Shown here one piece after another: positions 1-64,000 of a stretch of 64,000 nt of DNA (its first letter is position 1; every line of letters starts with the position of its first letter). A model generated the notes under the pieces. The model was given only the letters and a program-made list of their open reading frames with translations. It had not been told where the DNA came from and ran no database searches. The DNA is taken from positions 1-64,000 of the forward strand of contig NZ_LIRF01000003.1 in assembly GCF_001297705.1 (NCBI RefSeq), given 5' to 3'. The position numbers were made by a program, and so were the translations under genes. Origin of the DNA: Chryseobacterium sp. ERMR1:04 (GTDB taxonomy: Bacteria > Bacteroidota > Bacteroidia > Flavobacteriales > Weeksellaceae).

Positions 1-203
1 AAAATATATTCTAGTTATTTAAACCCCTTCGTGACACCCCTATCACAAGTTTATATCCATTACTTATGTACTGAAACACTTCGTATTTGCATACTGTATG
101 TATTCATCATTAATAAATATATAGTACGAAAAAATTATATTTTCATTAATTTTAAATGTATTCGTGTTTTTATTCATATATTTACAATGTAAACGTTGTA
201 GGT
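1..203. other. Upstream intergenic segment
   Basis: The sequence is AT-rich leader DNA before the MarR-type gene. I see no open frame with gene-like composition. The stretch TATTTGCATAC near 83 resembles the -7 part of a Bacteroidota promoter (TAnnTTTG), but no convincing -33 TTG element accompanies it. Confidence 0.4.
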
Positions 204-884
204 ATGTCTAGAAAAGAAGTTTTGACACAAGTAATCGAACATTTATTTGAATTCGATAATCAATATCAAGGTGATAAAGATTATAATATGGCTGACTTTC
301 TGGGGTATTTAAATTCAAGTCAGGATCATCCGCCTCCCAGCGCTAGGGAACTAGCAGGAGGGGAAGAAGAATGGGTTCGAGATAATCAGGATCAGAACAC
401 TGAAATAGCAAGAATGCTAGTTTTTAATTATCGGTATGCGGTAATGTATTTTAAAAAAGCATTAAAGGAAAGTAATATCAATACATTAGATGAATTCTCA
501 TTTTTAATTGTCTTGATGACCTATCCATTTCTCACCAAAACTGAACTCATCAATAAACTGATTATGGAAAAAACATCTGGTGTTGAAGTGATCAAGCGTT
601 TACTAAAGCAGGAGTTGATTTATGAATTCGATAATCCAAACGACAAACGAAGTATAATGGTCGCAATTACGCCAAAAGGTAAGACAGAATTGTCCGAATT
701 ATTACCTAAAATGGGATTGGTGGGCAGTATGGTTGTGGGTAATTTAAAACCAACAGAGATTAGTTCACTATCCTTCCTCTTACATAAACTGGATTATTAC
801 CACAATGAAATATTCATAAACTATAAAAGCCTGAGTTTAGAGGATCTTTTCAAAAAATCTGAAATTATAAAAAAAAGTATTTAA
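204..884 (+). CDS. MarR-type winged-helix regulator
   Basis: This is a probable DNA-binding repressor of about 226 residues. The C-terminal half carries a MarR-like winged helix: a helix pair (TKTELINKLIMEKTSG), a recognition-helix region (VEVIKRLLKQELI) and the family wing with NPNDKRSIMVAITPKG, which matches the usual D-x-R-x-x-x-V-x-x-T-x-x-G pattern. The N-terminal 80 residues are longer than in minimal MarR proteins and contain no domain I recognise. I place the start at the ATG at 204 because the 16 codons upstream are Tyr/Phe-rich and atypical. It lies 47 bp before a flavin monooxygenase gene on the same strand, so it may control that gene; the ligand is unknown. Confidence 0.75.
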   Translation: MSRKEVLTQVIEHLFEFDNQYQGDKDYNMADFLGYLNSSQDHPPPSARELAGGEEEWVRDNQDQNTEIARMLVFNYRYAVMYFKKALKESNINTLDEFSFLIVLMTYPFLTKTELINKLIMEKTSGVEVIKRLLKQELIYEFDNPNDKRSIMVAITPKGKTELSELLPKMGLVGSMVVGNLKPTEISSLSFLLHKLDYYHNEIFINYKSLSLEDLFKKSEIIKKSI

Positions 885-931
885 GAGCGTTATAAAAATC
901 ACTGAGAGAATCTTTAACAAGCGAAAATTTT

Positions 932-2143
932 ATGATAAAAAACGAGATTAATCTTAAAAAGAAAGTATTAATATCCGGTGCAAGCATTGCAGGCCCAACC
1001 TTAGGGTTTTGGTTGGCAAAGTATGGCTTTGAAGTTACGATTGTTGAGCGTTCTAAAGCCTTGAGATTAGGGGGTCAGAATCTCGATGTAAGAGGAGCTG
1101 GTCGTGCTATAGTAAAAATGATGGGTATTGAGAAAGAAATACTAGCTGCCAATACGGGAGAGAAAGGTTTACAATTCGTTAACCGAAATAATGAGGTTGA
1201 AGCTGAATTTCCAGTAGAAGGTGGGGACAGTTTTACGAGTGAAGCAGAAATACTCAGAGGAGATTTAGTGAATATCTTATATAATTGCACTAAAAATGAT
1301 GTAGAATATGTTTTTGGTAAATATATTACCGCCATAAATCAAGGACCTGATAAAATTGAGGTTACATTTAGTGATAACGAAATTGAAGTATTCGACTTAT
1401 TAATTGCTGCCGATGGAGTTCGGTCTACCACAAGAAAATTAATTTTTGGAGATGAACCAGAAGTGAAATTTATGGGACTTTATAACGCTTGGTATACAAT
1501 CCCTAAGATGGAAAGAGATACGCAGTGGGCACGATGGTATACAGCACCAGAATCACGAGTGATGGTTCTCCGTCCTGATAATCATGGTACCGTAAGAGCT
1601 TCTTTCAGCTTTTTATCGGATGATAAAACTTATTTACAAGGATCTAATAATGAGCAAAAAAAAGTATTGAAAGACAAACTCTCAGGTGCCGGATGGGAAG
1701 AGGAACGCTTAATGAAAGAAATAGATGATAATAACGATGTTTATTTCGATGGCATCAGCCAGGTTCATGCTCCACGATGGTTTGATGGCCGGGCAGGTAT
1801 GATTGGTGATGCTGCGTATTGTCCGACACCTTTAACCGGAATGGGAACTACTTTAGCCATGGTAGGCGCCTATTTATTGGCGGGTGAACTTTCCCGTCAT
1901 GAGAAACATGAAGATGCATTTTCAGCGTATGAAAAAAGGATGCGCCCATTTGTAGAAAAAATTCAAAAGTTACCTCCCGGAGTTCCTTGGCTTGCTCATC
2001 CTAAATCAAAATTTGGCGTTAGCGCAGTGAATACGGTAGCATCAATGATAGCAAGTCGTCCTTTTAAGATGATTGGTAGATTGTTTAGTAGTGGAAAAAA
2101 AGAGAGTACTAAAGATGAGATTGAAATTCCTATATTTGAATAG
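932..2143 (+). CDS. FAD-dependent aromatic-type monooxygenase
   Basis: This is a class A flavoprotein monooxygenase of 403 residues with the p-hydroxybenzoate hydroxylase fold, expected to oxygenate a small molecule using FAD and NAD(P)H in the cytoplasm. The N-terminal dinucleotide motif is GASIAGP (a GxGxxG variant), the second motif reads LLIAADGVRSTTR, and the FAD-ribityl motif is GMIGDAAYCPTPLTGMGTT. Length is typical. It resembles the PHBH/TetX superfamily, but nothing in the sequence identifies a substrate, so I do not call it a tetracycline-inactivating enzyme. It follows the MarR-type gene closely, a common regulator-enzyme arrangement. Confidence 0.85.
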   Translation: MIKNEINLKKKVLISGASIAGPTLGFWLAKYGFEVTIVERSKALRLGGQNLDVRGAGRAIVKMMGIEKEILAANTGEKGLQFVNRNNEVEAEFPVEGGDSFTSEAEILRGDLVNILYNCTKNDVEYVFGKYITAINQGPDKIEVTFSDNEIEVFDLLIAADGVRSTTRKLIFGDEPEVKFMGLYNAWYTIPKMERDTQWARWYTAPESRVMVLRPDNHGTVRASFSFLSDDKTYLQGSNNEQKKVLKDKLSGAGWEEERLMKEIDDNNDVYFDGISQVHAPRWFDGRAGMIGDAAYCPTPLTGMGTTLAMVGAYLLAGELSRHEKHEDAFSAYEKRMRPFVEKIQKLPPGVPWLAHPKSKFGVSAVNTVASMIASRPFKMIGRLFSSGKKESTKDEIEIPIFE

Positions 2144-2226
2144 AATTCATAATATATTTCACAAAGATATTGTTTCAAAATTTAGATGATTAAATACATC
2201 CATATTCTATGATGATTGAAAATAAA

Positions 2227-2255
2227 ACTCTCCAAGGCGGAAGGCTTTGGAGAGT
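2227..2255 (-). terminator. Intrinsic terminator for the secreted-protein gene
   Basis: A nine-base stem ACTCTCCAA / TTGGAGAGT encloses a GC-containing loop. On the minus strand the 3' arm runs into TTTTATTTT, so the hairpin reads as a terminator for the minus-strand gene that ends at 2312. It may also stop transcripts arriving from the monooxygenase gene. Confidence 0.7.
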
Positions 2256-2311
2256 AGGGAATATCGAGTTTTTTAATTTAAGTATTACTCAGTAGCTTAA
2301 TCGTAAGCGAC

Positions 2312-2797
2312 TTACTTTTTTTGTTTCAAAGAAAGATTATCCACATATACTGCTTGATGTATTCCGTTCAGTAAAACTTTCAGCCCCAAATTTGAATCTT
2401 TTTTTAAAGTAATATCAAATTCTTTTTTACCTCCTGTTATTTTAGAGGATTTAGCGATTGAAACATGCGATTTTGGATCGGATATATTGTTTATTGAGAA
2501 AAGTTCTAGTGTAGTTTCTCCACCATTGTCTGAAATATCAAGGGTAAGTGTATATTTTCCAGCCTTAATTTTTGGCGTCACTAAATACATATTTTCTCCG
2601 GGACTGCTCATTGAGTAAAATACGATTCTTTTTTCGCTGGCATAAAGCATTGCTTTTCCTTGCTGAGCAGTCCAGCATTTGTTGATCTCTTTCCAGGTAT
2701 CAAAATTTTCAGTAAGGGTAGATACAGTTTTACACTGTGCATTTGCTGTTAGAAATCCTCCTAAAGCAACTATTCCTGCAAATACGAATTTTCTCAT
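2312..2797 (-). CDS. Secreted protein, probable beta-sandwich, function unknown
   Basis: The product has 161 residues. It starts with a clear Sec signal peptide (MRKFVFAGIVALGGFLTANAQ, cleavage probably after A20). The mature part is rich in alternating polar/hydrophobic strands (KAGKYTLTLDISDN, KEFDITLKKDSNLGLKVLL), ending VYVDNLSLKQKK. That layout resembles the jelly-roll carbohydrate-binding or 'choice-of-anchor' modules common in flavobacterial secreted proteins. There is no C-terminal type IX secretion domain and no catalytic motif that I can see. It stands alone with its own terminator. A carbohydrate- or surface-binding role is only an inference. Confidence 0.7.
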   Translation of the reverse strand: MRKFVFAGIVALGGFLTANAQCKTVSTLTENFDTWKEINKCWTAQQGKAMLYASEKRIVFYSMSSPGENMYLVTPKIKAGKYTLTLDISDNGGETTLELFSINNISDPKSHVSIAKSSKITGGKKEFDITLKKDSNLGLKVLLNGIHQAVYVDNLSLKQKK

Positions 2798-3012
2798 ATT
2801 TCATTTATATATTATGAGGTAAAAATAGTTAAAAAAGGTTGTATCGGAAAGTCATTAATTAATAATATAGGGTGAAACTGGATGATATTGAGCAGCTTTT
2901 TTATGATGCCATTTTGCAATGAATATTTTTATAATTGAGCGTATTGAAACGGACCTCTCATTATTTATATTTTAAACCCTTATCTATCTTAGGACATTTT
3001 TGGTTGTTAAGC

Positions 3013-3303
3013 ATGATGATAAAATTTTTAACTGAAGAAATAAAACAAAAAGAAGAGAATAAAATACGGATAGATTCTATTAGAGAAAGAGTTTTTAAAG
3101 AAATATTTAGCAAATCTCATAGTTCTGATTTAGCAGCTTATATATCAGATGATTTTGCCTTATTAATGGATGCTGTAAATTCTGATTATCAAAGCAAATG
3201 GTTAAATTCTCTTTTGGATCACTATAGTAAAGGGAATATTCCTAAAGGAGATATTGGAGAAAAAGAAGGTGATTTCTTGTCAATAATTAATTCTGCATTT
3301 TGA
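3013..3303 (+). CDS. Hypothetical protein
   Basis: This open frame gives 96 residues from the ATG at 3013; an upstream TTG at 2935 would add a less natural extension. The protein is mostly helical and charged (EEIKQKEENKIRIDSIRERVFKEIF), with a conserved-looking second half (SDDFALLMDAVNSDYQSKWLNSLLDHY). There is no signal peptide, membrane segment or motif I recognise. It is followed by a stretch with broken frames, so this region may be partly decayed accessory DNA. Confidence 0.45.
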   Translation: MMIKFLTEEIKQKEENKIRIDSIRERVFKEIFSKSHSSDLAAYISDDFALLMDAVNSDYQSKWLNSLLDHYSKGNIPKGDIGEKEGDFLSIINSAF

Positions 3304-3405
3304 TAGTAACGATCTTTAGTAATAATAGTTCTAACAAGATCTATTAGAGCAATAAACATCCTGATTCCACTTGTTTATAACCAAAGATATTCTTTAAGTA
3401 TCTTA

Positions 3406-3714
3406 TTGGAAATTCTAAAAAAAATTACAGATTCTGCTGGTAATACGATTTCGTTAAACAAGGAAAGCTCAATCGTTACAAGTTATTTTTCTTGCTCATT
3501 TTCACTACTTTATAATGTTTACAATAGTTATAGATTAATACAATATTCTAATATATCAGAAGAATATAAAACTTTACTCCTTGTTGATCTCTCAAACAAG
3601 AATTTTCTGATGATCCTATAGTTTTTACAAAACTTCAAAAATGTTGCGATTCGTATACAGAATGAAAAAGTTTCTAAAGGTAAGACCTGGAATTTAATAA
3701 AAGGTTTGAATTGA
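3406..3714 (+). pseudogene. Possible decayed hypothetical gene
   Basis: A frame opening at TTG 3406 reads plausible protein to about VDLSNKN and then stops at 3621. The next frame continues as FSDDPIVFTKLQKCCDSYTE, and a third as NVAIRIQNEKVSKGKTWNLIKGLN, ending at 3714. The three pieces look like one protein interrupted by small indels. No start codon with a supporting context is visible and I do not recognise the family. The rest of the 3304-3792 gap shows nothing else. Confidence 0.3.
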
Positions 3715-3792
3715 ACAAGTCTTAGTTTGGATATTACAATTTCTTCTTCTTCAACCTTTATAATTTTGCCTTATCAATAAAAGGAAATTATT

Positions 3793-4083
3793 ATGGTAAC
3801 AGTATTTACACAGTTTATAGCTAAACATGCCACAGCGGCAGCGGAGTTAGAAAGTATCTTTCAAAAATTAATCCGTGAAACACCTCTTGAAAAAGGAAAC
3901 CTAGCATACGAAGTACTTGTGGTACAAAGAATTCCTAATTCCTATTACGTTATTGAAAAATGGATGTCCGAAGCCGATCTGCAAAATCATATAACTAGCG
4001 TGATAGAAAAGGGGTATGCGGCTGATGCCGAAGTTTTATTAGAAAACGAATTAGTAAATATCATTGGTCAAACATTAAATTAA
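3793..4083 (+). CDS. Antibiotic-biosynthesis-monooxygenase (ABM) fold protein
   Basis: This is a 96-residue single-domain protein of the ABM/YgiN type, a dimeric ferredoxin-like fold that includes cofactor-free quinol monooxygenases. Matching features are the length, the N-terminal strand VTVFTQFIAK, the helix ELESIFQKLIRETPLEKGNLAYEV, and the central NSYYVIEKWMSEADLQNHITS, which corresponds to the family's Y-x-x-x-E-x-W-x-x-x-x-x-x-x-x-H pattern. It leads an apparent operon with two short-chain dehydrogenases (9 bp and 6 bp gaps), which suggests joint handling of a quinone, carbonyl or similar reactive compound. Confidence 0.8.
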   Translation: MVTVFTQFIAKHATAAAELESIFQKLIRETPLEKGNLAYEVLVVQRIPNSYYVIEKWMSEADLQNHITSVIEKGYAADAEVLLENELVNIIGQTLN

Positions 4084-4091
4084 GCAAAAAA

Positions 4092-4913
4092 ATGAAAACA
4101 GTATTAATAACAGGTACCTCATCCGGAATCGGTAGAGCCGCGGTTTTAAAATTTCAAAAAGAAGGATGGAATGTCATTGCCACGATGCGTAGTCCTGAAA
4201 AAGAAACAGCATTCAATGTATTGGACAATGTGCTCATAGTAGCCTTGGATGTACAGAAAATTCAAACAATTGAGAATGCGATTCAAACAGGAATTGAAAG
4301 ATTTGGACAAATAGATGCTATCGTGAATAATGCGGGACATGCTGTATTCGGAGCATTTGAATTGACAAGCGAGGAACAGGTGAGTAAGATTTTTGATATC
4401 AATGTATATGGTCCGATGCGCGTGTTAAGAGTGATTTTACCCTATTTTAGGGCTCAAAGATCAGGAGTGATTATCAATATTTCGTCGCAAGGCGGTAGAG
4501 TTACCTTTCCGACTTGTAGTATTTACCATGCAACAAAGTTTGCTTTGGAAGGCTTAACTGAAGCTTTGGCCTACGAACTCATTCCGTTTGGTATCCAAAC
4601 AAAAATTGTAGAACCAGGATCTACGGCAACGGGATTTGTAGGTGCTGCAGAAATCACAACAGGTCAGATTCCAGCATATGAAGAGTTTATTAAAATAGGG
4701 TTGGGCAATTGGGCAAAGTATGACACAATGACTTCTCTACCAGAAGAAATTGCTGATGTAATTTTTCTGGCTTCAACTGATAAAAGCGAAAAATTGAGGT
4801 ACCAAGCGGGTAAAGACACCGAATTGTATGTGGGAAAAATGCAAGAAGGGGATGACCAAGCCTATGTAAGGTATATGCGTGAAAGATTTATTCCGGAATA
4901 TTTAGCAAAATAA
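4092..4913 (+). CDS. Short-chain dehydrogenase/reductase (SDR)
   Basis: This is a 273-residue classical SDR, an NAD(P)-dependent oxidoreductase acting in the cytoplasm. The cofactor motif TGTSSGIG is at residues 7-14, NNAG at 79-82, the catalytic serine at 131 (NISSQGG), and the YxxxK pair at Y145/K149 (SIYHATKF). All catalytic residues are present and length is normal. It is the second gene of the ABM-SDR-SDR operon. The substrate cannot be read from sequence; the long, variable C-terminal half differs from the downstream SDR, so the two are not a recent duplication. Confidence 0.88.
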   Translation: MKTVLITGTSSGIGRAAVLKFQKEGWNVIATMRSPEKETAFNVLDNVLIVALDVQKIQTIENAIQTGIERFGQIDAIVNNAGHAVFGAFELTSEEQVSKIFDINVYGPMRVLRVILPYFRAQRSGVIINISSQGGRVTFPTCSIYHATKFALEGLTEALAYELIPFGIQTKIVEPGSTATGFVGAAEITTGQIPAYEEFIKIGLGNWAKYDTMTSLPEEIADVIFLASTDKSEKLRYQAGKDTELYVGKMQEGDDQAYVRYMRERFIPEYLAK

Positions 4914-4919
4914 TTTAAA

Positions 4920-5672
4920 ATGAATTTAAGAAATAATACAATTCTCATCACTGGCGCCGGTACTGGAATGGGCTTGGCTGCCGCAAAATGGTTTTCGAAG
5001 CAAGGTAACAACGTGATTTTGGTGGCTCGTAATGAAGAACGTTTGAAAGCCGCAGCATCAGAATTAGACAATGCCTCGTATATCGTCTGTGATTTATCTC
5101 AATTAGATCAAATGGAATCTTTGGTGAAAAAAATTAAAAATGAATATCCAGATTTAAATATGGTCTTTTTAAATGCAGGTATTGCTACCAATTATCAGTT
5201 GTTGAATAATGATGAGGCTTATCAAACGAGCATTTCAGAAATGGTAACGAACTATCATTCGGCCGTTTATTTAACCCATCAATTCGAGCCGATTTTGGCT
5301 AATAAAAAAGAGGCAGCATTTATCATTACGACTTCTGGTGTTGCATTTGCACCTGATTTATTGCATCCAACGTATAGCGCAACCAAAGCAGCTTTGCATA
5401 ATTATAGTAAAGGTTTAAGGTTGGCTCTACAGCGTAAAAAATCACCAATTGAGGTGTACGAATTAATGGCTCCTTTGGTAGATTCTCCTTTTTCCCAAGC
5501 GGTGCAATCAGACCTAAAGATCTCTCCAGAAGCAGTCATTGAGAACTTGGTAGAAAGCATCAAAAAGAAAGAGTTTGAAATTCGACCAGGCTTAACAGAA
5601 GATATTTATAGAACTTATCTTCGTTCACCCGATGAAGCCTTATTAATGGTTAATGCATTTACTGGTGCATAA
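4920..5672 (+). CDS. Short-chain dehydrogenase/reductase, DltE-like
   Basis: This is a 250-residue SDR. It has TGAGTGMG at residues 11-18, NAG at 85-87, serine 139 (TTSGVAF) and Y152/K156 (PTYSATKAA). The N-terminal pattern and the segment LHNYSKGLRLALQ resemble the DltE/YdfG-like branch of oxidoreductases. It is separated from the preceding SDR by 6 bp and is followed by a perfect hairpin, so it closes the operon. Its likely role is reduction of a small carbonyl compound; the specific substrate is unknown. Confidence 0.85.
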   Translation: MNLRNNTILITGAGTGMGLAAAKWFSKQGNNVILVARNEERLKAAASELDNASYIVCDLSQLDQMESLVKKIKNEYPDLNMVFLNAGIATNYQLLNNDEAYQTSISEMVTNYHSAVYLTHQFEPILANKKEAAFIITTSGVAFAPDLLHPTYSATKAALHNYSKGLRLALQRKKSPIEVYELMAPLVDSPFSQAVQSDLKISPEAVIENLVESIKKKEFEIRPGLTEDIYRTYLRSPDEALLMVNAFTGA

Positions 5673-5698
5673 TTTTATGTACATTTAAAGTCTACTTC

Positions 5699-5725
5699 AA
5701 ACTGTACGCATAATGAGTACAGTTT
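5699..5725 (+). terminator. Hairpin closing the ABM-SDR operon
   Basis: A perfect nine-base inverted repeat, AAACTGTAC / GTACAGTTT, is separated by nine bases and followed by GATTTATTTGG. It sits between the SDR stop and the AraC start. The T-run is weak, so it may equally be an operator for the adjacent AraC-type regulator. Confidence 0.55.
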
Positions 5726-5743
5726 GATTTATTTGGATAAAAA

Positions 5744-6652
5744 ATGAAGGATATAGAAAAAATTCCTAAGAATGAGCGCTTCGAAGAATTTGAAAAACAA
5801 AAGTTGCAATTACAAAAAAATGTTACGGCACAAAATAGTTTTCGCTTTTTCAGTTCGAGTGATTGTTTAGCGGGCAAAACCATTTTGTATAGAAGAAGAG
5901 ATTTTTACAAAGTGAGTTTGCTGGAAGGTGAATATATAGTACATTATGGTGATGAAAGTCTAAAGATTTCGGGTGTTTCGCTATCTTTTTTCAGCCCTTT
6001 AATTCCCTATACAATTGAGGAAATTCGGGAAGAGGAAAATGCAGGTTATTTTATTTTTACAGATATCTATTATGATACTTTTTTTAAACAAAGCATCAAA
6101 AATTTTCCGTTATTCAACCAAAAAGATAAGCCTATTTTTTTATTGAATCAAGAACAGAAAGGAATAGTGAAAAAAATGTTTGCAAAAATCGAACAACAAA
6201 ATTTTTCGGACTATACTTTAAAAGACGATCTTATTCGAAATTACCTCAACGAATTAATGCATTATGCTAACAGTTTACGTTCTGCATCGGAACGCAGTTA
6301 TAAATTTTCAGCTAAAGAGCGTCTGTGTACTATTTTCAATGAGCTGCTAGATCGTCAATTTCCGGTAGATATCTCTCATCCACAACAGTTACGAACGGCA
6401 AGTGATTTTGCTGATGCGCTACACGTACATGTGAATTATCTCAACCGTGTTTTAAAGGAACTTACGGGGAAATCAACACGTAGTTTGCTTTATGAACGCT
6501 TTGTAAAAGAATCTATAATTTTACTGAAACATACAAATTGGAGCATCTCTGAAATAGCTTACAGCCTAGGTTTTAAAGACAGTTCTCATTTTAATCATTT
6601 CTTTCGTAACCAAACCAATGATACTCCATCGTTTTATCGAAATGAGTTATAG
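5744..6652 (+). CDS. AraC-type transcriptional regulator
   Basis: This 302-residue protein has an N-terminal sensor part (about residues 30-150, cupin-like strands such as EGEYIVHYGDESLKISGVSL) and a C-terminal AraC domain (about 200-302). The two HTH units are visible as ASDFADALHVHVNYLNRVLK and WSISEIAYSLGFKDSSHFNHFFRNQTNDTPSFYR, the latter matching the family signature well. It lies just downstream of the ABM-SDR-SDR operon on the same strand and is its probable activator. Confidence 0.88.
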   Translation: MKDIEKIPKNERFEEFEKQKLQLQKNVTAQNSFRFFSSSDCLAGKTILYRRRDFYKVSLLEGEYIVHYGDESLKISGVSLSFFSPLIPYTIEEIREEENAGYFIFTDIYYDTFFKQSIKNFPLFNQKDKPIFLLNQEQKGIVKKMFAKIEQQNFSDYTLKDDLIRNYLNELMHYANSLRSASERSYKFSAKERLCTIFNELLDRQFPVDISHPQQLRTASDFADALHVHVNYLNRVLKELTGKSTRSLLYERFVKESIILLKHTNWSISEIAYSLGFKDSSHFNHFFRNQTNDTPSFYRNEL

Positions 6653-6705
6653 CAGCATTCTTAATGCAGGTCTGTTTCAAAAAAAGATTTATATTCTTAA
6701 ATTCA

Positions 6706-6921
6706 ATGATGATGAATACAAATGAATTAATACAATTAGCAAAAGATATAATGAATGCTATTGGAAAAACCGAAGGAGAGAATGATAGGATGCTGCAGAG
6801 GTTCTTAGAGAATGTACCAGATCCGAACGCCAGTAATTTATTTTTTTCAGTTGAATATGAAGATCTTGAAGCCGAAGAAATAGTTGAAAAGGCACTCTCT
6901 TATCAACCTATTCAGCTATAA
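6706..6921 (+). CDS. Colicin-immunity-like small protein (Im7/Im9 type)
   Basis: I take the ATG at 6706 (71 residues); codons upstream look non-native. The pattern ELIQLAKDIMNAIGKTEGEN, then RFLENVPDPNASNLFFSVEY and EAEEIVEKALSYQP follows the four-helix DNase-colicin immunity family: acidic, a P-x-x-S-x-L-x-[FY] segment after helix II, and a final S/A-x-E-x-I-V-x-x-[VA] helix. Family members bind and block a cognate nuclease bacteriocin in the cytoplasm. No toxin gene is next to it, so this would be an orphan immunity gene. The assignment rests on pattern only. Confidence 0.55.
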   Translation: MMMNTNELIQLAKDIMNAIGKTEGENDRMLQRFLENVPDPNASNLFFSVEYEDLEAEEIVEKALSYQPIQL

Positions 6922-6978
6922 CCAATTATTAAAGTGAATTTGTGGCTTCGTTTTGCTATAGACCAAATCTAAGAATCA

Positions 6979-7881
6979 TCAGACTTCAATTTCCGTTTTA
7001 AATACTACGGTAGCCTCACCTTTTATTTTAATTAGGATAGGAAGGCCATTTTCAATGGTAACACTTACGTTTACCACTCCAAGTCTGCCCATTTTTTCTC
7101 CCTGCTTGCCTTTGAATTCGTATATGTTATCTTTAGAATCAATGATTTTATTCTGTATTAAATATCCGCCTAAAGGTCCGTTTGCATTCCCTGTAACCGG
7201 ATCTTCATTGATTCCGATTACCGGGGCAAACATCCTTCCATAGGTCAATACGTCATTATCGTCCGAATCAAATGTGAAAACAAAATATCCGTTGCAGTTG
7301 ATCTGTTTACTTAGATGGATCAAACTATTATAATCGGGATTCAGGCTGTTGAGTTTTTCCTTACTTTTTATACCAATCATCACTTTTGAGTGTCCTGTAG
7401 AAGCAATTTGTATCGGGCATCTTTCATCAGTATCAGAATGCTCAAGTCCCAAAGCTGCTAATAGTTGTTGCGCTACAATAGGATCAAATGTAGGACTGAG
7501 TTCAAATGTACCTTGAGTCATGATGACTTGGTAATCTTCTTTTTCTTTAATGATTTCGAAGGGAAGAATGCCAACCTGAGTTTTATATCTTAAAATACAA
7601 GAACCCAAATTATCTTCAATCGCTTTCGCATACATTGCAGAAATTGTAGCATGCCCACAAATCGGGACTTCTGATTGTGGTGTAAAATATCTTATTAAAC
7701 CGTCAGAATTACTATCGTCGGGAGAAAAAAGGAAAGCCGTTTCAGAATTGTTTAGTTCTTTTGCAATTTGCTGCATTTGTACAGCATTTAATCCATCTGC
7801 ATTTACGACAACTCCTGCTGGGTTTCCACTAAATTTCTCTTTTGTGAAAGCATCTATTTGATAAATTTTAAAAGTTTTCAT
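6979..7881 (-). CDS. PhzF-family isomerase/epimerase
   Basis: This 300-residue protein has the PhzF (diaminopimelate-epimerase-like) fold. It begins KIYQIDAFTKEKFSGNPAGV, the family hallmark, followed by the catalytic glutamate in LNNSETAFLF (E47), then PICGHATISA, and in the second half FAPVIGINEDPVTGNANGPLGGYL with its D-P-V-T-G-x-A. Length and motif order are normal. PhzF proteins occur widely outside phenazine producers, and no phenazine genes are nearby, so only a generic isomerase function is supported. It appears to be transcribed alone. Confidence 0.88.
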   Translation of the reverse strand: MKTFKIYQIDAFTKEKFSGNPAGVVVNADGLNAVQMQQIAKELNNSETAFLFSPDDSNSDGLIRYFTPQSEVPICGHATISAMYAKAIEDNLGSCILRYKTQVGILPFEIIKEKEDYQVIMTQGTFELSPTFDPIVAQQLLAALGLEHSDTDERCPIQIASTGHSKVMIGIKSKEKLNSLNPDYNSLIHLSKQINCNGYFVFTFDSDDNDVLTYGRMFAPVIGINEDPVTGNANGPLGGYLIQNKIIDSKDNIYEFKGKQGEKMGRLGVVNVSVTIENGLPILIKIKGEATVVFKTEIEV

Positions 7882-8030
7882 AATCTTTTTAATTTTGTTA
7901 GGAGCATAGATAGAGCCCGTTTACAAGGAAAGATAAATAAGATTTCAAATATAGCCTATTTTATAGCACGCATCATGCTTTACCGTAATAACAATCAAGG
8001 GAATTATTCCAAATAATTTTTATAAGGGAA

Positions 8031-8100
8031 TACTTTGAGGTTTGTCTCGGAGTTAAAGGAGGAAAAGTTGAAAACAGATAGTTTTTCATAAGATTAAAAA
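8031..8100. repeat. Decayed extra copy of the IS200/REP-type left end
   Basis: The 20-mer at 8033-8052 (CTTTGAGG-tttg-TCTCGGAG) is a diverged version of the palindrome CCTCGAGG-cttg-CCTCGGGG that flanks the transposase at 8327. The stem is still pairable through G-T pairs. The next 45 bp (AAAGGAGGAAAAGTTG, TAGTTTTTCATAA) also align with the sequence just inside the intact left end (8260-8300). It is probably the scar of an earlier insertion. Confidence 0.6.
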
Positions 8101-8239
8101 TAGTATATCTTCCATTGAATATCTGATATACTAACTCTTGTATGCTTAACTCAATGATTTTAATCTTAAATATTAGTATATAAACTTTTACTTTCGTTTC
8201 ATAAATAAGAGCCTGTTTAAATTTTATTCTAAAAGAATA

Positions 8240-8802
8240 CCTCGAGGCTTGCCTCGGGGTCAAAGCGTAAAAGTTTGAAAAACGGAGGGTTTTTCATAAC
8301 ACTTTGAAAAAGTGTAGATTTGATTTGTGGATGAACATATTTACAAAAGGCACAATAAAAGTTTGCTTTTATATCATTTGGTTTTTCCAATGAAATATAG
8401 GAGAGAAGTTTTAACGAAAGAAATAGGAGATAGCCTTAGGCTAATATGCGTTGGCATTTCAGAACGCTATGAGATTCAATTTGTAGAAATTGGTTATGAG
8501 TGTGACCATGTTCATTTTTTAGTTCAAAGTGTTCCAAGTATCTCGGTTTCAAAATTAGTAACACTTATAAAAAGTTTGAGCGCGCGAGAATTATTTAAAG
8601 CACATCCAGAGATAAAAAGGATTTTATGGGGAGGTAATTTGTGGACAAGCGGTTACTATGCTAATACAGTTGGTCAATATGGAAATAAAGATGTTATTCG
8701 AAAATATATTGAAAACCAAGGGAAAGAAGTAGAATATAAAAAAATCCACGGCGAACAACTCAAGCTATGGGATTAACCAATACCTCGAGGCTTGCCTCGG
8801 GG
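8240..8802 (+). mobile_element. IS200/REP-type (Y1) element nested in the IS5-type element
   Basis: Two identical 20-bp imperfect palindromes, CCTCGAGG-cttg-CCTCGGGG at 8240-8259 and 8783-8802, bracket a Y1 transposase gene. Terminal hairpins in place of inverted repeats, and no target duplication, are the hallmark of IS200/IS605 and REP-associated transposases. Removing the segment joins the IS5 transposase tail to a TTC-TTT-TAG ending. This shows that the insertion landed directly before the host transposase stop codon. Confidence 0.8.
8327..8776 (+). CDS. tnpA: IS200/REP-associated tyrosine transposase (TnpA)
   Basis: The product has 149 residues with a GTG start (no better ATG is available). 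It is a single-strand DNA transposase of the Y1 HUH type. The HUH motif is visible as CDHVHFLVQSVP, and the catalytic tyrosine lies in the helix TSGYYANTVGQYGN. The N-terminal LLYHLVFPMKYRREVL is typical of the family. Length is normal and the frame intact, so the enzyme may be active. It sits between two matching terminal hairpins inside an older IS5-type element. Confidence 0.88.
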   Translation: MDEHIYKRHNKSLLLYHLVFPMKYRREVLTKEIGDSLRLICVGISERYEIQFVEIGYECDHVHFLVQSVPSISVSKLVTLIKSLSARELFKAHPEIKRILWGGNLWTSGYYANTVGQYGNKDVIRKYIENQGKEVEYKKIHGEQLKLWD

Positions 8803-8803
8803 T

Positions 8804-9587
8804 AGTTTATTAAATAATAATTTTTTAGCAGATAATTTGACCATGTTTTCAGAATTTTCCATTAGCAATTCATAATTTCGGCAAAGTCTTCTGTCATTAT
8901 CAAACCAAGAAAACGTTCTTTCAACAATCCATCTTTAAAGAGTTTTTCTTTATTGTCAGAGCGTAAAACAACCTGAATGATGTAACCAAACTTATCTTTT
9001 ATTTCTTCAATAACATTTCCTCTATAGCCACCGTCTGCTAAAATCACTTTAACCGAAACCAAAAGATAATGGAGTGTTCTCATCAATAATAAAGCAGCTT
9101 TACTATCGTTAAAATTGGCTACACTTACCATTACAGCTAACAAACCCCCATTCTTATCTACTACAACATACCTTTTAATTCCTTTTACCTTTTTATTACC
9201 ATCAAAACCATTAAGAGAACGATTGTTTCCCCAACGAACGCTCTGACTGTCTATAATACCTAAACTTGCTTCTGCATTTTGTCCTCTCTTAACTTGTACC
9301 TCTTCTCTTAAATTCGTCAGAAGTAAATCGAATAATTCTAAATTACTCCATTTAGAGTAATAATAGTAAACCAATTGCCATTTGGGATAATTTGAAGGGA
9401 GCATTCGCCACTGACAGCCTGTTTTTACGATATAATAAATAGTATTCCAGATAATACATAAATCATGTTTTCGCTTTCTATCATCAAAATCAAGCGTTTT
9501 TTTATAAATTGCCACTGAGTAAGGGTTAAGTCTGTTGGATAAATCATTTTTTTGTTTTGCAGCTCTAGATTGATATTTTTGATCCAA
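8804..9587 (-). pseudogene. IS5-family DDE transposase, frameshifted
   Basis: The first frame reads 241 residues. It has the helix-turn-helix/catalytic start (TLDFDDRKRKHDLCIIWNTIYYIVKTGCQWRMLP), the first Asp in LGIIDSQSVR and the second in LADGGYRG. Near 8935 the frame is lost. The alternative frame continues the expected C-terminus as WIVERTFSWFDNDRRLCRNY, with the catalytic Glu, and then KLSAKKLLFNKL up to the insertion junction. Adding one A to the AAA at about 8935 gives KRWIVERTFSW, the normal family sequence. The gene is both frameshifted and interrupted at its last codons by the IS200-type element. Confidence 0.85.
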
Positions 9588-9811
9588 TTAACATCCCTTA
9601 CGCTTTTTTATTTACATTTTTAAACAGGCTCTTAGATTTTTAATTTTGTCTCTAGCTGGATGTTAAATTGATTTATAATAATTTCATAGAGCTATTTAAC
9701 ATAATAAAATTTATTAATTAATCCTACTATGGAGAGTTATATTTATTATATATTTGTAATAAGCGGATTCCGAAAAGCTAAAAGAGTAGGAAGAAAAACA
9801 AAATATTAACT

Positions 9812-9997
9812 ATGAAAAATTTAGAAAAATTAAAAGGAAAAAAACTAGGTAATTTAAAAGATGTTATTGGTGGAAAAATTGATATGAACAATGCTATTGG
9901 CCCTTGCGGTGGAACAGGTTCATACGACGATCCTCATGTATTAGAAACACTTACATTGATTAAAGGCGGAGGAGGTAAAAATGACGGATGTGACTAG
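9812..9997 (+). CDS. GG-leader RiPP precursor peptide of a grasp-with-spasm cassette
   Basis: This is a 61-residue peptide. The leader MKNLEKLKGKKLGNLKDVIGG is Lys/Leu-rich and ends in a double glycine, as in the GG-motif natural-product precursors of Bacteroidota. The core starts KIDMNNAIGPCGG and ends in a GGGG run followed by GCD. It carries two cysteines (PCGG and GCD), acidic residues (D/E) and Thr/Ser/Lys that could form side-chain ester or amide crosslinks. A -7-like element TATATTTG lies at 9749, about 60 bp upstream. The gene is separated from the maturases by a strong hairpin, which favours precursor over enzyme transcripts. Confidence 0.8.
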   Translation: MKNLEKLKGKKLGNLKDVIGGKIDMNNAIGPCGGTGSYDDPHVLETLTLIKGGGGKNDGCD

Positions 9998-10022
9998 TCA
10001 TTTTATTTTTAGAAAAAAATTA

Positions 10023-10049
10023 AAGACTCTTTATATAATAAAGAGTCTT
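10023..10049 (+). terminator. Perfect 12-bp hairpin between precursor and maturases
   Basis: AAGACTCTTTAT pairs exactly with ATAAAGAGTCTT around a three-base loop (ATA), followed by CCTTTAT. The T-run is modest, which suits a partial terminator or an mRNA-stabilising 3' end on the precursor transcript, with read-through into the ATP-grasp gene. Confidence 0.75.
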
Positions 10050-10075
10050 CCTTTATCTATTAATTTGTAAAAAAC

Positions 10076-11041
10076 ATGATTTTAATTTTATCAACTCCAA
10101 ATGATGACGATACAAATATTGTAATGGAGCATTTGGCTATTCTAGAAGAAAAATATATAAGAATAAATGATCTGGACTTATTTAATGGAAATACAAAAAT
10201 GTATTATGAACTTTCACCAGTACCTAGCCTTTTTGTAGAGAATATTTTTTTTGGAAAGATAAACTTATCAGATATTAAATGTGTATGGTACAGGAAATTT
10301 GGCTTCTTCGATAAATTTAAACAAAATTTTGAGAGTGAAATCAACATTGAGATGTTAGATTATTTAAAATCAGAATATACTACTATATTAGATATCTTTT
10401 TTGAGTTTCTCAAAGATAAAAAATGGCTTAATCATTATTCAAAAGTAAAAAAATTAAATAAAATAAGTACTCTTATAACTTCCCAAAAAATAGGATTAAG
10501 TATTCCCAAAACAGAAATAACAAATAATAAAGATTTATTAGATCTGAACGAATCATATATTACTAAATCAATAAAAGATGGCACAGTTATTAATGTCAAG
10601 GAAAAAATATTCTTTTTTTTGACAAAGGAAATTAACCTTCAAACAATGGGTCATTATAAAAATTTCTTTCCAAGTTTATTTCAGGAGAAAGTAAATAAAG
10701 AGTACGAGCTTAGAATTTTTCATTTAAACGGGAAAAACTATCCTATGGCTATTTTTTCTCAAAGAGATACACAAACAGGAGTAGATTATAGGCATTATAA
10801 TTATAGTAGACCAAATAGAATGATTTCCTATTCTTTACCTCAGGAAATTGATGAAAAAATTTGCCACCTTATGAAAAAACTTGAACTTGATACAGGGTCA
10901 TTGGATATCATAAAAGGTAAAGATGGAAAATATTATTTTTTGGAAGTAAATCCTTCCGGTCAGTTTAGGATGACATCAATGCCATGTAATTATAATCTTC
11001 ATTATGAGGTTGCATGCTGTTTAAAAAAAATGAATACATGA
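10076..11041 (+). CDS. gwsG: ATP-grasp peptide maturase (grasp-with-spasm system)
   Basis: This 321-residue protein belongs to the ATP-grasp ligases that form omega-ester or omega-amide bonds in microviridin-like peptides. It starts MILILSTPNDDDTNIVMEHL, has VWYRKFG near residue 80, the nucleotide-binding lysine region ESYITKSIKDGTV, then QEKVNKEYELRIFHLNG (family E-x-R) and the metal-site signature YYFLEVNPSGQFRMTS near the end. That order matches the maturase of the grasp-with-spasm type. It follows the GG-leader precursor and overlaps the next small gene by ATGA-type coupling, so it acts on that peptide in the cytoplasm. Confidence 0.85.
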   Translation: MILILSTPNDDDTNIVMEHLAILEEKYIRINDLDLFNGNTKMYYELSPVPSLFVENIFFGKINLSDIKCVWYRKFGFFDKFKQNFESEINIEMLDYLKSEYTTILDIFFEFLKDKKWLNHYSKVKKLNKISTLITSQKIGLSIPKTEITNNKDLLDLNESYITKSIKDGTVINVKEKIFFFLTKEINLQTMGHYKNFFPSLFQEKVNKEYELRIFHLNGKNYPMAIFSQRDTQTGVDYRHYNYSRPNRMISYSLPQEIDEKICHLMKKLELDTGSLDIIKGKDGKYYFLEVNPSGQFRMTSMPCNYNLHYEVACCLKKMNT

Positions 11042-11238
11042 AAAAAACATTATTAAAAGAAATGGGATATGAAAAAAAGAAAGAGTTACTTCCTATTATT
11101 TTCTCCCATACAATGCCAATGGATATTAAAAAAATAAAAAGAGAGCGCCCATTTAGAATGGTTGAAACTTCCATTCATCAGTCAGAAATCTATTGTTTAA
11201 GAATATATAAAGATGGAATTAACATATCTACAGAATAA
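11038..11238 (+). CDS. Small basic protein in the RiPP cassette, unknown function
   Basis: This frame encodes 66 residues from an ATG overlapping the ATP-grasp stop codon (translational coupling). It overlaps the SPASM gene by 26 bp at its 3' end. The sequence is Lys-rich with KKELLPIIFSHTMPMDIKKI and then PFRMVETSIHQSEIYCLRIY. It has no signal peptide and no recognised motif. Its place between the two maturases argues that it is a real cassette member, perhaps an immunity, scaffold or partner protein. Confidence 0.55.
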   Translation: MKKTLLKEMGYEKKKELLPIIFSHTMPMDIKKIKRERPFRMVETSIHQSEIYCLRIYKDGINISTE

Positions 11239-12210
11239 TAAAGATAAATATATTCATGTATTTTCATGCTGTATACCTGTTAAAGGACATGAAAGAGGTG
11301 CTATATATGATCTTCAGAGAGAAGAAATTGAATTGGTACCTAATACAATGATAGAGTTTTTAGACTATATCAAAAACAAAAAAGTTAGTTCTATCCTGAA
11401 AGAATTTGAATCAGATATAATGGCTAAAACATATCTTGATTTTTTAGAAAAGAATGAATTTATCTTTTATTCAAATACAGATTTTTTTCCTGAATTAGCA
11501 GCCAAAAGTATAAATGAAGATACATCTACTATACAGTTTATGACCATAATACTGTCAGAGTTTATTAAAAATAATTTAGATATTGTTATAAAAAGAATTA
11601 ATGAACTGGGAGTAAAAAGATTACATTTTCATATTGATAGCAATAATTGTATGGAAGAAATAAATTATCTTTTGCATTTATTAGAATATTCCAGAGTTAC
11701 TAATGTTTCATTTTCAATACCTTATCAAAAAATTGATAAAAAATTATACAATAATAATCGGTTAAAAAAATATATCTATTTAGTTCTCCCAAAGAAAAAG
11801 TGGAAAAAAATAATGAAGTAACTAATATTTTTATAACTGTAAGCGATGCTAAGATATTCTTGCCAAAATTTAATATCAATACTGTAGAAGTTAATACTGC
11901 TGCCTATAATATTGCAAGAAATTATAATTTATCAATATATAAAACAATAATTGTAAATCATGAAGGGAAAATTAAGTATAATATTTCAGAAAGGAATAGT
12001 TATGGTAATATCACAGATTCGTATAAAGAAATATCAACTAAGACAATTAAAAGACTATCTATCCTTTGGAATATCAGGAAAGATAGTATAGCTCCATGTA
12101 ATATCTGTGAGTTTAGATTATGTTGTACAGTAGCCCATATTCCTTTAAAAAAAGAGAATGGGTATGCAGTGAATTGTAATTATGATCCATACAAGGCAGA
12201 ACTAAATTAA
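11213..12210 (+). pseudogene. gwsS: SPASM-domain peptide maturase, frameshifted in an A7 run
   Basis: Two frames together read one protein of about 332 residues. The first part (HVFSCCIPVKGHERGAIYDL) has the N-terminal pattern of the SPASM partner of grasp-with-spasm systems, and there is no CxxxCxxC radical-SAM motif. The second part ends in a SPASM-like cysteine set, CNICEFRLCCTVAH followed by a later Cys (NCNYDP). The join lies at seven A's at 11804-11810: an eighth A would read W-K-K-N-N-E-V and continue. It may be a sequencing miscall, a phase-variable switch or decay. A restart at GTG 11800 could also give a separate C-terminal protein. Confidence 0.75.
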
Positions 12211-12211
12211 G

Positions 12212-12811
12212 ATGATCAAAAAACTGAAAACACTATTGACTGTTCTTTGTTTAATCTTTATAATGCAAAGTTGTAAAAATTATTATTATTTGAAACATAG
12301 GCCTGTAGCTTATAATGAAGATGGAAATAGCATACATGATTTAAAAATTTCTAATGAGAATATCCAATTTATTACTTTTTCAGATTATCAAATCAATAAA
12401 TTAAATAAAAAATATATTTTCTTTACGACTAAAGATATAAATCGTCTCCTCCAAGAAAATATTAAAAAACCTTTCAGTCAACAATTCTTATTTATGTATA
12501 CCAATATGAGTATTTATAATAATTTGTTAGGATTTTATTATGAAGACACATCATTGGAGGATGTGATGAAAGACTATAATAAAACGCCAGATGTTAGCTT
12601 GGAAAATGGAGTTTTATATATATATAATTTTGAAAAATGGAATATAATAGATATTTATAGAAAATATTATGGTGGAGTAGTGAGATTTATTAATCTGAAC
12701 AATCCTAATGAAAATGATCCTCAATATAAAAAATTCCACCGTGAGGTTAATAATCTTTTTTTCGACCTTAATAAGAATCTGTGGAAAAAAAATGCAATAG
12801 ATTTTCAATAA
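12212..12811 (+). CDS. Lipoprotein of unknown function in the RiPP cassette
   Basis: This 199-residue protein has a type II signal peptide (LLTVLCLIFIMQSC, lipid-modified Cys at 21), so it is expected at the periplasmic or outer membrane. The mature part is Tyr/Asn-rich with no domain I recognise. It starts one base after the SPASM frame ends and is followed 16 bp later by the VKOR gene, clearly one transcription unit. A role in handling or self-protection from the exported peptide is possible but not shown. Confidence 0.65.
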   Translation: MIKKLKTLLTVLCLIFIMQSCKNYYYLKHRPVAYNEDGNSIHDLKISNENIQFITFSDYQINKLNKKYIFFTTKDINRLLQENIKKPFSQQFLFMYTNMSIYNNLLGFYYEDTSLEDVMKDYNKTPDVSLENGVLYIYNFEKWNIIDIYRKYYGGVVRFINLNNPNENDPQYKKFHREVNNLFFDLNKNLWKKNAIDFQ

Positions 12812-12827
12812 TTTTTAAAGACTTAAT

Positions 12828-13685
12828 ATGGTTGAAAGTATTGGCAATATTTTAAAATATCTTGAAAAAAAAAAAATTACCTTAGATCGAAATAAATTTT
12901 CTTCCCAAGTTAATTCCCATCCAACATTTCCAAGTTTATTATCGATAGTTAGTGCTTTGAATATTAACCAGATCTGTAATTATGTGATAGAAATAGATGA
13001 TTCCGAAATAGGTGAGCTTCCTATTGATTTTATGGCTTTTATGACAGTTTCAAGCCATAAACAGGAACTTAATTATATTGAGAAGATAAGTGAAGGGTAC
13101 GTAATTAATGGCAAATACAATATTAGTGAACAAGTGCTACTTTCAAAATGGACTAATATAGTTGTTTTAATTGATGAAACCCAGACTGTACATCCAAAAA
13201 AGATAAGTAGCAGAAAATATCATTTATTATTTGTCGCAATTTGCTTCCTATTTTTGTTAATATTTTTGTACAGTTTTATGAATTTATATTTCTTTATTTA
13301 TCTGGTTTTATCTTTATCTGGTTTTTTTATATCAGTACTTTCATTAAGAAACGTATTTGGAATAGAAAGTTCTATTGTTAGTAAAATGTGTTTTGGTAAC
13401 TATACAGACTGTTCATTTTCAGATGTCAAAAGTACAAACTTTCTCTCAAATTTTGGAGATTACAGCCTTGTGTACTTTTTTACTAATATAATCTTTATTT
13501 TATTTCTCATCAATAGCCAGATTAATGATGTTTTTTTTAATATACAAAGATTATTATTGGTAATTATTCTACCTATAATAGCCTATTCTTTTTTTTATCA
13601 GTTGCTCAAAATTAAAAAAGTATGTCCTTTGTGTATAGGAATTATAATTATTCTACTCTTACAAACCTATATTTTGATGATTTGA
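12828..13685 (+). CDS. Vitamin-K-epoxide-reductase (VKOR) domain protein with C39-like N-terminus
   Basis: This 285-residue membrane protein is predicted to oxidise a thiol partner and pass electrons to quinone. Residues 1-100 resemble the non-catalytic C39-type domain found in Bacteroidota peptide exporters and VKOR fusions (SHPTFPSLLSIVSALN). From about residue 130 there are several hydrophobic helices. The VKOR cysteines are present: a loop pair in CFGNYTDCSF and the active-site CxxC in VCPLCIG near the end. Beside a DsbA-like protein and a two-cysteine peptide, it is best read as the oxidant for a peptide disulfide. Confidence 0.8.
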   Translation: MVESIGNILKYLEKKKITLDRNKFSSQVNSHPTFPSLLSIVSALNINQICNYVIEIDDSEIGELPIDFMAFMTVSSHKQELNYIEKISEGYVINGKYNISEQVLLSKWTNIVVLIDETQTVHPKKISSRKYHLLFVAICFLFLLIFLYSFMNLYFFIYLVLSLSGFFISVLSLRNVFGIESSIVSKMCFGNYTDCSFSDVKSTNFLSNFGDYSLVYFFTNIIFILFLINSQINDVFFNIQRLLLVIILPIIAYSFFYQLLKIKKVCPLCIGIIIILLLQTYILMI

Positions 13686-13686
13686 T

Positions 13687-14343
13687 ATGAATTTGAAATC
13701 TTTTATTCCTCTAGTTTTATATGCTCTTATCTATTTAATCATCTTTGTTTTATGGTATTATATCAAGATGTTTTTAAAACAGAATGAGCAAAACAGAAAT
13801 CAGCTTATAAGAAAAAATAGAGTCATCAGAAATCATAATGTTTTTATTAATACCTTGGAGAAGCAAGAAAGATTAGAACTACCAGTATCTATGTTTGTTT
13901 TGGGAAATAAAAATTGTGATTTAGAATTAACGATATTTACCAGTCTACACTGTGAAATGTGTGGAGATATATGTGAAATTATTGACAAAATAATTTTTGC
14001 ATATGAAGATCAAATAAAAATAAATTTTTTTTTTAAAACTCAAATTTCTCGTGAGAAGAACGTTTTTTTGTATTTACTTCATGGTATTTTTTTATTTAAG
14101 GGAGAAAAGGAATTTTTAAAAGCGTTGCGCTTTTGGTTTAAAAATAAAAGTTTGACACCATGGAAGATTGATGAATATAATACTGAAGAAAATAAAGACT
14201 CCTTTAAATATTTAAATGACTGGTTTTCCCAAAATGGAATTATCTCCACACCCTCAATTTTTATAAATGGATATATTTACCCATACGAATTTGAAAAAGA
14301 AGATTTATATTATTATATAGAAGGAATTATAGAGAACAAATAA
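13687..14343 (+). CDS. DsbA-like thioredoxin-fold protein
   Basis: This 218-residue protein has an N-terminal membrane anchor (residues about 5-28) and a thioredoxin-fold domain outside the cytoplasm. The active site is CEMC in LTIFTSLHCEMCGDICE, and the cis-proline is in GIISTPSIFINGYIYPYEF. The helical insertion between them is typical of DsbA/thioredoxin_4 proteins. It begins one base after the VKOR stop, so the two are co-transcribed. They form a plausible disulfide-forming couple for the cassette peptide. Confidence 0.8.
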   Translation: MNLKSFIPLVLYALIYLIIFVLWYYIKMFLKQNEQNRNQLIRKNRVIRNHNVFINTLEKQERLELPVSMFVLGNKNCDLELTIFTSLHCEMCGDICEIIDKIIFAYEDQIKINFFFKTQISREKNVFLYLLHGIFLFKGEKEFLKALRFWFKNKSLTPWKIDEYNTEENKDSFKYLNDWFSQNGIISTPSIFINGYIYPYEFEKEDLYYYIEGIIENK

Positions 14344-14901
14344 TAAAAAAGGAATACTCAATTATAAAGGTAGGAATTGTGAGATATCATCTTAGTTCTC
14401 TTAGAGGTTACTTGGTTCAAGTATTTATATTACAGGTGAAGATGTTAAGATGAATTTTCTTTTCAAGAATCAAGAAAAATAATATTTAGATGCCCATTCT
14501 TCGTATTTTCTATTGCGGTCTATGCAGATAATGGATACAAACTACTTTCAAATACTCAGTTTTTCAGAATCTTTGTTATGTAAGGCAAAACCCTACAGCC
14601 TGTTTTGAAAAACGGTTTTTGCTAACTATTTTCATCATAAGGTAGGGTTGGTAGAATAAAATCTTACGATATTTTACTTGGCTACCGTTGCTTAATGTTC
14701 TACCGTTAAGGTCGCAAAAAGCCCTTTTACTTCAAGCAAAGTCCTAGCTTGTTGAATGCTATGTTTCATTATAAATGGTACATAAATATGCAGGCAATGG
14801 ATGAAAAACTCATGAGTGTCTATTGTGTACACATTGAGTCTGACAATATTTTTGCATTCATAGCCTGACTCGTTGATTAGTTGCTCTAGATTGGTAATGG
14901 T
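14344..14901. other. Gene-poor gap with a possible ORF remnant
   Basis: No intact gene is visible. On the minus strand an open frame without a usable start runs from about 14897 to the stop at 14692 and includes HEFFIHCLHIYVPFIMKHSI and RTLLEVKGLFATLTVEH; it may be the tail of a lost gene. Around 14583-14650 the segments GCAAAACCCTAC and GTAGGGTTG form a loose inverted repeat. The expected exporter genes of the RiPP cassette are not here. Confidence 0.4.
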
Positions 14902-17301
14902 TTATTTTAAGATTCTATTATCATAAAGCAGATTATCGTCTTCATCAAAACTTATAATCAAAACTTTGTATTGTTTGGCGCTGTCGTTATTATAGAATTT
15001 AATTCTCGGCGGAACATAATCGCTATCAAATAAATTAGGATTCCAGTATAGGGTTTCTCGAGTGTCATTTTCGATTTTTTTTGAAGCATCATCGTCTAAC
15101 ATTTCAATAGGGAATTCTGAAGGCATATCATAACCTTTTACTATAGAGAGGTTATTTTTTTTCGTGTCTTTTTCAACATTCTTAGATTTCAGATCACCTC
15201 TCATGGTATAGATTGCAACCGCATCGCCTATTAATCCTGATGCTTTTATAATTTTCACCATAGCAATATTGCTTATAGGAAGACTTGTAATCATAGAGGG
15301 CTCAGCAGGCATTTCATCTAAATATAGCTTAGCTTGTTGACCACGAATATAAGGGACATTCTCCCCTGAATTATTTCTCTGAAAGGTTAAACCGGCAGCT
15401 CTTCCTTGTAGCCAATCTAAAATATTAGTTGATAAAGCCGCATTTTGGTTTTCGTTTACAAAATCAAATATCGTAGAATTCATAGAGTTAAACATTCCGC
15501 TGGACAGTTGTTTGTTTAATTCTTCTTTTGGATCTTGTTTTTTTCCTACTATTTTTACTTCTTCAATTTGCACATCAATATTTTCAGCTTTTTTGTTGTT
15601 TTTCTGACTTGTGATGGCTCTGGAAATAGATGGAGGAAGTTTTCTATTCTCGGTAGCTTTCACCAATTTGTATTTTGTACTGGGGAAATTACCTTTAAAT
15701 TGTGTGGGATTTACCAAGGGTTCTACTGTGACGAATAAATTATCAGTACTTGATTCTTTACTTTTCTCTGAATTCACAAATAATGAAATTCCCAAAGGTT
15801 CATTGAAATTAAGGTTATCTAAATAAACATATCCGTTTTGATCAGTTTTAAATAGATTAATAATGGGTTCCTTTTCCCCTAATTTTAAAGCTAATGTTAC
15901 ACTGGTATCTTTTAGTAAAGCATTGTCTTTAATCGGTTTTACTTTATAAGATAGAAATTTTTGAGAACTGGTTGTAATGGTAGGTTGAGATCCGCTAAGT
16001 ACAGAATTCCAATCAAATCTTTTCCAATTTTCAGAAATAAGTAATGCGTCTAACGCTTCGGCATTGGCATTTTTAGTAAAATATTGTGCGGGTGCATCTA
16101 CTTTTGACGTAAAATCTCCTGTTAGCCAAAGACCACTGAGTAGATTTTCTTCTTCCACCGGGTTGCTACCATCATCATCGCTTACCAAAACGGTGTAATT
16201 TTTAAAATAGGACTCTGGGGAAAGGTCAATACTGTTGAATGATCTTGGCGTATGCTTTAAATTCTGACTGATAATGTCTGCTTTCTCAATCTTTAAATTA
16301 TTAGGCTTTATAAAACAAAGTCTTTTAGCAACAAGATTATCCTGTTCATCAAAAATAGCTAATTGTAAAATAGCATTAGCTCCAGTGCTTATTTTTGTAG
16401 GAATAAGACTTGAAGCATCATTCGTTAGCTGAGTAATATTGGCTCTGTAAGCAAGATGATTATTGATGGTTCCAACAATCTTATAATTTTGAAGCTGTTG
16501 TTTTAAATTAACTCCTTTTAAGCTGTATTTAATACCATCGTTAGAACTGTGAACTTCTAAATTAAGACCACTGCTTGCCACTTGTGGTAAATCTATTGTT
16601 TGTTTTTTTCCTGTATTGTCCTGAATAAGGGCTTGATATTTTTTTCCTAAAGCCGGAGTTAAGGTAAAAGAAGCAACATTTTTATCAAACGATGTAAACG
16701 TGGTGATCGATACATTTGGATTTTGTGCATCTATAATTTTCCCGGTCCATTTTTCCGGTAAAGAACTATCGCTTGATAATCTTACTGCAAATTTTGTAGG
16801 CATCCCATTGATGAAAGTTCCTCCTTCTGGAAAAGCTTTAGCAGACCAATTAGGATTCTTAGCAATCTCTAATGTTTCGGTGGATTTTGGATTATAAATC
16901 GGAATCGTTTTAGCGATCTGAAAATCTTCACTAAAATTCGTCATGTAGGGAGTATAAGCTCTTACGAAGTAAACCTGCTCCGGAAGATCTTCTTTCAGTT
17001 TAAAATCTCCGCTCCCTTCACCATTGGTTAGAAGGATGGTTTTCCAGTCTATTAATTTTTTATCAGCACTGTACAATTCAACAAATAGAGTGGTAGACAG
17101 TGTCGTTCGGTTATAGCCATCAAATACAAAGCTTTTGAACCAGATTTGGTCACCCGCAACATACTGTGATTTGTCGGTAAGTAAATATACTTTTTCTTGG
17201 TCGTAATTATTCTCAAGATTGGTAATTGCTTTGTCTAGTTTAGTTTGTGATAATACGGGTTGTACACTTGAAATAAGCAATAAAAAGAATATATTTTTCA
17301 T
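14902..17301 (-). CDS. Secreted MG2-type protein with a TonB-receptor plug-like domain
   Basis: This 799-residue protein has a signal peptide (MKNIFFLLLISSVQPVLSQ). The N-terminal third resembles macroglobulin MG2 modules (VYLLTDKSQYVAGDQIWFKSF; EQVYFVRAYTPYMTNF). Around residues 610-700 a TonB-receptor plug-like segment appears (ILDWLQGRAAGLTFQRN; IRGQQAKLYLDEMP; ISNIAMVKIIKASG). There is no beta-barrel after the plug, so it is not a transporter on its own. This architecture is common in flavobacteria and its role is unknown; surface binding or partnering with a barrel is an inference. It appears to be monocistronic. Confidence 0.78.
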   Translation of the reverse strand: MKNIFFLLLISSVQPVLSQTKLDKAITNLENNYDQEKVYLLTDKSQYVAGDQIWFKSFVFDGYNRTTLSTTLFVELYSADKKLIDWKTILLTNGEGSGDFKLKEDLPEQVYFVRAYTPYMTNFSEDFQIAKTIPIYNPKSTETLEIAKNPNWSAKAFPEGGTFINGMPTKFAVRLSSDSSLPEKWTGKIIDAQNPNVSITTFTSFDKNVASFTLTPALGKKYQALIQDNTGKKQTIDLPQVASSGLNLEVHSSNDGIKYSLKGVNLKQQLQNYKIVGTINNHLAYRANITQLTNDASSLIPTKISTGANAILQLAIFDEQDNLVAKRLCFIKPNNLKIEKADIISQNLKHTPRSFNSIDLSPESYFKNYTVLVSDDDGSNPVEEENLLSGLWLTGDFTSKVDAPAQYFTKNANAEALDALLISENWKRFDWNSVLSGSQPTITTSSQKFLSYKVKPIKDNALLKDTSVTLALKLGEKEPIINLFKTDQNGYVYLDNLNFNEPLGISLFVNSEKSKESSTDNLFVTVEPLVNPTQFKGNFPSTKYKLVKATENRKLPPSISRAITSQKNNKKAENIDVQIEEVKIVGKKQDPKEELNKQLSSGMFNSMNSTIFDFVNENQNAALSTNILDWLQGRAAGLTFQRNNSGENVPYIRGQQAKLYLDEMPAEPSMITSLPISNIAMVKIIKASGLIGDAVAIYTMRGDLKSKNVEKDTKKNNLSIVKGYDMPSEFPIEMLDDDASKKIENDTRETLYWNPNLFDSDYVPPRIKFYNNDSAKQYKVLIISFDEDDNLLYDNRILK

Positions 17302-17509
17302 AGAGATCTTCGCGCATCCTTAATGCGGTGCTAAATTACTCATTTAAAGATTTCAAAATTGATATTTGCCTTGTAATTTAACAAATTAAAGCGATTTTTT
17401 TAAATAATAAGCTTAATTCATAATATTTTACACCCTATATAAGACGTGAAGCATTTCATTAAGAATTAAAATCAGATTTTTTTCGGGTAAGAGAACAGTG
17501 TTACATTAA

Positions 17510-18481
17510 TTATATAAAATGAGTGGTAGGAAGATCTTTCGGGCCACCATTATCTACTTTGTTTATAATTTTAAGGAGTTCAGATGCTGCCATAATTCCC
17601 ATTTTATATCCATCATTAATTTGAAATTGGTAAGATTCGTCAAGATATTTGGGAAGCGTGCCTTCACTTATGGCAATCACTTTTATGTTGCTGTTGTTGA
17701 GATTTCTTTTAATCAGGGAACTATGGAGCCCAATTAACGTTTCGTCACTCATCGCAAAAAAGCCATCAAAATTATTTTCACTCAAAAGAATAGTAAGTTT
17801 TTCTTTTACGACATCTGCAGATTCACAAAATATGGTTTTGCATTGAATTTCCGGAAACTCCTTCATTTTTTTTAAGAAAGAATTCATTCTTGTTTGGGTG
17901 ATATCAAGACTCTCATCACCAAAAATCGCCAATATATTCTTACAGCCATCCTTTATTAGGCTTTCTGCACATAATTCTGAGTTTTTTGCATTATCAAAAA
18001 TCACTGAATCAAAGCTGTGTTGAGGGATTATTTTATCAAAAATAACAACGGGTATTTCCATTTCCTTTACTTTTTGAAAATGTTGAAAGTCTTTTGTTTC
18101 CTTTGTGAGAGATACAAGAATACCATCTACCCTGGAATTAATACATATTTGTATGTTTTGTTCTTCCGTTGCAGAAGTGTCGTCAGATGAAAGAATAAAA
18201 AAATGATATCCTTCTTTATTAAGTACAGAAGAGATTCCTCTAATAATGGAGGGGATAAAGAACATCGATATTTCCGGAACAATAAGCCCGATAACTTTAG
18301 AAGAATTTTTTCTGAAATTAATGGCAAAATCATTGGGGATATAATTAAATGTTTCTGCTGCCTCTCTCACTTTTGACTTCACAGCGCTGCTAATATCTGG
18401 ATGATCTTTCAATGCTCTTGATACAGTAGATGTACTAATATTAAGCATTCCTGCAAGGTCTTTTAGGGTGGTTCTTTTCAT
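17510..18481 (-). CDS. LacI-family transcriptional regulator
   Basis: This 323-residue protein has the LacI HTH at the N-terminus (TLKDLAGMLNISTSTVSRAL, then the hinge region FNYIPNDFAINFRKNSSKVIGLIVPE) and a periplasmic-binding-protein-like sugar sensor. The start is firm because MKRTTLKDLA is the family's standard opening. It is divergent from the TonB receptor gene, and tandem LacI-like operator repeats lie between the two. It therefore most likely controls the sugar locus at 18.7-24.5 kb in response to a sugar or sugar phosphate. Confidence 0.92.
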   Translation of the reverse strand: MKRTTLKDLAGMLNISTSTVSRALKDHPDISSAVKSKVREAAETFNYIPNDFAINFRKNSSKVIGLIVPEISMFFIPSIIRGISSVLNKEGYHFFILSSDDTSATEEQNIQICINSRVDGILVSLTKETKDFQHFQKVKEMEIPVVIFDKIIPQHSFDSVIFDNAKNSELCAESLIKDGCKNILAIFGDESLDITQTRMNSFLKKMKEFPEIQCKTIFCESADVVKEKLTILLSENNFDGFFAMSDETLIGLHSSLIKRNLNNSNIKVIAISEGTLPKYLDESYQFQINDGYKMGIMAASELLKIINKVDNGGPKDLPTTHFI

Positions 18482-18609
18482 TTCGTTAAAGTGAGATCAA
18501 TTATTGGGAGAAATTACCAATATTTTCACATATCTATTTTGTTAATATTTGTTAAATTTAAAGCGGTTAATTCTTAATAATATGTTAAATTAAAAATAAC
18601 TTACTAACC

Positions 18610-18632
18610 GCAACCGTTTGCGCAACCGTTTG
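18610..18632. promoter_or_regulatory. Tandem LacI-type operator
   Basis: GCAACCGTTTG occurs twice (18610-18620 and 18622-18632), one base apart, giving a 12-bp period. Each copy is quasi-palindromic with a central CG (CAACCGTTTG), as expected for LacI-family operators. It lies between the divergent LacI gene and the TonB receptor gene, about 85 bp before the receptor start. Confidence 0.75.
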
Positions 18633-18717
18633 AAATTCATATTGGGTTAACCTTCCCTTTAAAATCATTTATTGATAGGGTAAAAAAATACTTTTAGAAC
18701 ATAATAAACTCGGAATT

Positions 18718-21135
18718 ATGGAATCTAAAATCATGAAGCGACTGCTAATTTTAGGAACGTTAAACACAGCGGCAATTATGTTTTCTCAGAAAACAGTTGC
18801 GGACACCACAAATATAAGGGGCAAAGTAATAGATGAAGTTGTCATTACAGGAAACTCTAATGCAAAGGCGTCAATAAAAACAAGTACTTCTATTTCTACC
18901 TTGAAACAGGCAGATATTATAAATGCAGCACCAAGAACTACAGCTGAAATTTTTAGAACAATTCCGGGGATCCGTTCCGAGTCTTCCGGAGGGGAAGGGA
19001 ACTCTAATATTACCGTTAGAGGACTTCCGGTTTCTGCAGGAGGATCAAGATATCTTTTGATTCAGGAAGATGGTCTTCCGGTAATGCAGTTTGGAGATAT
19101 TGCCTTCGGTACACAAGATCAGTTTATACGATTTGACTCTTTTGTGTCAAGGATAGAAGCCCTGAGAGGAGGTTCCGCATCTGTTTTTGCATCCAATTCA
19201 CCAGCGGGTATTATCAACTTTATTACAAAAACGGGAGAAAAGGAAGGAGGAAGTATTACGCAGCAGGTTGGCCTTAATTATAAAAATTTTAGAACCGATA
19301 TAGATTACGGAACACCTTTAGGCAACAATTATTTCGTTGGCGTTGGCGGTTTCTACAGAGGAGGCGACGGCCCGAGAAAAACAGGGTATACATCTAATAA
19401 CGGAGGTCAATTCAGATTATCTCTATTAAAAAAGTTTGAAAAAGGAAGTATTAGAATATATGGTAAATATCTAGATGACCGTACAGCAGCTTATATGCCT
19501 ATGCCGGTGGCTGTTTCAGGGTCGGACTCAAATCCTAATTACAGCTCCCTGCCTTCTTATAATATATTAACTGGAGCTTTGCAATCTTCTAATTTTATAA
19601 ATGACCTGACTGTAGGTGGAAATGGACAGATATTGAAGAGCGATATCAGAGACGGAATGCATTCGGTATCTAAAGCAGTAGGGCTAGAATTTAATTATGA
19701 TTTAGGTTCAGGCTGGAAACTGGAAGAGAAAGCCAGATATACCGCAAATAGCGGACAGTTTTTAGCGCCATTTCCTGCATTAGTTGGGAGTAAAGCAGAT
19801 ATTTTGGAGTCTATAGCAGGATATGGGAGTGCGTTGTATGCCGGAACAAACACCTTGGTAGATAATAATGCCATGTATATGAAAACCGTACTGTTCAATA
19901 CAAAAATAAATAATCTGAATAATTTTTTCAGTGACTTAAATATTACCAAAAAATGGGATAAAATAAAGTTGAATACAGGCCTGTATAACAGTACACAAAA
20001 TATCAACCTTTCATGGAATTGGAATACCTATCTTATGGAAGTTTCAGACCACAATGCAAGATTGGTGGATGTTGTTACCCCAACAGGAACTAAAATCACA
20101 GACAACGGTTTACTTCATTATGGTGTTCCGGATTGGGGAGGGGTCAATAGAAATTACGACACAAAATATTCAGTGATTGCGCCTCACGTTCAAGTAGAAA
20201 TTAATCCGGTTGAAAATCTTACGTTAGATTTAGGAGCAAGATATGATTTCGGAAAAGTATCAGGAAGTTTTGCAGGAACAAAAAATACAATGCGTACAAT
20301 TGATGTCAACCAAAACGGTAGTATTGAAACACCCGAAAATTCTGTTGCTGTGGTAGATGGTATCGTTCCGGTAGATTATACGTACGGGATTTTTGGGTAC
20401 TCTTTTGGGGCAAATTATGCCCTCAATTCCCGAAATGCAATTTTTGCGAGAGTAAGCCAAGGGGGAAGTGCTTCTGCAGACAGAATTCTTTTTGCAGGAT
20501 ATGATTATACCAATAATGATGATCCCGCTTTAGACGCTGTAAAAGTAAATAAGGTTAATCAGATAGAAGCGGGGTATAAAATGAGAGGAGCCAATTATTT
20601 TCTGAATACCACTTTTTTCTATGCAAAAACCATAGAAGCTAATTATGAAGCAACAACCCAAAGAAGAACAGAAAACAGATACGAATCTTTAGGAGTTGAA
20701 TTGGATGGATATTACAAAATCAATAAAAACTTTGATATTAAAGCGGGACTAACATATACTCATGCAGAAATTAAGGACGCAATTGATCCAATAATCATTG
20801 GAAATATGCCGAGAAGAACACCAAAAGTAATGTATTCTGTAAACCCGAATGTAAATATTGAAAAGTTGAGTCTCGGATTCTTTGTTGTTGGATCTACAAA
20901 AGCTTTTACTCAGGATAGCAATAAGTTGATTATGCCGGGATATGCAATCGTTAATCCGTATATTTCTTACAGACTTTTGAAAAATCTAACGTTGAATGTT
21001 AATGCTAATAATATCTTCAATGCACTTGCAATAACGGAAGCAGAAGAAGGCTCTTTGGTTGGTACCAATGGAATTATCAGAGCAAGAGCATTGCCAGGAA
21101 GAACTTTTGGAGCAAGTGTGAAATTAGACTTCTAA
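18718..21135 (+). CDS. TonB-dependent outer-membrane receptor (sugar uptake)
   Basis: This 805-residue protein has a signal sequence; a start at the internal ATG at 18733 (MKRLLILGTLNTAAIMFSQ) also fits. A TonB-box-like segment EVVITG lies near residue 40, followed by a plug domain (AEIFRTIPGIRSESSGGEGN, ITVRGLP, IEALRGGSASVFASNSPAGI) and a 22-strand-type barrel ending ARALPGRTFGASVKLDF. There is no SusD partner next to it and no N-terminal carboxypeptidase-like repeat, so it is not a SusCD pair. It is first in the LacI-controlled locus and probably imports the sugar later cleaved in the cytoplasm. Confidence 0.9.
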   Translation: MESKIMKRLLILGTLNTAAIMFSQKTVADTTNIRGKVIDEVVITGNSNAKASIKTSTSISTLKQADIINAAPRTTAEIFRTIPGIRSESSGGEGNSNITVRGLPVSAGGSRYLLIQEDGLPVMQFGDIAFGTQDQFIRFDSFVSRIEALRGGSASVFASNSPAGIINFITKTGEKEGGSITQQVGLNYKNFRTDIDYGTPLGNNYFVGVGGFYRGGDGPRKTGYTSNNGGQFRLSLLKKFEKGSIRIYGKYLDDRTAAYMPMPVAVSGSDSNPNYSSLPSYNILTGALQSSNFINDLTVGGNGQILKSDIRDGMHSVSKAVGLEFNYDLGSGWKLEEKARYTANSGQFLAPFPALVGSKADILESIAGYGSALYAGTNTLVDNNAMYMKTVLFNTKINNLNNFFSDLNITKKWDKIKLNTGLYNSTQNINLSWNWNTYLMEVSDHNARLVDVVTPTGTKITDNGLLHYGVPDWGGVNRNYDTKYSVIAPHVQVEINPVENLTLDLGARYDFGKVSGSFAGTKNTMRTIDVNQNGSIETPENSVAVVDGIVPVDYTYGIFGYSFGANYALNSRNAIFARVSQGGSASADRILFAGYDYTNNDDPALDAVKVNKVNQIEAGYKMRGANYFLNTTFFYAKTIEANYEATTQRRTENRYESLGVELDGYYKINKNFDIKAGLTYTHAEIKDAIDPIIIGNMPRRTPKVMYSVNPNVNIEKLSLGFFVVGSTKAFTQDSNKLIMPGYAIVNPYISYRLLKNLTLNVNANNIFNALAITEAEEGSLVGTNGIIRARALPGRTFGASVKLDF

Positions 21136-21286
21136 GGTAGTTTCTACACAGTAAATAATAGCATGATTTGGGGTGTAAGATTGATTATTAATATGATTTA
21201 TCATCGTTCCCTTGATGCTATTCAAAGCTTATTTTACAAGGATGAATTCTTTAAGATAAGTGTCAACTATCAAATTTTTTAAATAT

Positions 21287-22408
21287 ATGTTTAAACAAAA
21301 AGCTATCGAAACAATATACCGTTCAATTTCGGAACAGGGTATTTTGGCGTCATCAGAGAATCGTGATAATTATGGGAGAGTTTGGTCTAGAGATTCTATA
21401 ATGACTGGCATTACGGGGATATTCCTGGAAGACCAAATAATAGTAAATGGTCTTGAAAAATCGATCATAACCCTCGCAAATCATCAGGCAGAAAACGGGC
21501 AAATTCCTTCAAATGTTTATGACAATAAAGCAAGTTATGGTACACTCGTTGGGCGAACCGATGCTACCATATGGTGGATTATTGGGGCTTGTGAGTACAT
21601 GAGCTATTCGAAAAATACACCATTAAAAGAGATTTTAAAAGATAAAATATACAAAGCACTTTCATGTTTAAGGACTTGGGAATTTAACCAGAGAGGGCTT
21701 CTGTATAGTCCACTGGGAGGAAACTGGGCTGATGAATATGTCACATCAGGGTATGTTCTGTATGATAATGTTCTTCGGTTTTGGGCACTGAAAATTACAG
21801 CAGAGGTATATGAAGATAAAGAACTGAAGCTTCTTGCTGAAAAGACAAAAGAATTAATAGAAAATAATTTTAGAAAAAATAGTTCCGATAAGGTAAAATA
21901 TCATCCTACAGCATTTCAAAAAGCAACAGGAAAGCCTTATTTATGGGCATCTCTTAATGCAAATGGATATGACGAAAGGTTTGATCTTGCAGGAAACTCA
22001 TTGGCCATTCTTTTAGGTTTTGATCTGGATTTGGAGGCATTTAATACGTTTTTGGAACAGCTGAGTGAAGAATTTGGTCACTGGATGCTTCCTGTTTTTT
22101 ATCCTGTTATTTTACCTAACGATGCAGACTGGAATTTACTGGAAAACAATTACAGCTACAATTTTAAAAATAAGCCTTATCATTTCCATAATGGGGGCTC
22201 ATGGCCCATCTATTTGGGTTGGCTGTGCAGGGGATTGAAGAAGAGGGGATATCAGAAAACTTCCCTTAAAATATTGGAACAGTATGAAGATTTATTGGAG
22301 AAAAAAGGGGCGAGTTTTAAAGAATATTATTCCACAGATCACTTAATGCCGTCAGGGACAGACCAACTTTGCTTTTCGGCTTCTGGTTATCTGCTGATGA
22401 CCATTTAA
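21287..22408 (+). CDS. GH100-like (neutral invertase type) glycoside hydrolase
   Basis: From the ATG at 21287 the product has 373 residues; a GTG at 21260 would add nine. It looks like an alpha/alpha-barrel glycosidase related to alkaline/neutral invertases and amylo-glucosidases: ENRDNYGRVWSRDSIMTG at the front, LVGRTDATIWWIIG, PLGGNWADEYV with acidic residues, and KPYHFHNGGSWPIYLGWL near the end, which parallels the invertase H-N-G-G-S-W-P signature. There is no signal peptide, so it is cytoplasmic. With a sucrose-type symporter downstream, sucrose or a related disaccharide is the best guess for the substrate. Confidence 0.75.
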   Translation: MFKQKAIETIYRSISEQGILASSENRDNYGRVWSRDSIMTGITGIFLEDQIIVNGLEKSIITLANHQAENGQIPSNVYDNKASYGTLVGRTDATIWWIIGACEYMSYSKNTPLKEILKDKIYKALSCLRTWEFNQRGLLYSPLGGNWADEYVTSGYVLYDNVLRFWALKITAEVYEDKELKLLAEKTKELIENNFRKNSSDKVKYHPTAFQKATGKPYLWASLNANGYDERFDLAGNSLAILLGFDLDLEAFNTFLEQLSEEFGHWMLPVFYPVILPNDADWNLLENNYSYNFKNKPYHFHNGGSWPIYLGWLCRGLKKRGYQKTSLKILEQYEDLLEKKGASFKEYYSTDHLMPSGTDQLCFSASGYLLMTI

Positions 22409-22461
22409 CATATAAATATTACAATAAAATAAGAAATTATTTACTTAAAATAAAATAGAGG

Positions 22462-23100
22462 ATGATTGGAGATGTAATCAATTTACGGGAGGAACATTTA
22501 AATACAGGAGAAGCCATTTTTAATATCATAAAGCAGAAATTAAAGGATAATAAAAAGTTTGCTATTGGTATTTGTGGAGAAAGCGGAAGTGGGAAATCTG
22601 TAACTGCTTTTTCTTTGCAGAAGGTGATGGAAATGCATGGAATACAAAGTAGAGTATTGCAGATGGATGATTATTTTAAACTGCCTCCAAAAAGCAATCA
22701 TGACAACCGAAAAAAGAGTTTAGAGCATGTAGGAACACATGAAGTTCAGCTGAATTTGATTCATGAAAACGTATTAGAATTTAAAGCGGGAAAATCATTT
22801 CTCAGAAAGCCACTTGTTAATTATCAGGAGAACTCCATTTCTGAAGAAATAATAAACGTAGATGAGGTACAGGTATTGATTATTGAAGGGACCTACATCC
22901 TTGAGATGGATGATTTTGATATCAGTATTTTTATAGATAAAAATTATAGAGATACTTATGAAAGCAGAATGAATAGAAATCGTGATGAACAGACCGATTT
23001 TATAGAAGAAGTTCTGAAAATTGAACATGAAATCATCAGAAATTTTAAGGAAAAGGCAAGTGTAATACTTGACAAAGATTATCAAATTGTAATGCCTTAA
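22462..23100 (+). CDS. P-loop kinase of the uridine kinase/phosphoribulokinase family
   Basis: This 212-residue protein has a clear Walker A motif GICGESGSGKSVTAF at about residues 37-50. It also has VLQMDDYFKLP, the metal-binding DD typical of the uridine kinase/PRK fold, and VLIIEGTYIL. The C-terminal lid is RDTYESRMNRNRDEQTDF. Given its position between a glycosidase and a sugar symporter, it probably phosphorylates a released monosaccharide and not a nucleoside. This role is inferred only from context. It ends two bases before the symporter's original start codon. Confidence 0.75.
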   Translation: MIGDVINLREEHLNTGEAIFNIIKQKLKDNKKFAIGICGESGSGKSVTAFSLQKVMEMHGIQSRVLQMDDYFKLPPKSNHDNRKKSLEHVGTHEVQLNLIHENVLEFKAGKSFLRKPLVNYQENSISEEIINVDEVQVLIIEGTYILEMDDFDISIFIDKNYRDTYESRMNRNRDEQTDFIEEVLKIEHEIIRNFKEKASVILDKDYQIVMP

Positions 23101-23102
23101 TT

Positions 23103-24514
23103 ATGACAAAAAAATAATACCCAAGCTTAGTTTTTGGCAAATCTGGAATATGAATGTTGGATTTTTTGGTATTCAATACAGTTTTGGGCTTCAACAGACT
23201 GCGGTTAATCCGCTATATTCTTTTTTGGGTGCTCATGCAGATCAGCTTCCTATTCTTAATCTCGCGGGCCCTGTTACCGGATTACTTATTCAACCCTTGA
23301 TAGGAGCAATAAGTGACAAAACATGGAGCGTAAAATGGGGTCGCAGAAAACCATTCTTTCTATTGGGTGCTATATTTTGCAGTCTGGCATTATTTGTTTT
23401 TCCATTTAGTTCTTCAATTTGGATGGCGGTTGGGCTTCTTTGGATTTTGGATGCAGCGAATAATACTGCAATGGAGCCTTACAGAGCTTTTATTGGAGAT
23501 AAACTACCGGAAAGTCAGCAAACCTATGGCTTTCAGATGCAGAGTCTTTTTGTAGGGGCAGGAATCACGTTGGCCAATTTATCCCTTTTCGTTTTCCAGA
23601 AGTATCTTGGGGGAAGTTCAGAATCAGGAGGGATTCCAAAATGGGTGTATTACTCATTCTTTTTAGGTTCTTTTTGTTCTATCGCTTCTGTGGTATGGTC
23701 GGTTTATAAAACTCCCGAAATTCCGCCCACTGAGGAAGAGTTTAAGCAATTAAAAGCTGAAAAAGAAGGAGACACTTTTTTAACCCCATTTATAGATATT
23801 TTCACGGCTATTATAAAAATGCCGAAAATACTTTGGCAGTTGGCTTTGGTTTATTTATTTCAATGGTATGCTTTATTCTGCTATTGGCAGTTTGTAACCC
23901 CTATGATTAAGCAGACGTTGTACAACGTCTCTGAAAATGACGAAGAAAAGGCCAATCATCTTATCGAACTTTCAAAACAAGGATCTGCAGTTGCCAACAG
24001 CGATTTGTCTTGGGCAAAAAATATCCTGCATTTGGTAGAAACAGCTGTTGGACAAACAGGGTTGATGAATGGTTTTTATAATTTAATAACAATGATTTCG
24101 GCATTGATTCTGATTCCTTTTGCGGTTAAATTTTCATCTAAAAATGTCTATGCTTTTTGTCTTTCGGGAACAGGAATATCATTATTAATCTTACCTTTCA
24201 TAACCAACGAATATATAATCTTACTTCCTATGGTACTCTTTGGAATAGGATGGGCAGCAATGATGGGATTACCGTATTCAATGGTTTCTCCTTCAATTCC
24301 GCCGAATAAAAGAGGCGTATATATGGGCGTAATTAATATGATGATCGTAATTCCGATGTTGATTCAGACGGTTTCCTTTGGCTTCATCTATAAAAAAATA
24401 TTAGGAAGTGATCCTTCAAATGCTATTCTTTTAGCGGGGGTACTCTTTATTTTATCATCAGTGTCGGTTGCTTTTATAAGGAATGAGAACAAAGTAATCA
24501 CCATCAATACATAA
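23103..24514 (+). CDS. Sucrose-type MFS/GPH sugar symporter with a frameshift near its start
   Basis: This is an inner-membrane sugar transporter of about 470 residues related to the SLC45/plant sucrose carriers. Marks are GIQYSFGLQQTAVNPLYSFLGAHADQLP, GPVTGLLIQPLIGAISDKTW, WGRRKPFF and the late YSMVSPSIPPNKRGVYMGVINM. The true N-terminus is visible upstream as ATG-ACA-AAA then, in the other frame, IIPKLSFWQIWNMNVGFFG. The break lies in seven A's at 23108-23114, and one more A restores it. As written, an intact frame starts only at ATG 23150, inside the first membrane helix. It is the last gene of the LacI-controlled locus. Confidence 0.85.
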
Positions 24515-24533
24515 TGTCTGGATGGTGATTACT
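24493..24533 (+). terminator. 13-bp hairpin overlapping the symporter stop codon
   Basis: AGTAATCACCATC inside the last codons pairs exactly with GATGGTGATTACT after the stop. The loop is 15 bases. No T-run follows, so it may act as an mRNA 3' stabiliser or a weak terminator between the sugar locus and the converging hydrolase gene. Confidence 0.6.
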
Positions 24534-24582
24534 GATAAAAACACAGAAGAGAAAATGGGGTAATATTTTATTGTTAAAGGAT

Positions 24583-26247
24583 TTATTTGATTTTTGTAAA
24601 GATGATATTGTTTACGTTTTGTCCGGATAACGAAAATCGAATGACTTTCCCTTGTTTATTTTTTAAAAAACTCACTTTTCCAAAAAAACCTTCATCTGAA
24701 TAAAAACTATTCTTCGTAAGTGGATGGAGAAGAATATCATCATTAAAACTATGGTGGGCAACCAATTCATTATTTTTAATAACTAATTCATATTCGGTGT
24801 TGAATTCTTCATTTCTATAAATGCCTACAAATTCAGATAGATTCAGTTCATTGGTTTTTGGAGGGCTTACGTTTACCTTTTTACTTGAATAGGTAAAATC
24901 TGCGATATGAAAATGACAGCCATTTTTATCAAATGAAAAATAACTGATGGGTAAATTAGGATTAGCAAAAACGCCATCTCCGATAATCGGTAACAGCACC
25001 TTGTTTTCTGTTCCAAAAGCTTGATAATAAAGCGAATTATTTTCGGCGATGATGGTGAATAAGGATCCGGGAAACATCTCATAAGTACCTTCAAACGGTT
25101 TCAGTTCCTGGGTGGTGTAGGTCGTTTTTTGTGGTAATGGATTTTCTTTTTCGTGTTCTTTTAAAAATAGATCTACAATTTCGTACACCAACTGAAAGGG
25201 TTTGAAATCATTATTATTTCCGAGTATAACCACCGAAAATTTATACTTTGGAACAGTCAGAATATAAGAACGATACCCAGCGTCACCGCCTCCGTGAAAA
25301 ACAAGTTCCAGCCCTTTGTATGTTTTGGATTCTAGGCCTAATCCGTATCGGATGGTTTCACCGGAATTGAGAACAGTAGGCTGTAGCATTTCATCTAAAA
25401 TTTCTTTATTTTCTGCGGAAGAATATTGCATGGTAATGGCCCATTTGCTTAAATCATTAATCGTTGTACTGATTCCCGAAGAACCGTTGGCCATCATATT
25501 AAAGGCATAGTTTTCATACTTTCCATTCTTTAATCGATAAGAATAGGCTTTGTTTTTAATTAGTAATGATGAGGTATTTACCGCTAAACTATTGGTCATC
25601 TGCAACGGAGCAAAAATTTTATCTTTTAGGAGTTCCTGAAATGGTTTACCGGATATCCGTTCAATAATTTCGGCGAGCAAGACAAATCCTGTATTATTAT
25701 ATTCATATTTTTCACCAGGTTTAAAGTTGATTTCTTTGATGTGAAGCAACATGTGTACAATCTCTTTGTGCGTCATTTTATCGCCGGGTTCTATACCTTT
25801 TAATTGAGCCAATTCATATAAATTCGGCAAGCCATGCGTGTGATTTGCCAATTGCCGAAGTGTTATTTTGTAGGGTAAACCTTTTAATTCCGGCAAATAT
25901 TTTCTTATATCATCATCTAACGAAAGTTTGCCTTCTTTCTCTAATAATACCGCAAGATAGGCCGTAAACTGTTTGGATACAGAAGCAATATGAAAGGCTG
26001 TAGAATCTGTAATTGCGATGCCATATTCCATATTTGAAAGACCGCTGTGACCACTATAAATCGTTTTTCCCTGTTCAATAATCGCTAAAGCAACGCCCGG
26101 ATTATTCTTTTGGTAATAGTGATGTAATAACGAATCTATTGTGTTGATTTGATTCGTTCTGTCTTGTTTTTGAGCATGAAATAGATGATAAAACAACACA
26201 AATCCGAGGATAAAGGTAACTTGAAATAGATGTTTCATTTGATTCAA
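24583..26247 (-). CDS. Secreted serine hydrolase, penicillin-binding-protein fold (class C beta-lactamase-like)
   Basis: This 554-residue protein has an N-terminal signal peptide (QVTFILGFVLFYHLFHAQ). The serine active site is in TAFHIASVSKQFTAYLA (SxxK) and the second motif is KYEYNNTGF (YxN); a later HGGGDAGYRS corresponds to the H/KxG motif. An extra C-terminal beta-rich part (from about residue 390) adds to the usual 350-residue catalytic domain, as in many flavobacterial esterase/peptidase relatives. The substrate is unknown, and the fold alone does not imply antibiotic resistance. The gene follows a 7TM-HTH regulator gene on the same strand. Confidence 0.85.
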   Translation of the reverse strand: MNQMKHLFQVTFILGFVLFYHLFHAQKQDRTNQINTIDSLLHHYYQKNNPGVALAIIEQGKTIYSGHSGLSNMEYGIAITDSTAFHIASVSKQFTAYLAVLLEKEGKLSLDDDIRKYLPELKGLPYKITLRQLANHTHGLPNLYELAQLKGIEPGDKMTHKEIVHMLLHIKEINFKPGEKYEYNNTGFVLLAEIIERISGKPFQELLKDKIFAPLQMTNSLAVNTSSLLIKNKAYSYRLKNGKYENYAFNMMANGSSGISTTINDLSKWAITMQYSSAENKEILDEMLQPTVLNSGETIRYGLGLESKTYKGLELVFHGGGDAGYRSYILTVPKYKFSVVILGNNNDFKPFQLVYEIVDLFLKEHEKENPLPQKTTYTTQELKPFEGTYEMFPGSLFTIIAENNSLYYQAFGTENKVLLPIIGDGVFANPNLPISYFSFDKNGCHFHIADFTYSSKKVNVSPPKTNELNLSEFVGIYRNEEFNTEYELVIKNNELVAHHSFNDDILLHPLTKNSFYSDEGFFGKVSFLKNKQGKVIRFSLSGQNVNNIIFTKIK

Positions 26248-26289
26248 AATTTAATTTGAAACAAAGTTGAAGTTTTGATTAATCATAAA

Positions 26290-26351
26290 AGTCCGAGTAT
26301 CGATAATCGGACTGATTAGGGTTGATTAATGAGTCCGATTAAAAGTCGGAC
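26290..26351. promoter_or_regulatory. Cluster of GTCCGA half-sites between regulator and hydrolase
   Basis: Two inverted pairs are seen: AGTCCGA (26290-26296) with TCGGACT (26307-26313), and GTCCGA (26333-26338) with TCGGAC (26346-26351). The stretch TTGATTAATGAGTCCGA is nearly repeated, as TTGATTAAAATGAGTCCGA, in the corresponding position at the paralogous locus at 43.2 kb. These may be operators of the 7TM-HTH regulators or terminator hairpins of their genes. Confidence 0.55.
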
Positions 26352-26356
26352 CCTGT

Positions 26357-27445
26357 TTAAGTGTTTGATTTTCTGTAATCTGATGGGGTGAGCTCAGTTT
26401 CTTTTTTAAAGGCTGTATAAAAAGATGATTTAGAATTAAAACCAACCTGATACAGAATTTCCAAGACGGTTAACTGAGGTTGATTTCTCAAAAGCATCTT
26501 GGCATCTTCAATTCTATATTCATTGATAAAATCGAAGAAATGTTTTCCTATGGTTTGATTGATCAATACAGACAATTCCTTTTCCGGCATTTCTACTTTG
26601 GTAGCCAATTTTTGAAGGGTTAAATCAAAATCCAGATAAGGTTTTTCATTTTCCATATAGGAAGTAAGCGCTAGCGCAGATTCATGGTGTACTACTTTTT
26701 TGTCAGCTTTTATTTTTGCTTTTTCATGTGCAGATTCAATAGGTTCCAGTGCGATGGTAACGCCTGTAAAGAGTTGTGGATTATATAACGCTTTTAATAC
26801 GAACCAGCATATGGTGAAGAGAGCGATAGTGCTAATCACCAAATAGATATTTTGCAGAAGATTTTGATCTTTTCCAACATATAAAAGCCCCAATTTTATC
26901 AAGACAAAAAGATGGGCAAAACAAAAGAATAAAGTGATCTGAAACAACCATTTATAAGTTCTATTGTCAGTATTGGAATAGTTTTCTAAATAGACCGTTT
27001 TGTATTTTTGTAAACTCAGAAATATGAGGATAATATAAGCGTAATACTGGATTTCTCCCACAATTGTAAAAGATAAAAAACTACGGTCGGAGGGAGCATC
27101 TATTTTGAAAATAAGAAAATAGAAAACAAATAGGAGCGTGTGTAAAAGATGTTTTGGTTTAAGCTTAAAATCAGAATAACAGGTAGCCAACACATATAAA
27201 TAAAAAGCGGGCATTTGCAATAGAGAAGAAGATATTTTCAAGGCTTTGAGTGTAGGATAATCTTCCCATATATTGCTCATAAAAAAACCGGTAAAGTCAA
27301 ATGCGGTCAGCAATAGAAATAGAGCAAATAGTTGATTGGCGAGTCTTTTATTACTTTTTACCGTAAAAAGAAAAACAGAAAACAGCAACATCAGAAAAAC
27401 AATCAGTTTTCCTAAGCTGTTAATCAAATCAATATTTTTTTCCAA
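26357..27445 (-). CDS. Membrane-anchored AraC-type HTH regulator (multi-TM)
   Basis: The 362-residue product has about seven hydrophobic segments in residues 10-230 (such as LGKLIVFLMLLFSVFLFTV and IALFTICWFVLKALY) and a C-terminal AraC domain (about 260-362; VGFNSKSSFYTAFKKETELTPSDYR). This is the flavobacterial design of a membrane sensor directly fused to an AraC output. It is a clear paralog of the gene at 43247. It lies just upstream of the secreted serine hydrolase gene, which it may control from a membrane position. Confidence 0.85.
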   Translation of the reverse strand: MEKNIDLINSLGKLIVFLMLLFSVFLFTVKSNKRLANQLFALFLLLTAFDFTGFFMSNIWEDYPTLKALKISSSLLQMPAFYLYVLATCYSDFKLKPKHLLHTLLFVFYFLIFKIDAPSDRSFLSFTIVGEIQYYAYIILIFLSLQKYKTVYLENYSNTDNRTYKWLFQITLFFCFAHLFVLIKLGLLYVGKDQNLLQNIYLVISTIALFTICWFVLKALYNPQLFTGVTIALEPIESAHEKAKIKADKKVVHHESALALTSYMENEKPYLDFDLTLQKLATKVEMPEKELSVLINQTIGKHFFDFINEYRIEDAKMLLRNQPQLTVLEILYQVGFNSKSSFYTAFKKETELTPSDYRKSNT

Positions 27446-27674
27446 TTCATTATTTTTTATGATCTAACAAATGTAAGGAAAGGATTTTTTTATTAAAGCC
27501 AATATTCAGCAATTCATTCATTGTATAGGATATTTAGCTTAAGTAAATTAAGTCTTTCCCATAAAATATTACTCATTACTTTTTATGGATTTGAAAATGA
27601 ATAATCCTTTTTTAGTAGCTGAAATCATCCACATAAAAACTACATTTGCAAACTAATTATATGCTTTATCAAAG

Positions 27675-28481
27675 ATGGAGTTTGAAATTATCTACACAAA
27701 GTCTATCGACAATCTTTTTAAGAAAAGTCCACGAAAAAATGATTTTTACAGTGTTTTACTTTGTTTGAAAGGGAATTTATCTGTGAAAATTGGCTATCAT
27801 AGTTTTGAACTCTGCCCAAACATGATATCTATTCTGGCTCCGAATATGATCTTTTCAACAGATCAACCTTCAGATGATTTTGAGGTAATACAGTTGTTTT
27901 TTCATACATCTTTTTTGCAGAAAATATTCATTAAAGATGAGATCATCAATGAACTGTTAGAACTCAATATTAGCTATCCTCCCGTATTTACATTAGAAGA
28001 TTCTTTTCATCCCGTGTTAGAAAAATTTAATCAAATTGGTAGGGAATTGGAAACGAAATCTGCTTATCATTTAGATGTTGCCCGATTAATTACCATAGAA
28101 ATTCTGTACGAGTATAACCGCGCTTGTGAGTATTGTTTACTCGGTTTTCAGAAAAATATGAATCGCAATTATCAATTGACCTATCAGTTCAAAAAATTGG
28201 TAGATGAGCACTTCTTAGCATGGAGGTCTATAGGTCATTATGCAGATCATTTGGGAATTACCGCAAAACATTTAACCGAAGTGGTTAAAATAGAAACCGG
28301 ACATACCGCATTGCAAATTCTGCATGAGCGACTCCTGTTAGAAAGTCAGTATCTATTAAAGCATACTTCAGGCTCTATAAAAGAATGTGCTTATTTATTG
28401 GGGTTTGATACCCCTTCTTATTTCACCCGATTTTTTAAAACGCAGATGGGAATTTCTCCTCATACGTATAGAGAACAATAA
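27675..28481 (+). CDS. AraC-type transcriptional regulator
   Basis: This 268-residue regulator has an N-terminal cupin-like sensor (about 20-120) and a C-terminal AraC domain. The HTH units are RSIGHYADHLGITAKHLTEVVK and GSIKECAYLLGFDTPSYFTRFFKTQMGISPHTYR. It precedes an MFS efflux-type gene in the same direction by about 150 bp, so it probably regulates that gene. The inducer is unknown. Confidence 0.88.
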   Translation: MEFEIIYTKSIDNLFKKSPRKNDFYSVLLCLKGNLSVKIGYHSFELCPNMISILAPNMIFSTDQPSDDFEVIQLFFHTSFLQKIFIKDEIINELLELNISYPPVFTLEDSFHPVLEKFNQIGRELETKSAYHLDVARLITIEILYEYNRACEYCLLGFQKNMNRNYQLTYQFKKLVDEHFLAWRSIGHYADHLGITAKHLTEVVKIETGHTALQILHERLLLESQYLLKHTSGSIKECAYLLGFDTPSYFTRFFKTQMGISPHTYREQ

Positions 28482-28630
28482 TGTGTTTTCAGATTTACAT
28501 TGATTTTTGTTTAATGAATCAGGTAACTTGTTATTCTTATAATCCGAAAAAAATGAAATAGATTCCGAAGAATTGAGCTGGTATCTATGCGGTTTCATTT
28601 CGAAATTTGTCAATATAAATTCAAATCGAA

Positions 28631-30049
28631 ATGAGCCCAACCCATCAGAAGAAATCTTTTCCAGAAACGGCGACTTGGAAAGCATTATTTACAGGCAGTA
28701 ACGGGATAAAAGCCATTGCTTTAGCATTGGGGGTTATGCTGCATGCTACCAATATATATTTGGCAACAACCGTGATGCCTTCTATTATAAAAGAAATAGG
28801 CGGACTGGAATATTACGCCTGGAATACCACTTTATTTGTGGTGGCATCCATCATAGGATCTGTTATTTCTGCTAACAGGCTTGCCTTATTAGGACCTAGA
28901 AAGGCTTACCAATTGGCGATTATCTTATTTTTCTTAGGATCATTGGTCTGTGCTTATGCGCCTAGCATGTATGCATTGCTGATTGGTAGATTTATACAAG
29001 GTTTAGGTGGAGGATTGCTCTTTGCTTTATCATACGCCATGGTTCGTATTGTTTTTGATAAAATACTATGGTCAAGAGCGATGGCTTTGATTTCAGGAAT
29101 GTGGGGGATAGCCGCTTTCTCCGGACCTTTTATCGGAGGTCTCTTTGCAGAAAATAACCAGTGGCGTTGGGCATTTGGGACGCTGTTATTAATATCCATC
29201 GCTATATTTATTATAAGCTCTATCATTCTTCCTGCCGATAGAAGTAAAAACAACATACCATTAATACCTTATTTAAAATTGATATTGCTTGTACTGGCTG
29301 CCTTATCGGTTTCTGTAGGAAGTATTTTTGAAAATATTTTGGCTAATCTGTTGGGAGTTATTTTTGCTTTGATTCTTTTATATATCTTAATTATAACAGA
29401 GACAAAAAGTACGGTGCGTCTTTTACCAACAGGCGCATACAATCTTTCGTCTCCCTTGGGAGCTACGTATGCAGTGATGACATTATTGACGATTGCCACC
29501 TCCATAGAAATTTTTGTGCCCTATTTTGCACAGGTCATTAATGGTTTTTCCCCTTTAGAATCGGGTTATCTCACAGTTTTAATTGCTTTAGGGTGGACTT
29601 TTTCTTCTCTTCTGTTTTCAGGGGTAAAAGGCAAATCTGTGGCTAAAATCATACGTTTAGGTACTCTATTGATGGTGATTGGCTTAATAGGATTAACTTG
29701 GATTACCGGAACCAAAAATCATGCAGCAACATTCTCTTTATTCCTGAATTGCCTGTTTTTATTTTTAATAGGAGTCGGAATCGGAATGGGATGGCCTCAT
29801 TTATTAACGAGTGTATTTACAAGGGCACCCGCCGGAGAAGAAGAATTGGCATCGGCTTCTGTTACAACTGTACAATTAATGGCAACGGCTTTCGGAGCTT
29901 CTATTGCAGGATTGGTTTCTAATATGGGAGGCATCACTGAGCCCGGTGGAGTAATAGGAGCGCAAAATGCATCTTTACTATTGTATGGTATTTTTTCCGT
30001 TGCCCCGTTATTAGCAATGGTAATATTATTAAAAAAAACAACTAAATAA
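28631..30049 (+). CDS. MFS transporter, probable drug/metabolite exporter (DHA2-like)
   Basis: This 472-residue integral membrane protein appears to have about 14 membrane segments, which fits the DHA2 branch. Early marks are GVMLHATNIYLATTVMPSII (TM1, motif D-like) and LIGRFIQGLGGGLLFALSYAMVRI with motif C-like glycines, followed by GPFIGGLFAENNQWRWAFG, the DHA2 'WRW.F' signature. Proton-driven efflux of an unidentified compound at the inner membrane is expected. It is followed 10 bp later by a VOC-family protein, so the pair probably handles one toxic compound. Confidence 0.87.
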   Translation: MSPTHQKKSFPETATWKALFTGSNGIKAIALALGVMLHATNIYLATTVMPSIIKEIGGLEYYAWNTTLFVVASIIGSVISANRLALLGPRKAYQLAIILFFLGSLVCAYAPSMYALLIGRFIQGLGGGLLFALSYAMVRIVFDKILWSRAMALISGMWGIAAFSGPFIGGLFAENNQWRWAFGTLLLISIAIFIISSIILPADRSKNNIPLIPYLKLILLVLAALSVSVGSIFENILANLLGVIFALILLYILIITETKSTVRLLPTGAYNLSSPLGATYAVMTLLTIATSIEIFVPYFAQVINGFSPLESGYLTVLIALGWTFSSLLFSGVKGKSVAKIIRLGTLLMVIGLIGLTWITGTKNHAATFSLFLNCLFLFLIGVGIGMGWPHLLTSVFTRAPAGEEELASASVTTVQLMATAFGASIAGLVSNMGGITEPGGVIGAQNASLLLYGIFSVAPLLAMVILLKKTTK

Positions 30050-30059
30050 ATTTAATATA

Positions 30060-30509
30060 ATGATAAAAGGACTTTATGAAACGCATCTTCAGGTGAGTGA
30101 TTTAGAAAAATCAGTTGAATTTTACACCGAGGTTTTAGGATTAACATTGGCCCATTATGATGAAAACAGACCGATTGCTTTTTTATGGATCGGAGATGAT
30201 AAGAAAGCCATGTTGGGTCTGTGGGAACAAAAAGAGAATCTGCAAAAACGTCATTTTGCATTTACTTGTGATAAAGAATTTATCCTGAATTCGGCGGAAA
30301 GCTTTTTAAATGATCGTCGTTTAAAACCCTATAATTTCTTGAAAAATAAATCTGAAAAACCAATGGTTTTTAGCTGGATGCCGGCGCTTGCTATTTATTT
30401 TGATGACAGAGATGGCAATCAATTAGAATTTATTTCTATTTTGGAAGGTGACAGTCAGCCAGAATTAGGGGTCATTAGCTATGAAGAATGGCTTGATCTG
30501 AAAAAGTAA
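30060..30509 (+). CDS. VOC-family (glyoxalase/bleomycin-resistance fold) protein
   Basis: This 149-residue single VOC domain contains the family opening ETHLQVSDLEKSVEFYTEVLGLTLAHY and the closing IYFDDRDGNQLEFISIL, where the histidine near the start and the late glutamate are candidate metal ligands. Family members are metal-dependent enzymes or drug-sequestering proteins. It is transcribed with the upstream MFS exporter, in keeping with modification or binding of the exported compound. Confidence 0.85.
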   Translation: MIKGLYETHLQVSDLEKSVEFYTEVLGLTLAHYDENRPIAFLWIGDDKKAMLGLWEQKENLQKRHFAFTCDKEFILNSAESFLNDRRLKPYNFLKNKSEKPMVFSWMPALAIYFDDRDGNQLEFISILEGDSQPELGVISYEEWLDLKK

Positions 30510-30571
30510 TTAAAGATGATAAACAGTATCAAATGTAATCAATCGAATTCACGAAACGGTAAAGGTAAAAA

Positions 30572-31423
30572 TCAAGAACTCATCTTATTTGCGCTTTTAA
30601 AGGTATCCCTGTAGGCACGCAGACTTAAACCTTTATGTCTTTTGAAAAACTTATTGATGTGGCTTTCATCTGCAAATCCAAATTCATCGGCTATTTCGTG
30701 AACTCTTTTATCGCTGAAACGTAGCCGATGTTCTATCAGTCGAATCCGGTAGGAAGAGATATATTGTTGTATTGATTCATTACATTGCTTTCGGAAATAA
30801 CTGCCTAAATACGTATCAGACAACCCGAATTTATCAGCAATCATGCTTATTTTTAATCGTTCAGGTTGACGTATGTGCTCTTGGATGTAATCAATTATTT
30901 GTAATATTCGGGCGTCTGCATTGGGTGAGATAGATTGAGGCTTGATAAGCGATATGTTTCGTGCAGCAATTACAATAATGGCATTAACCAAATGACGCAT
31001 GAGATCCTCATAGTAGATAGACTTTAGTTCGGCAGTATGCTGTAAATTCTGCATTAAATTGCCCACCATAAGCTTATCGGCTTCATTTATTAAAATGGAA
31101 CCCGAAAAATGGGAGGCATAATACAACAGACACTCAATATGGTCTATACTTTCCCAACGATAACTTTTTACATAAGACGGAGCAAAACGTACGATCATAA
31201 ACTCACAGACCTCCTCCAAATCAAATGAATGATAATCATTAGGCGTAATTAAAAATAGATCTCCTGTCTTATAAGGAAGGAGGTTCCCATTAATTCCATG
31301 CATTCCTTTTCCGGACAATACATAAACAAATTCAAAGAAATTGAATTGACGATCCCGTAGCGGACAACAATCTACCTTTTCGTAATACACCTCCAATGAA
31401 TGATGGATATTTTCTCTTGCCAT
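30572..31423 (-). CDS. AraC-type transcriptional regulator
   Basis: The product has 283 residues. A cupin sensor domain covers about 1-120 (VYVLSGKGMHGINGNLLPYKTGDLFLITPND), and the C-terminal domain is AraC-like (IADKFGLSDTYLGSYFRKQCNESIQQYI and HEIADEFGFADESHINKFFKRHKGLSLRAYR). It is divergent from the zinc-independent oxidoreductase gene that starts at 31510 and is its likely regulator. Confidence 0.88.
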   Translation of the reverse strand: MARENIHHSLEVYYEKVDCCPLRDRQFNFFEFVYVLSGKGMHGINGNLLPYKTGDLFLITPNDYHSFDLEEVCEFMIVRFAPSYVKSYRWESIDHIECLLYYASHFSGSILINEADKLMVGNLMQNLQHTAELKSIYYEDLMRHLVNAIIVIAARNISLIKPQSISPNADARILQIIDYIQEHIRQPERLKISMIADKFGLSDTYLGSYFRKQCNESIQQYISSYRIRLIEHRLRFSDKRVHEIADEFGFADESHINKFFKRHKGLSLRAYRDTFKSANKMSS

Positions 31424-31509
31424 AGCGCAAAGATACCCAAATAGGCTTTAAATGTACCTGTATTTTGGTGGTAATTCAGTCTATTTTTGTTGGATTAATA
31501 GTTGAATAT

Positions 31510-32457
31510 ATGAAAGCAATAGTATTGAAAACCTTTGGAGGAGTCGAAAATCTCGTTCATCAAGATATTGAAAAACCTGAAATAAACGAAAATCAAGTCC
31601 TAATCCAGGTAAGAGCAATCAGTATTAATCCTGTAGATGTTAAAGTTCGCAATAGAAAAGCGCCATTGGCAGAGGATTTGGCTCATTGTAATCCTTTGAT
31701 TTTAGGTTGGGACATCTCAGGAGAAGTGGTTGAGGTGGGAAATAACGTCACCCGATTTCGTCTGGGAGACGAAGTGTTTGGGATGATCAACTTTGTAGGA
31801 CACGGCATGGCGTATGCAGAATATGTGGTTGCATCTGCCGAACATCTGGCTCTGAAACCCCAAAACATCAGCCATATTGAAGCGGCTGCAAGTGCGATGG
31901 CTGCTTTAACTGCCTGGCAGGCTTTTGACCGTTATGGAAAATTGAGGTCTACGGATAAAGTGCTTATCCATGCAGCATCGGGTGGGGTAGGTCATTTTGC
32001 AGTGCAGATTGCCAAGCATGTCGGAGCTTATGTGATTGCCACCTCATCGGCATCCAATCGAGATTTTGTTTTAAAATTGGGAGTAGATGAACATGTTGAT
32101 TATCAGGATGTTAATTTTGAGCAAGCTCTTAAAAACATTGATTTTGTTTTGGAATCGGTTGGCGGAGAAAATTTCCAAAAATCAGTTCGTGTTCTAAAGC
32201 CTTTCGGGACCATTGTTGGTTTGAATTCCGGTCATACGAATGACGATGAGATCAGCGCAAAAGCTAAGCATCTGCATGCCTGCTATTTTATGGCAGTTTA
32301 TTCCAATTCTTCTGATATACAATATATTGCTTCCCTGTTAGAATCCGGGGTATTAAAACCTCATATTTCCCATGTATTCAGCTTTGATGAAATGGCAAAA
32401 GCACATTTGCAAATTGAAACGGGGCGTACGGTAGGAAAAGTTGTGGTAACACTGTAA
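31510..32457 (+). CDS. NADP-dependent quinone-oxidoreductase-type MDR protein
   Basis: From the ATG at 31510 (MKAIVLKTFGGVENL, the standard start of this family) the protein has 315 residues. It shows the GroES-like N-terminal domain (NPVDVKVRNRKAP; GWDISGEVVEVGNNVTRFRLGDEVFGM) and the nucleotide-binding motif LIHAASGGVGHFAVQIAKHVGA. Zinc ligands of true alcohol dehydrogenases are lacking, which points to a quinone or enone reductase. It is divergent from an AraC-type regulator gene and probably acts in electrophile or quinone stress. Confidence 0.88.
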   Translation: MKAIVLKTFGGVENLVHQDIEKPEINENQVLIQVRAISINPVDVKVRNRKAPLAEDLAHCNPLILGWDISGEVVEVGNNVTRFRLGDEVFGMINFVGHGMAYAEYVVASAEHLALKPQNISHIEAAASAMAALTAWQAFDRYGKLRSTDKVLIHAASGGVGHFAVQIAKHVGAYVIATSSASNRDFVLKLGVDEHVDYQDVNFEQALKNIDFVLESVGGENFQKSVRVLKPFGTIVGLNSGHTNDDEISAKAKHLHACYFMAVYSNSSDIQYIASLLESGVLKPHISHVFSFDEMAKAHLQIETGRTVGKVVVTL

Positions 32458-32553
32458 GAGGTTTAAGGTATGAAAACTACAATGGAAAACATGGATTCAG
32501 TTCTTTTGTAAATCATGTTCAAATTCAAAGCTTATGAATTTGAATTAACGATT

Positions 32554-32919
32554 TTATACAGTCTGTTTTACCTTATTTCTGTGCTGCTCACCCCAGCTGC
32601 TTAACTCTGCCAGAACATTTTTTAACGTACGCGTATACGCTGTAGCTTCGTAGATAATAGTAATTGGGGTAGTAGAAAACACTTTACGTTCTATAAAAAA
32701 ATTAAGCTCTAGATCTTTGAGTTCATTAGATAATACTTTGGGAGAAATACCCGCCATTTCTTTCTGAATTTCATTGAAGCGCTTGGGTGACTGTACCAAA
32801 CAAAGGATCAGAGCCAGCTTCCATCTTCCGTTGAGAACATACATGGCATCGATAACGTTTTTAAGAGAACCATCACATTCTGCCTTGGTGAGAAGTGTTT
32901 TGTTTTCAGTTGTTTCCAT
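32554..32919 (-). CDS. HxlR-family winged-helix regulator
   Basis: From METTENKTLL the protein has 121 residues. The HxlR pattern is clear: a cysteine near the N-terminus (KAECDGSL), IDAMYVLNGRWKLALILCLVQSPKRFNEIQKEMAGISPKVLSNELKDLE, and a wing ending in a tyrosine motif (YEATAYTRTLKNVLAEL). Such proteins often sense electrophiles or quinones through that cysteine. It is divergent from the FMN-dependent azoreductase gene, which is the usual regulatory target in this family. Confidence 0.88.
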   Translation of the reverse strand: METTENKTLLTKAECDGSLKNVIDAMYVLNGRWKLALILCLVQSPKRFNEIQKEMAGISPKVLSNELKDLELNFFIERKVFSTTPITIIYEATAYTRTLKNVLAELSSWGEQHRNKVKQTV

Positions 32920-33037
32920 GGTAACAAAGATAAACACTTTCCTAAAAGTAAGCGCTATCCTTTGGGTAACTGCTTACTTATGTATACTGAAGGGACATAA
33001 CTTTGCCTTGTTAAAATTATTAAACAAATTAAATTTT

Positions 33038-33643
33038 ATGAAACGTATCCTTCATTTGAAATCAAGCCTATTGGGCAAAGAATCGTACAGCGTTAAACTA
33101 GGTAATGCCATCATTGAAAAAATACAGGAAAAATATCCTAATAATGAATTGGAAGAATTAGATCTGGTAGAAATGAAAATGCCACATCTTACTCCTGAAG
33201 TGCTGCATACTTTTTTTATCCCTGCAGAAAAATTGAATGAAAATGAAAAAGAATCTATCTGTCTTTCTGATCAATTGGTTACCCAATTAATGTTATCAGA
33301 TATCATCGTGATTGGTGCACCGTTGATCAATTTTACAATCCACACCTCATTAAAAGCTTGGATTGATCACATCACCAGACCTGGGATTACTTTTGGGTAT
33401 GGTGAAAATGGACTTCCCGTAGGAAAAGTGACAGGCAAAAAAGTATATATTGCAATGTCTTCCGGAGGTGTTTATTCAGAAGCTCCAGGGAATACCAATG
33501 ATTTTGTCGCTCCTTATCTAAAGGCTTTCCTGGGCTTTTTAGGAATGACTGACGTAACAGTAATTCGCGCAGAAGGATTAAAAGTTCCGGGATTAAAAGA
33601 ATTGGCAATGGAGAAAGCAATTGAAAGTATTAAGATTGATTAG
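33038..33643 (+). CDS. azoR: FMN-dependent NADH-azoreductase
   Basis: The protein has 201 residues from the ATG at 33038 (MKRILHLKSSLLGKESYSVKLG). It has the flavodoxin-like fold of AzoR/NQO: phosphate-binding loop LKSSLLGKESYS, central IIVIGAPLINFTIHTSLKAWIDHITRPGITF and MSSGGVYS near the flavin. It reduces quinones and azo compounds with NADH. It has its own terminator and is divergent from an HxlR-type regulator gene, a typical redox-stress pair. Confidence 0.87.
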   Translation: MKRILHLKSSLLGKESYSVKLGNAIIEKIQEKYPNNELEELDLVEMKMPHLTPEVLHTFFIPAEKLNENEKESICLSDQLVTQLMLSDIIVIGAPLINFTIHTSLKAWIDHITRPGITFGYGENGLPVGKVTGKKVYIAMSSGGVYSEAPGNTNDFVAPYLKAFLGFLGMTDVTVIRAEGLKVPGLKELAMEKAIESIKID

Positions 33644-33673
33644 TGCTATTTCGCTAGAATTCGATAAAGTAAG

Positions 33674-33700
33674 ACCTCTCAAGTTGTGAGAGGTTTTTTA
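33674..33700 (+). terminator. Intrinsic terminator of the azoreductase gene
   Basis: ACCTCTCA pairs with TGAGAGGT around a five-base loop, followed directly by TTTTTTAGTTTTT. It sits 30 bp after the azoreductase stop codon and is a textbook rho-independent terminator. Confidence 0.88.
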
Positions 33701-33837
33701 GTTTTTCGCCTTTTCTGCTTTGTTGGATTTTTTTTATTAATTAGGGCGATTTTTTATGACTTTAGAAATGAAAAACGACACTTTAAGAGGTCTATTTCTT
33801 TTGTCAAAATAATTTAATCTGATTCCTGATAATATAA

Positions 33838-34317
33838 TCAATGCGGTAATTTCTCTCTAAAATATCCATACACCCAAGTTCCCAAAACAGCACTTATCAA
33901 AGTGAATATAACAACTAAAGAACCAGTTCCTATTTGAGCGAATAACGGACCTGGACAAGCGCCGGTGAGGGCCCATCCAAACCCAAAAATCAAACCTCCA
34001 TATATTTGACCTTTGCTGAATTTTTTTGGAGATATTGTGATGGGCTCTCCATTAATGGTTTTTATATTGAATTTTTTAATGAGCCAAACAGAAATAATAC
34101 CTGTTACCACAGCGCTTCCAATCACGCCATACATATGAAAAGACTGTAAACGGAACATCTCCTGAATTCTGAACCAACTGATAATTTCTGCTTTTACAAA
34201 TACAATTCCGAATAAAATTCCTACCAAAAGATATTTTAAATAATGATACCACGCGGGCTTAGAATTATTTTCATGAGCGGGGTGTGAGTTCTGAATAGTT
34301 GTTTCTGTATTGATCAT
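33838..34317 (-). CDS. YeeE/YedE-type sulfur transporter half (DUF6691-like)
   Basis: This 159-residue inner-membrane protein has about four hydrophobic segments. Its motif GWALTGACPGPLFAQIG contains the conserved cysteine of the YeeE/YedE thiosulfate-transporter family. It is the shorter of two adjacent halves that in other bacteria are one protein. The N-terminus (about 35 residues, His/Asn-rich) is not membrane-like. It overlaps the control region of a Crp/Fnr-type regulator and probably transports a reduced sulfur compound. Confidence 0.83.
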   Translation of the reverse strand: MINTETTIQNSHPAHENNSKPAWYHYLKYLLVGILFGIVFVKAEIISWFRIQEMFRLQSFHMYGVIGSAVVTGIISVWLIKKFNIKTINGEPITISPKKFSKGQIYGGLIFGFGWALTGACPGPLFAQIGTGSLVVIFTLISAVLGTWVYGYFREKLPH

Positions 34318-34327
34318 GAGGGAAATA

Positions 34328-34891
34328 TTAAAGTGAAAGAATAAGAGGTAAAATGAAATTGGCCATTAAAAAACCGCCTATCATAAAGCAAATTGTTGCG
34401 ACTAAAGAAGACCATTGCAAATTAGAAAGTCCCATAATGGAATGTCCGCTGGTGCAACCTCCTGCATAACGAGTTCCGAAGCCCACTAAAAATCCGCCAA
34501 CAATCATGATAATGAAACCTTTGATACTGAAAAGGTTTTCAAAATTCATCAACTGAGCAGGAACAAGATGTCTATAATCTGTAATTCCATAACCTGCTAA
34601 CTCTGCTTTAAGCGTTGGGTTTACGATGATTTCCTGAGTATTCATAAGAAATTGAGCCGCAATCATTCCACCGAAGAATATGCCTAAAACAAAAAATAAA
34701 TTCCATGATTCTTTTTTCCAGTCATACTTGAAGAAGCTGATGTTGGAGGGAATACATGCGGCACAAATCTGTCTTAATGAGGAGCTTATTCCAAACGATT
34801 TATTCCCTAATATAAGTAAGGTGGGCACGGTGAGACCTATGAGAGGGCCAGCAATATACCAGGGCCATGGTTCTTTGATGATATCTAGCAT
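34328..34891 (-). CDS. YeeE/YedE-type sulfur transporter half
   Basis: This 187-residue inner-membrane protein contains the family signature GTRYAGGCTSGHSIMG with its conserved cysteine and CAACIPSN near the front. It precedes the second half by 10 bp, so the two are co-transcribed and likely form one channel for thiosulfate or a related sulfur species. A Crp/Fnr-family gene lies upstream on the same strand, matching sulfide/thiosulfate loci where that regulator controls this pair. Confidence 0.85.
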   Translation of the reverse strand: MLDIIKEPWPWYIAGPLIGLTVPTLLILGNKSFGISSSLRQICAACIPSNISFFKYDWKKESWNLFFVLGIFFGGMIAAQFLMNTQEIIVNPTLKAELAGYGITDYRHLVPAQLMNFENLFSIKGFIIMIVGGFLVGFGTRYAGGCTSGHSIMGLSNLQWSSLVATICFMIGGFLMANFILPLILSL

Positions 34892-34970
34892 GTAATTAAT
34901 TTCTTAAAGCAAAGATGGAGATTATTATGAAACGCTACAGCTACTTTTGTTACATAAGAAACTTTCAAGA

Positions 34971-35600
34971 TCAATCGGGGAGGGTGATTTTATTTCTTCC
35001 CAACTGTACTTTTCCCATATCTTCGAGTTGTTTTAGCAGTCTTGATACCACAACTCTTGCGGTTCCAAGCTCATTGGCAAGTTGTTCGTGGGTAACGATA
35101 ATGGTTTTGGATTGTGATAGTTCAGATTTTTTAAGGAGAAGATTCAGTAATCGCTCGTCGACTTTTTTGAAAGCAATAGCATTGATAATATCCAGCAACT
35201 CTTCAAATCGTTTATGATAAAGTCTGAAAATATAATCCAGCCATTCGGGATGTTGCTGTATAAAAAGAGAAACTTTGTCTACCGGAAGAAAGAGAATTTC
35301 AGAAGTTTCTTCTATTTCAGCTCTCACAATACTTTTCTCATTGTGCATTCCTCCAAGAAAAGACATAATACAGCTTTCACCCGCTTGGATATAATAGAGT
35401 AAAATTTCACGGCCGTCTTCCTCTGTCCGAATTACTTTCATCATTCCTTTCATTACAATAGGAATAGACTGAACGGATGCTTTTTCATCTAAAATAATTT
35501 CCCCATGTTTGTACTCCTTTATCGTTCCGTATTGGTAAAGTTGTGCTATTAATTTAGGAGAGTTGGCAAATTCTTTAAAGAGGATTGGAGATTCTTTCAT
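34971..35600 (-). CDS. Crp/Fnr-family transcriptional regulator
   Basis: This 209-residue protein has an N-terminal cyclic-nucleotide-binding-like beta-roll (EIILDEKASVQSIPIVMKGMMKVIRTEEDGREILLYYIQAGESCIMSF) and a C-terminal HTH (TIIVTHEQLANELGTARVVVSRLLKQLEDMGKVQLGR). It lacks the N-terminal cysteine cluster of Fnr. A single cysteine in AGESCIMSF sits at the position used by some sulfur-responsive members. The neighbouring YeeE/YedE pair is its probable target. Confidence 0.87.
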   Translation of the reverse strand: MKESPILFKEFANSPKLIAQLYQYGTIKEYKHGEIILDEKASVQSIPIVMKGMMKVIRTEEDGREILLYYIQAGESCIMSFLGGMHNEKSIVRAEIEETSEILFLPVDKVSLFIQQHPEWLDYIFRLYHKRFEELLDIINAIAFKKVDERLLNLLLKKSELSQSKTIIVTHEQLANELGTARVVVSRLLKQLEDMGKVQLGRNKITLPD

Positions 35601-35913
35601 TTTTATTATCCATTAATAAAGCTAATGTACATCAATTTTAAATAGGTAAAATAGCAAAGGATGTGTGACAAAAGCCAACTTAGACACAATAATATAGTGA
35701 GTTTTTCTCACATTTTGTATGCAATAAATAGCTATATTCTTTCGTTTTGCATGATATTTACCCCTATAAAAATTCAAAAATTACTTTAACTTTGCTATAC
35801 TTGAATATTATACTCCAACTGATTGATTTTTAGGAATATTATCATATCTTTTAAGTACGGATGTCATAAACACGTAAGTAGTTGGATATAATTAATTTAG
35901 CGGATAAATAAAC
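35601..35913. other. Divergent promoter region between Crp/Fnr and histidine kinase genes
   Basis: The 313 bp are AT-rich and hold no gene-like frame. Both flanking genes start outward, so two promoters must lie here. I can only point to TTTAACTTTGC near 35784, which resembles the -7 TAnnTTTG element on the histidine kinase side. Confidence 0.4.
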
Positions 35914-37647
35914 ATGAAATATAAATTCTTGAATTTTAAATTGAGGAAAATTGTTCATTACTCTTTAATTATGTGTATTTTATTAATACAGGTAATTATT
36001 GCTGTGTTTTTTTATAATGAGTTTGTGAATGAGAAGAAATTGACCTTTATAAAAAATCAATTGAAAGAAAGCAGAGAATTGGAAGGGGTAACCGATAATT
36101 CGAAGAAAGATTTCATGGAGGCTCAAAACTATCTTCAGAAATACATGATCAGTCAGGATGATAAAGATCTTAAACTCTATTTTGATGCACTGGGAAAGCT
36201 TAAGGGAAATTTCGACAAAATAAGTGAATTTGAAGATAAAACACCAAGGTTAAAAAGTAAATTAGCGCTGCACAAAAAAGATACGTTGCAAATCATAAAG
36301 CTAAAAACATTAATAGATTCTGTATACCATTATTCTCTAAATCCGCCAGCGAAAATTAAGGATAAAGAATATACTCCCGAAAAATATAAAAATAATTTTG
36401 AAGATCTGGATATACAAACCCAGACCTATTCTGATACGATTAAAAAGAAAGGCTTTGTAGGACGCTTAAGAGATGCCATTTCCGGTAAAGTAGATGTACA
36501 AAAACAAAATACGGTTATCACCTTAAAAAATAAAAAAACAGCAGATCTTTCTACCGTAAAATCAGAAATGAATAATACCATAAAGTCTATGGATAAACAT
36601 TATTCTACTGAAATTAAGAAAATCCAATTATCTGCCGCTCAAAATCAGCAGGATAATAGGGTGTTTTATAGCAATTTCAATAGGTTATTGGTGTACAGCA
36701 ACGGGCTTATCAATATGTATGAAAGTGCTATTAAAGGTTTTAAATCAGAATTGGAAAAAGAATACAATAAACAAAGCTTGATTAATAATGAGATCAGAAC
36801 CTATTTGGTCTTGGGATTAATGGTTTTAATGTTCATTGTATCAATTCTAATCATGTATTTCACAAGGGTTGCCTTTATTTACGAACTAAAGCTGAATGCG
36901 GCGAATAAAGAGATTAAGAACAATCTTAATTTCAAAAACAGAATCTTAGGAATGCTGAGCCACGAATTAAGATCTCCGCTCAAAATCATTAATATTTTTA
37001 TTGATAAAATCAACAGAACGACAAAAGACGAGACGATAAAAGAGTATCTTAAATCTATTAAGTTTACCAATAGTACTTTGTTGATACAGTCTAACCAAAT
37101 CTTAGAATACACAAAAAATCAGGAAGCAGAGACCAAGCTTATACCGAAGGTTTTTACGCTTAAAGAAGAAATTAATTCTATTGTAACGGCCATTACTCCT
37201 TATCTGGAAACCAGAAATAATAAGTTTATGGTAACAGACGAAATCCCTGCAGATCTGGTTGTAAATTCAGATAACATAAAGATCAATCAGATTTTTATGA
37301 ATATTTTGGGGAATGCCAATAAGTTTACAGAAAACGGGCAAATCAATCTTACATTAACCACAAAATTAATTGATAAAAATAGAATTTCCTTAACGGCAAT
37401 CGTTGCGGATACAGGTGCAGGGATATCAGAAGCTGATCTTGGGAAAATCTTTGAACCGTATTATCAAGGGATGGTATCTAATGAGATTGATAATCTTGGG
37501 GCAGGGTTGGGGCTCAACTTATGCAAGGAAATTATAGAACTTTTTAATGGCGAAATTTCAGTCTCAAGTCAGTTGAATAAAGGAACAAAAGTAACATTCA
37601 GGATCAATTTAAATAGTAACAATGATGGAATTACCAATGGAAAATAA
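35914..37647 (+). CDS. Membrane sensor histidine kinase
   Basis: This 577-residue protein has a first membrane helix at about residues 15-35, a long charged helical sensor outside the cytoplasm (about 36-290) and a second membrane helix at about 295-317. The kinase core follows: HisKA with LGMLSHELRSPLKIINI, then the N box NILGNANKFTENG, G1 DTGAGIS and G2 GAGLGLNLCKEI. All ATP-binding motifs are present. It overlaps the response-regulator start by about 10 bp. The sensor has no recognised domain, so the signal is unknown. Confidence 0.9.
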   Translation: MKYKFLNFKLRKIVHYSLIMCILLIQVIIAVFFYNEFVNEKKLTFIKNQLKESRELEGVTDNSKKDFMEAQNYLQKYMISQDDKDLKLYFDALGKLKGNFDKISEFEDKTPRLKSKLALHKKDTLQIIKLKTLIDSVYHYSLNPPAKIKDKEYTPEKYKNNFEDLDIQTQTYSDTIKKKGFVGRLRDAISGKVDVQKQNTVITLKNKKTADLSTVKSEMNNTIKSMDKHYSTEIKKIQLSAAQNQQDNRVFYSNFNRLLVYSNGLINMYESAIKGFKSELEKEYNKQSLINNEIRTYLVLGLMVLMFIVSILIMYFTRVAFIYELKLNAANKEIKNNLNFKNRILGMLSHELRSPLKIINIFIDKINRTTKDETIKEYLKSIKFTNSTLLIQSNQILEYTKNQEAETKLIPKVFTLKEEINSIVTAITPYLETRNNKFMVTDEIPADLVVNSDNIKINQIFMNILGNANKFTENGQINLTLTTKLIDKNRISLTAIVADTGAGISEADLGKIFEPYYQGMVSNEIDNLGAGLGLNLCKEIIELFNGEISVSSQLNKGTKVTFRINLNSNNDGITNGK

Positions 37648-38278
37648 AGAAATCACCTTCCTTTTAGCAGATGATCATAGTATTGTAAGACACGGAATGG
37701 CAATTATGATCGATGAAATTGCTCCCAATGCGATAGTGCATCATACTTCTTCTTTACAAGAGGTGGTAGAGCAGGTGAAGTCTAAAGGAATAGAGATTCT
37801 TATCATTGATGCCCATTTTCCGAACGGAAACAGTTTACATATTTTACCAGACATAAAAGCTGCAAACCCAGATGTTAAAATCCTGATCTTCTCTGGCCTT
37901 GAAGAACATTTATATGCTCTTAAATTCATTAATGCAGGAGCAAATGGCTATCTGAGTAAGCTAAGTGAAGAGGAAGAAGTAAAACATGCGGTTATCAGCA
38001 TGATAGAGAAAGGGGAATATATTTCTACCGTTTCTCAGAACTTATTATTACAGTTTGCAAATAATCCGAACTCAATAAATCCTCTTCATCATTTAACGAA
38101 AAGGGAATTGCAAATTGCTGAAATGTATGCCGAAGGACTCGGAAATCTGGAAATTGCAAATCAGCTGGATGTCAAACAGAATACCGTTAGTACGATCAAG
38201 AAAAATATATTTGATAAATTAAAAATAGAAAACCTTGTTGAGCTTATTGATCTCATTAAGACCCATCATACCTTATAG
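37637..38278 (+). CDS. NarL/LuxR-type response regulator
   Basis: I take ATG 37637 (MENKEITFLLADDHSIV, 213 residues). The receiver has the acidic pair in LLADDHS, the phospho-acceptor in LIIDAHFPNG, and IFSG and SKLS at the T/K positions. The C-terminal LuxR HTH reads LTKRELQIAEMYAEGLGNLEIANQLDVKQNTVSTIKKNI. The gene overlaps the kinase gene, so the two form a cognate pair. Its 3' end (ATTAAGACCCATCATACC) is repeated, degenerate, before the second and third tandem units downstream. The duplication therefore included the end of this gene. Confidence 0.9.
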   Translation: MENKEITFLLADDHSIVRHGMAIMIDEIAPNAIVHHTSSLQEVVEQVKSKGIEILIIDAHFPNGNSLHILPDIKAANPDVKILIFSGLEEHLYALKFINAGANGYLSKLSEEEEVKHAVISMIEKGEYISTVSQNLLLQFANNPNSINPLHHLTKRELQIAEMYAEGLGNLEIANQLDVKQNTVSTIKKNIFDKLKIENLVELIDLIKTHHTL

Positions 38279-38327
38279 GATTTTCTAGAACCTAATCTTC
38301 ATTTTTCCTCCATTTAATAGGCTTCCT

Positions 38328-38365
38328 GTAGATAAATATCTGCGGGCTAATCGATATATATCTAC
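38328..38365. promoter_or_regulatory. 38-bp dyad of tandem unit 1
   Basis: The outer arms are GTAGATA and TATCTAC, 24 bases apart; an inner ATCGATATATAT lies between them. Units 2 and 3 have GTCGATA/TATCGAC at exactly the same spacing, so the two arms have changed together. It lies 21 bp before the TTACTTTG box. It is a candidate binding site for the response regulator. Confidence 0.65.
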
Positions 38366-38400
38366 CTGTTTTATAATCTGATGTTGTTACTTTGTAATAG

Positions 38401-38766
38401 AAAGTTTGCTGAAAGAATAAAATGAAAGCAATTGAAACTAAAGTTTTTAGCTCTTACTTTTATTTGAATAATTAAAATGAGTAAATTTTTTCAACTATAA
38501 AATAATAAAATACGATTATAGTAAAACGCAAGTGGTGAAAATAAAATAGGGGGTGATGACCCTAAACACAGATGATGAAATTTCGATACACAAATGATGA
38601 AACTAAAAACACAGATGATGAAAGCCCGTAGATAAATGATCTTTAACCGACTTTTTAAAAGCTATTTATTAAAAAAAACACAAATTTCGATAGGTAAATT
38701 AGCAGAGATGAGTTGCGTAGGAGATTGTTTGATACAGAAAAAAGGAGGCAGAGGTCTCCTTTTTTT
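38401..38766 (+). ncRNA. Putative regulatory RNA, unit 1
   Basis: The predicted RNA is about 366 nt, starting about 7 bases after TTACTTTG (38387-38394). It has five motif copies between 38527 and 38623: AAGTGGTGAAA, GGTGATGA, CAGATGATGAAA, CAAATGATGAAA and CAGATGATGAAA. One copy is displayed in the loop of a hairpin, TAGGG (38547-38551) / CCCTA (38560-38564) with loop GGTGATGA. The 3' end is a terminator: AAAAAAGGAG and CTCCTTTTTT around GCAGAGGT (38738-38765). A 62-codon frame (38636-38824) runs straight through the terminator and is not kept in unit 3. Ends are inferred. Confidence 0.6.
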
Positions 38767-38943
38767 CTTTGCTGCAATTGATGATTTGAAAATGCTTTAT
38801 ATGGAGTTCAAAAATCCAGGTTAGCAAAATACCATACACTTGAATCTGTATTTAATTTTGTCATAGTTCGCTTCATTAAACCCATCATACCAGATACGAT
38901 TTTCTAAGCTCCAATCTTCGTTTCTTAGCTGTTAAAGCCCTTT

Positions 38944-38981
38944 GTCGATAAATATCTACAAGCTTATCGATATATATCGAC
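38944..38981. promoter_or_regulatory. 38-bp dyad of tandem unit 2
   Basis: The arms GTCGATA and TATCGAC are 24 bases apart; inside is the perfect palindrome TCGATATATATCGA (38967-38980). It lies 33 bp before the TTACTTTG box, about one helical turn farther than in unit 1. An extra half-site GTAGATAA follows at about 38990. Confidence 0.65.
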
Positions 38982-39028
38982 GGAGTTTGTAGATAATTTT
39001 ATAAACGGATGTTGTTACTTTGTAGTAG

Positions 39029-39363
39029 AAAATTTACTGAAAGAATAAAACGAATACGTATTAAAATGTTTTAGCTTTTTAATCCAATAATTCAAAACGG
39101 TAGATTTTTTAACTATAAAATAATAAACAATCATTATAGTGAAACGCAAGTGATGAAATAAAAATACACAAGTGATGAGGTTCTAACACAAAGTGATGAA
39201 AAAAAATATTGGTTTTGACGCAAGGTATGTAAATGATCTTTAACCGACTTTTTAAAAGCTATTTATTAAAAAAAACACAAATTTCAATAGGTAAATTGGC
39301 AGAGATTAGTTTTGTAAAAGATTGTTTGATACAGAAAAAAGGAGGCAGAGGTCTCCTTTTTTT
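39029..39363 (+). ncRNA. Putative regulatory RNA, unit 2
   Basis: The predicted RNA is about 335 nt, downstream of TTACTTTG (39015-39022). It has an ACTATAA/TTATAGT stem and then three motif copies between 39145 and 39200 (CGCAAGTGATGAAA, CACAAGTGATGAGG, CACAAAGTGATGAAA), with a degenerate CGCAAGGTATG at 39219. The terminator is identical in sequence to that of unit 1 (AAAAAAGGAG/CTCCTTTTTT, 39335-39363). It is closest to unit 1 in the last 130 bases. Transcript ends are inferred from sequence only. Confidence 0.6.
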
Positions 39364-39540
39364 CTTTGCTATAATTGATGACTTTCAGAATGCTTTATAT
39401 TAAATTCAAAAATAAGGTTAGCAAAATGTCATGCATTTGGATCTGTATTGAATTTTGTCATAGTTTGTCTCACTAAAACACATTTACTGGATAGGATTTT
39501 CTAAGCTCCAATCTTCATTTCTTAGCTGTTAAAGCCCTTT

Positions 39541-39578
39541 GTCGATAAATATCTAGACTCTTATCGATATATATCGAC
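39541..39578. promoter_or_regulatory. 38-bp dyad of tandem unit 3
   Basis: The arms are GTCGATA and TATCGAC with the same 24-base spacing, and the inner palindrome TCGATATATATCGA is retained although the middle bases differ from unit 2 (CTAGACTC in place of CTACAAGC). The distance to TTACTTTG (39612) is again 33 bp. Confidence 0.65.
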
Positions 39579-39625
39579 GGGTTTTGTAGATAATTTTATA
39601 CACGGATGTTGTTACTTTGTAGTAG

Positions 39626-39942
39626 AAAATTTACTGAAAGAATAAAAAGGGTGAGTATTAAAAATGTTTTAGCTTTTTAATCCAATTATTCGAAGTAGTA
39701 AATCTTAATTATAAAATAATAAACGATTGCTATAGTAAAACGCAAGTGATGAAATCAAAATACACAAATGGTGAAACTAAACGCAAATGATGAAATAGGT
39801 ATATAAATAATCTTTTAATCTTTAACGGACTTCTTGGAAGCTATTTATTAAAAAAACACAAAATTATATATAGACAAGCCAAAAGTAGTCTTTTAGAAGA
39901 TTGTTTAATACAGAAAAAAGGAGACAATGGTCTCCTTTTTTT
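39626..39942 (+). ncRNA. Putative regulatory RNA, unit 3
   Basis: The predicted RNA is about 317 nt, downstream of TTACTTTG (39612-39619). Three motif copies lie between 39741 and 39795 (CGCAAGTGATGAAA, CACAAATGGTGAAA, CGCAAATGATGAAA). The 3' part is the most diverged of the three units, yet the terminator keeps its shape: AAAAAAGGAG / CTCCTTTTTT with a changed loop (ACAATGGT). Conservation of motif and hairpin while the surrounding sequence and every reading frame drift is the main argument for an RNA function. Confidence 0.6.
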
Positions 39943-39997
39943 CTTTTCCGAAATGTAATGATTTAAGAATATCTGAAGCTTCCCCAGCAAGAAAACC

Positions 39998-40834
39998 TTA
40001 ATCTAAAACATAGATTTTATTATTTTTAAGACTAATTCCCAATCGATTTCCCAGCCAATTGATACTGGTTTTTCCTTCATAAATTAATCCGTCCACAAAA
40101 ACAACATTGGGATCTTTCAGGTGTGCATATTCATTTGAAATTGAATTGATCGTTCCCGAATAATATTTAGTCATTATCTTTTCATTAAACTCACTTTTTC
40201 GCTCAGTTAACTTTAATTTTTCCTTATCTATTTTCAATAATGGAATCAGTTTGTCACTCAGCCAAAACGAATTATTTCCTGCACCGGAATCCAACATCAC
40301 CTGTATTTTGTATTGGTCATTTAATTTTATGTAGGTAAATATGTCTATAGAATGATCTGCGTGGGTAGAGAGCTGAATATCAAAAGATTTTTTATTCTTC
40401 AACGGATCAATGGGTACAAGTTCAATTTCTTTTTTATTAAAATCAATGATAAAATCTTTGTCTTTCAACATGGGTAAAGAAATCAAACCGTTAAGTCCGT
40501 CCAGCTTCATATCAAAAGTTGAATATGGGGTGTTTTTAAATTTTGTTCCTGCAAAAGTTATTTCCTCACTTTGAAAGAGAGGGACATCAATTCTCTCACC
40601 GGTTGCTCTGAAGGCGGTGAAAAAATTGTAGCTTGTTTTCTGTTTTAAATCTTTAGCAAAATCGGTGAAAAATAAATTGATCCCTCCGCCTGTATCAAAG
40701 ATAAAATTGCCTTCTTTTCCTTCGATAGTGGCCTTTACCACAATATGACCGGATGGTAATAACTGAAAAGGTATTTTTTGAGAAAATAATTGATTGGAAA
40801 GTAGAATGATAAAAGCTACAATGGTTCTTTTCAT
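39998..40834 (-). CDS. Secreted retropepsin-like aspartyl protease
   Basis: This 278-residue protein has a signal peptide (MKRTIVAFIILLSNQLFSQ). Two aspartyl-protease motifs are visible: NFIFDTGGGINLFF near residue 45 and VMLDSGAGNNSFWLS near residue 180, with the hydrophobic-hydrophobic-Gly partner LNGLISLPML between them. This is the bacterial two-domain retropepsin-like family (PF13650 type). It is probably exported to the periplasm or surface. It opens a run of secreted hydrolases on the minus strand, though about 240 bp separate it from the next gene. Confidence 0.82.
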   Translation of the reverse strand: MKRTIVAFIILLSNQLFSQKIPFQLLPSGHIVVKATIEGKEGNFIFDTGGGINLFFTDFAKDLKQKTSYNFFTAFRATGERIDVPLFQSEEITFAGTKFKNTPYSTFDMKLDGLNGLISLPMLKDKDFIIDFNKKEIELVPIDPLKNKKSFDIQLSTHADHSIDIFTYIKLNDQYKIQVMLDSGAGNNSFWLSDKLIPLLKIDKEKLKLTERKSEFNEKIMTKYYSGTINSISNEYAHLKDPNVVFVDGLIYEGKTSINWLGNRLGISLKNNKIYVLD

Positions 40835-41025
40835 GGATTGTTTTAGGTTAGTGTTTATTATTGTAAATGTTTGAGCTTCCTTAAAGAGTTCTCTCGTGGA
40901 AAAACGCTGATAAAACTAAACAAAAAAAATGAGTTTGAATAAAGTAAAAATCCTTTAGAGCTTATCCATACGCTTCGACGAATCAACGAAGTTGATTATC
41001 TCCTTTGCTCCCTGAAAACAGACAT

Positions 41026-41039
41026 TAAACAGGCTCTTA
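41026..41039. repeat. Solo IS5-type terminal repeat
   Basis: TAAACAGGCTCTTA is identical to the right terminal repeat of the IS5-type element at 8206-9634. No transposase remains nearby. It marks a past insertion or a short non-autonomous derivative in the 40835-41073 gap. Confidence 0.65.
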
Positions 41040-41073
41040 TAATGATGACTACATTTCTGGGATTAAATCAAAC

Positions 41074-42120
41074 TTAGTTTAGCTTTATATCATTATACAA
41101 GTTATCAACTACTTTTTGCAAAATTTTTCCTGCTTCATTAAAACTGGTGTTTGTCAATATGGATATTCCTATATTTTGTTTTGGGTAAATCACAAACCAA
41201 TTCTGCATTCCGTATATGCCTCCGTGATGTCTATACATTAATTGATGATCATTTTCTATGATGTACCAATGATAACCTTCCCAAAAATCAGAACCTTCTT
41301 TATATAATTTTTTATGAGATTCGTTTACAATATGGTTTGATTTGTCAAGTTGCAATTTAATATATTTCACTAAATCCGTAGTCGTAGAATGTAATCCTGA
41401 AATTCCACCCCATAAAATTCTATTGAAGTTGGGCATTAACTCATTTTTATCGTTATAGCCTTTTACCAATCTTTTTTTATCATTTTCATTGAGTGTAAAC
41501 TTCGTTTGATTCATTGTATTGGGTTTCAAAATAAATTCAATGACCAATTCCTCAAAAGATTTTTGGTACACTTTTTCAAGTATATAGGCTATCAACTCTG
41601 GAGCAGTGTTTGAATACGAATATGTTTCTCCAGGGATCGTTTCAATTTTGATGAGTTTTAATCCTTCGAAAAAAGCCTTTTTATTTTCGCTTTTCAGAGG
41701 CATATTAGGAAATCCACTGGTATGGGTGATGAGGTGTTTGATTCTTATAGGTTCCCCTTTAAATTCTAAATTGTGATAAGGCTCATCAAGATAAATTCTA
41801 ATATCATCATCTAAATTGAGTTTTTTATCAAGTACAGCTTTAGCGGCTACATAGCCTGTAAAGGTTTTCGTTACGGAAGCTAATTCATAAAGTGTAGAAT
41901 CATTTGGTTTGTTGCCTTTTCCAATCGTTAATTCTCCAAAATGTTTTATGGTAGATTTTCCATCTTTCAGCACCGCAATGGAAACAGAATGAAATCTTTT
42001 GTCCTCTAATAACTGAAGCGCATTTTTTGTAATCGCATTTTCAACATTTTGTGTATTGATTTGCTGAAGACTTTTACATCCAAGTAAGACAAAAAATAAA
42101 ATAAGGGTTAAATATTTCAT
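41074..42120 (-). CDS. Serine hydrolase lipoprotein, penicillin-binding-protein fold
   Basis: This 348-residue protein has a lipobox (LILFFVLLGCKSLQQ), so it is probably membrane-anchored outside the cytoplasm. The active site SxxK is in LYELASVTKTFTGYVAAKA, the YxN motif in YSYSNTAPELIAYILE, and the HxG in MYRHHGGIYGMQNWF. It is preceded by an alpha/beta hydrolase gene 31 bp upstream, so the two are probably co-transcribed. A peptidase, esterase or amidase role is possible; the sequence does not define the substrate. Confidence 0.86.
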   Translation of the reverse strand: MKYLTLILFFVLLGCKSLQQINTQNVENAITKNALQLLEDKRFHSVSIAVLKDGKSTIKHFGELTIGKGNKPNDSTLYELASVTKTFTGYVAAKAVLDKKLNLDDDIRIYLDEPYHNLEFKGEPIRIKHLITHTSGFPNMPLKSENKKAFFEGLKLIKIETIPGETYSYSNTAPELIAYILEKVYQKSFEELVIEFILKPNTMNQTKFTLNENDKKRLVKGYNDKNELMPNFNRILWGGISGLHSTTTDLVKYIKLQLDKSNHIVNESHKKLYKEGSDFWEGYHWYIIENDHQLMYRHHGGIYGMQNWFVIYPKQNIGISILTNTSFNEAGKILQKVVDNLYNDIKLN

Positions 42121-42151
42121 TGTAGTAATTTATAATTTAATAGGAAGTGTA

Positions 42152-43087
42152 TTAGTTTAATGTTTTAAGGATCGTATTTTGAAATTTCTCTGCTTCATCT
42201 TTATGAATTTGATGTCCTGAGTTTTCAAATAAAAATAGATCTTTCTTTGGGGCTTTCAATTGCTCATAATATCCTTTTGTAATGGATGTTAACGTTTGAA
42301 TATCGTTTTTACCAACAAAGAAATAAATGGGACAGTCTACTTTCTTTAACGTTTTTGGTAAATCAATTTTCATGACTTCGTTCCATGCAGGTGACCATGT
42401 TTTTGACCATTGAAGAAAGCCCTTTTTGAAATCATCACTTGTTACATATTCTTTACCGTCTTTGTAAAAAAGCCACTTTCTTAAATAAAACATGTCATCA
42501 TCATTGGTAAAAGGAAAATGTACTTTTGATAATTCTTCCGTGGCAACAGAGTTGTCTTTAAAATGAATTTTCAGTGTTTTCAGCAATTCTTTCTCACTCG
42601 CTAACTGGCTGATTACAGGATTTACAGCAAAATAAGCATGTAATAATTCGGGGTGATGTCTAACAATATAAAAGCCTAAAGCATTTCCCCAAGAGCTTCC
42701 TAATAAATAAAGTTTTTTCTGATTCAGTTTTTTAAGTAGGAAATTAATGACTTCATAGGTGTCCTTTCCCATTAGTTCAACAGAGGGTTGTACGGGTGAA
42801 GGATTTAAGGCTAATGTTTTTCCCGCATCTCTTTGATCCCATTGAACTAGGGTAAATTTATTTTTTAAAATGTTGGTGAAAGAATCCGCATTTTTCATCA
42901 TTGAGCTTCCCGGGCCGCCCGATAAAAAAAGAAGGATCGGTTTATTGGCATCATCGGTTTTAATTTCTATTACCTGCTTTATTCCACCAATTTCGGTGGT
43001 TAAAAGAGTGTCAATTTTTACCGGTTGTAATTGTGCTAAACAAAATATTGATAATAATGTTAGGATAAAAAGACTTACTTTTTTCAT
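42152..43087 (-). CDS. Secreted alpha/beta hydrolase, prolyl-aminopeptidase-like
   Basis: This 311-residue protein has a signal peptide (MKKVSLFILTLLSIFCLAQ). The oxyanion motif LFLSGGPGSSMM (HGGPG-like) and the nucleophile elbow LYLLGSSWGNALGF (GxSxG) mark the proline-iminopeptidase branch. The C-terminal catalytic histidine is in LFENSGHQIHKDEAEKF, with an acid in FFVGKNDIQT. It follows a 7TM-HTH regulator gene and precedes a serine hydrolase lipoprotein, a plausible small regulon. Confidence 0.85.
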   Translation of the reverse strand: MKKVSLFILTLLSIFCLAQLQPVKIDTLLTTEIGGIKQVIEIKTDDANKPILLFLSGGPGSSMMKNADSFTNILKNKFTLVQWDQRDAGKTLALNPSPVQPSVELMGKDTYEVINFLLKKLNQKKLYLLGSSWGNALGFYIVRHHPELLHAYFAVNPVISQLASEKELLKTLKIHFKDNSVATEELSKVHFPFTNDDDMFYLRKWLFYKDGKEYVTSDDFKKGFLQWSKTWSPAWNEVMKIDLPKTLKKVDCPIYFFVGKNDIQTLTSITKGYYEQLKAPKKDLFLFENSGHQIHKDEAEKFQNTILKTLN

Positions 43088-43166
43088 GATTTCTAAGTTT
43101 TAATTTGACTTTAAATAGATTGATACAAATATGCTGTAGAAAGTTTTGAGATAAGTCCATGTAAAA

Positions 43167-43207
43167 AAAGTCGGACTCATTTTATTGATTAAAATGAGTC
43201 CGACTTT
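43167..43207 (-). terminator. Perfect 18-bp hairpin carrying GTCCGAC sites
   Basis: AAAGTCGGACTCATTTTA pairs exactly with TAAAATGAGTCCGACTTT around a five-base loop. On the minus strand the 3' arm continues into TTTTTTT, so it works as an intrinsic terminator for the HTH regulator gene ending at 43247. The core TCGGACTCATT is shared with the corresponding spot at 26290-26351. It may therefore double as an operator for the downstream hydrolases. Confidence 0.75.
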
Positions 43208-43246
43208 CTACAAACCGGAGTTTGAGTATATGCAATTGTTTTATTA

Positions 43247-44371
43247 TCAGTTATTTCGGAAAGCGGTTGGCGTTTGGTTTGTGTATTTTTTAAACGAGGT
43301 ATGAAAAGAAGATTTTGAATTGAAACCCACTTCATATAAAATTTCCAACACCGTATATTCTTTTTTTGTGGGATCTTTTAGAAGGGTCATTGCTTTTTTA
43401 ACGCGGTATTCATTCACGAAATCAAAAAAGTGCTGATTGATGTGATGGTTAATTAAAACAGACAAATCACGAACCGGAATTTTCACCTGATCTGCCAATT
43501 CCTGAATCGTTAATGAAGGTTCTAAGAAGGGCTCTTTTTCAAGCATGAAATTTTTAAGCTGTTCGATCTGAAAACTTTTTGTTTCGTCAGTTTTATTTTC
43601 AGTTTCCAGCGTTTCAGCAAAATCTTTTGTGGGTTGTAAGGTAGAATCAATTCTGCGAAAAAGCTCAGGATAATTTAATGCCTTTAATATAAACCAACAG
43701 GCAACCAATAAAAATACGGTTCCCGCAACAATATTCAGCCAGATAAATAGATCTTTATGTTGTGTATATCTTACGATGTTTTTTAAAATAATACATACGT
43801 GAATGACTAAAAAAATAATGGTTAGCTGAGACAGCCATTTGTATAGCAGAGTATTGGGGTTAGTATAGTTTTCGGAATAAATTTTCTTGTATTTTTTAAG
43901 AATTAGGAATACGCCAATGATATAAAAGAAATACTGCAGTTCCCCAATGAGTTGATACAAAAACATTTCGGGGGAGTTCCACATGTGTTTAAAGAAATAT
44001 TCTTTAGCAGGGCCTTCTGCCAGGTAAAGTCTTGGAACTAAAATTAAATTGGCAACAATGAAAGGGATAAGATGCAGTAAATGTTTTCTTTTTAAGGCGA
44101 AATCAGAATAACAAACGGCATTAACGTACAGATAGAAAAGAGGCATCACTAATAGGTAAGCAGATATTTTGAACGTTTTCAGATTATAACTATCCACAAA
44201 AAGATGCATAAAAAGTCCGCTGATATCAATGGCATTAATGATAAGGAACGCGGCAAATAATCTGTTTTCCAGTTTTCTTTCTGTTTTTACCGTTAATAAA
44301 AATACAGCAAGCAACAGCGATATAAAAACTGCAATCGCTGCAATAACTTCCAGAAAATTCAATTTGTCCAT
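43247..44371 (-). CDS. Membrane-anchored AraC-type HTH regulator (multi-TM), paralog of the 26.4-kb gene
   Basis: The 374-residue product has about seven hydrophobic segments in residues 8-235 and a C-terminal AraC domain (VLEILYEVGFNSKSSFHTSFKKYTNQTPTAFRNN). It is similar to the 26357-27445 product along its whole length: FLLTVKTERKLENRLFAAF against FLFTVKSNKRLANQLFALF, and a shared CYSDF-x-LK-x-KHLLH. Like that gene it is followed by GTCCGA-bearing hairpin sequence and then secreted hydrolases. Confidence 0.86.
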   Translation of the reverse strand: MDKLNFLEVIAAIAVFISLLLAVFLLTVKTERKLENRLFAAFLIINAIDISGLFMHLFVDSYNLKTFKISAYLLVMPLFYLYVNAVCYSDFALKRKHLLHLIPFIVANLILVPRLYLAEGPAKEYFFKHMWNSPEMFLYQLIGELQYFFYIIGVFLILKKYKKIYSENYTNPNTLLYKWLSQLTIIFLVIHVCIILKNIVRYTQHKDLFIWLNIVAGTVFLLVACWFILKALNYPELFRRIDSTLQPTKDFAETLETENKTDETKSFQIEQLKNFMLEKEPFLEPSLTIQELADQVKIPVRDLSVLINHHINQHFFDFVNEYRVKKAMTLLKDPTKKEYTVLEILYEVGFNSKSSFHTSFKKYTNQTPTAFRNN

Positions 44372-44464
44372 TAGTTTTTTTGCAAAAATAGGATATAAGT
44401 TGTGAAGAAAATAGACTGATAAAGAACAAATTTTTCAAATATCTTATTTTTGATCAATAAATCG

Positions 44465-44569
44465 TTTTTAGCTACAGCTTCCAGTCTTGACTTTTTGGTC
44501 CGTTTGCGTCAAGGCAAAAGGACATGAAAATTTAATTAGAAAACATGTTTCAACTTATTTTTTGATCAA
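44465..44569. repeat. 105-bp direct repeat, copy A
   Basis: It runs from TTTTTAGC to TTGATCAA and is nearly identical to copy B at 44801-44905, 336 bp away. The core AGCTTCCAGTCTTGAC and the arms CTTGAC / GTCAAG can fold back. The end TTTTTTGATCAA matches the 3' tail of the serine hydrolase gene at copy B, so copy A may be a leftover duplicated gene end or an intergenic repeat family. Confidence 0.8.
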
Positions 44570-44800
44570 AGGTTCATGAACTTTAAAGGGTATGGAAATT
44601 ATAGATTAATATTAACCCAAAAAGGCAAAGAGTGAATGTGAAAAGAGTTGGTATTATCGACCTAGGAAGCTGTAGCGTTAAAAAAATGAGTTCTGAGAAC
44701 GTTAAAAAAATTCTTATGTTTGAAGCGCGAGAATACTATTGAATCGAAGGACGTACGGTAAATTCGCGCAAGTTTTAGAATTTTTAGTGAACAGAAATCA

Positions 44801-44905
44801 TTTTTAGCGAAAGCTTCCAGTCTTGACTTTTTGGTCCGTTTGCGTCAAGGCAAAAGGACATGAAAATTTAATTAAGAAACATCTTCCAACTTATTTTTTA
44901 ATCAA
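44801..44905. repeat. 105-bp direct repeat, copy B
   Basis: This is the second copy of the 44465-44569 repeat. Its last bases overlap the final codons (LIKK-stop) of the serine hydrolase gene on the minus strand. The sequence between the two copies (44570-44800) contains no gene that I can support. Confidence 0.8.
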
Positions 44906-46390
44906 CATTCCGCCAATCTTATTAATCATTTCTTTTGCGTTCGTACTTTCAGGATTCAATTCAAGAGATTTTTGATACATCTTCATCGCCTCTTCTTTTT
45001 TTCCGGATTGGAGCAATGCTTCGCCATAACTATCATATATATTCGCGCTTTTCGGAAAAATCAATGTTGCCGAATAGAAGGTCTGCAAGGAAATATCATT
45101 TTTTTGAAGTCTTAGAAATTGATAGCCTAATCGGTTAAAATCTCTTTCGTTTGCTTCATAACCACTTGGGTCTTTTAGATATTCTTGAATCAACTGATCT
45201 GCTTTTTCTTTATTTCCGCTTTCAAGTAGGCTCCCATAGATCCTCGACAGACTTTGTGCAGGAATTGTATAAGGTTTGTTATCCGTTATTTGTAAAACGG
45301 CATTGGATATTGGAAAAACAGGGCTGTTTCCGATGCTGGATAATAATACTAAGGATTCGTTTTTAGTGATGTTATGCAATAAAATACTGGTAAGTCCGGT
45401 AATCAAGCCATCATGAAAAACAATTTTCCCGTTACTTTCATCAGTGTACATGGCCCAGCCTAAACCGTAGCTTCCTTCTTTTCCTTCGAATTGATAACTT
45501 ACTTTTTTTCCATCATTCAAGATGGTTGCTGTAAGAGCTTCCTCTAATTCTTTCTTCCCTAAAATCTGATAAGTAAACAACGCCTTTAGATATTTTTGTA
45601 AGTCTAGGGCAGTACTTACGATACCTCCGTTTCCGTAAAAGTTACTTTTTTCAGAAATTACAAAAGGATCTTTTAGGGTAGTGGTATTCACAAGTTGGGT
45701 GGAATAGGAGTTAGGATAGGTATATAATTCTACCTGATTGGCTTTCTTGATTTTCCTGTTAAGCGGAACAAATGAATCTTTCATTTTTGCAGGGTCAAAA
45801 ATATATTGGGCCATATAATTGGCATACGTCATTCCTGACACTTTTTCGATGATCATGGCGGCAAGGCAAAAATTTAGGTTGTTATAGTCCCATTGGCTTC
45901 CCGGTACAAATGAAAGCGGAGTTTTAAAACGAATAAAGGTTGGGATAATATCCTGATTAGAAATTATTTTTTCCGGTTGTTCTTTGATGACCGTATCAAA
46001 TAAATTATAATATTGCGCCAATCCTGAAGTGTTATTCAGTAATTGTTTAATCGTGATATTGGGATAAGGAAAATCCTGAAGATATTTCTGAACCGAATCA
46101 TCAATATTGAGTTTTCCTTTCTGCTTAAGTTGAAGTATGCCCGTTGCAGTAAACGTTTTGGTTACGGAAGCAATCGGAAATTGAGATTGATTAGTTATTT
46201 TTTCTTTCTTTTCAATATTGGCATATCCATACGAATTGGAAAAAACAGTTTTGTCTGATTGGGAAATGAGTACACTTCCATTAAACAGATTATTTTTTGA
46301 AAGGGTTGAAAACAAGGTGTTGAATTCCTGTCCCGAAAGAGTCGTGCTGAAGAAAGCAGTCAGTATGATTAAAAAAAATATTCTTCTCAT
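44891..46390 (-). CDS. Secreted serine hydrolase with C-terminal TPR repeats
   Basis: This 499-residue protein has a signal peptide (IFFLIILTAFFSTTLSGQ). The catalytic domain has SxxK in FPIASVTKTFTATGIL, YxN in WDYNNLNFCLAAMII, and HDGLITGL as the third motif. From about residue 400 there are TPR-like helices (NIYDSYGEALLQSGKKEEAM, YQKSLELNPESTNAKEM). Length exceeds the usual 350 because of that tail. It is one of four related hydrolases in the window; a peptidase or esterase function is expected but the substrate is unknown. Confidence 0.86.
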   Translation of the reverse strand: MRRIFFLIILTAFFSTTLSGQEFNTLFSTLSKNNLFNGSVLISQSDKTVFSNSYGYANIEKKEKITNQSQFPIASVTKTFTATGILQLKQKGKLNIDDSVQKYLQDFPYPNITIKQLLNNTSGLAQYYNLFDTVIKEQPEKIISNQDIIPTFIRFKTPLSFVPGSQWDYNNLNFCLAAMIIEKVSGMTYANYMAQYIFDPAKMKDSFVPLNRKIKKANQVELYTYPNSYSTQLVNTTTLKDPFVISEKSNFYGNGGIVSTALDLQKYLKALFTYQILGKKELEEALTATILNDGKKVSYQFEGKEGSYGLGWAMYTDESNGKIVFHDGLITGLTSILLHNITKNESLVLLSSIGNSPVFPISNAVLQITDNKPYTIPAQSLSRIYGSLLESGNKEKADQLIQEYLKDPSGYEANERDFNRLGYQFLRLQKNDISLQTFYSATLIFPKSANIYDSYGEALLQSGKKEEAMKMYQKSLELNPESTNAKEMINKIGGMLIKK

Positions 46391-46505
46391 TTTATTTCAA
46401 TGGTTTAATTAATTTGTCAGTTTAGTAATAGAACAATTCTGAAAAAGGTTTCATTACACTTCAAAAAAATAAACACAAATCTTTAGGATTGGAATGTAGC
46501 CTAAA

Positions 46506-47489
46506 CTATTTCTGTATGGCATAATAATCCAGCCAGTTTTTTATTCTTCCCACAAACATTTTAAGATAGTTTTCGGTAAAAAATATATTAGACCAATCAA
46601 ATCTTTGCGCTTGTACCCCAAGATAAAAAACGAATATAGATGCTCCTGCTTCCGGAATTAATGCAATTTCTTTATCGGATAAACTTCTTACTTTTTGGTA
46701 ACCGTTTAGAAAACTCTGAACTTTAGTTTCATATTCTTTTTTATCAGATTCAATGAAAAACAGTTGTTTGCAAAAATAAGCTACATCTAAAATGAGCGCT
46801 CCATTTCCACAATTATCAAAATCGAAGATCGTAATTTGATCCGTGTTGTTTACACTCAGGTTATCATACCAAATATCAAGATGAACGATACCGTTTTGGT
46901 TTTCCGATAAATTACTTTCTTTAAACCTGCTTGATAGGGTATCATTAATTTCTTTGATATATTTCATTTCATCTAAATCTTTGTCGAAATATAAGTTCAG
47001 ATAACGATAAGCCTGATGTAAAAGAACCTCCGAATTATAATGTATTCTATCAATTTTTTTATCTGCTGTTAGGGTATGAATTTTTGCCATCAATGATCCA
47101 ATGGCAGAGCAGGTTTCATGAGTCATGAATCGTATTTTTTCACCTTCTGCAAATGAAAAAACTACGGCATAGCGAATTCCTTCGGGCGCATTAATTTCCT
47201 GAATAAAGTTTCCGTTTTTATCAGGAATTGGATAGGATACTGAAAGATGACCAGCCTTGAGTAAAAGTAAAAGTTCGAGTTCCTGTTTAATTTCAGTCTT
47301 TGTCCTCCAATGATAACAGTACACACGAATCACAAATTTGGCTTCATTATCTGAAATAATATACGTGTGATTAACTCCGGTTCTAAACAACTTACAACTA
47401 ATATCTTCTTTTAACTGATATTTTTCTTTTATAAACTTACCTAATTCTATTTCTGATAACGTGGAAGTTGTTACGGGAAAAACGGTCAT
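46506..47489 (-). CDS. Phosphotransferase-family kinase (APH/choline-kinase fold)
   Basis: This 327-residue protein has the aminoglycoside-phosphotransferase fold. The ATP-binding N-lobe has NEAKFVIRVYCYHWRTKTEI, and the catalytic loop reads NGIVHLDIWYDNLSVNN with HxDxxxxN, followed by ITIFDFDNCGNG for metal binding. In homologs the same fold phosphorylates antibiotics, choline, homoserine or sugars, so no substrate can be assigned. It lies between two serine hydrolase genes on the same strand. Confidence 0.82.
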   Translation of the reverse strand: MTVFPVTTSTLSEIELGKFIKEKYQLKEDISCKLFRTGVNHTYIISDNEAKFVIRVYCYHWRTKTEIKQELELLLLLKAGHLSVSYPIPDKNGNFIQEINAPEGIRYAVVFSFAEGEKIRFMTHETCSAIGSLMAKIHTLTADKKIDRIHYNSEVLLHQAYRYLNLYFDKDLDEMKYIKEINDTLSSRFKESNLSENQNGIVHLDIWYDNLSVNNTDQITIFDFDNCGNGALILDVAYFCKQLFFIESDKKEYETKVQSFLNGYQKVRSLSDKEIALIPEAGASIFVFYLGVQAQRFDWSNIFFTENYLKMFVGRIKNWLDYYAIQK

Positions 47490-47515
47490 TTTTTATTTGT
47501 TTTTTTAATGATTTA

Positions 47516-48574
47516 TTATTTTTGCGGAAATGTAAATTTCTCATTTTTTAAAATGGCAAGGATTGCCTCTGAAATATCAGAAAGCTTTCCATTATTATAG
47601 TTATTGCATAATAAAATGATGGTTATTTTACTTTTAAGATCTGAGAATAGGAGCGCTTCAAAATTTCCGGCTCTTCCATCGTGAGAATGTTCTGTTAATT
47701 CTTTATTTTCAAACTTGGCATTTCCCAATGCAGATTGACTGTCTGCTACGTTAAAACTTTGACCTAATTTATATAAAGAATTTTTGTTGACTACTTTTTT
47801 AGAATGCAGACTGTTTGCCCATTTCAAAAGATCAGCGGCTGTCGTGTAAGTTCCACCTGTTATAGGTAATTCTACAGGATCTTGTACCCATTGATTATTA
47901 AATCCTTTGGCAATGTTTTTTTCATTTTCAAAAGGAGTCATTAAGGTTGTATTCATTTTCAAGGGTTGGAATATGAACTTTTGAACATACGTTTTATAAG
48001 GCATTCCCGTGATACGCTGAATAATAAATTGTCTCAGGAAAAGATTGTTGTTATTATAATCATATTCAGTACCTGGTTTAAAAGATAGCTTATTAATCAA
48101 TAATAAGTCGTTAAAAATATCGGTGTCATTTTTAATTTTCTTCCAGTTGACATTAGGAATTCCGCTTGTATATTGTAATAAATCTTTAATGGTAACTTTC
48201 TTGGCCCATTGAGGAAGTTCAGGAATGAAAGTGGAAACAGGGTCAGATAATTTTAGTTTTCCCTGCTCTTCTAACTGAAGTAAGGCAACACCGCTAAACT
48301 CTTTCGTAATGGACCCTAAATGAAACCGATAGTCATCTGTTAATGGAGTGGTTTTTGTTGCATCTGAAAATCCTAACGAAGCATCATAAATGACATTGTT
48401 ATTTTGTGAAACAAGCACATTTCCATTAAAGATTCCGTTTTCATGAACGGTTTTCATGAGCTTATCTAAATTATTGATTTGTTCCTGTAGATTGTTTTTT
48501 TGATGTTTAGCTTTTTGACTAAAACAAAAAATACTGAAGAATGATAAGCTTACAATTAAAAGTGATTTTCTCAT
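47516..48574 (-). CDS. Secreted serine hydrolase, penicillin-binding-protein fold
   Basis: This 352-residue protein has a signal peptide (SLLIVSLSFFSIFCFSQ). Motifs are SxxK in YRFHLGSITKEFSGVALL, YxN in YDYNNNNLFLRQF, and HSHDGRAGNFEALLF as the third. Length is that of a lone catalytic domain. It is upstream of, and probably co-transcribed with, the phosphotransferase gene (26 bp apart). Substrate unknown. Confidence 0.86.
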   Translation of the reverse strand: MRKSLLIVSLSFFSIFCFSQKAKHQKNNLQEQINNLDKLMKTVHENGIFNGNVLVSQNNNVIYDASLGFSDATKTTPLTDDYRFHLGSITKEFSGVALLQLEEQGKLKLSDPVSTFIPELPQWAKKVTIKDLLQYTSGIPNVNWKKIKNDTDIFNDLLLINKLSFKPGTEYDYNNNNLFLRQFIIQRITGMPYKTYVQKFIFQPLKMNTTLMTPFENEKNIAKGFNNQWVQDPVELPITGGTYTTAADLLKWANSLHSKKVVNKNSLYKLGQSFNVADSQSALGNAKFENKELTEHSHDGRAGNFEALLFSDLKSKITIILLCNNYNNGKLSDISEAILAILKNEKFTFPQK

Positions 48575-49020
48575 TTTATTACTATGATTTCTAATGAAGT
48601 CTTATAAATAATGTGTTTGGGAGTTCATTGGATTAGTTTTTTCAAATATAATGTTTATTTAAATGGATTTAGAACCTTGGTTTCGGATTGGAAAATTAAG
48701 AAGCTGTTTAAATTTTAAACCATTAAGGATAATTTTAGTTGTTAAGGAAATTAAGAAAAACTCTATATATTTCCTTAAGCGTGCCGTCTTAAAGCGAAGC
48801 TCATACTTAATATTCTAAAAATCTTAAGTACTCTTAATGTTCGAAATCAAGAATGAATACAATAAATTGTTCATAAAATATGAAATTATTAAAATCTAAT
48901 TAAGCTCTAAAAAACAACGTAATTTATAAAGAGTGATGAAAGTAACCTTTATCGTCTTTGGTCTCATAATTGTTAGAGTTAGAGGACGAATTCTACAAAT
49001 ACTCACTAAATTATAATCCT
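48575..49020. repeat. Intergenic gap with degenerate repeat sequence
   Basis: No gene is visible. The segment AAGCTGTTTAAATTTTAA near 48704 resembles the IS5-type left end (AGCCTGTTTAAATTTTAT). It is followed by several TTAAGG/CTTAA-type words between 48720 and 48840, the composition of flavobacterial intergenic repeats. The promoter of the ferritin-like gene must lie near 48930-49000. Confidence 0.45.
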
Positions 49021-49611
49021 ATGAAAACTAAAACACCAGCTAAGAAAGCGACGGTTAAAAAAGCGGCACCTTCAAAAACTCAAACAAAAACTCAAGCGAA
49101 AACTCCGGCTAAGAAAAATGCAGCCAAAGAATTAAAAGATTTGTTTGAAGATTCTTTGAAAGATATTTACTGGGCTGAAAAGGCGTTGGTGAAAGCGCTT
49201 CCAAAAATGTATAAAAACGCGACGGATAAAAAGCTACAATCTGCAATTGAACTTCACCTTGCCGAAACCCATGTGCATGTAAAAAGATTAGAAGAATGTT
49301 TTGCCTCACTCGGTAAAAAAGCACAGGCTAAAAAATGTGATGCGATGCAAGGATTATTAGACGAAGGGAAAGGCATCATGGAGGAAACAGAACCTGGAGC
49401 GGTAAGAGACGCAGGAATCATAGCAGCAGCACAAAAAGTAGAACACTACGAAATTGCTACTTACGGTACACTTGCTGCGTATGCCAAAGTTCTTAAAGAA
49501 GAAACGTGTCTTAAAAATCTCTTAGCCACGTTAAATGAAGAGAAAATATGCGATAGATTATTGTCAAAAGTCGCTGATATTACACTCAACAGCAAAGCAA
49601 TTAAGAAATAG
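49021..49611 (+). CDS. Ferritin-like DUF892 (YciE/YciF family) stress protein
   Basis: From the ATG at 49021 the product has 196 residues. The first 40 residues are a Lys/Ala/Thr-rich tail (TPAKKATVKKAAPSKTQTKT), possibly DNA-binding like other AKTPAKK tails. The rest is a four-helix ferritin-like bundle: ELKDLFEDSLKDIYWAEKALVKALPKM, then HLAETHVHVKRLEECF and KVEHYEIATYGTLAAYAKVL with E/H metal-ligand candidates. Family members are linked to general and oxidative stress. It has its own terminator and faces a small basic protein gene. Confidence 0.87.
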   Translation: MKTKTPAKKATVKKAAPSKTQTKTQAKTPAKKNAAKELKDLFEDSLKDIYWAEKALVKALPKMYKNATDKKLQSAIELHLAETHVHVKRLEECFASLGKKAQAKKCDAMQGLLDEGKGIMEETEPGAVRDAGIIAAAQKVEHYEIATYGTLAAYAKVLKEETCLKNLLATLNEEKICDRLLSKVADITLNSKAIKK

Positions 49612-49651
49612 ATAGCCTCTTCTTTACAGAGATATTTTTAGATAAAAAAAC

Positions 49652-49689
49652 AAAAAACCTTGTGAGTAATAGTACCAACAAGGTTTTTT
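49652..49689. terminator. Bidirectional intrinsic terminator
   Basis: AAAAAACCTTGT pairs with ACAAGGTTTTTT around 14 bases. It has an A-run on one side and a T-run on the other, so it can stop both the ferritin-like gene and the converging small gene. Confidence 0.88.
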
Positions 49690-49708
49690 ATTATAATGTA
49701 CTTAAGGT

Positions 49709-49840
49709 TTAAGCGCTTGTATTTTTGCCTTCATTATCACGATCATTTCGTTTGGCGATTTTATCTGCTTTCTTTTCCTTTGCCGTTTTTAGGGGCGCCG
49801 TTTTATCAGATTTCTTTTTGACGTCTTTTTCTTTTGACAT
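49709..49840 (-). CDS. 43-residue Lys-rich small protein
   Basis: The minus strand encodes a short, very charged peptide: it starts MSKEKDVKKKSDKTAPLKTA and ends NEGKNTSA. It is convergent with the ferritin-like stress gene and shares its terminator. The composition (about a third lysine, no hydrophobic core) suggests a disordered nucleic-acid-binding or stress peptide. Support is moderate: the frame is compact, starts with ATG and stops before the terminator, but I cannot compare it with homologs here. Confidence 0.5.
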   Translation of the reverse strand: MSKEKDVKKKSDKTAPLKTAKEKKADKIAKRNDRDNEGKNTSA

Positions 49841-50064
49841 AATACTATTTTACTTTAGGGTAAAGTTCGCCTTAAAAGAAACGAAAGATTTATACATAGA
49901 TTGTTATTTGTTGCATAAATCATAGATATTATTTTGAGAAATAAAGAAATCATTAGCCACTTTGTAAAGTGATAGGTGATTAAAGACGTAACTTTGAGTG
50001 TATTATACATGATGAATTAAGCGATTTCATTAATAATAAGTTTACTAAATTATTCAATACTTCC

Positions 50065-50625
50065 ATGAAATTATATATAAAATATATGGTAAGCCTTCGA
50101 TGCAAAATGGTTGTACACGAAGAACTTAATAACCTCGGCATCAAGCATGCGGTGGTTGATCTTGGTATTGTTGAAATATTGAATGATATAACGAAACAAC
50201 AACGAGAAATTTTAAAGGAAAACCTGTTGAAATATGGTCTCGAATTGCTGGATAATAAAAAAAGCATACTCATTGAGAAAATAAAGAATGTGATTACAGA
50301 AATGATTCATTATTCTGACGAATTACCAAAAGAGAATTTTTCTGATTATATAAGTGAAAAACTAGGGTATGATTATACCTATTTGGCCAATACATTTTCT
50401 GAAGTAAAAGGTATTACCATACAGCATTTTATCATCGTGAATAAAATTGAAAAGGTGAAGGAACTTCTTCTATATGATGAACTTAATCTTACCGAGATAT
50501 CCTATAAACTCAATTACAGCAGCGTTGCCCATCTTTCTAACCAATTTAAAAAGATAACAGGGCTTTCTCCTTCTTTTTATAAACAGCTGAAACAAAAGCG
50601 TACCAAAAATCTAGAAGATATTTAA
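50065..50625 (+). CDS. Short AraC-type regulator
   Basis: This 186-residue protein lacks a cupin sensor. Residues 1-80 are small and helical, then comes an AraC domain: DYISEKLGYDYTYLANTFSEVKGITIQHFI, then LTEISYKLNYSSVAHLSNQFKKITGLSPSFYKQL. This short type is usual in flavobacteria next to stress genes. It lies between the ferritin-like gene and a CsbD-like gene, and may control that set. Confidence 0.85.
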   Translation: MKLYIKYMVSLRCKMVVHEELNNLGIKHAVVDLGIVEILNDITKQQREILKENLLKYGLELLDNKKSILIEKIKNVITEMIHYSDELPKENFSDYISEKLGYDYTYLANTFSEVKGITIQHFIIVNKIEKVKELLLYDELNLTEISYKLNYSSVAHLSNQFKKITGLSPSFYKQLKQKRTKNLEDI

Positions 50626-50720
50626 TTGTGTGAAATGTGTAAGTTTTTTTAATTGATTTACAATATTTTATACTCCAAAGTGTCGATATTTGTATAATTA
50701 TTATACAAATAGTTCTTATC

Positions 50721-50939
50721 ATGGAAGTAAATCGAAATATAACGAATAATAATTTTAAAATTATAGGAGATCGAACCATCAATTCAAGACTATTGAAAAA
50801 TAAATTTTCACAGTTAACAGATTTTGACCTCAGGTTTGATGAGGGCAAAGACATTGATTTTCTTGACAGAGTGGGAAACAGATTAAGAAAAAACCGTGAA
50901 GAAGTTATGGATATTATCAAAGAATTAAATATTTCATAA
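50721..50939 (+). CDS. CsbD-like small stress protein
   Basis: This 72-residue protein has the segment LLKNKFSQLTDFDLRFDEGK followed by DFLDRVGNRLRKNREEVMDIIKEL. This follows the CsbD/UPF0337 layout (L-K-x-K-F-x-x-L-T-D-x-D-L-x-x-x-E-G-K). The usual N-terminal W is absent. Proteins of this group rise in general stress, and their molecular role is unclear. It follows the AraC-type gene directly. Confidence 0.65.
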   Translation: MEVNRNITNNNFKIIGDRTINSRLLKNKFSQLTDFDLRFDEGKDIDFLDRVGNRLRKNREEVMDIIKELNIS

Positions 50940-51100
50940 ACTATTTTCAAATACTCATTAAAACTAAGAGAAAATAGTACATATGTTTTCAACGAGTTTT
51001 AATAAGAGGATAGAAGCTTATTAGTCTCTATCCTTTTTTTTGACACATAGGGAAAAATTAAAGCGTTTAACAGCATAATAAATTATCAACATTATTAATA

Positions 51101-51427
51101 ATGAAAACAATACAGCTCTTTCAGTGTAAAGATTCTATCAGTCGTGAAATGCCGTTTTTTGAGGAGGAAAACCAACTTAATTCTTTGAATGATTTAATGA
51201 CATTCGATTTAATAAATACCGAAAAAGTAACCGAATTTATCGTAGAAATTCCAGATGACTTTGTTTTTGAAAACACCAACAAAGACGAACTATTGCTTAT
51301 GTGCAAAGAGGCTAAAGAAACGATTGATCATTATTTCAATACCGTTTCAGATGGTTATAGTAAGATAAATGCCGTAACAAGCCACAGCATTTGGGAGTTT
51401 GAAAAAGAGAGCAACAATCCTGCTTAA
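51101..51427 (+). CDS. Hypothetical protein in the stress cluster
   Basis: This 108-residue soluble, acidic protein begins MKTIQLFQCKDSISREMPFF. It has no signal peptide and no motif I recognise; the stretch TEFIVEIPDDFVFENTNKDE suggests an alpha/beta domain. It sits between the CsbD-like gene and the CinA-type gene on the same strand and may belong to the same stress module. Confidence 0.6.
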   Translation: MKTIQLFQCKDSISREMPFFEEENQLNSLNDLMTFDLINTEKVTEFIVEIPDDFVFENTNKDELLLMCKEAKETIDHYFNTVSDGYSKINAVTSHSIWEFEKESNNPA

Positions 51428-51478
51428 TCAGGAGCCAACCTGAAAGAACAATACATTTTCACTTTTAAATTGAGCATC

Positions 51479-51979
51479 ATGCATTTACAACAGAATTTAT
51501 TAGAATATATCAGCCGATCTTTAATGACAACGAATGAGACTGTTTCCGTCGCAGAAAGTGTAACGTCCGGGCTTTTACAGTTTTCTTTTTCTCAAATGAA
51601 AAATGCTTCCCTATTTTATAAAGGAGGATTGACCGCTTATTCCTTGAATGAAAAAGTGAAAATTTTAAATGTTGATAGAAAAGAAGCAGAAGAATGCAAT
51701 TGCGTATCTCAAAATATTGCAGATACCATGGCAATGAATGTGGCTAAATTATTTAATACCGATTGGTCTATTGCTATCACAGGCTATGTTGCTTCTATTC
51801 GTAATTCTACCAATAATATATTTTCTTACTTCTCTATACATTATAAAAATGAAATTATTCTTTCGAAGAAAATAGAATTGCATCACAAAACGCAGGCTAT
51901 TAATGTACAGTTGTATTATACCGAGTTTGTATTGGGATGCTTTAAAAGTGAAATTAATCAACAGTTAATTTTAAGATAA
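51479..51979 (+). CDS. CinA C-terminal domain protein (nicotinamide-nucleotide amidase type)
   Basis: I start at ATG 51479; a TTG at 51470 would add three residues. The 166-residue protein is a stand-alone CinA/PncC domain: TVSVAESVTSGLLQFSFSQ (AES-x-T-x-G-L motif), then FYKGGLTAYSLNEKVKILNV and DWSIAITGYVA. PncC enzymes remove the amide from nicotinamide mononucleotide in NAD salvage. In flavobacteria such short copies often lie beside DUF892 and CsbD-like stress genes, as here. Divergence (GLLQFSFSQM) means activity needs testing. Confidence 0.8.
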   Translation: MHLQQNLLEYISRSLMTTNETVSVAESVTSGLLQFSFSQMKNASLFYKGGLTAYSLNEKVKILNVDRKEAEECNCVSQNIADTMAMNVAKLFNTDWSIAITGYVASIRNSTNNIFSYFSIHYKNEIILSKKIELHHKTQAINVQLYYTEFVLGCFKSEINQQLILR

Positions 51980-52150
51980 TCACCATGAGAATTTAATGAA
52001 CAGAGGAGGTAAATACACTATTTATCATGATAGAACAAAGCCATTGATTAACTTTTGTAGGCGTGCATTGGTGAAAAGTGGTTTTGTTTTTTATTTTAAG
52101 CTTACCTTTAATTAGATTTTATAGTCAACTTTTTTAAAGTATTTTAAAGA

Positions 52151-52765
52151 ATGAAACCTAAACAGATTCCCGGAGTTCCGGTACAGAAAAAAGGAGGCTT
52201 TCATGATACAGAAAGTTATAAACAGTTTGATGATACCGAAAAAACGATTGAGCAATATGCTGTTTTAAAGCAGAGATTTCTATCCGTTAATGAATGGAAG
52301 AGTTATTGTGGCGAAAATTTTGCCGATTTCAGACTTCATGATTCCCTAGGAGAATATGTGGAGAGAATTCCGAAAGTGGGAGATTACATAAGAATTGATA
52401 TTCCGGGGCCGGGAGGTTTTGAAGCAAAAGGGTATGATTGGGTAGAAATAGTAGAGATCAATAATCATCACATTAATAAAGATGAACTGGAAAATTTAAT
52501 GATCATTTGCAGACCATCATCAATTCCCGGAGATGAAAAAAATCGTCATATCAATCATTTTTATTCTGCGGAAGCCACCTCAACTTTTATGATTTCAAGA
52601 ACAAAGAATTCTGTCAAAGCAGCCATCTATGGAAGAAATGAAAGTCCTAATTGGAACGCTAATTTTTCAGATAAAATAAGAAATTTCTCCGTAGCCGTGG
52701 GTGGAATGATCGGAATTTCAAAAATACAATGGAAGAAACTATCAGATCAATTTTTAGATTTTTAA
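52151..52765 (+). CDS. Hypothetical protein (Bacteroidota-type, no recognised domain)
   Basis: This 204-residue soluble protein starts KPKQIPGVPVQKKGGFHDTESYKQF. Its central part reads YIRIDIPGPGGFEAKGYDWVEIVEI, and later CRPSSIPGDEKNRHINHFY and FMISRTKNSVKAAIYGRNE. The pattern resembles conserved hypothetical flavobacterial proteins, but I cannot attach a function. It is monocistronic with no signal peptide. Confidence 0.65.
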   Translation: MKPKQIPGVPVQKKGGFHDTESYKQFDDTEKTIEQYAVLKQRFLSVNEWKSYCGENFADFRLHDSLGEYVERIPKVGDYIRIDIPGPGGFEAKGYDWVEIVEINNHHINKDELENLMIICRPSSIPGDEKNRHINHFYSAEATSTFMISRTKNSVKAAIYGRNESPNWNANFSDKIRNFSVAVGGMIGISKIQWKKLSDQFLDF

Positions 52766-52865
52766 TTTCTATTTAAAGTTAGCATTTCTAGAGCTGATTA
52801 TCTTTTTAATCAAAAAAAATCTTAAAGAATGTGATTTAGATAAAGATGTGAATGATATACAAAAA

Positions 52866-52990
52866 ATCAAATTTAGAAATTTAAATAGGCTCTTAAAACA
52901 CAATCAATTTTATCAAAGATAAAATCCTTGCGCCTTAGATTATAGAGCTATAAAAAATTTCTTTGCGCCCTTGCGATTTACCAACAAAAA
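52866..52990. repeat. Degenerate intergenic repeat with IS-like end
   Basis: TTAAATAGGCTCTTA at 52881-52895 is a one-mismatch version of the IS5-type end. It is followed by TCCTTGCGCC (52922) and TTGCGCCCTTGCGATTTA (52962). Similar TGCCCTTGCGAAC and TCCTTGCGGACTTTGTGAT words recur at 61151-61212. Together they look like one family of short intergenic repeats. Confidence 0.6.
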
Positions 52991-53014
52991 TATTAATTTT
53001 CAGACAGCACTTTT

Positions 53015-55906
53015 CTATTTTTTCTTAAGATCTTTATTGATTTGTTGTTCCGCGTTTTTCGCTTTCTGTTCCTGAGCTTCTTTATCTTTACGTTGCTCTT
53101 TTCTTGTTTTTTTATCGGCACGTCGTTCTTCACGAATCAGTTTGTGTGATTTTTTATTATACAAAGCATCGATGATTCCCTGACCCTTTTTACTGAAAAC
53201 CTTTATTTTAGGATTATCCTGAGTTCCTGTTACCACCACCGGAAAGCCAATCCATCCGCCTGGAGGAAGTCCAACTCTTACTTGAATATCAAGTAATCCG
53301 TTAAGACTTGCAGTTCCACTGATCGTAGGTCGGAGAACAGAAACTTTAAACGTAAATTTCTCAATATGAATAAGGTTGTTTTTGATATGAGTTTCGATAT
53401 CTACGCCTTTCATATCCGGGTTATCGAATGCTTTAGCTCCAATATTATCACCTACAGCCGAAAGCATTTTAAGATTTTTCACTTCTACATCACGAAGATT
53501 CACCATACCACCGCCTTCCAGCGAGGCATAAATCGGGCTCATATTTTTATCTAAATCACCTTTCAGTTTATAATCCAGCGATACAATTCCTTTAACATCT
53601 TTTGCGGCAGTGGCCATTTGGCGCACCATGTCAATTTCTTTATAGGCTCTTTGAACATTAAAATCCTGAACTTTTAAAGCCATGTCATAATTGGCGGCTA
53701 ATGGAGATAGGTCTTTATAGCGGGCATCCATATTCATTCGGCTTCCAATAATATCAAAAGCGGTATTTTTAAGATAGATCTGGCCATTAGTGATAGAGGC
53801 ATTCCCTTTAAGATGGTTAAGAACTAGGCCTTTAAAGTCAACTTTTTTAGCATTGGCATCCAAAGAAACATCCAGATTTTTTGGGACAATAACAACGCCG
53901 CTGCTTTTTGGGTTTTCTTCTTTGGCATATTCTAGTTCGATAGATTTATTGGGATTGTCACCACTTTTCAGCGCCATAAATTCATCAACGAGAATGTAAT
54001 TAGAGTTCATGGTAAACTTTCCGTGGAGCGTACCTTTTCTTTCAAGGAAATAATTAATGGTATTTAAAAGATATCCATTTAACGCAAAATCTGATTTTCC
54101 ATAGGTGGCATTAAACTTTCTAAACCACATTTTTTCATTTTCAAACTGGAAATTCCCTTCTTTAATATAGAATGATTTTGGAAGGTATTCTGTGGTGGCT
54201 TTTATATTTTTTAAAATTAAAGTTCCTTTGTTATCAAGCTTGCTGTATTGGCCAGTTGTTGCATAGCTTTGTCGGCCGTTAAGCGAGAGATCAGCCATGA
54301 TCAATCCGCTGATATCTAAGCCTTTTTTTGCAAATACTTTGTAAATTCTTCCTACATTTAAAACGCCTTTGGCTTTTATTTTATACAATAGATCTTCCGT
54401 ATTTTGCAGATCTGCATTCACAGAAACCGGATTTCCTTCAAAATCAAATCGTAAAGGATCCAGCTTCAAGCCAAGGCTCTTAAAAGTACCATCGGTATTG
54501 ATGACGTTCGCCATCATATTGATATTCTGAATAGGGTTGGGGTAATATTTAGTTTTTACAAAACCATCTTTAAGATTGATGTATCCATTGGTTTTTGGAA
54601 ACAGTTTTTTATCCATGCTGAACATTCCGTTGGCTTTGATATTGGTATCAATAAGCCCTCGTACTTCAATACCTTTTAATCCTAATGCCTGTTGCATGGT
54701 CTGAAGATTTACAGCCCCTTTTATATTGGCATTTACATTCATTTCATTCAGCCCTTTTGTATTGACGTAGGCAAGGAAACTATTATTCGGGCCAAGATCA
54801 AAACTTAGTTTTTTTAGATTAATAGCCAATTGGTTGGGGTCCAAAGAGGGAAGGTCAACATTCAGATCCATATTCAGATTGTTCATAGGAACCGGAGCTT
54901 TTCCGTTGGAGATAAATCCGTTTTTCACTAAAAGTCTAACTTTTACTCTGGGTTTAAGGTTTTGTGGTTCACTGAATCTTCCTTTTACATTAAAATACAG
55001 ATCACTGTTACCTTCTATCTTAGTATCTTTTGCCCAATCCAAATATTGTGGAGGCAATACCGAGATCATTTCTCTGATGGTTGTTTTCTCGGAAGCCGCT
55101 TTAATATCAAGGTTATATCCATCTTTAAGAATGCTGGCAAAACCGGTAAACTTTAAAGGAAGATCATTGATTCTTAATTCGTTTTTTCTTAATACGAAAG
55201 TCAATGCATTGGTATTAATCCTTGTAATAAGATCAGCATGTAATTTCTTTTGCTTGGCGTAATATATTCTGTCTAAGCTAAAATCTACTTTGTCGATATC
55301 CAGATTGGTTTCCAGATCAAAAATATCTTCACTTAATCCACCTTTTCCGGTATAATTCAGTCCTTTTGCATCTATTAATATTTTAGCAGCGTGGTCAACA
55401 TATTTGATATGACTGTTTTTGAATTTAATAAGATCAAGTTTTATAGAAGTGCCCGTTTCGGTACTGTCTTTAGGAGTTGCAGAAGGTTCTGAGATATAGA
55501 CGTTATAATTGGCTTCTCCTTTCGTATTCACAAAAACATTGGCATACGCATCGGTAACATATATTTCATCGATCTTTACTTCACGGTTAAGAATCAGATT
55601 TTTCAAGTTGATTCCTACCGCTACTTCTTTTGCCGTCAGCAAAGTATCCTGCTGAAAAGGTTTAGATCCGTACAAGATAAGATCATCTACAGAAAGGGTA
55701 AGAGAAGGGAAGTGTCTGAAAAAGGTAAGGTGTGTTTTTTTATAATCTAGTTTTCCTGCCAGATGTTTATTCGCAAATATTTTCACCTGGTCAGAAATCG
55801 TTCCTGGAAATAGAATAGGAATAATAAACATCAAAAATAGAATTGATGCTAAAGAAATTCCCGTCCATTTAAAAAATTTCAAAATTATTTTTTTAAATTT
55901 TTCCAT
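53015..55906 (-). CDS. AsmA-like envelope protein
   Basis: This 963-residue protein has an N-terminal membrane anchor (KWTGISLASILFLMFIIPILF) followed by a long beta-rich periplasmic part. It shows the AsmA opening (FRHFPSLTLSVDDLILYG) and, in the last quarter, the AsmA C-terminal pattern (KMLSAVGDNIGAKAFDNPDMKGVDIE; LNGLLDIQVRVGLPPGGWIG). The last 40 residues are Lys/Glu-rich. Related large proteins shuttle lipids between membranes; outer-membrane lipid homeostasis is the likely role. It is transcribed alone. Confidence 0.85.
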   Translation of the reverse strand: MEKFKKIILKFFKWTGISLASILFLMFIIPILFPGTISDQVKIFANKHLAGKLDYKKTHLTFFRHFPSLTLSVDDLILYGSKPFQQDTLLTAKEVAVGINLKNLILNREVKIDEIYVTDAYANVFVNTKGEANYNVYISEPSATPKDSTETGTSIKLDLIKFKNSHIKYVDHAAKILIDAKGLNYTGKGGLSEDIFDLETNLDIDKVDFSLDRIYYAKQKKLHADLITRINTNALTFVLRKNELRINDLPLKFTGFASILKDGYNLDIKAASEKTTIREMISVLPPQYLDWAKDTKIEGNSDLYFNVKGRFSEPQNLKPRVKVRLLVKNGFISNGKAPVPMNNLNMDLNVDLPSLDPNQLAINLKKLSFDLGPNNSFLAYVNTKGLNEMNVNANIKGAVNLQTMQQALGLKGIEVRGLIDTNIKANGMFSMDKKLFPKTNGYINLKDGFVKTKYYPNPIQNINMMANVINTDGTFKSLGLKLDPLRFDFEGNPVSVNADLQNTEDLLYKIKAKGVLNVGRIYKVFAKKGLDISGLIMADLSLNGRQSYATTGQYSKLDNKGTLILKNIKATTEYLPKSFYIKEGNFQFENEKMWFRKFNATYGKSDFALNGYLLNTINYFLERKGTLHGKFTMNSNYILVDEFMALKSGDNPNKSIELEYAKEENPKSSGVVIVPKNLDVSLDANAKKVDFKGLVLNHLKGNASITNGQIYLKNTAFDIIGSRMNMDARYKDLSPLAANYDMALKVQDFNVQRAYKEIDMVRQMATAAKDVKGIVSLDYKLKGDLDKNMSPIYASLEGGGMVNLRDVEVKNLKMLSAVGDNIGAKAFDNPDMKGVDIETHIKNNLIHIEKFTFKVSVLRPTISGTASLNGLLDIQVRVGLPPGGWIGFPVVVTGTQDNPKIKVFSKKGQGIIDALYNKKSHKLIREERRADKKTRKEQRKDKEAQEQKAKNAEQQINKDLKKK

Positions 55907-56198
55907 AAACTGATAATTTTGATTTTTGTAGTGTTTTTTGTGTATAGCTGATGATAATAAGTTAATGTCTATCTAAAATTACGCCATTTATCATTAAAAG
56001 ATTAAAAATACTTTCAAGGAGATGGGGTTGGTTTGGGCGTAAAAATAGCAAATTTTAGAGAAAATTCTAAGAATAATAAAGATAAGTCATCACCTTTCAA
56101 AGACTTAGTCTGTTTTTATGCTTTGTCACGATTTTGAACATTTTAAATGACCTTTTTGATAGTGATGTGTTTTTCATTGTCGTAATTTTATACTCGTA

Positions 56199-56570
56199 AT
56201 GATAAAAAGAAAAAATAGAATCTTACTCCTTCCTATCGTGTTCTTATTAACGATAGTATTAGTAGGATTGAACCTTTTCAAAAGTAAAAATCAGTCACCT
56301 TCTAGTGTTACTAAATCAACTACATCCCTACAGAAAGCGGATGTTCAAAATCAGGTTGATATTTACAATTTATCAGATATTCCGGACGAGCTTATTATAG
56401 AAGATGTAAATAAGACCCAATTTGCTGTTGAGGTACTCATAGAAAAATGGATTGCTGATTTATTTAACATTCAACATTTTTCGTCTTCACCAATTATTGC
56501 TCACAATTTTTCGTTTATTACTTTACCCAGGTATATTCTTTACCATTCTTTGCAGATATCTGGTTGCTAA
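56199..56570 (+). CDS. Hypothetical single-pass membrane protein
   Basis: This 123-residue protein has one membrane helix (ILLLPIVFLLTIVLVGLNLF) and then a short Ser/Thr-rich linker. The end (IIAHNFSFITLPRYILYHSL) reads less naturally than the first 90 residues, so a frameshift near the 3' end is possible. I recognise no motif. It precedes the urease operon by about 156 bp. Confidence 0.5.
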   Translation: MIKRKNRILLLPIVFLLTIVLVGLNLFKSKNQSPSSVTKSTTSLQKADVQNQVDIYNLSDIPDELIIEDVNKTQFAVEVLIEKWIADLFNIQHFSSSPIIAHNFSFITLPRYILYHSLQISGC

Positions 56571-56726
56571 TTTTAATTTAATTCACTTTTTTAAGTTTAT
56601 AATTTGTCCGTATTCGATTACTGGACAATGATTTATATTTCCTATATTTATTTTTCAGATACTTTTATTTGCTTTTTTTAACAAGGCAAAAATAAACTAT
56701 ATGTTCAATTTTAAATAAAAATATTT

Positions 56727-57029
56727 ATGCATTTAACCCCCAGAGAAACAGAAAAACTGATGCTGCACATGGCAGGAGAACTTGCCCTCAAAAGAAAGGC
56801 GAGAGGTGTTAAGTTAAATTATCCCGAGTCGGTTGCTTTGATCAGTCATTTTCTAATGGAAGGCGCCCGAGATGGAAAAAGAGTCGCTGATCTGATGCAG
56901 GAAGGCGCTCAGATTCTTACGATTGATGATGTGATGCCGGGAGTGGCAGATATGATCCACGATGTTCAGATTGAAGCTACTTTTCCGGATGGAACCAAAT
57001 TAGTAACCGTACACAACCCAATTCGTTAA
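56727..57029 (+). CDS. ureA: Urease subunit gamma
   Basis: This 100-residue protein matches UreA in full: [20 protein letters not shown], then [18 protein letters not shown] and [26 protein letters not shown], ending TVHNPIR. It is one of three structural subunits of the nickel enzyme that splits urea into ammonia and carbamate in the cytoplasm. It is first in the operon; the beta subunit starts 11 bp later. Length is exactly that of the family. Confidence 0.97.
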
Positions 57030-57040
57030 ACCTACTTATT

Positions 57041-57409
57041 ATGATACCAGGAGAAATTTTTGTAAAAGAAGGCATTATTATTTGTAATGAAGGCCGTGCA
57101 ACAGTGACTATAAAAGTGATTAATACAGGAGACCGTCCTATTCAGGTGGGATCTCACTTTCATTTCTTTGAAGTGAATAAAGCCATGAGCTTCGATCGTG
57201 AGAAAGCTTTCGGAAAGAGATTGAACATTGTGGCGAGCACAGCGGTACGTTTTGAACCGGGAGAAGAGAAAGAAGTAGAACTTGTGGAAATAGGAGGAAA
57301 TAAAAAAGCAGTGGGCTTCAATAATCTTGTAGATGGGTCTGTAGATTCAGATACTCAAAAAGAAGAAAGTGTAGCCAAAGCCAATCAATTAAATTATAAA
57401 AATCTGTAA
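57041..57409 (+). CDS. ureB: Urease subunit beta
   Basis: This 122-residue protein starts [18 protein letters not shown] and contains the UreB landmarks [21 protein letters not shown] and [17 protein letters not shown]. The C-terminal tail ([20 protein letters not shown]) is typical for the group. Stop and the alpha-subunit start are one base apart, so the two are translated together. Confidence 0.97.
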
Positions 57410-57410
57410 T

Positions 57411-59132
57411 ATGAGTTTAAACGTAGACAGAAAACAATACGCGAATATATTAGGCCCAACGACAGGAGACCGAATCCGACTGGGTGATACAGAAATGATC
57501 ATTGAGATCGAAAAAGATTTTACCCACTATGGGGATGAAGCTGTTTTCGGAGGAGGTAAAACGGTACGTGACGGGATGGGACAAAACGGGACCGCCAAAA
57601 GAGATGAAGGAGTCTTAGATCTTTGTATTACAGGCGCAACGATTATTGACCACTGGGGAATTGTAAAAGCAGATATCGGAATTAAAGACGGTAAGATTGT
57701 TGGTATTGGTAAAGCAGGAAACCCTGATACAATGGATGGAGTAACTCCCAATATGATTATTGGTGCTTCTACAGAAGTTCATGGCGCAAAAGGACATATT
57801 GTAACGGCTGGAGGAATTGATACACACATTCATTACATCTGTCCGCAACAGATTGAAACGTCTCTTTATAGCGGTATTACGACGATGATCGGAGGGGGAA
57901 CCGGACCTAATGACGGGACGAATGCAACCACCGTTACTCCAGGGAAATTCAACCTTCAAAAAATGTTGGAAGCTGCGGAAGAATACCCTATGAATTTAGG
58001 ATTTTTTGGTAAAGGAAACTGTTCTACCGAAGGACCAATTGAAGAGCAGGTAGAAGCAGGAGCGTTGGGTGTGAAGATTCATGAAGATTGGGGCGCTACG
58101 CCTGCAGTAATTGATGCTTCGTTAAAAGTGGCTGATAAATATGATGTTCAGGTGGCGATCCACACAGATACGTTGAATGAAAGTGGCTTTTTGGAAGATA
58201 CAATGAGAGCGATTAATGGAAGGGTAATTCATACATTCCACACAGAAGGTGCAGGCGGTGGGCATGCTCCGGATATTATTAAAGCTGCCATGTATCCGAA
58301 TGTACTTCCGGCTTCTACAAATCCTACACGTCCTTATACCATTAATACGATAGATGAACACTTAGATATGTTGATGGTATGTCACCATTTAAGTAAAAAC
58401 ATTCCTGAAGATGTAGCATTTGCAGATTCACGTATCCGTCCGGAAACGATTGCAGCAGAAGATATTCTACATGATATAGGCGTGTTCAGTATTATGAGTT
58501 CAGATTCTCAGGCGATGGGAAGACCGGGCGAAGTCATCATCAGAACATGGCAGACGGCTAGTAAAATGAAAGAACAGCGCGGTCACTTAGAAGAAGATGA
58601 AAATACAGAGCATGATAATTTCCGTGCAAAACGATATATCGCAAAGTATACTATTAATCCTGCTATTGCGCATGGAATTTCAGAATATGTAGGCTCAATT
58701 GAAGCTGGGAAAATGGCTGATCTAGTAATCTGGAAACCTGCATTATTTGGAGCAAAACCTGAAATGATTGTTAAAGGAGGTTTTGTAATTGCCAGCAAAA
58801 TGGGAGATCCGAATGCGTCTATTCCAACGCCACAACCTGTTATCTATAGAAATATGTTTGGTGCTCATGGCCGTGCGAAATACGGAACGTGTGCTACGTT
58901 TGTTTCTCAGATCTCTATTGATAATGGAGCGATTGCAAGTTATAAACTAGAGAAGATGATTCTTCCGGTAAAAAATTGCAGAAATATTTCTAAAAAAGAT
59001 CTTATTCATAATGATAAAACACCTGTAATTGAGGTGAATCCTGAAAACTACAAAGTAACAGTAGATGGGGTGCATATCACTTGTGAACCGGCGGAGAAAC
59101 TTCCGTTAACTCAATTGTATTTTTTATTCTAA
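57411..59132 (+). CDS. ureC: Urease subunit alpha (catalytic)
   Basis: This 573-residue catalytic subunit carries a complete active site. By alignment with Klebsiella numbering (+5) the nickel ligands are H139 and H141 ([10 protein letters not shown]), the carbamylated K222 (GVKIHEDWG), H251 ([12 protein letters not shown]), H277 ([15 protein letters not shown]) and D365 (SSDSQAMG). The flap cysteine is C324 with its histidine neighbour (MVCHHLS). No residue is missing. It needs UreD-F-G-E, encoded downstream, for nickel loading. A weak GC stem follows at 59142-59166. Confidence 0.98.
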
Positions 59133-59217
59133 TAATTGATCAGGGCTCTGTGAAAAATCGGAGCCTTTATAAAATTAGCATAGAATAAATCATAGTATAA
59201 CTTTAAAAAACACTTAG

Positions 59218-59883
59218 ATGAAAAAAAATTATAAAGACATTTTTATGCTCGTAATAGTAGGAGTTAGCCTGTTTTCAGGTTCATTACATGCACAGTTTTT
59301 AGGAGGGTCAAGAGTAAAAGATGATGAAAGTGGGCCTAAAGGACGATTTTTATTATACGGTTCTTTCAATTATTCTAAAACGAATACACCTTCTAGCAGT
59401 AGCAGTTCATTAGGAACTAATGGTAATGCAGGAATTCCTATTGGGTTAGGGTATTTTATAAATAATAATGATTTAATAGGAATCAACTATGCATTTGCAA
59501 GAAATGCAATAGATGAACAAACCACATATAAACAAAATGAAACCGGAATTTGGTATAGCCCGTCTGTTAATCTGGGTAAGCACTTTGTTTTAGCAGGCCA
59601 GATAGAAGCGCATTATGTATGGGGGCAAAAATTATCTAGTGTCTCTGCCAATGAAGATCATTTTAATGGGTATCGCTTACGGGCATATCCTTTAATTATT
59701 GTGCTGTTAGGAGGAGGATGGGCATTGTCATTTAAGTTTGCAGAACTATCTATGTTGCAAACTAAACTTAGAAATGAAGGCTGGACGAAAAATTATGTAG
59801 GAGGTATGGGAGGTGCTACTTTTGGAGGCGGAGTTTCTAAAAGTTTTGATTTCAGAAAAAAAAATAAAAATAATGATCATTAA
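59218..59883 (+). CDS. Outer-membrane beta-barrel-type protein inside the urease operon
   Basis: This 221-residue protein has a signal peptide (IFMLVIVGVSLFSGSLHAQ). The mature part is Gly-rich with alternating strands (GRFLLYGSFNYSKT, IGINYAFARN, GIWYSPSVNLGKHFVL), ending SFDFRKKNKNNDH, as in small outer-membrane barrels. It lies between ureC and ureE and overlaps ureE by 11 bp, so it is a true operon member. A pore for urea, nickel or ammonium is an attractive but unproven idea. Confidence 0.75.
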   Translation: MKKNYKDIFMLVIVGVSLFSGSLHAQFLGGSRVKDDESGPKGRFLLYGSFNYSKTNTPSSSSSSLGTNGNAGIPIGLGYFINNNDLIGINYAFARNAIDEQTTYKQNETGIWYSPSVNLGKHFVLAGQIEAHYVWGQKLSSVSANEDHFNGYRLRAYPLIIVLLGGGWALSFKFAELSMLQTKLRNEGWTKNYVGGMGGATFGGGVSKSFDFRKKNKNNDH

Positions 59884-60385
59884 TGAAACGTTAGGTAATA
59901 TTTTAGACAAGGCTGATATTGAAAAATCAATAGATTATCTTGATCTTGAATGGTATGAATCTACTAAAAGGATTCAGCGTAAAAAGACACGTCAGGGAGA
60001 AGATATTGCGATTAAATTTCTTAGAGAAGGGCAACGCCTCAGAGAAGGAGATATTCTTTTCGAAAATGAAGAGAAACTGATTGTTGTTAATATTTTAGAA
60101 ACGGAGGCGATTGTTATTTCTCCGGCTTCAATGTTGGAAATGGGCACGGTGTGTTATGAAATAGGGAATAAGCATATTCCTCTTTTTATACAGGAAGATA
60201 AAGTGCTGTTGCCTTTTGAAACACCAATGTACAGGTGGTTGGAAGTAAGTGGCTATAAACCCGAAAAACAGTTTGTAAAGCTGTTGAATCTTCTTAAATC
60301 AAACGTAGAACCTCACGGACATGGCAGTTTAGGTTCATCAATTTTTACTAAAATTTTAAAAATGGCAGCTCCAAAAGATGAATAA
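59873..60385 (+). CDS. ureE: Urease accessory protein UreE (nickel donor)
   Basis: From the ATG at 59873 the product has 170 residues. UreE landmarks are LDLEWYESTKRIQRKKTRQGEDIAIKFL and LREGDILFENEEKLIVVNI; the nickel-site region near the end is NVEPHGHGSLGSSIF. The C-terminus (KMAAPKDE) lacks the His-rich tail found in some species. The protein hands nickel to the UreDFG complex. It overlaps both neighbours (11 bp upstream, 8 bp downstream). Confidence 0.9.
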   Translation: MIINETLGNILDKADIEKSIDYLDLEWYESTKRIQRKKTRQGEDIAIKFLREGQRLREGDILFENEEKLIVVNILETEAIVISPASMLEMGTVCYEIGNKHIPLFIQEDKVLLPFETPMYRWLEVSGYKPEKQFVKLLNLLKSNVEPHGHGSLGSSIFTKILKMAAPKDE

Positions 60386-61070
60386 CATGAAATTTTTAGC
60401 CAGCTTATTACATATTTCAGATCCTACCTTACCGATCGGAGGTTACACTCATTCTAACGGGTTGGAAACATATGTGCAGAAAAGGATCGTAAACAATAGA
60501 GCGACCGCAAAGGAATTTGTTGAAAATATGCTCAAATATAACCTGAAATACAATGATGGTGCTTTTGTAAAACTGGCGTATGAAGCAACAGAATCTAAAG
60601 ATTTGAAAGCCATCTTAAAGTTGGATGAAGAATGTAATGCGTTGAAATGTCCGAAAGAAATTCGTCAGGCAAGTCAGAAATTAGGATTGCGTTTAATCAA
60701 AATTTTCAAAAGAAATGAAAATTTCGAGTTTATGGAAGCGTACGAAAAGGCCATTAAAAACCGTGAAGCAAGCTCTCATTATGGCGTTGTCTTCGGAATC
60801 TACACGTGCTTGTTGGGTATTCCTTTATACGAAGCACTTTTCGGATTCTATTATACTTCCTTGGCGGGAATGATTACCAATGCAGTAAAGTTGGTTCCAT
60901 TGGGGCAGCTTGACGGGCAGGATATTTTGTTCGAATTATATCCCATCATGGAAAGGACAGCGCAGGAAACCATAGACCTTGACAGAGATTTGGTAGGGCT
61001 TTGTAATACCTCTTTTGATATTCGTTGCATGCAGCATGAAAGACTGTATTCCAGACTGTATATGTCTTAA
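60378..61070 (+). CDS. ureF: Urease accessory protein UreF
   Basis: This 230-residue protein has the UreF opening ISDPTLPIGGYTHSNGLETYV and the all-helical layout of the family (ASSHYGVVFGIYTCLLGIPL; SLAGMITNAVKLVPLGQLDG). The first ATG at 60378 overlaps ureE; a second (MKFLAS) at 60387 is also possible. UreF joins UreD and UreG in the complex that loads nickel into UreC. It is followed by a 172-bp gap with repeat-like sequence before ureG. Confidence 0.93.
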   Translation: MNNMKFLASLLHISDPTLPIGGYTHSNGLETYVQKRIVNNRATAKEFVENMLKYNLKYNDGAFVKLAYEATESKDLKAILKLDEECNALKCPKEIRQASQKLGLRLIKIFKRNENFEFMEAYEKAIKNREASSHYGVVFGIYTCLLGIPLYEALFGFYYTSLAGMITNAVKLVPLGQLDGQDILFELYPIMERTAQETIDLDRDLVGLCNTSFDIRCMQHERLYSRLYMS

Positions 61071-61242
61071 TCAAAGGCTGGATAATTAAAAAATATAGAA
61101 TCATCCGTAATATCATATCATTAAAAAACTTGGTGAGCTTGGCTGAGTGAAATGCCCTTGCGAACTTAAAAATATTCATAACTAAAATCAAAAAAATCCT
61201 TGCGGACTTTGTGATAAAAATAAAAAACAGAAGTAATTTAAA
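61071..61242. repeat. Repeat-like gap between ureF and ureG
   Basis: The gap contains TGCCCTTGCGAAC and TCCTTGCGGACTTTGTGAT words also seen near 52922-52980. It breaks the otherwise tight operon. No terminator or gene is visible, so the transcript may continue through it. Confidence 0.5.
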
Positions 61243-61881
61243 ATGGAAAATAGAAAGTATATAAAAGTAGGAGTGGCAGGACCTGTAGGTTCAGGAAAAA
61301 CTGCTTTATTAGAAAGATTAAGCAGAAAATTATACGGTACCTATGATCTTGGCGTAATCACCAATGATATTTATACCAAAGAAGATGCTGAGTTTATGGC
61401 GAAAAACAGCCTTCTTCCCCATGATCGTATTATCGGAGTAGAAACAGGAGGTTGCCCACACACCGCGATTCGTGAAGATGCAAGTATGAATTTGGAAGCG
61501 GTGGATGAATTGGCAGAACGTTTTCCGGAGATCGAACTTATTTTTATCGAAAGTGGAGGAGATAACCTGTCGGCAACTTTCAGTCCGGATCTTGCGGATG
61601 TTACTATTTTCATTATTGATGTGGCAGAAGGGGAGAAAATTCCTAGAAAAGGAGGTCCTGGAATTACGAGATCAGATTTATTAATCATTAATAAAATAGA
61701 TTTGGCTCCGCATGTAGGTGCCAGCCTTGAGGTAATGGAAAATGATGCCAGAAGAATGAGAAACGGAACTCCTTTCGTATTTACAAACCTTAAAACGGAT
61801 GAAGGACTGGATAAAGTGATCGGTTGGGTAAAGAAATATGCTTTATTGGAAGAATGTGAAGAACCGAATCTTGTAAGATAA
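61243..61881 (+). CDS. ureG: Urease accessory GTPase UreG
   Basis: This 212-residue SIMIBI GTPase powers nickel insertion. The P-loop is [18 protein letters not shown] at about residues 8-25. The conserved metal-binding pair lies in [17 protein letters not shown] (CPH motif), followed by [17 protein letters not shown] and the guanine-specificity NKID in [15 protein letters not shown]. No His-rich N-terminus is present. It abuts ureD with no gap. Confidence 0.97.
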
Positions 61882-62667
61882 ATGGATAGTCGCTTACATA
61901 TCATCGCCGGCTATAAAGAAGGGAAATCCTATGTGAAAGATCTTTATGTATCACCGCCTTTTCGGGTGGTTTCTGTAGGACAACGGAAAAAAGATCATAA
62001 ACTTTATCAGATTGTGATGAGTTCTTCGCCCGGAATTCTGGATGGTGACCGCTATCAGCTGGATATTGCCTTAGAAAAAGGAGCTGCATTACAGCTTCAG
62101 TCACAGTCTTATCAGAGATTATTCAACATGAAAGATCGCGCGGTTCAGCAGCTGAATATTTCCATGCAAGACAATACCTCTTTTGCTTACGTTCCGCATC
62201 CTGTGGTTCCGCATGAAGACTCTAATTTTAAGAGCAAAGCGGAGATTAATATCGGAGAAAACAGCCAGATCATCATCAGTGAAATTATTACCTGTGGGCG
62301 AAAGCATTACGGTGAACTTTTTAAACTGAAAAGCTTTCAGAATCTAACGGAGATTTACCATAAAGATAAGCTGGTTGTTAAGGATAATATTCTTATTCAG
62401 CCGGATCTTATTCCTATTAAAAGCATCGGTAATCTGGAAGAATATACCCATCAGGGAACGTTAATTTTCTACACCACCAAAAAGCATGTAGATAAAAATG
62501 CGCTCATTGAAACCATCTATGCCCACATCGAACTACAAAGTGAAATGGAAATTGGTATTTCAGCCATGGAAGATAACGGATTTATCATAAGAACTTTGGG
62601 GCACGGCGGGGAAGTAATGTATAATTTTTTCCTCACCGTTCAGGAGATTCTTTGGGAGTTAGAATAA
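61882..62667 (+). CDS. ureD: Urease accessory protein UreD (UreH)
   Basis: This 261-residue beta-rich chaperone binds apo-urease with UreF and UreG. Landmarks are YVKDLYVSPPFRVVSVG, then SSSPGILDGDRYQLDIALEKGAALQLQSQSYQRLF and FAYVPHPVVPHEDSNFKSK. It ends ILWELE. The start codon follows the ureG stop directly. Length is a little under the proteobacterial average but normal for Bacteroidota. Confidence 0.93.
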   Translation: MDSRLHIIAGYKEGKSYVKDLYVSPPFRVVSVGQRKKDHKLYQIVMSSSPGILDGDRYQLDIALEKGAALQLQSQSYQRLFNMKDRAVQQLNISMQDNTSFAYVPHPVVPHEDSNFKSKAEINIGENSQIIISEIITCGRKHYGELFKLKSFQNLTEIYHKDKLVVKDNILIQPDLIPIKSIGNLEEYTHQGTLIFYTTKKHVDKNALIETIYAHIELQSEMEIGISAMEDNGFIIRTLGHGGEVMYNFFLTVQEILWELE

Positions 62668-62680
62668 ATAAAATAAAAAA

Positions 62681-63382
62681 ATGAATACGACTATTTGGGC
62701 ATTAATGCTGAGTGCCATCTCTATAAGTTTTATCCATACCGCAACGGGACCGGATCATTATCTGCCATTCATTGTATTGTCAAAATCAAAAAAATGGAGC
62801 AGGAGCAGAACGATTTTTTTGACTATCGCGTGTGGTTTTGGCCATGTTTTAAGTTCTTTGGTGATTGGTGCTATCGGCGTTTTTCTGGGCTGGCAGCTTA
62901 ATCAGTTTGCGTGGTTTCAGGATATAAGAGGGAATATTTCAGGATGGGCATTGTTGATATTTGGAGTTGCCTATCTTATCTATGGCTTAGTGCAGGCAGC
63001 AAGAAATAAACCTCACAAGCATTTTGATGTCATGGGCGAGGATGTTTACGTGTATGAGCACAATCATAATGAAATGGTTATGCCACAAAGCAGAATAAAA
63101 GTAACGCCTTTCGTCCTTTTTATGATCTTTGTAATGGGACCGAGTGAACCGCTTACACCCCTTCTTTTTTACTCAGGATTAAACCGTTCTATAACAGAAA
63201 TTCTGGCATTGGTAGTGCCGTTTACCATTACTACGGTAGCCACCATGCTTGGAATGGTTTTATTGGGAAGATATGGGTATTCAACCTTATTCAACACAGA
63301 AAAACTAGAGCGTTATATGGGAGTGATAAGTGGAGCGGTAGTAACCGTTTGTGGTATCGGAATGGTCTTTTTAGGATGGTAA
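62681..63382 (+). CDS. Nickel-permease-like UreH/TauE-type membrane protein
   Basis: This 233-residue protein has about six membrane helices. The front motif FIHTATGPDHYLPFIVLSKS contains the H-x-x-x-G-P-D-H signature of the HisXXXXAspHis nickel/cobalt permeases and related UreH proteins. A second motif is FVMGPSEPLTPLLFYSG. A His-containing loop (YVYEHNHNEM) lies between. Just after ureD it most likely supplies nickel for the urease; sulfite or other transport is less likely in this context. Confidence 0.82.
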   Translation: MNTTIWALMLSAISISFIHTATGPDHYLPFIVLSKSKKWSRSRTIFLTIACGFGHVLSSLVIGAIGVFLGWQLNQFAWFQDIRGNISGWALLIFGVAYLIYGLVQAARNKPHKHFDVMGEDVYVYEHNHNEMVMPQSRIKVTPFVLFMIFVMGPSEPLTPLLFYSGLNRSITEILALVVPFTITTVATMLGMVLLGRYGYSTLFNTEKLERYMGVISGAVVTVCGIGMVFLGW

Positions 63383-63505
63383 TTTTAATGTCAATGGTGA
63401 ATTTTGCGTTGCAGGTCAATAATGAATTTTACCACAACTAAAAAAATTAATGAGCGAAGTAAATTGATGATTCACAATTGATAATTTAATAGTAAACAAA
63501 TTAAA

Positions 63506-64000
63506 ATGATGAACAAATTTTTTGAAAAAGTACCTTTTGTTGATACGGTATTAAAAGGAATTGGGCAGATCATGCTTCAGGAAAACAGATGGACAGGGCT
63601 TTTATTCCTTATTGGGATTTTTATAGGAAGCTGGGAAAGTGGAATTGCTGTTTTGGCGTCTACCAGTATAGGAACGCTTACAGCAATGAAGTTGAAGTTT
63701 GATAAATCTGAAATAAATGCAGGATTGTATGGCTTTAGTGCAGCTTTGGTAGGAGTGGCGTTGTCATTTATTTTTCAGTGTACCATAATGATCTGGATTT
63801 TGGTTGTTGTTGGCGGAGCATTGGCAGCAATCATTCAGCATTTTTTTATCAGTAAAAAAATCCCTGTATTCACTTTTCCTTTTATTATTGTCATCTGGAT
63901 CAGTGTTTTCATGTTGCATCATTTTACCGAAATCCCACCATCTGAGCTCATCAATGCAAAGGCCGAAAATCTGGATTATGATGATATAATAACGCCCATC
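63506..64000 (+). CDS. Urea transporter (UT family), cut by the window edge
   Basis: The first 165 residues are visible. The protein starts MMNKFFEKVPFVDTVLKGIG and runs through several membrane helices (LLFLIGIFIGSWESGIAVLAST). The UT-like motif is INAGLYGFSAALVGVALSFIF, matching the family pattern of a Gly-Leu-Tyr/Trp-Gly-x-x-[SA]-x-L loop. Expected role: passive urea uptake across the inner membrane for the urease encoded upstream. It is incomplete only because the window ends. Confidence 0.85.
   Translation, partial: MMNKFFEKVPFVDTVLKGIGQIMLQENRWTGLLFLIGIFIGSWESGIAVLASTSIGTLTAMKLKFDKSEINAGLYGFSAALVGVALSFIFQCTIMIWILVVVGGALAAIIQHFFISKKIPVFTFPFIIVIWISVFMLHHFTEIPPSELINAKAENLDYDDIITPI

What the first reader, a model, noticed from the sequence alone, without database searches (positions are those of the whole stretch)
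9812..14343. Grasp-with-spasm peptide cassette that adds its own disulfide machinery
Seen: GG-leader precursor with two cysteines in the core, ATP-grasp ligase, SPASM partner without a radical-SAM motif, lipoprotein, VKOR and DsbA-like protein. Known: such ATP-grasp enzymes make side-chain ester/amide links; VKOR plus DsbA-like proteins make disulfides. Inference: the product is a crosslinked peptide that also carries a Cys-Cys bond between PCGG and GCD. The function of the final peptide is unknown.
Basis: partly seen in the sequence, partly recalled or inferred. Interest (0 to 1): 0.75.

Follow-up and report, generated by a model that had tools for sequence, protein, structure and literature searches.

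The report
Disulfide enzymes in a graspetide cluster
A Chryseobacterium gene cluster that ties a small secreted peptide into rings with one enzyme also carries its own pair of enzymes for making a disulfide bond, one of which probably docks on the peptide's leader; the combination looks new but is built from known parts, and one gene is broken in this strain.

Summary
Window 9812-14343 (Chryseobacterium) is a grasp-with-spasm graspetide operon: GG-leader precursor with two core cysteines, ATP-grasp ligase (above the TIGR04192 cut-off), LPL-like protein, SPASM protein, lipoprotein, VKOR protein, DsbA-like protein. The SPASM gene is in two frames here but intact in 12 of 12 nearest relatives. 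Both cysteines occur in 13 of 13 clade-A precursors and in a Flavobacteriaceae MAG with the same VKOR-DsbA pair; clade B (6 loci) has one cysteine and no split pair. Against a strict link, clade C (7 loci) has two cysteines and no local pair, and the family-wide association is only borderline once clades are collapsed. New here: the VKOR protein begins with a C39-peptidase fold lacking the catalytic cysteine, so it may dock on GG leaders; fused relatives sit near 6-8-cysteine GG peptides in 11 of 12 loci, against 6 of 80 random control points; the SPASM protein lacks a radical-SAM motif and may carry an RRE. Best reading: a graspetide with an added, dedicated disulfide, exported in trans; no chemistry is shown. 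The searches made found no report of the combination. New variant of a known kind.

The parts
9760..9792 (+). DUF805b cis-regulatory RNA element, ends 19 bases before the precursor start codon
   Evidence: Rfam RF02914, 44.9 bits, gathering score 35.6
9812..9997 (+). GG-leader graspetide precursor, 61 aa, two core cysteines (in PCGG and NDGCD)
   Evidence: both cysteines in 13 of 13 clade-A loci and in L115
10023..10049 (+). hairpin between precursor and ATP-grasp gene, possibly an attenuator or processing site
   Evidence: fold z-score -3.15 in the window, hairpin also in 4 of 4 clade-A relatives, L115 and L081 folded
10076..11041 (+). ATP-grasp peptide maturase (GwsG)
   Evidence: TIGR04192 273.5 bits, cut-off 230; PDB relatives AMdnB and CdnC
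11038..11238 (+). small LPL-like protein directly upstream of the SPASM gene
   Evidence: position, and by eye a short LPI stretch like the LPL motif described in PMC8939145; no family model hit
11213..11821 (+). SPASM protein (GwsS), first frame: RRE-like domain and degenerate barrel
   Evidence: TIGR04193 positions 1-169; fold from intact relative L118
11800..12210 (+). SPASM protein (GwsS), second frame, with the SPASM cysteines; frame changes in the region of the A-rich overlap
   Evidence: TIGR04193 positions 220-331; intact in 12 of 12 relatives
12212..12811 (+). predicted lipoprotein
   Evidence: lipobox by eye; relatives in 11 of 12 clade-A and 7 of 7 clade-C loci, none in 6 clade-B loci
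12828..13685 (+). C39-like domain (1-118) fused to VKOR membrane domain (151-285)
   Evidence: cysteines 188, 195, 266, 269 invariant in 16 of 16 rows
13687..14343 (+). DsbA-like protein with CxxC and cis-Pro, N-terminal membrane stretch by eye
   Evidence: Thioredoxin_4; C89, C92, T188, P189 invariant in 12 of 12 rows

Best explanation
This is a graspetide operon with a dedicated disulfide step. Inferred order: (1) the SPASM protein, a non-catalytic partner with an RRE-like domain, and the LPL-like protein present the precursor leader; (2) the ATP-grasp enzyme links Thr/Ser to Asp/Glu side chains in the core; (3) the C39-like domain of the VKOR protein, without a protease cysteine, holds the GG-type leader at the inner membrane; (4) the C39-ABC exporter, encoded elsewhere in the genome, cuts at GG and exports the core; (5) in the periplasm the DsbA-like protein, recharged by VKOR and quinone, joins the two cysteines, one early and one at the end of the core. 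Gene content, motifs, predicted folds and conservation are shown; every chemical step is inferred. In the window strain the SPASM gene is in two frames, so output there may be reduced unless this is a sequencing error or is bypassed.
For: ATP-grasp family above cut-off. Tight gene order: gaps of -4, -26, 1, 16 and 1 bases from ATP-grasp to DsbA. dN/dS of 0.2 or less in the window's comparisons wherever dS could be computed. Catalytic cysteines of VKOR invariant in 16 of 16 rows and of DsbA in 12 of 12. Split VKOR: the 12 genus hits besides the window with E below 1e-95 are the 12 clade-A ATP-grasp genomes. Two cysteines in 13 of 13 clade-A precursors and in L115, a MAG outside clade A with the same pair and a C39-ABC exporter in one locus; one cysteine and no split pair in clade B, 6 of 6. 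C39 fold for VKOR residues 1-118 (ComA 5xe8: Z 12.7, 2.2 A over 112 residues; a C39 protease solved with its leader, 6mpz: Z 12.3), profile match to exporter C39 domains E 3.1e-6, no cysteine in the first 49 residues of any of 16 rows. Of 12 loci of near fused relatives, 11 have a GG-type peptide with 6-8 cysteines within 5 kb on the same strand, against 6 of 80 random control points with the same filter; the own genome has the same arrangement. In bacteroidetocin loci deletion of the thiol oxidoreductase gene weakened the toxin (PMC6671954, passages).
Against: Clade C has two cysteines (7 of 7) but no local VKOR/DsbA (7 of 7). One clade-B locus (L080) has a fused VKOR-Trx about 2 kb downstream with a one-cysteine precursor. 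Association over the family: at least two core cysteines in 18 of 21 loci with VKOR against 13 of 40 without (p 0.0001), but 6 of 9 against 7 of 25 after collapsing clades (p 0.057); at least one: 21 of 21 against 25 of 40, collapsed 9 of 9 against 13 of 25 (p 0.013); a first, smaller count gave collapsed p 0.18 and 0.057. The own genome has a second, fused VKOR-Trx that could do the job. No exporter lies in the window locus. The SPASM gene is broken in this strain. No chemistry was measured.
Confidence: 0.6

Rival explanations
1. The VKOR/DsbA pair does not act on this precursor but on other secreted substrates (Cys-rich GG peptides or envelope proteins) and merely travels with the operon.
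For: Fused relatives lie near Cys-rich GG peptides; 2 of 12 clade-A relatives (L063, L064) have such a peptide within 5 kb on the same strand; clade C keeps two cysteines without the pair.
Against: The split pair is one-to-one with the clade-A ATP-grasp genomes in the genus and recurs in L115; 10 of 12 clade-A relatives have no such peptide by the same filter; the own genome already has a fused VKOR-Trx beside its Cys-rich peptides.
Confidence: 0.15
2. The cysteines are used otherwise: thioether, metal site, or intermolecular dimer.
For: PMC8939145 proposes thioethers by the SPASM enzyme for cysteines in this branch (passages and section 6 part 1); clade B has a single cysteine, which cannot close on itself.
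Against: None of 54 SPASM proteins has the CxxxCxxC motif, so radical-SAM thioether chemistry is unlikely; paired cysteines come with an oxidising pair in clade A and L115.
Confidence: 0.15
3. In this strain the cluster is decaying and makes nothing: SPASM gene broken, GLPGLI gene lost, transposases next door. This can be true together with the best explanation for the family.
For: Two frames for SPASM; a GLPGLI gene follows DsbA in L063 (TIGR01200 140.9 bits) and, by eye, in L074 and L115, but not in the window, where only a weak 13-residue trace was found (E 0.02); IS200- and IS5-type transposase genes at 8327-9587.
Against: The other genes are intact; both SPASM pieces show dN/dS of 0.2 or less against 7 relatives (one comparison without a usable dS), so a break would be recent or a sequencing error.
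Confidence: 0.35

Closest known systems
Grasp-with-spasm graspetides (branch 5 of PMC8939145; probably group 14 of PMC13097080; TIGR04192/TIGR04193)
   Same: ATP-grasp, SPASM protein, small LPL-type protein, lipoprotein and GG-leader precursor
   Different: Adds a C39-like-VKOR protein and a DsbA-like protein; 'VKOR', 'vitamin K' and 'disulfide' do not occur in the main text of PMC8939145, nor 'VKOR', 'disulfide' or 'thioredoxin' in that of PMC13097080
Bacteroidetocins, class IIf bacteriocins (PMC6671954, passages)
   Same: GG-leader peptide with cysteines and a thiol oxidoreductase in Bacteroidota
   Different: The four-gene region described there has no ATP-grasp or SPASM gene; here no ABC exporter or five-TM protein stands in the locus
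Fused C39-like-VKOR-Trx protein near Cys-rich GG peptides (own genome L156; 11 of 12 loci)
   Same: Same domain order and the same VKOR cysteines in the 4 fused rows aligned
   Different: Here split into two genes and placed inside a graspetide operon; 19-27 percent identity to 4 fused rows, 27-37 percent in the listed genus hits
Stryphnines, sponge knottins with a Ser-Glu side-chain ester and disulfides (PMC13418204, passages)
   Same: Ester and disulfides in one peptide
   Different: Animal peptide; its authors found no grasp enzyme in the sponge transcriptome

Membership tests
Grasp-with-spasm graspetide system | ATP-grasp maturase over the TIGR04192 cut-off | tested here: met
   273.5 bits, cut-off 230
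Grasp-with-spasm graspetide system | SPASM partner over the TIGR04193 cut-off | tested here: not met
   Window pieces 74.6 and 51.5 bits; intact relative L118 131.4 bits over model positions 1-331, cut-off 175. A divergent relative by alignment and fold, so the system is filed as a variant
[quoted passage not shown]
   GG in the window, AG in the 12 clade-A relatives
Grasp-with-spasm graspetide system | side-chain ester or amide crosslinks in the product | not testable with these tools
   no chemistry available
Radical SAM peptide maturase | CxxxCxxC cluster motif | tested here: not met
   absent in 54 of 54 SPASM proteins
VKOR disulfide oxidase | loop cysteine pair and CxxC in a VKOR membrane fold | tested here: met
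   16 of 16 rows; 4nv5 Z 12.3, 3.0 A over 125 residues
VKOR disulfide oxidase | score over the Pfam VKOR cut-off | tested here: inconclusive
   window 23.5 and L118 18.7 under, L115 32.6 over the cut-off of 27.5
DsbA-like thiol oxidase | CxxC and cis-Pro in a thioredoxin-family protein | tested here: met
   Thioredoxin_4 26.3 bits, cut-off 23.2; residues invariant in 12 of 12; its fold was not predicted
C39 peptidase | C39 fold | tested here: met
   (model mean pLDDT 78.6)
C39 peptidase | catalytic cysteine near the N-terminus | tested here: not met
   no cysteine in residues 1-49 in any of 16 rows, against the invariant D-C-G-P of 10 exporter domains
RiPP recognition element | winged-helix RRE fold at the N-terminus of the SPASM protein | tested here: inconclusive
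   model residues 12-93 match MccB (Z 7.4, 78 residues, 3.4 A) and TbiB1 (Z 7.0); Z under 8
Bacteroidetocin class IIf | five-TM protein and C39-ABC exporter in the same locus | tested here: not met
   no such ORF in window 7500-17500; the only C39 peptidase match of the genome is on another contig

The most novel reading that the evidence does not exclude
A C39 domain without its protease cysteine, fused to VKOR, acts as a leader-reading adaptor: the same GG leader that directs export first brings the peptide to a membrane disulfide synthase. As a fused protein this leader-guided oxidation module serves Cys-rich GG peptides in Flavobacteriales; in one Chryseobacterium clade and one other lineage a split form is built into a graspetide operon, giving peptides closed by both side-chain esters and a disulfide. 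One cysteine aligns with an Asp of the wider family's DDGDD motif, so the disulfide may stand in for a lost ester ring.
Probability: 0.35. Interest if true: 0.7.

Novelty: new variant of a known kind. Interest (0 to 1): 0.5.

Why it matters
If true, it adds a disulfide step to the graspetide repertoire, gives a reason why a degenerate protease domain is fused to VKOR, and makes disulfide formation in secreted peptides of Bacteroidota directly testable. The SPASM protein as a leader-binding partner without radical chemistry is also testable and would revise its reading as a radical-SAM enzyme.

Tried and rejected
Radical-SAM thioether chemistry: rejected as main reading, no CxxxCxxC in 54 SPASM proteins. 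Strict coupling of VKOR/DsbA with two cysteines: rejected because of clade C and the borderline collapsed tests. Promoter-like sites no more frequent than in shuffles (42 against mean 39.1). Split VKOR outside the genus: among 395 genomes of the order, hits at E 1e-26 outside the genus were 5, all in open frames of 524-538 aa, that is, fused; L115 came from another collection. ATP-grasp relatives at E 1e-58 in the same 395 genomes: 8, all in the genus. Literature, listings only: 'grasp-with-spasm' 0 papers; VKOR with bacteriocin, leader peptide and disulfide 0; 'graspetide' 37 papers, 31 listed; some searches listed 20 of 627, 15 of 212 and 12 of 14. The disulfide passages of three graspetide papers describe no natural graspetide disulfide as a biosynthetic step. 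Supplementary files were not read.
Full report
What is there. Window 9812-14343 holds, on the + strand, a precursor (61 aa), an ATP-grasp enzyme (321 aa), a small LPL-like ORF, a SPASM protein in two frames, a lipoprotein, a VKOR protein (285 aa) and a DsbA-like protein (218 aa). From the ATP-grasp gene on, gaps are -4, -26, 1, 16 and 1 bases. A hairpin of 12 pairs stands between precursor and ATP-grasp, with a hairpin at the same place in 4 of 4 clade-A relatives, L115 and L081 folded. A DUF805b RNA element precedes the precursor.

Relatives. Among 173 genomes of the genus, 12 have an ATP-grasp relative of 78-85 percent identity; all 12 have an intact 332-aa SPASM protein, VKOR and DsbA, and 11 the lipoprotein. 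A scan of named genomes gave 51 loci and shows the genus to be Chryseobacterium. The tree has clade A (13 rows with the window, support 99/99), clade B (6, 100/99) and clade C (7, 100/98); L115, a Flavobacteriaceae MAG, groups with A and B (97/92), the order of these three being unsure.

Cysteines. Both core cysteines are present in 13 of 13 clade-A precursors, in L115 and in 7 of 7 clade-C precursors; clade B has one cysteine in 6 of 6. In the alignment the clade-A NDGCD lines up with DDGDD of the wider family, so one cysteine stands where others have an acidic residue that could be an ester acceptor; this rests on a short, gappy alignment. The split pair of VKOR and DsbA is present in clade A and L115 and absent from clades B and C in the stretches fetched; the clade-B locus L080 has a fused VKOR-Trx gene about 2 kb downstream, followed by Cys-rich peptides and an exporter. 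On the tree, two changes explain the VKOR pattern and one the cysteine pattern.

Association over the wider family. In 44 named loci, two or more core cysteines occur in 13 of 15 with VKOR against 11 of 29 without (p 0.003), collapsed by clade 4 of 6 against 6 of 19 (p 0.18); one or more in 15 of 15 against 19 of 29 (p 0.009), collapsed 6 of 6 against 10 of 19 (p 0.057). With unnamed genus loci added: 18 of 21 against 13 of 40 (p 0.0001), collapsed 6 of 9 against 7 of 25 (p 0.057); and 21 of 21 against 25 of 40 (p 0.001), collapsed 9 of 9 against 13 of 25 (p 0.013). No locus with VKOR had a core without cysteine. This is suggestive, not proof. The lipoprotein follows the N-terminal part of the core more closely: present in clades A (11 of 12 relatives), C (7 of 7) and L115, not found in B (6 loci).

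Enzymes. VKOR cysteines 188, 195, 266 and 269 are invariant in 16 of 16 rows, 4 of them fused relatives; DsbA C89, C92 and T188-P189 in 12 of 12. The AlphaFold model of the window VKOR protein (mean pLDDT 78.6, pTM 0.51) gives a C39 fold for residues 1-118 (ComA 5xe8 Z 12.7, 2.2 A, 112 residues; 6mpz, a C39 protease with its leader peptide, Z 12.3; 3zua, 'a C39-like domain', Z 11.0) and a VKOR fold for 151-285 (4nv5 Z 12.3). A profile comparison with exporter C39 domains agrees over 78 columns (probability 88, E 3.1e-6). The exporter domains have an invariant D-C-G-P near the start; none of the 16 VKOR rows has a cysteine in residues 1-49. So the domain is probably a binder, not a protease; that it binds leaders is inference.

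SPASM protein. L118's protein was modelled well (pLDDT 90.2). Residues 12-93 resemble RREs (MccB, TbiB1, Z 7.0-7.4, below the level at which a common arrangement is excluded); the rest resembles SPASM radical-SAM enzymes (8vpo TigE Z 11.1, 5wgg 10.3, 6c8v PqqE 9.9). CxxxCxxC is absent from 54 of 54 proteins; four C-terminal cysteines are invariant in 39 aligned proteins, while many wider members have about eight in that half (read from the positions). I read it as a non-catalytic partner; a partner-dependent graspetide synthetase is known in another group (PMC13097080, abstract and passages).

Where the peptide goes. The own genome has one C39 peptidase match, in a locus with a fused VKOR-Trx protein of 516 aa, two GG peptides with 6 cysteines each, the ABC exporter and an HlyD protein (L156). 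Of 12 further loci of near fused relatives, 11 have a GG-type peptide with 6-8 cysteines within 5 kb on the same strand; with the same filter, random points in 40 loci gave 6 of 80 and clade-A relatives 2 of 12. With bacteroidetocins this makes disulfide formation in GG peptides the likely wider task of the module.

Standing of the strain. The SPASM frame changes in the region of an A-rich overlap (11800-11821); 12 of 12 relatives are intact. In the window's comparisons dN/dS is 0.2 or less wherever dS could be computed; dS is near saturation, so values are rough. The break is recent, or a sequencing error.

Known or new. The grasp-with-spasm family, LPL proteins, lipoproteins and conserved cysteines in such precursors are described (PMC8939145, passages and section 6 part 1). 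VKOR and disulfide are not in its main text. The searches showed no report of the combination, as far as their listings go; most subscription papers and all supplements were not seen. I file it as a new variant of a known kind.

Noticed in passing
window 9760-9792; L173, L174, L176, L182 (own genome): DUF805b RNA elements: 12 in the own genome, 8 over the gathering score; in 11 of 12 an ORF starts about 15-29 bases downstream. Three precede peptides with a GG leader (the best hit, in the exporter locus; this precursor; L182, below the gathering score) and a fourth a similar leader with GNG. It may mark a group of secreted peptides.
   Followed up: partly
L034, L035, L046, L051, L056, L057: DUF805b elements over the gathering score in 6 of 20 relatives scanned, about 20 bases before the graspetide precursor in the four + strand loci; several clade-A loci without it carry a divergent XRE-type regulator gene instead.
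   Followed up: partly
L063 9280-10092: A GLPGLI-family gene (TIGR01200 140.9 bits) follows DsbA and is missing from the window.
   Followed up: partly
window 57566-57861 (-): Rfam match to the 5' ureB small RNA (73.6 bits, gathering 40) opposite the urease gene; it may only reflect conserved urease coding sequence.
   Followed up: no
window 8327-9587: IS200/IS605 and IS5-type transposase genes directly upstream of the operon.
   Followed up: no
L165-L170: A family of 6-cysteine GG peptides ending in GNGDSYCNGTFCCG-like sequence lies just before fused VKOR-Trx genes in several Chryseobacterium genomes.
   Followed up: no
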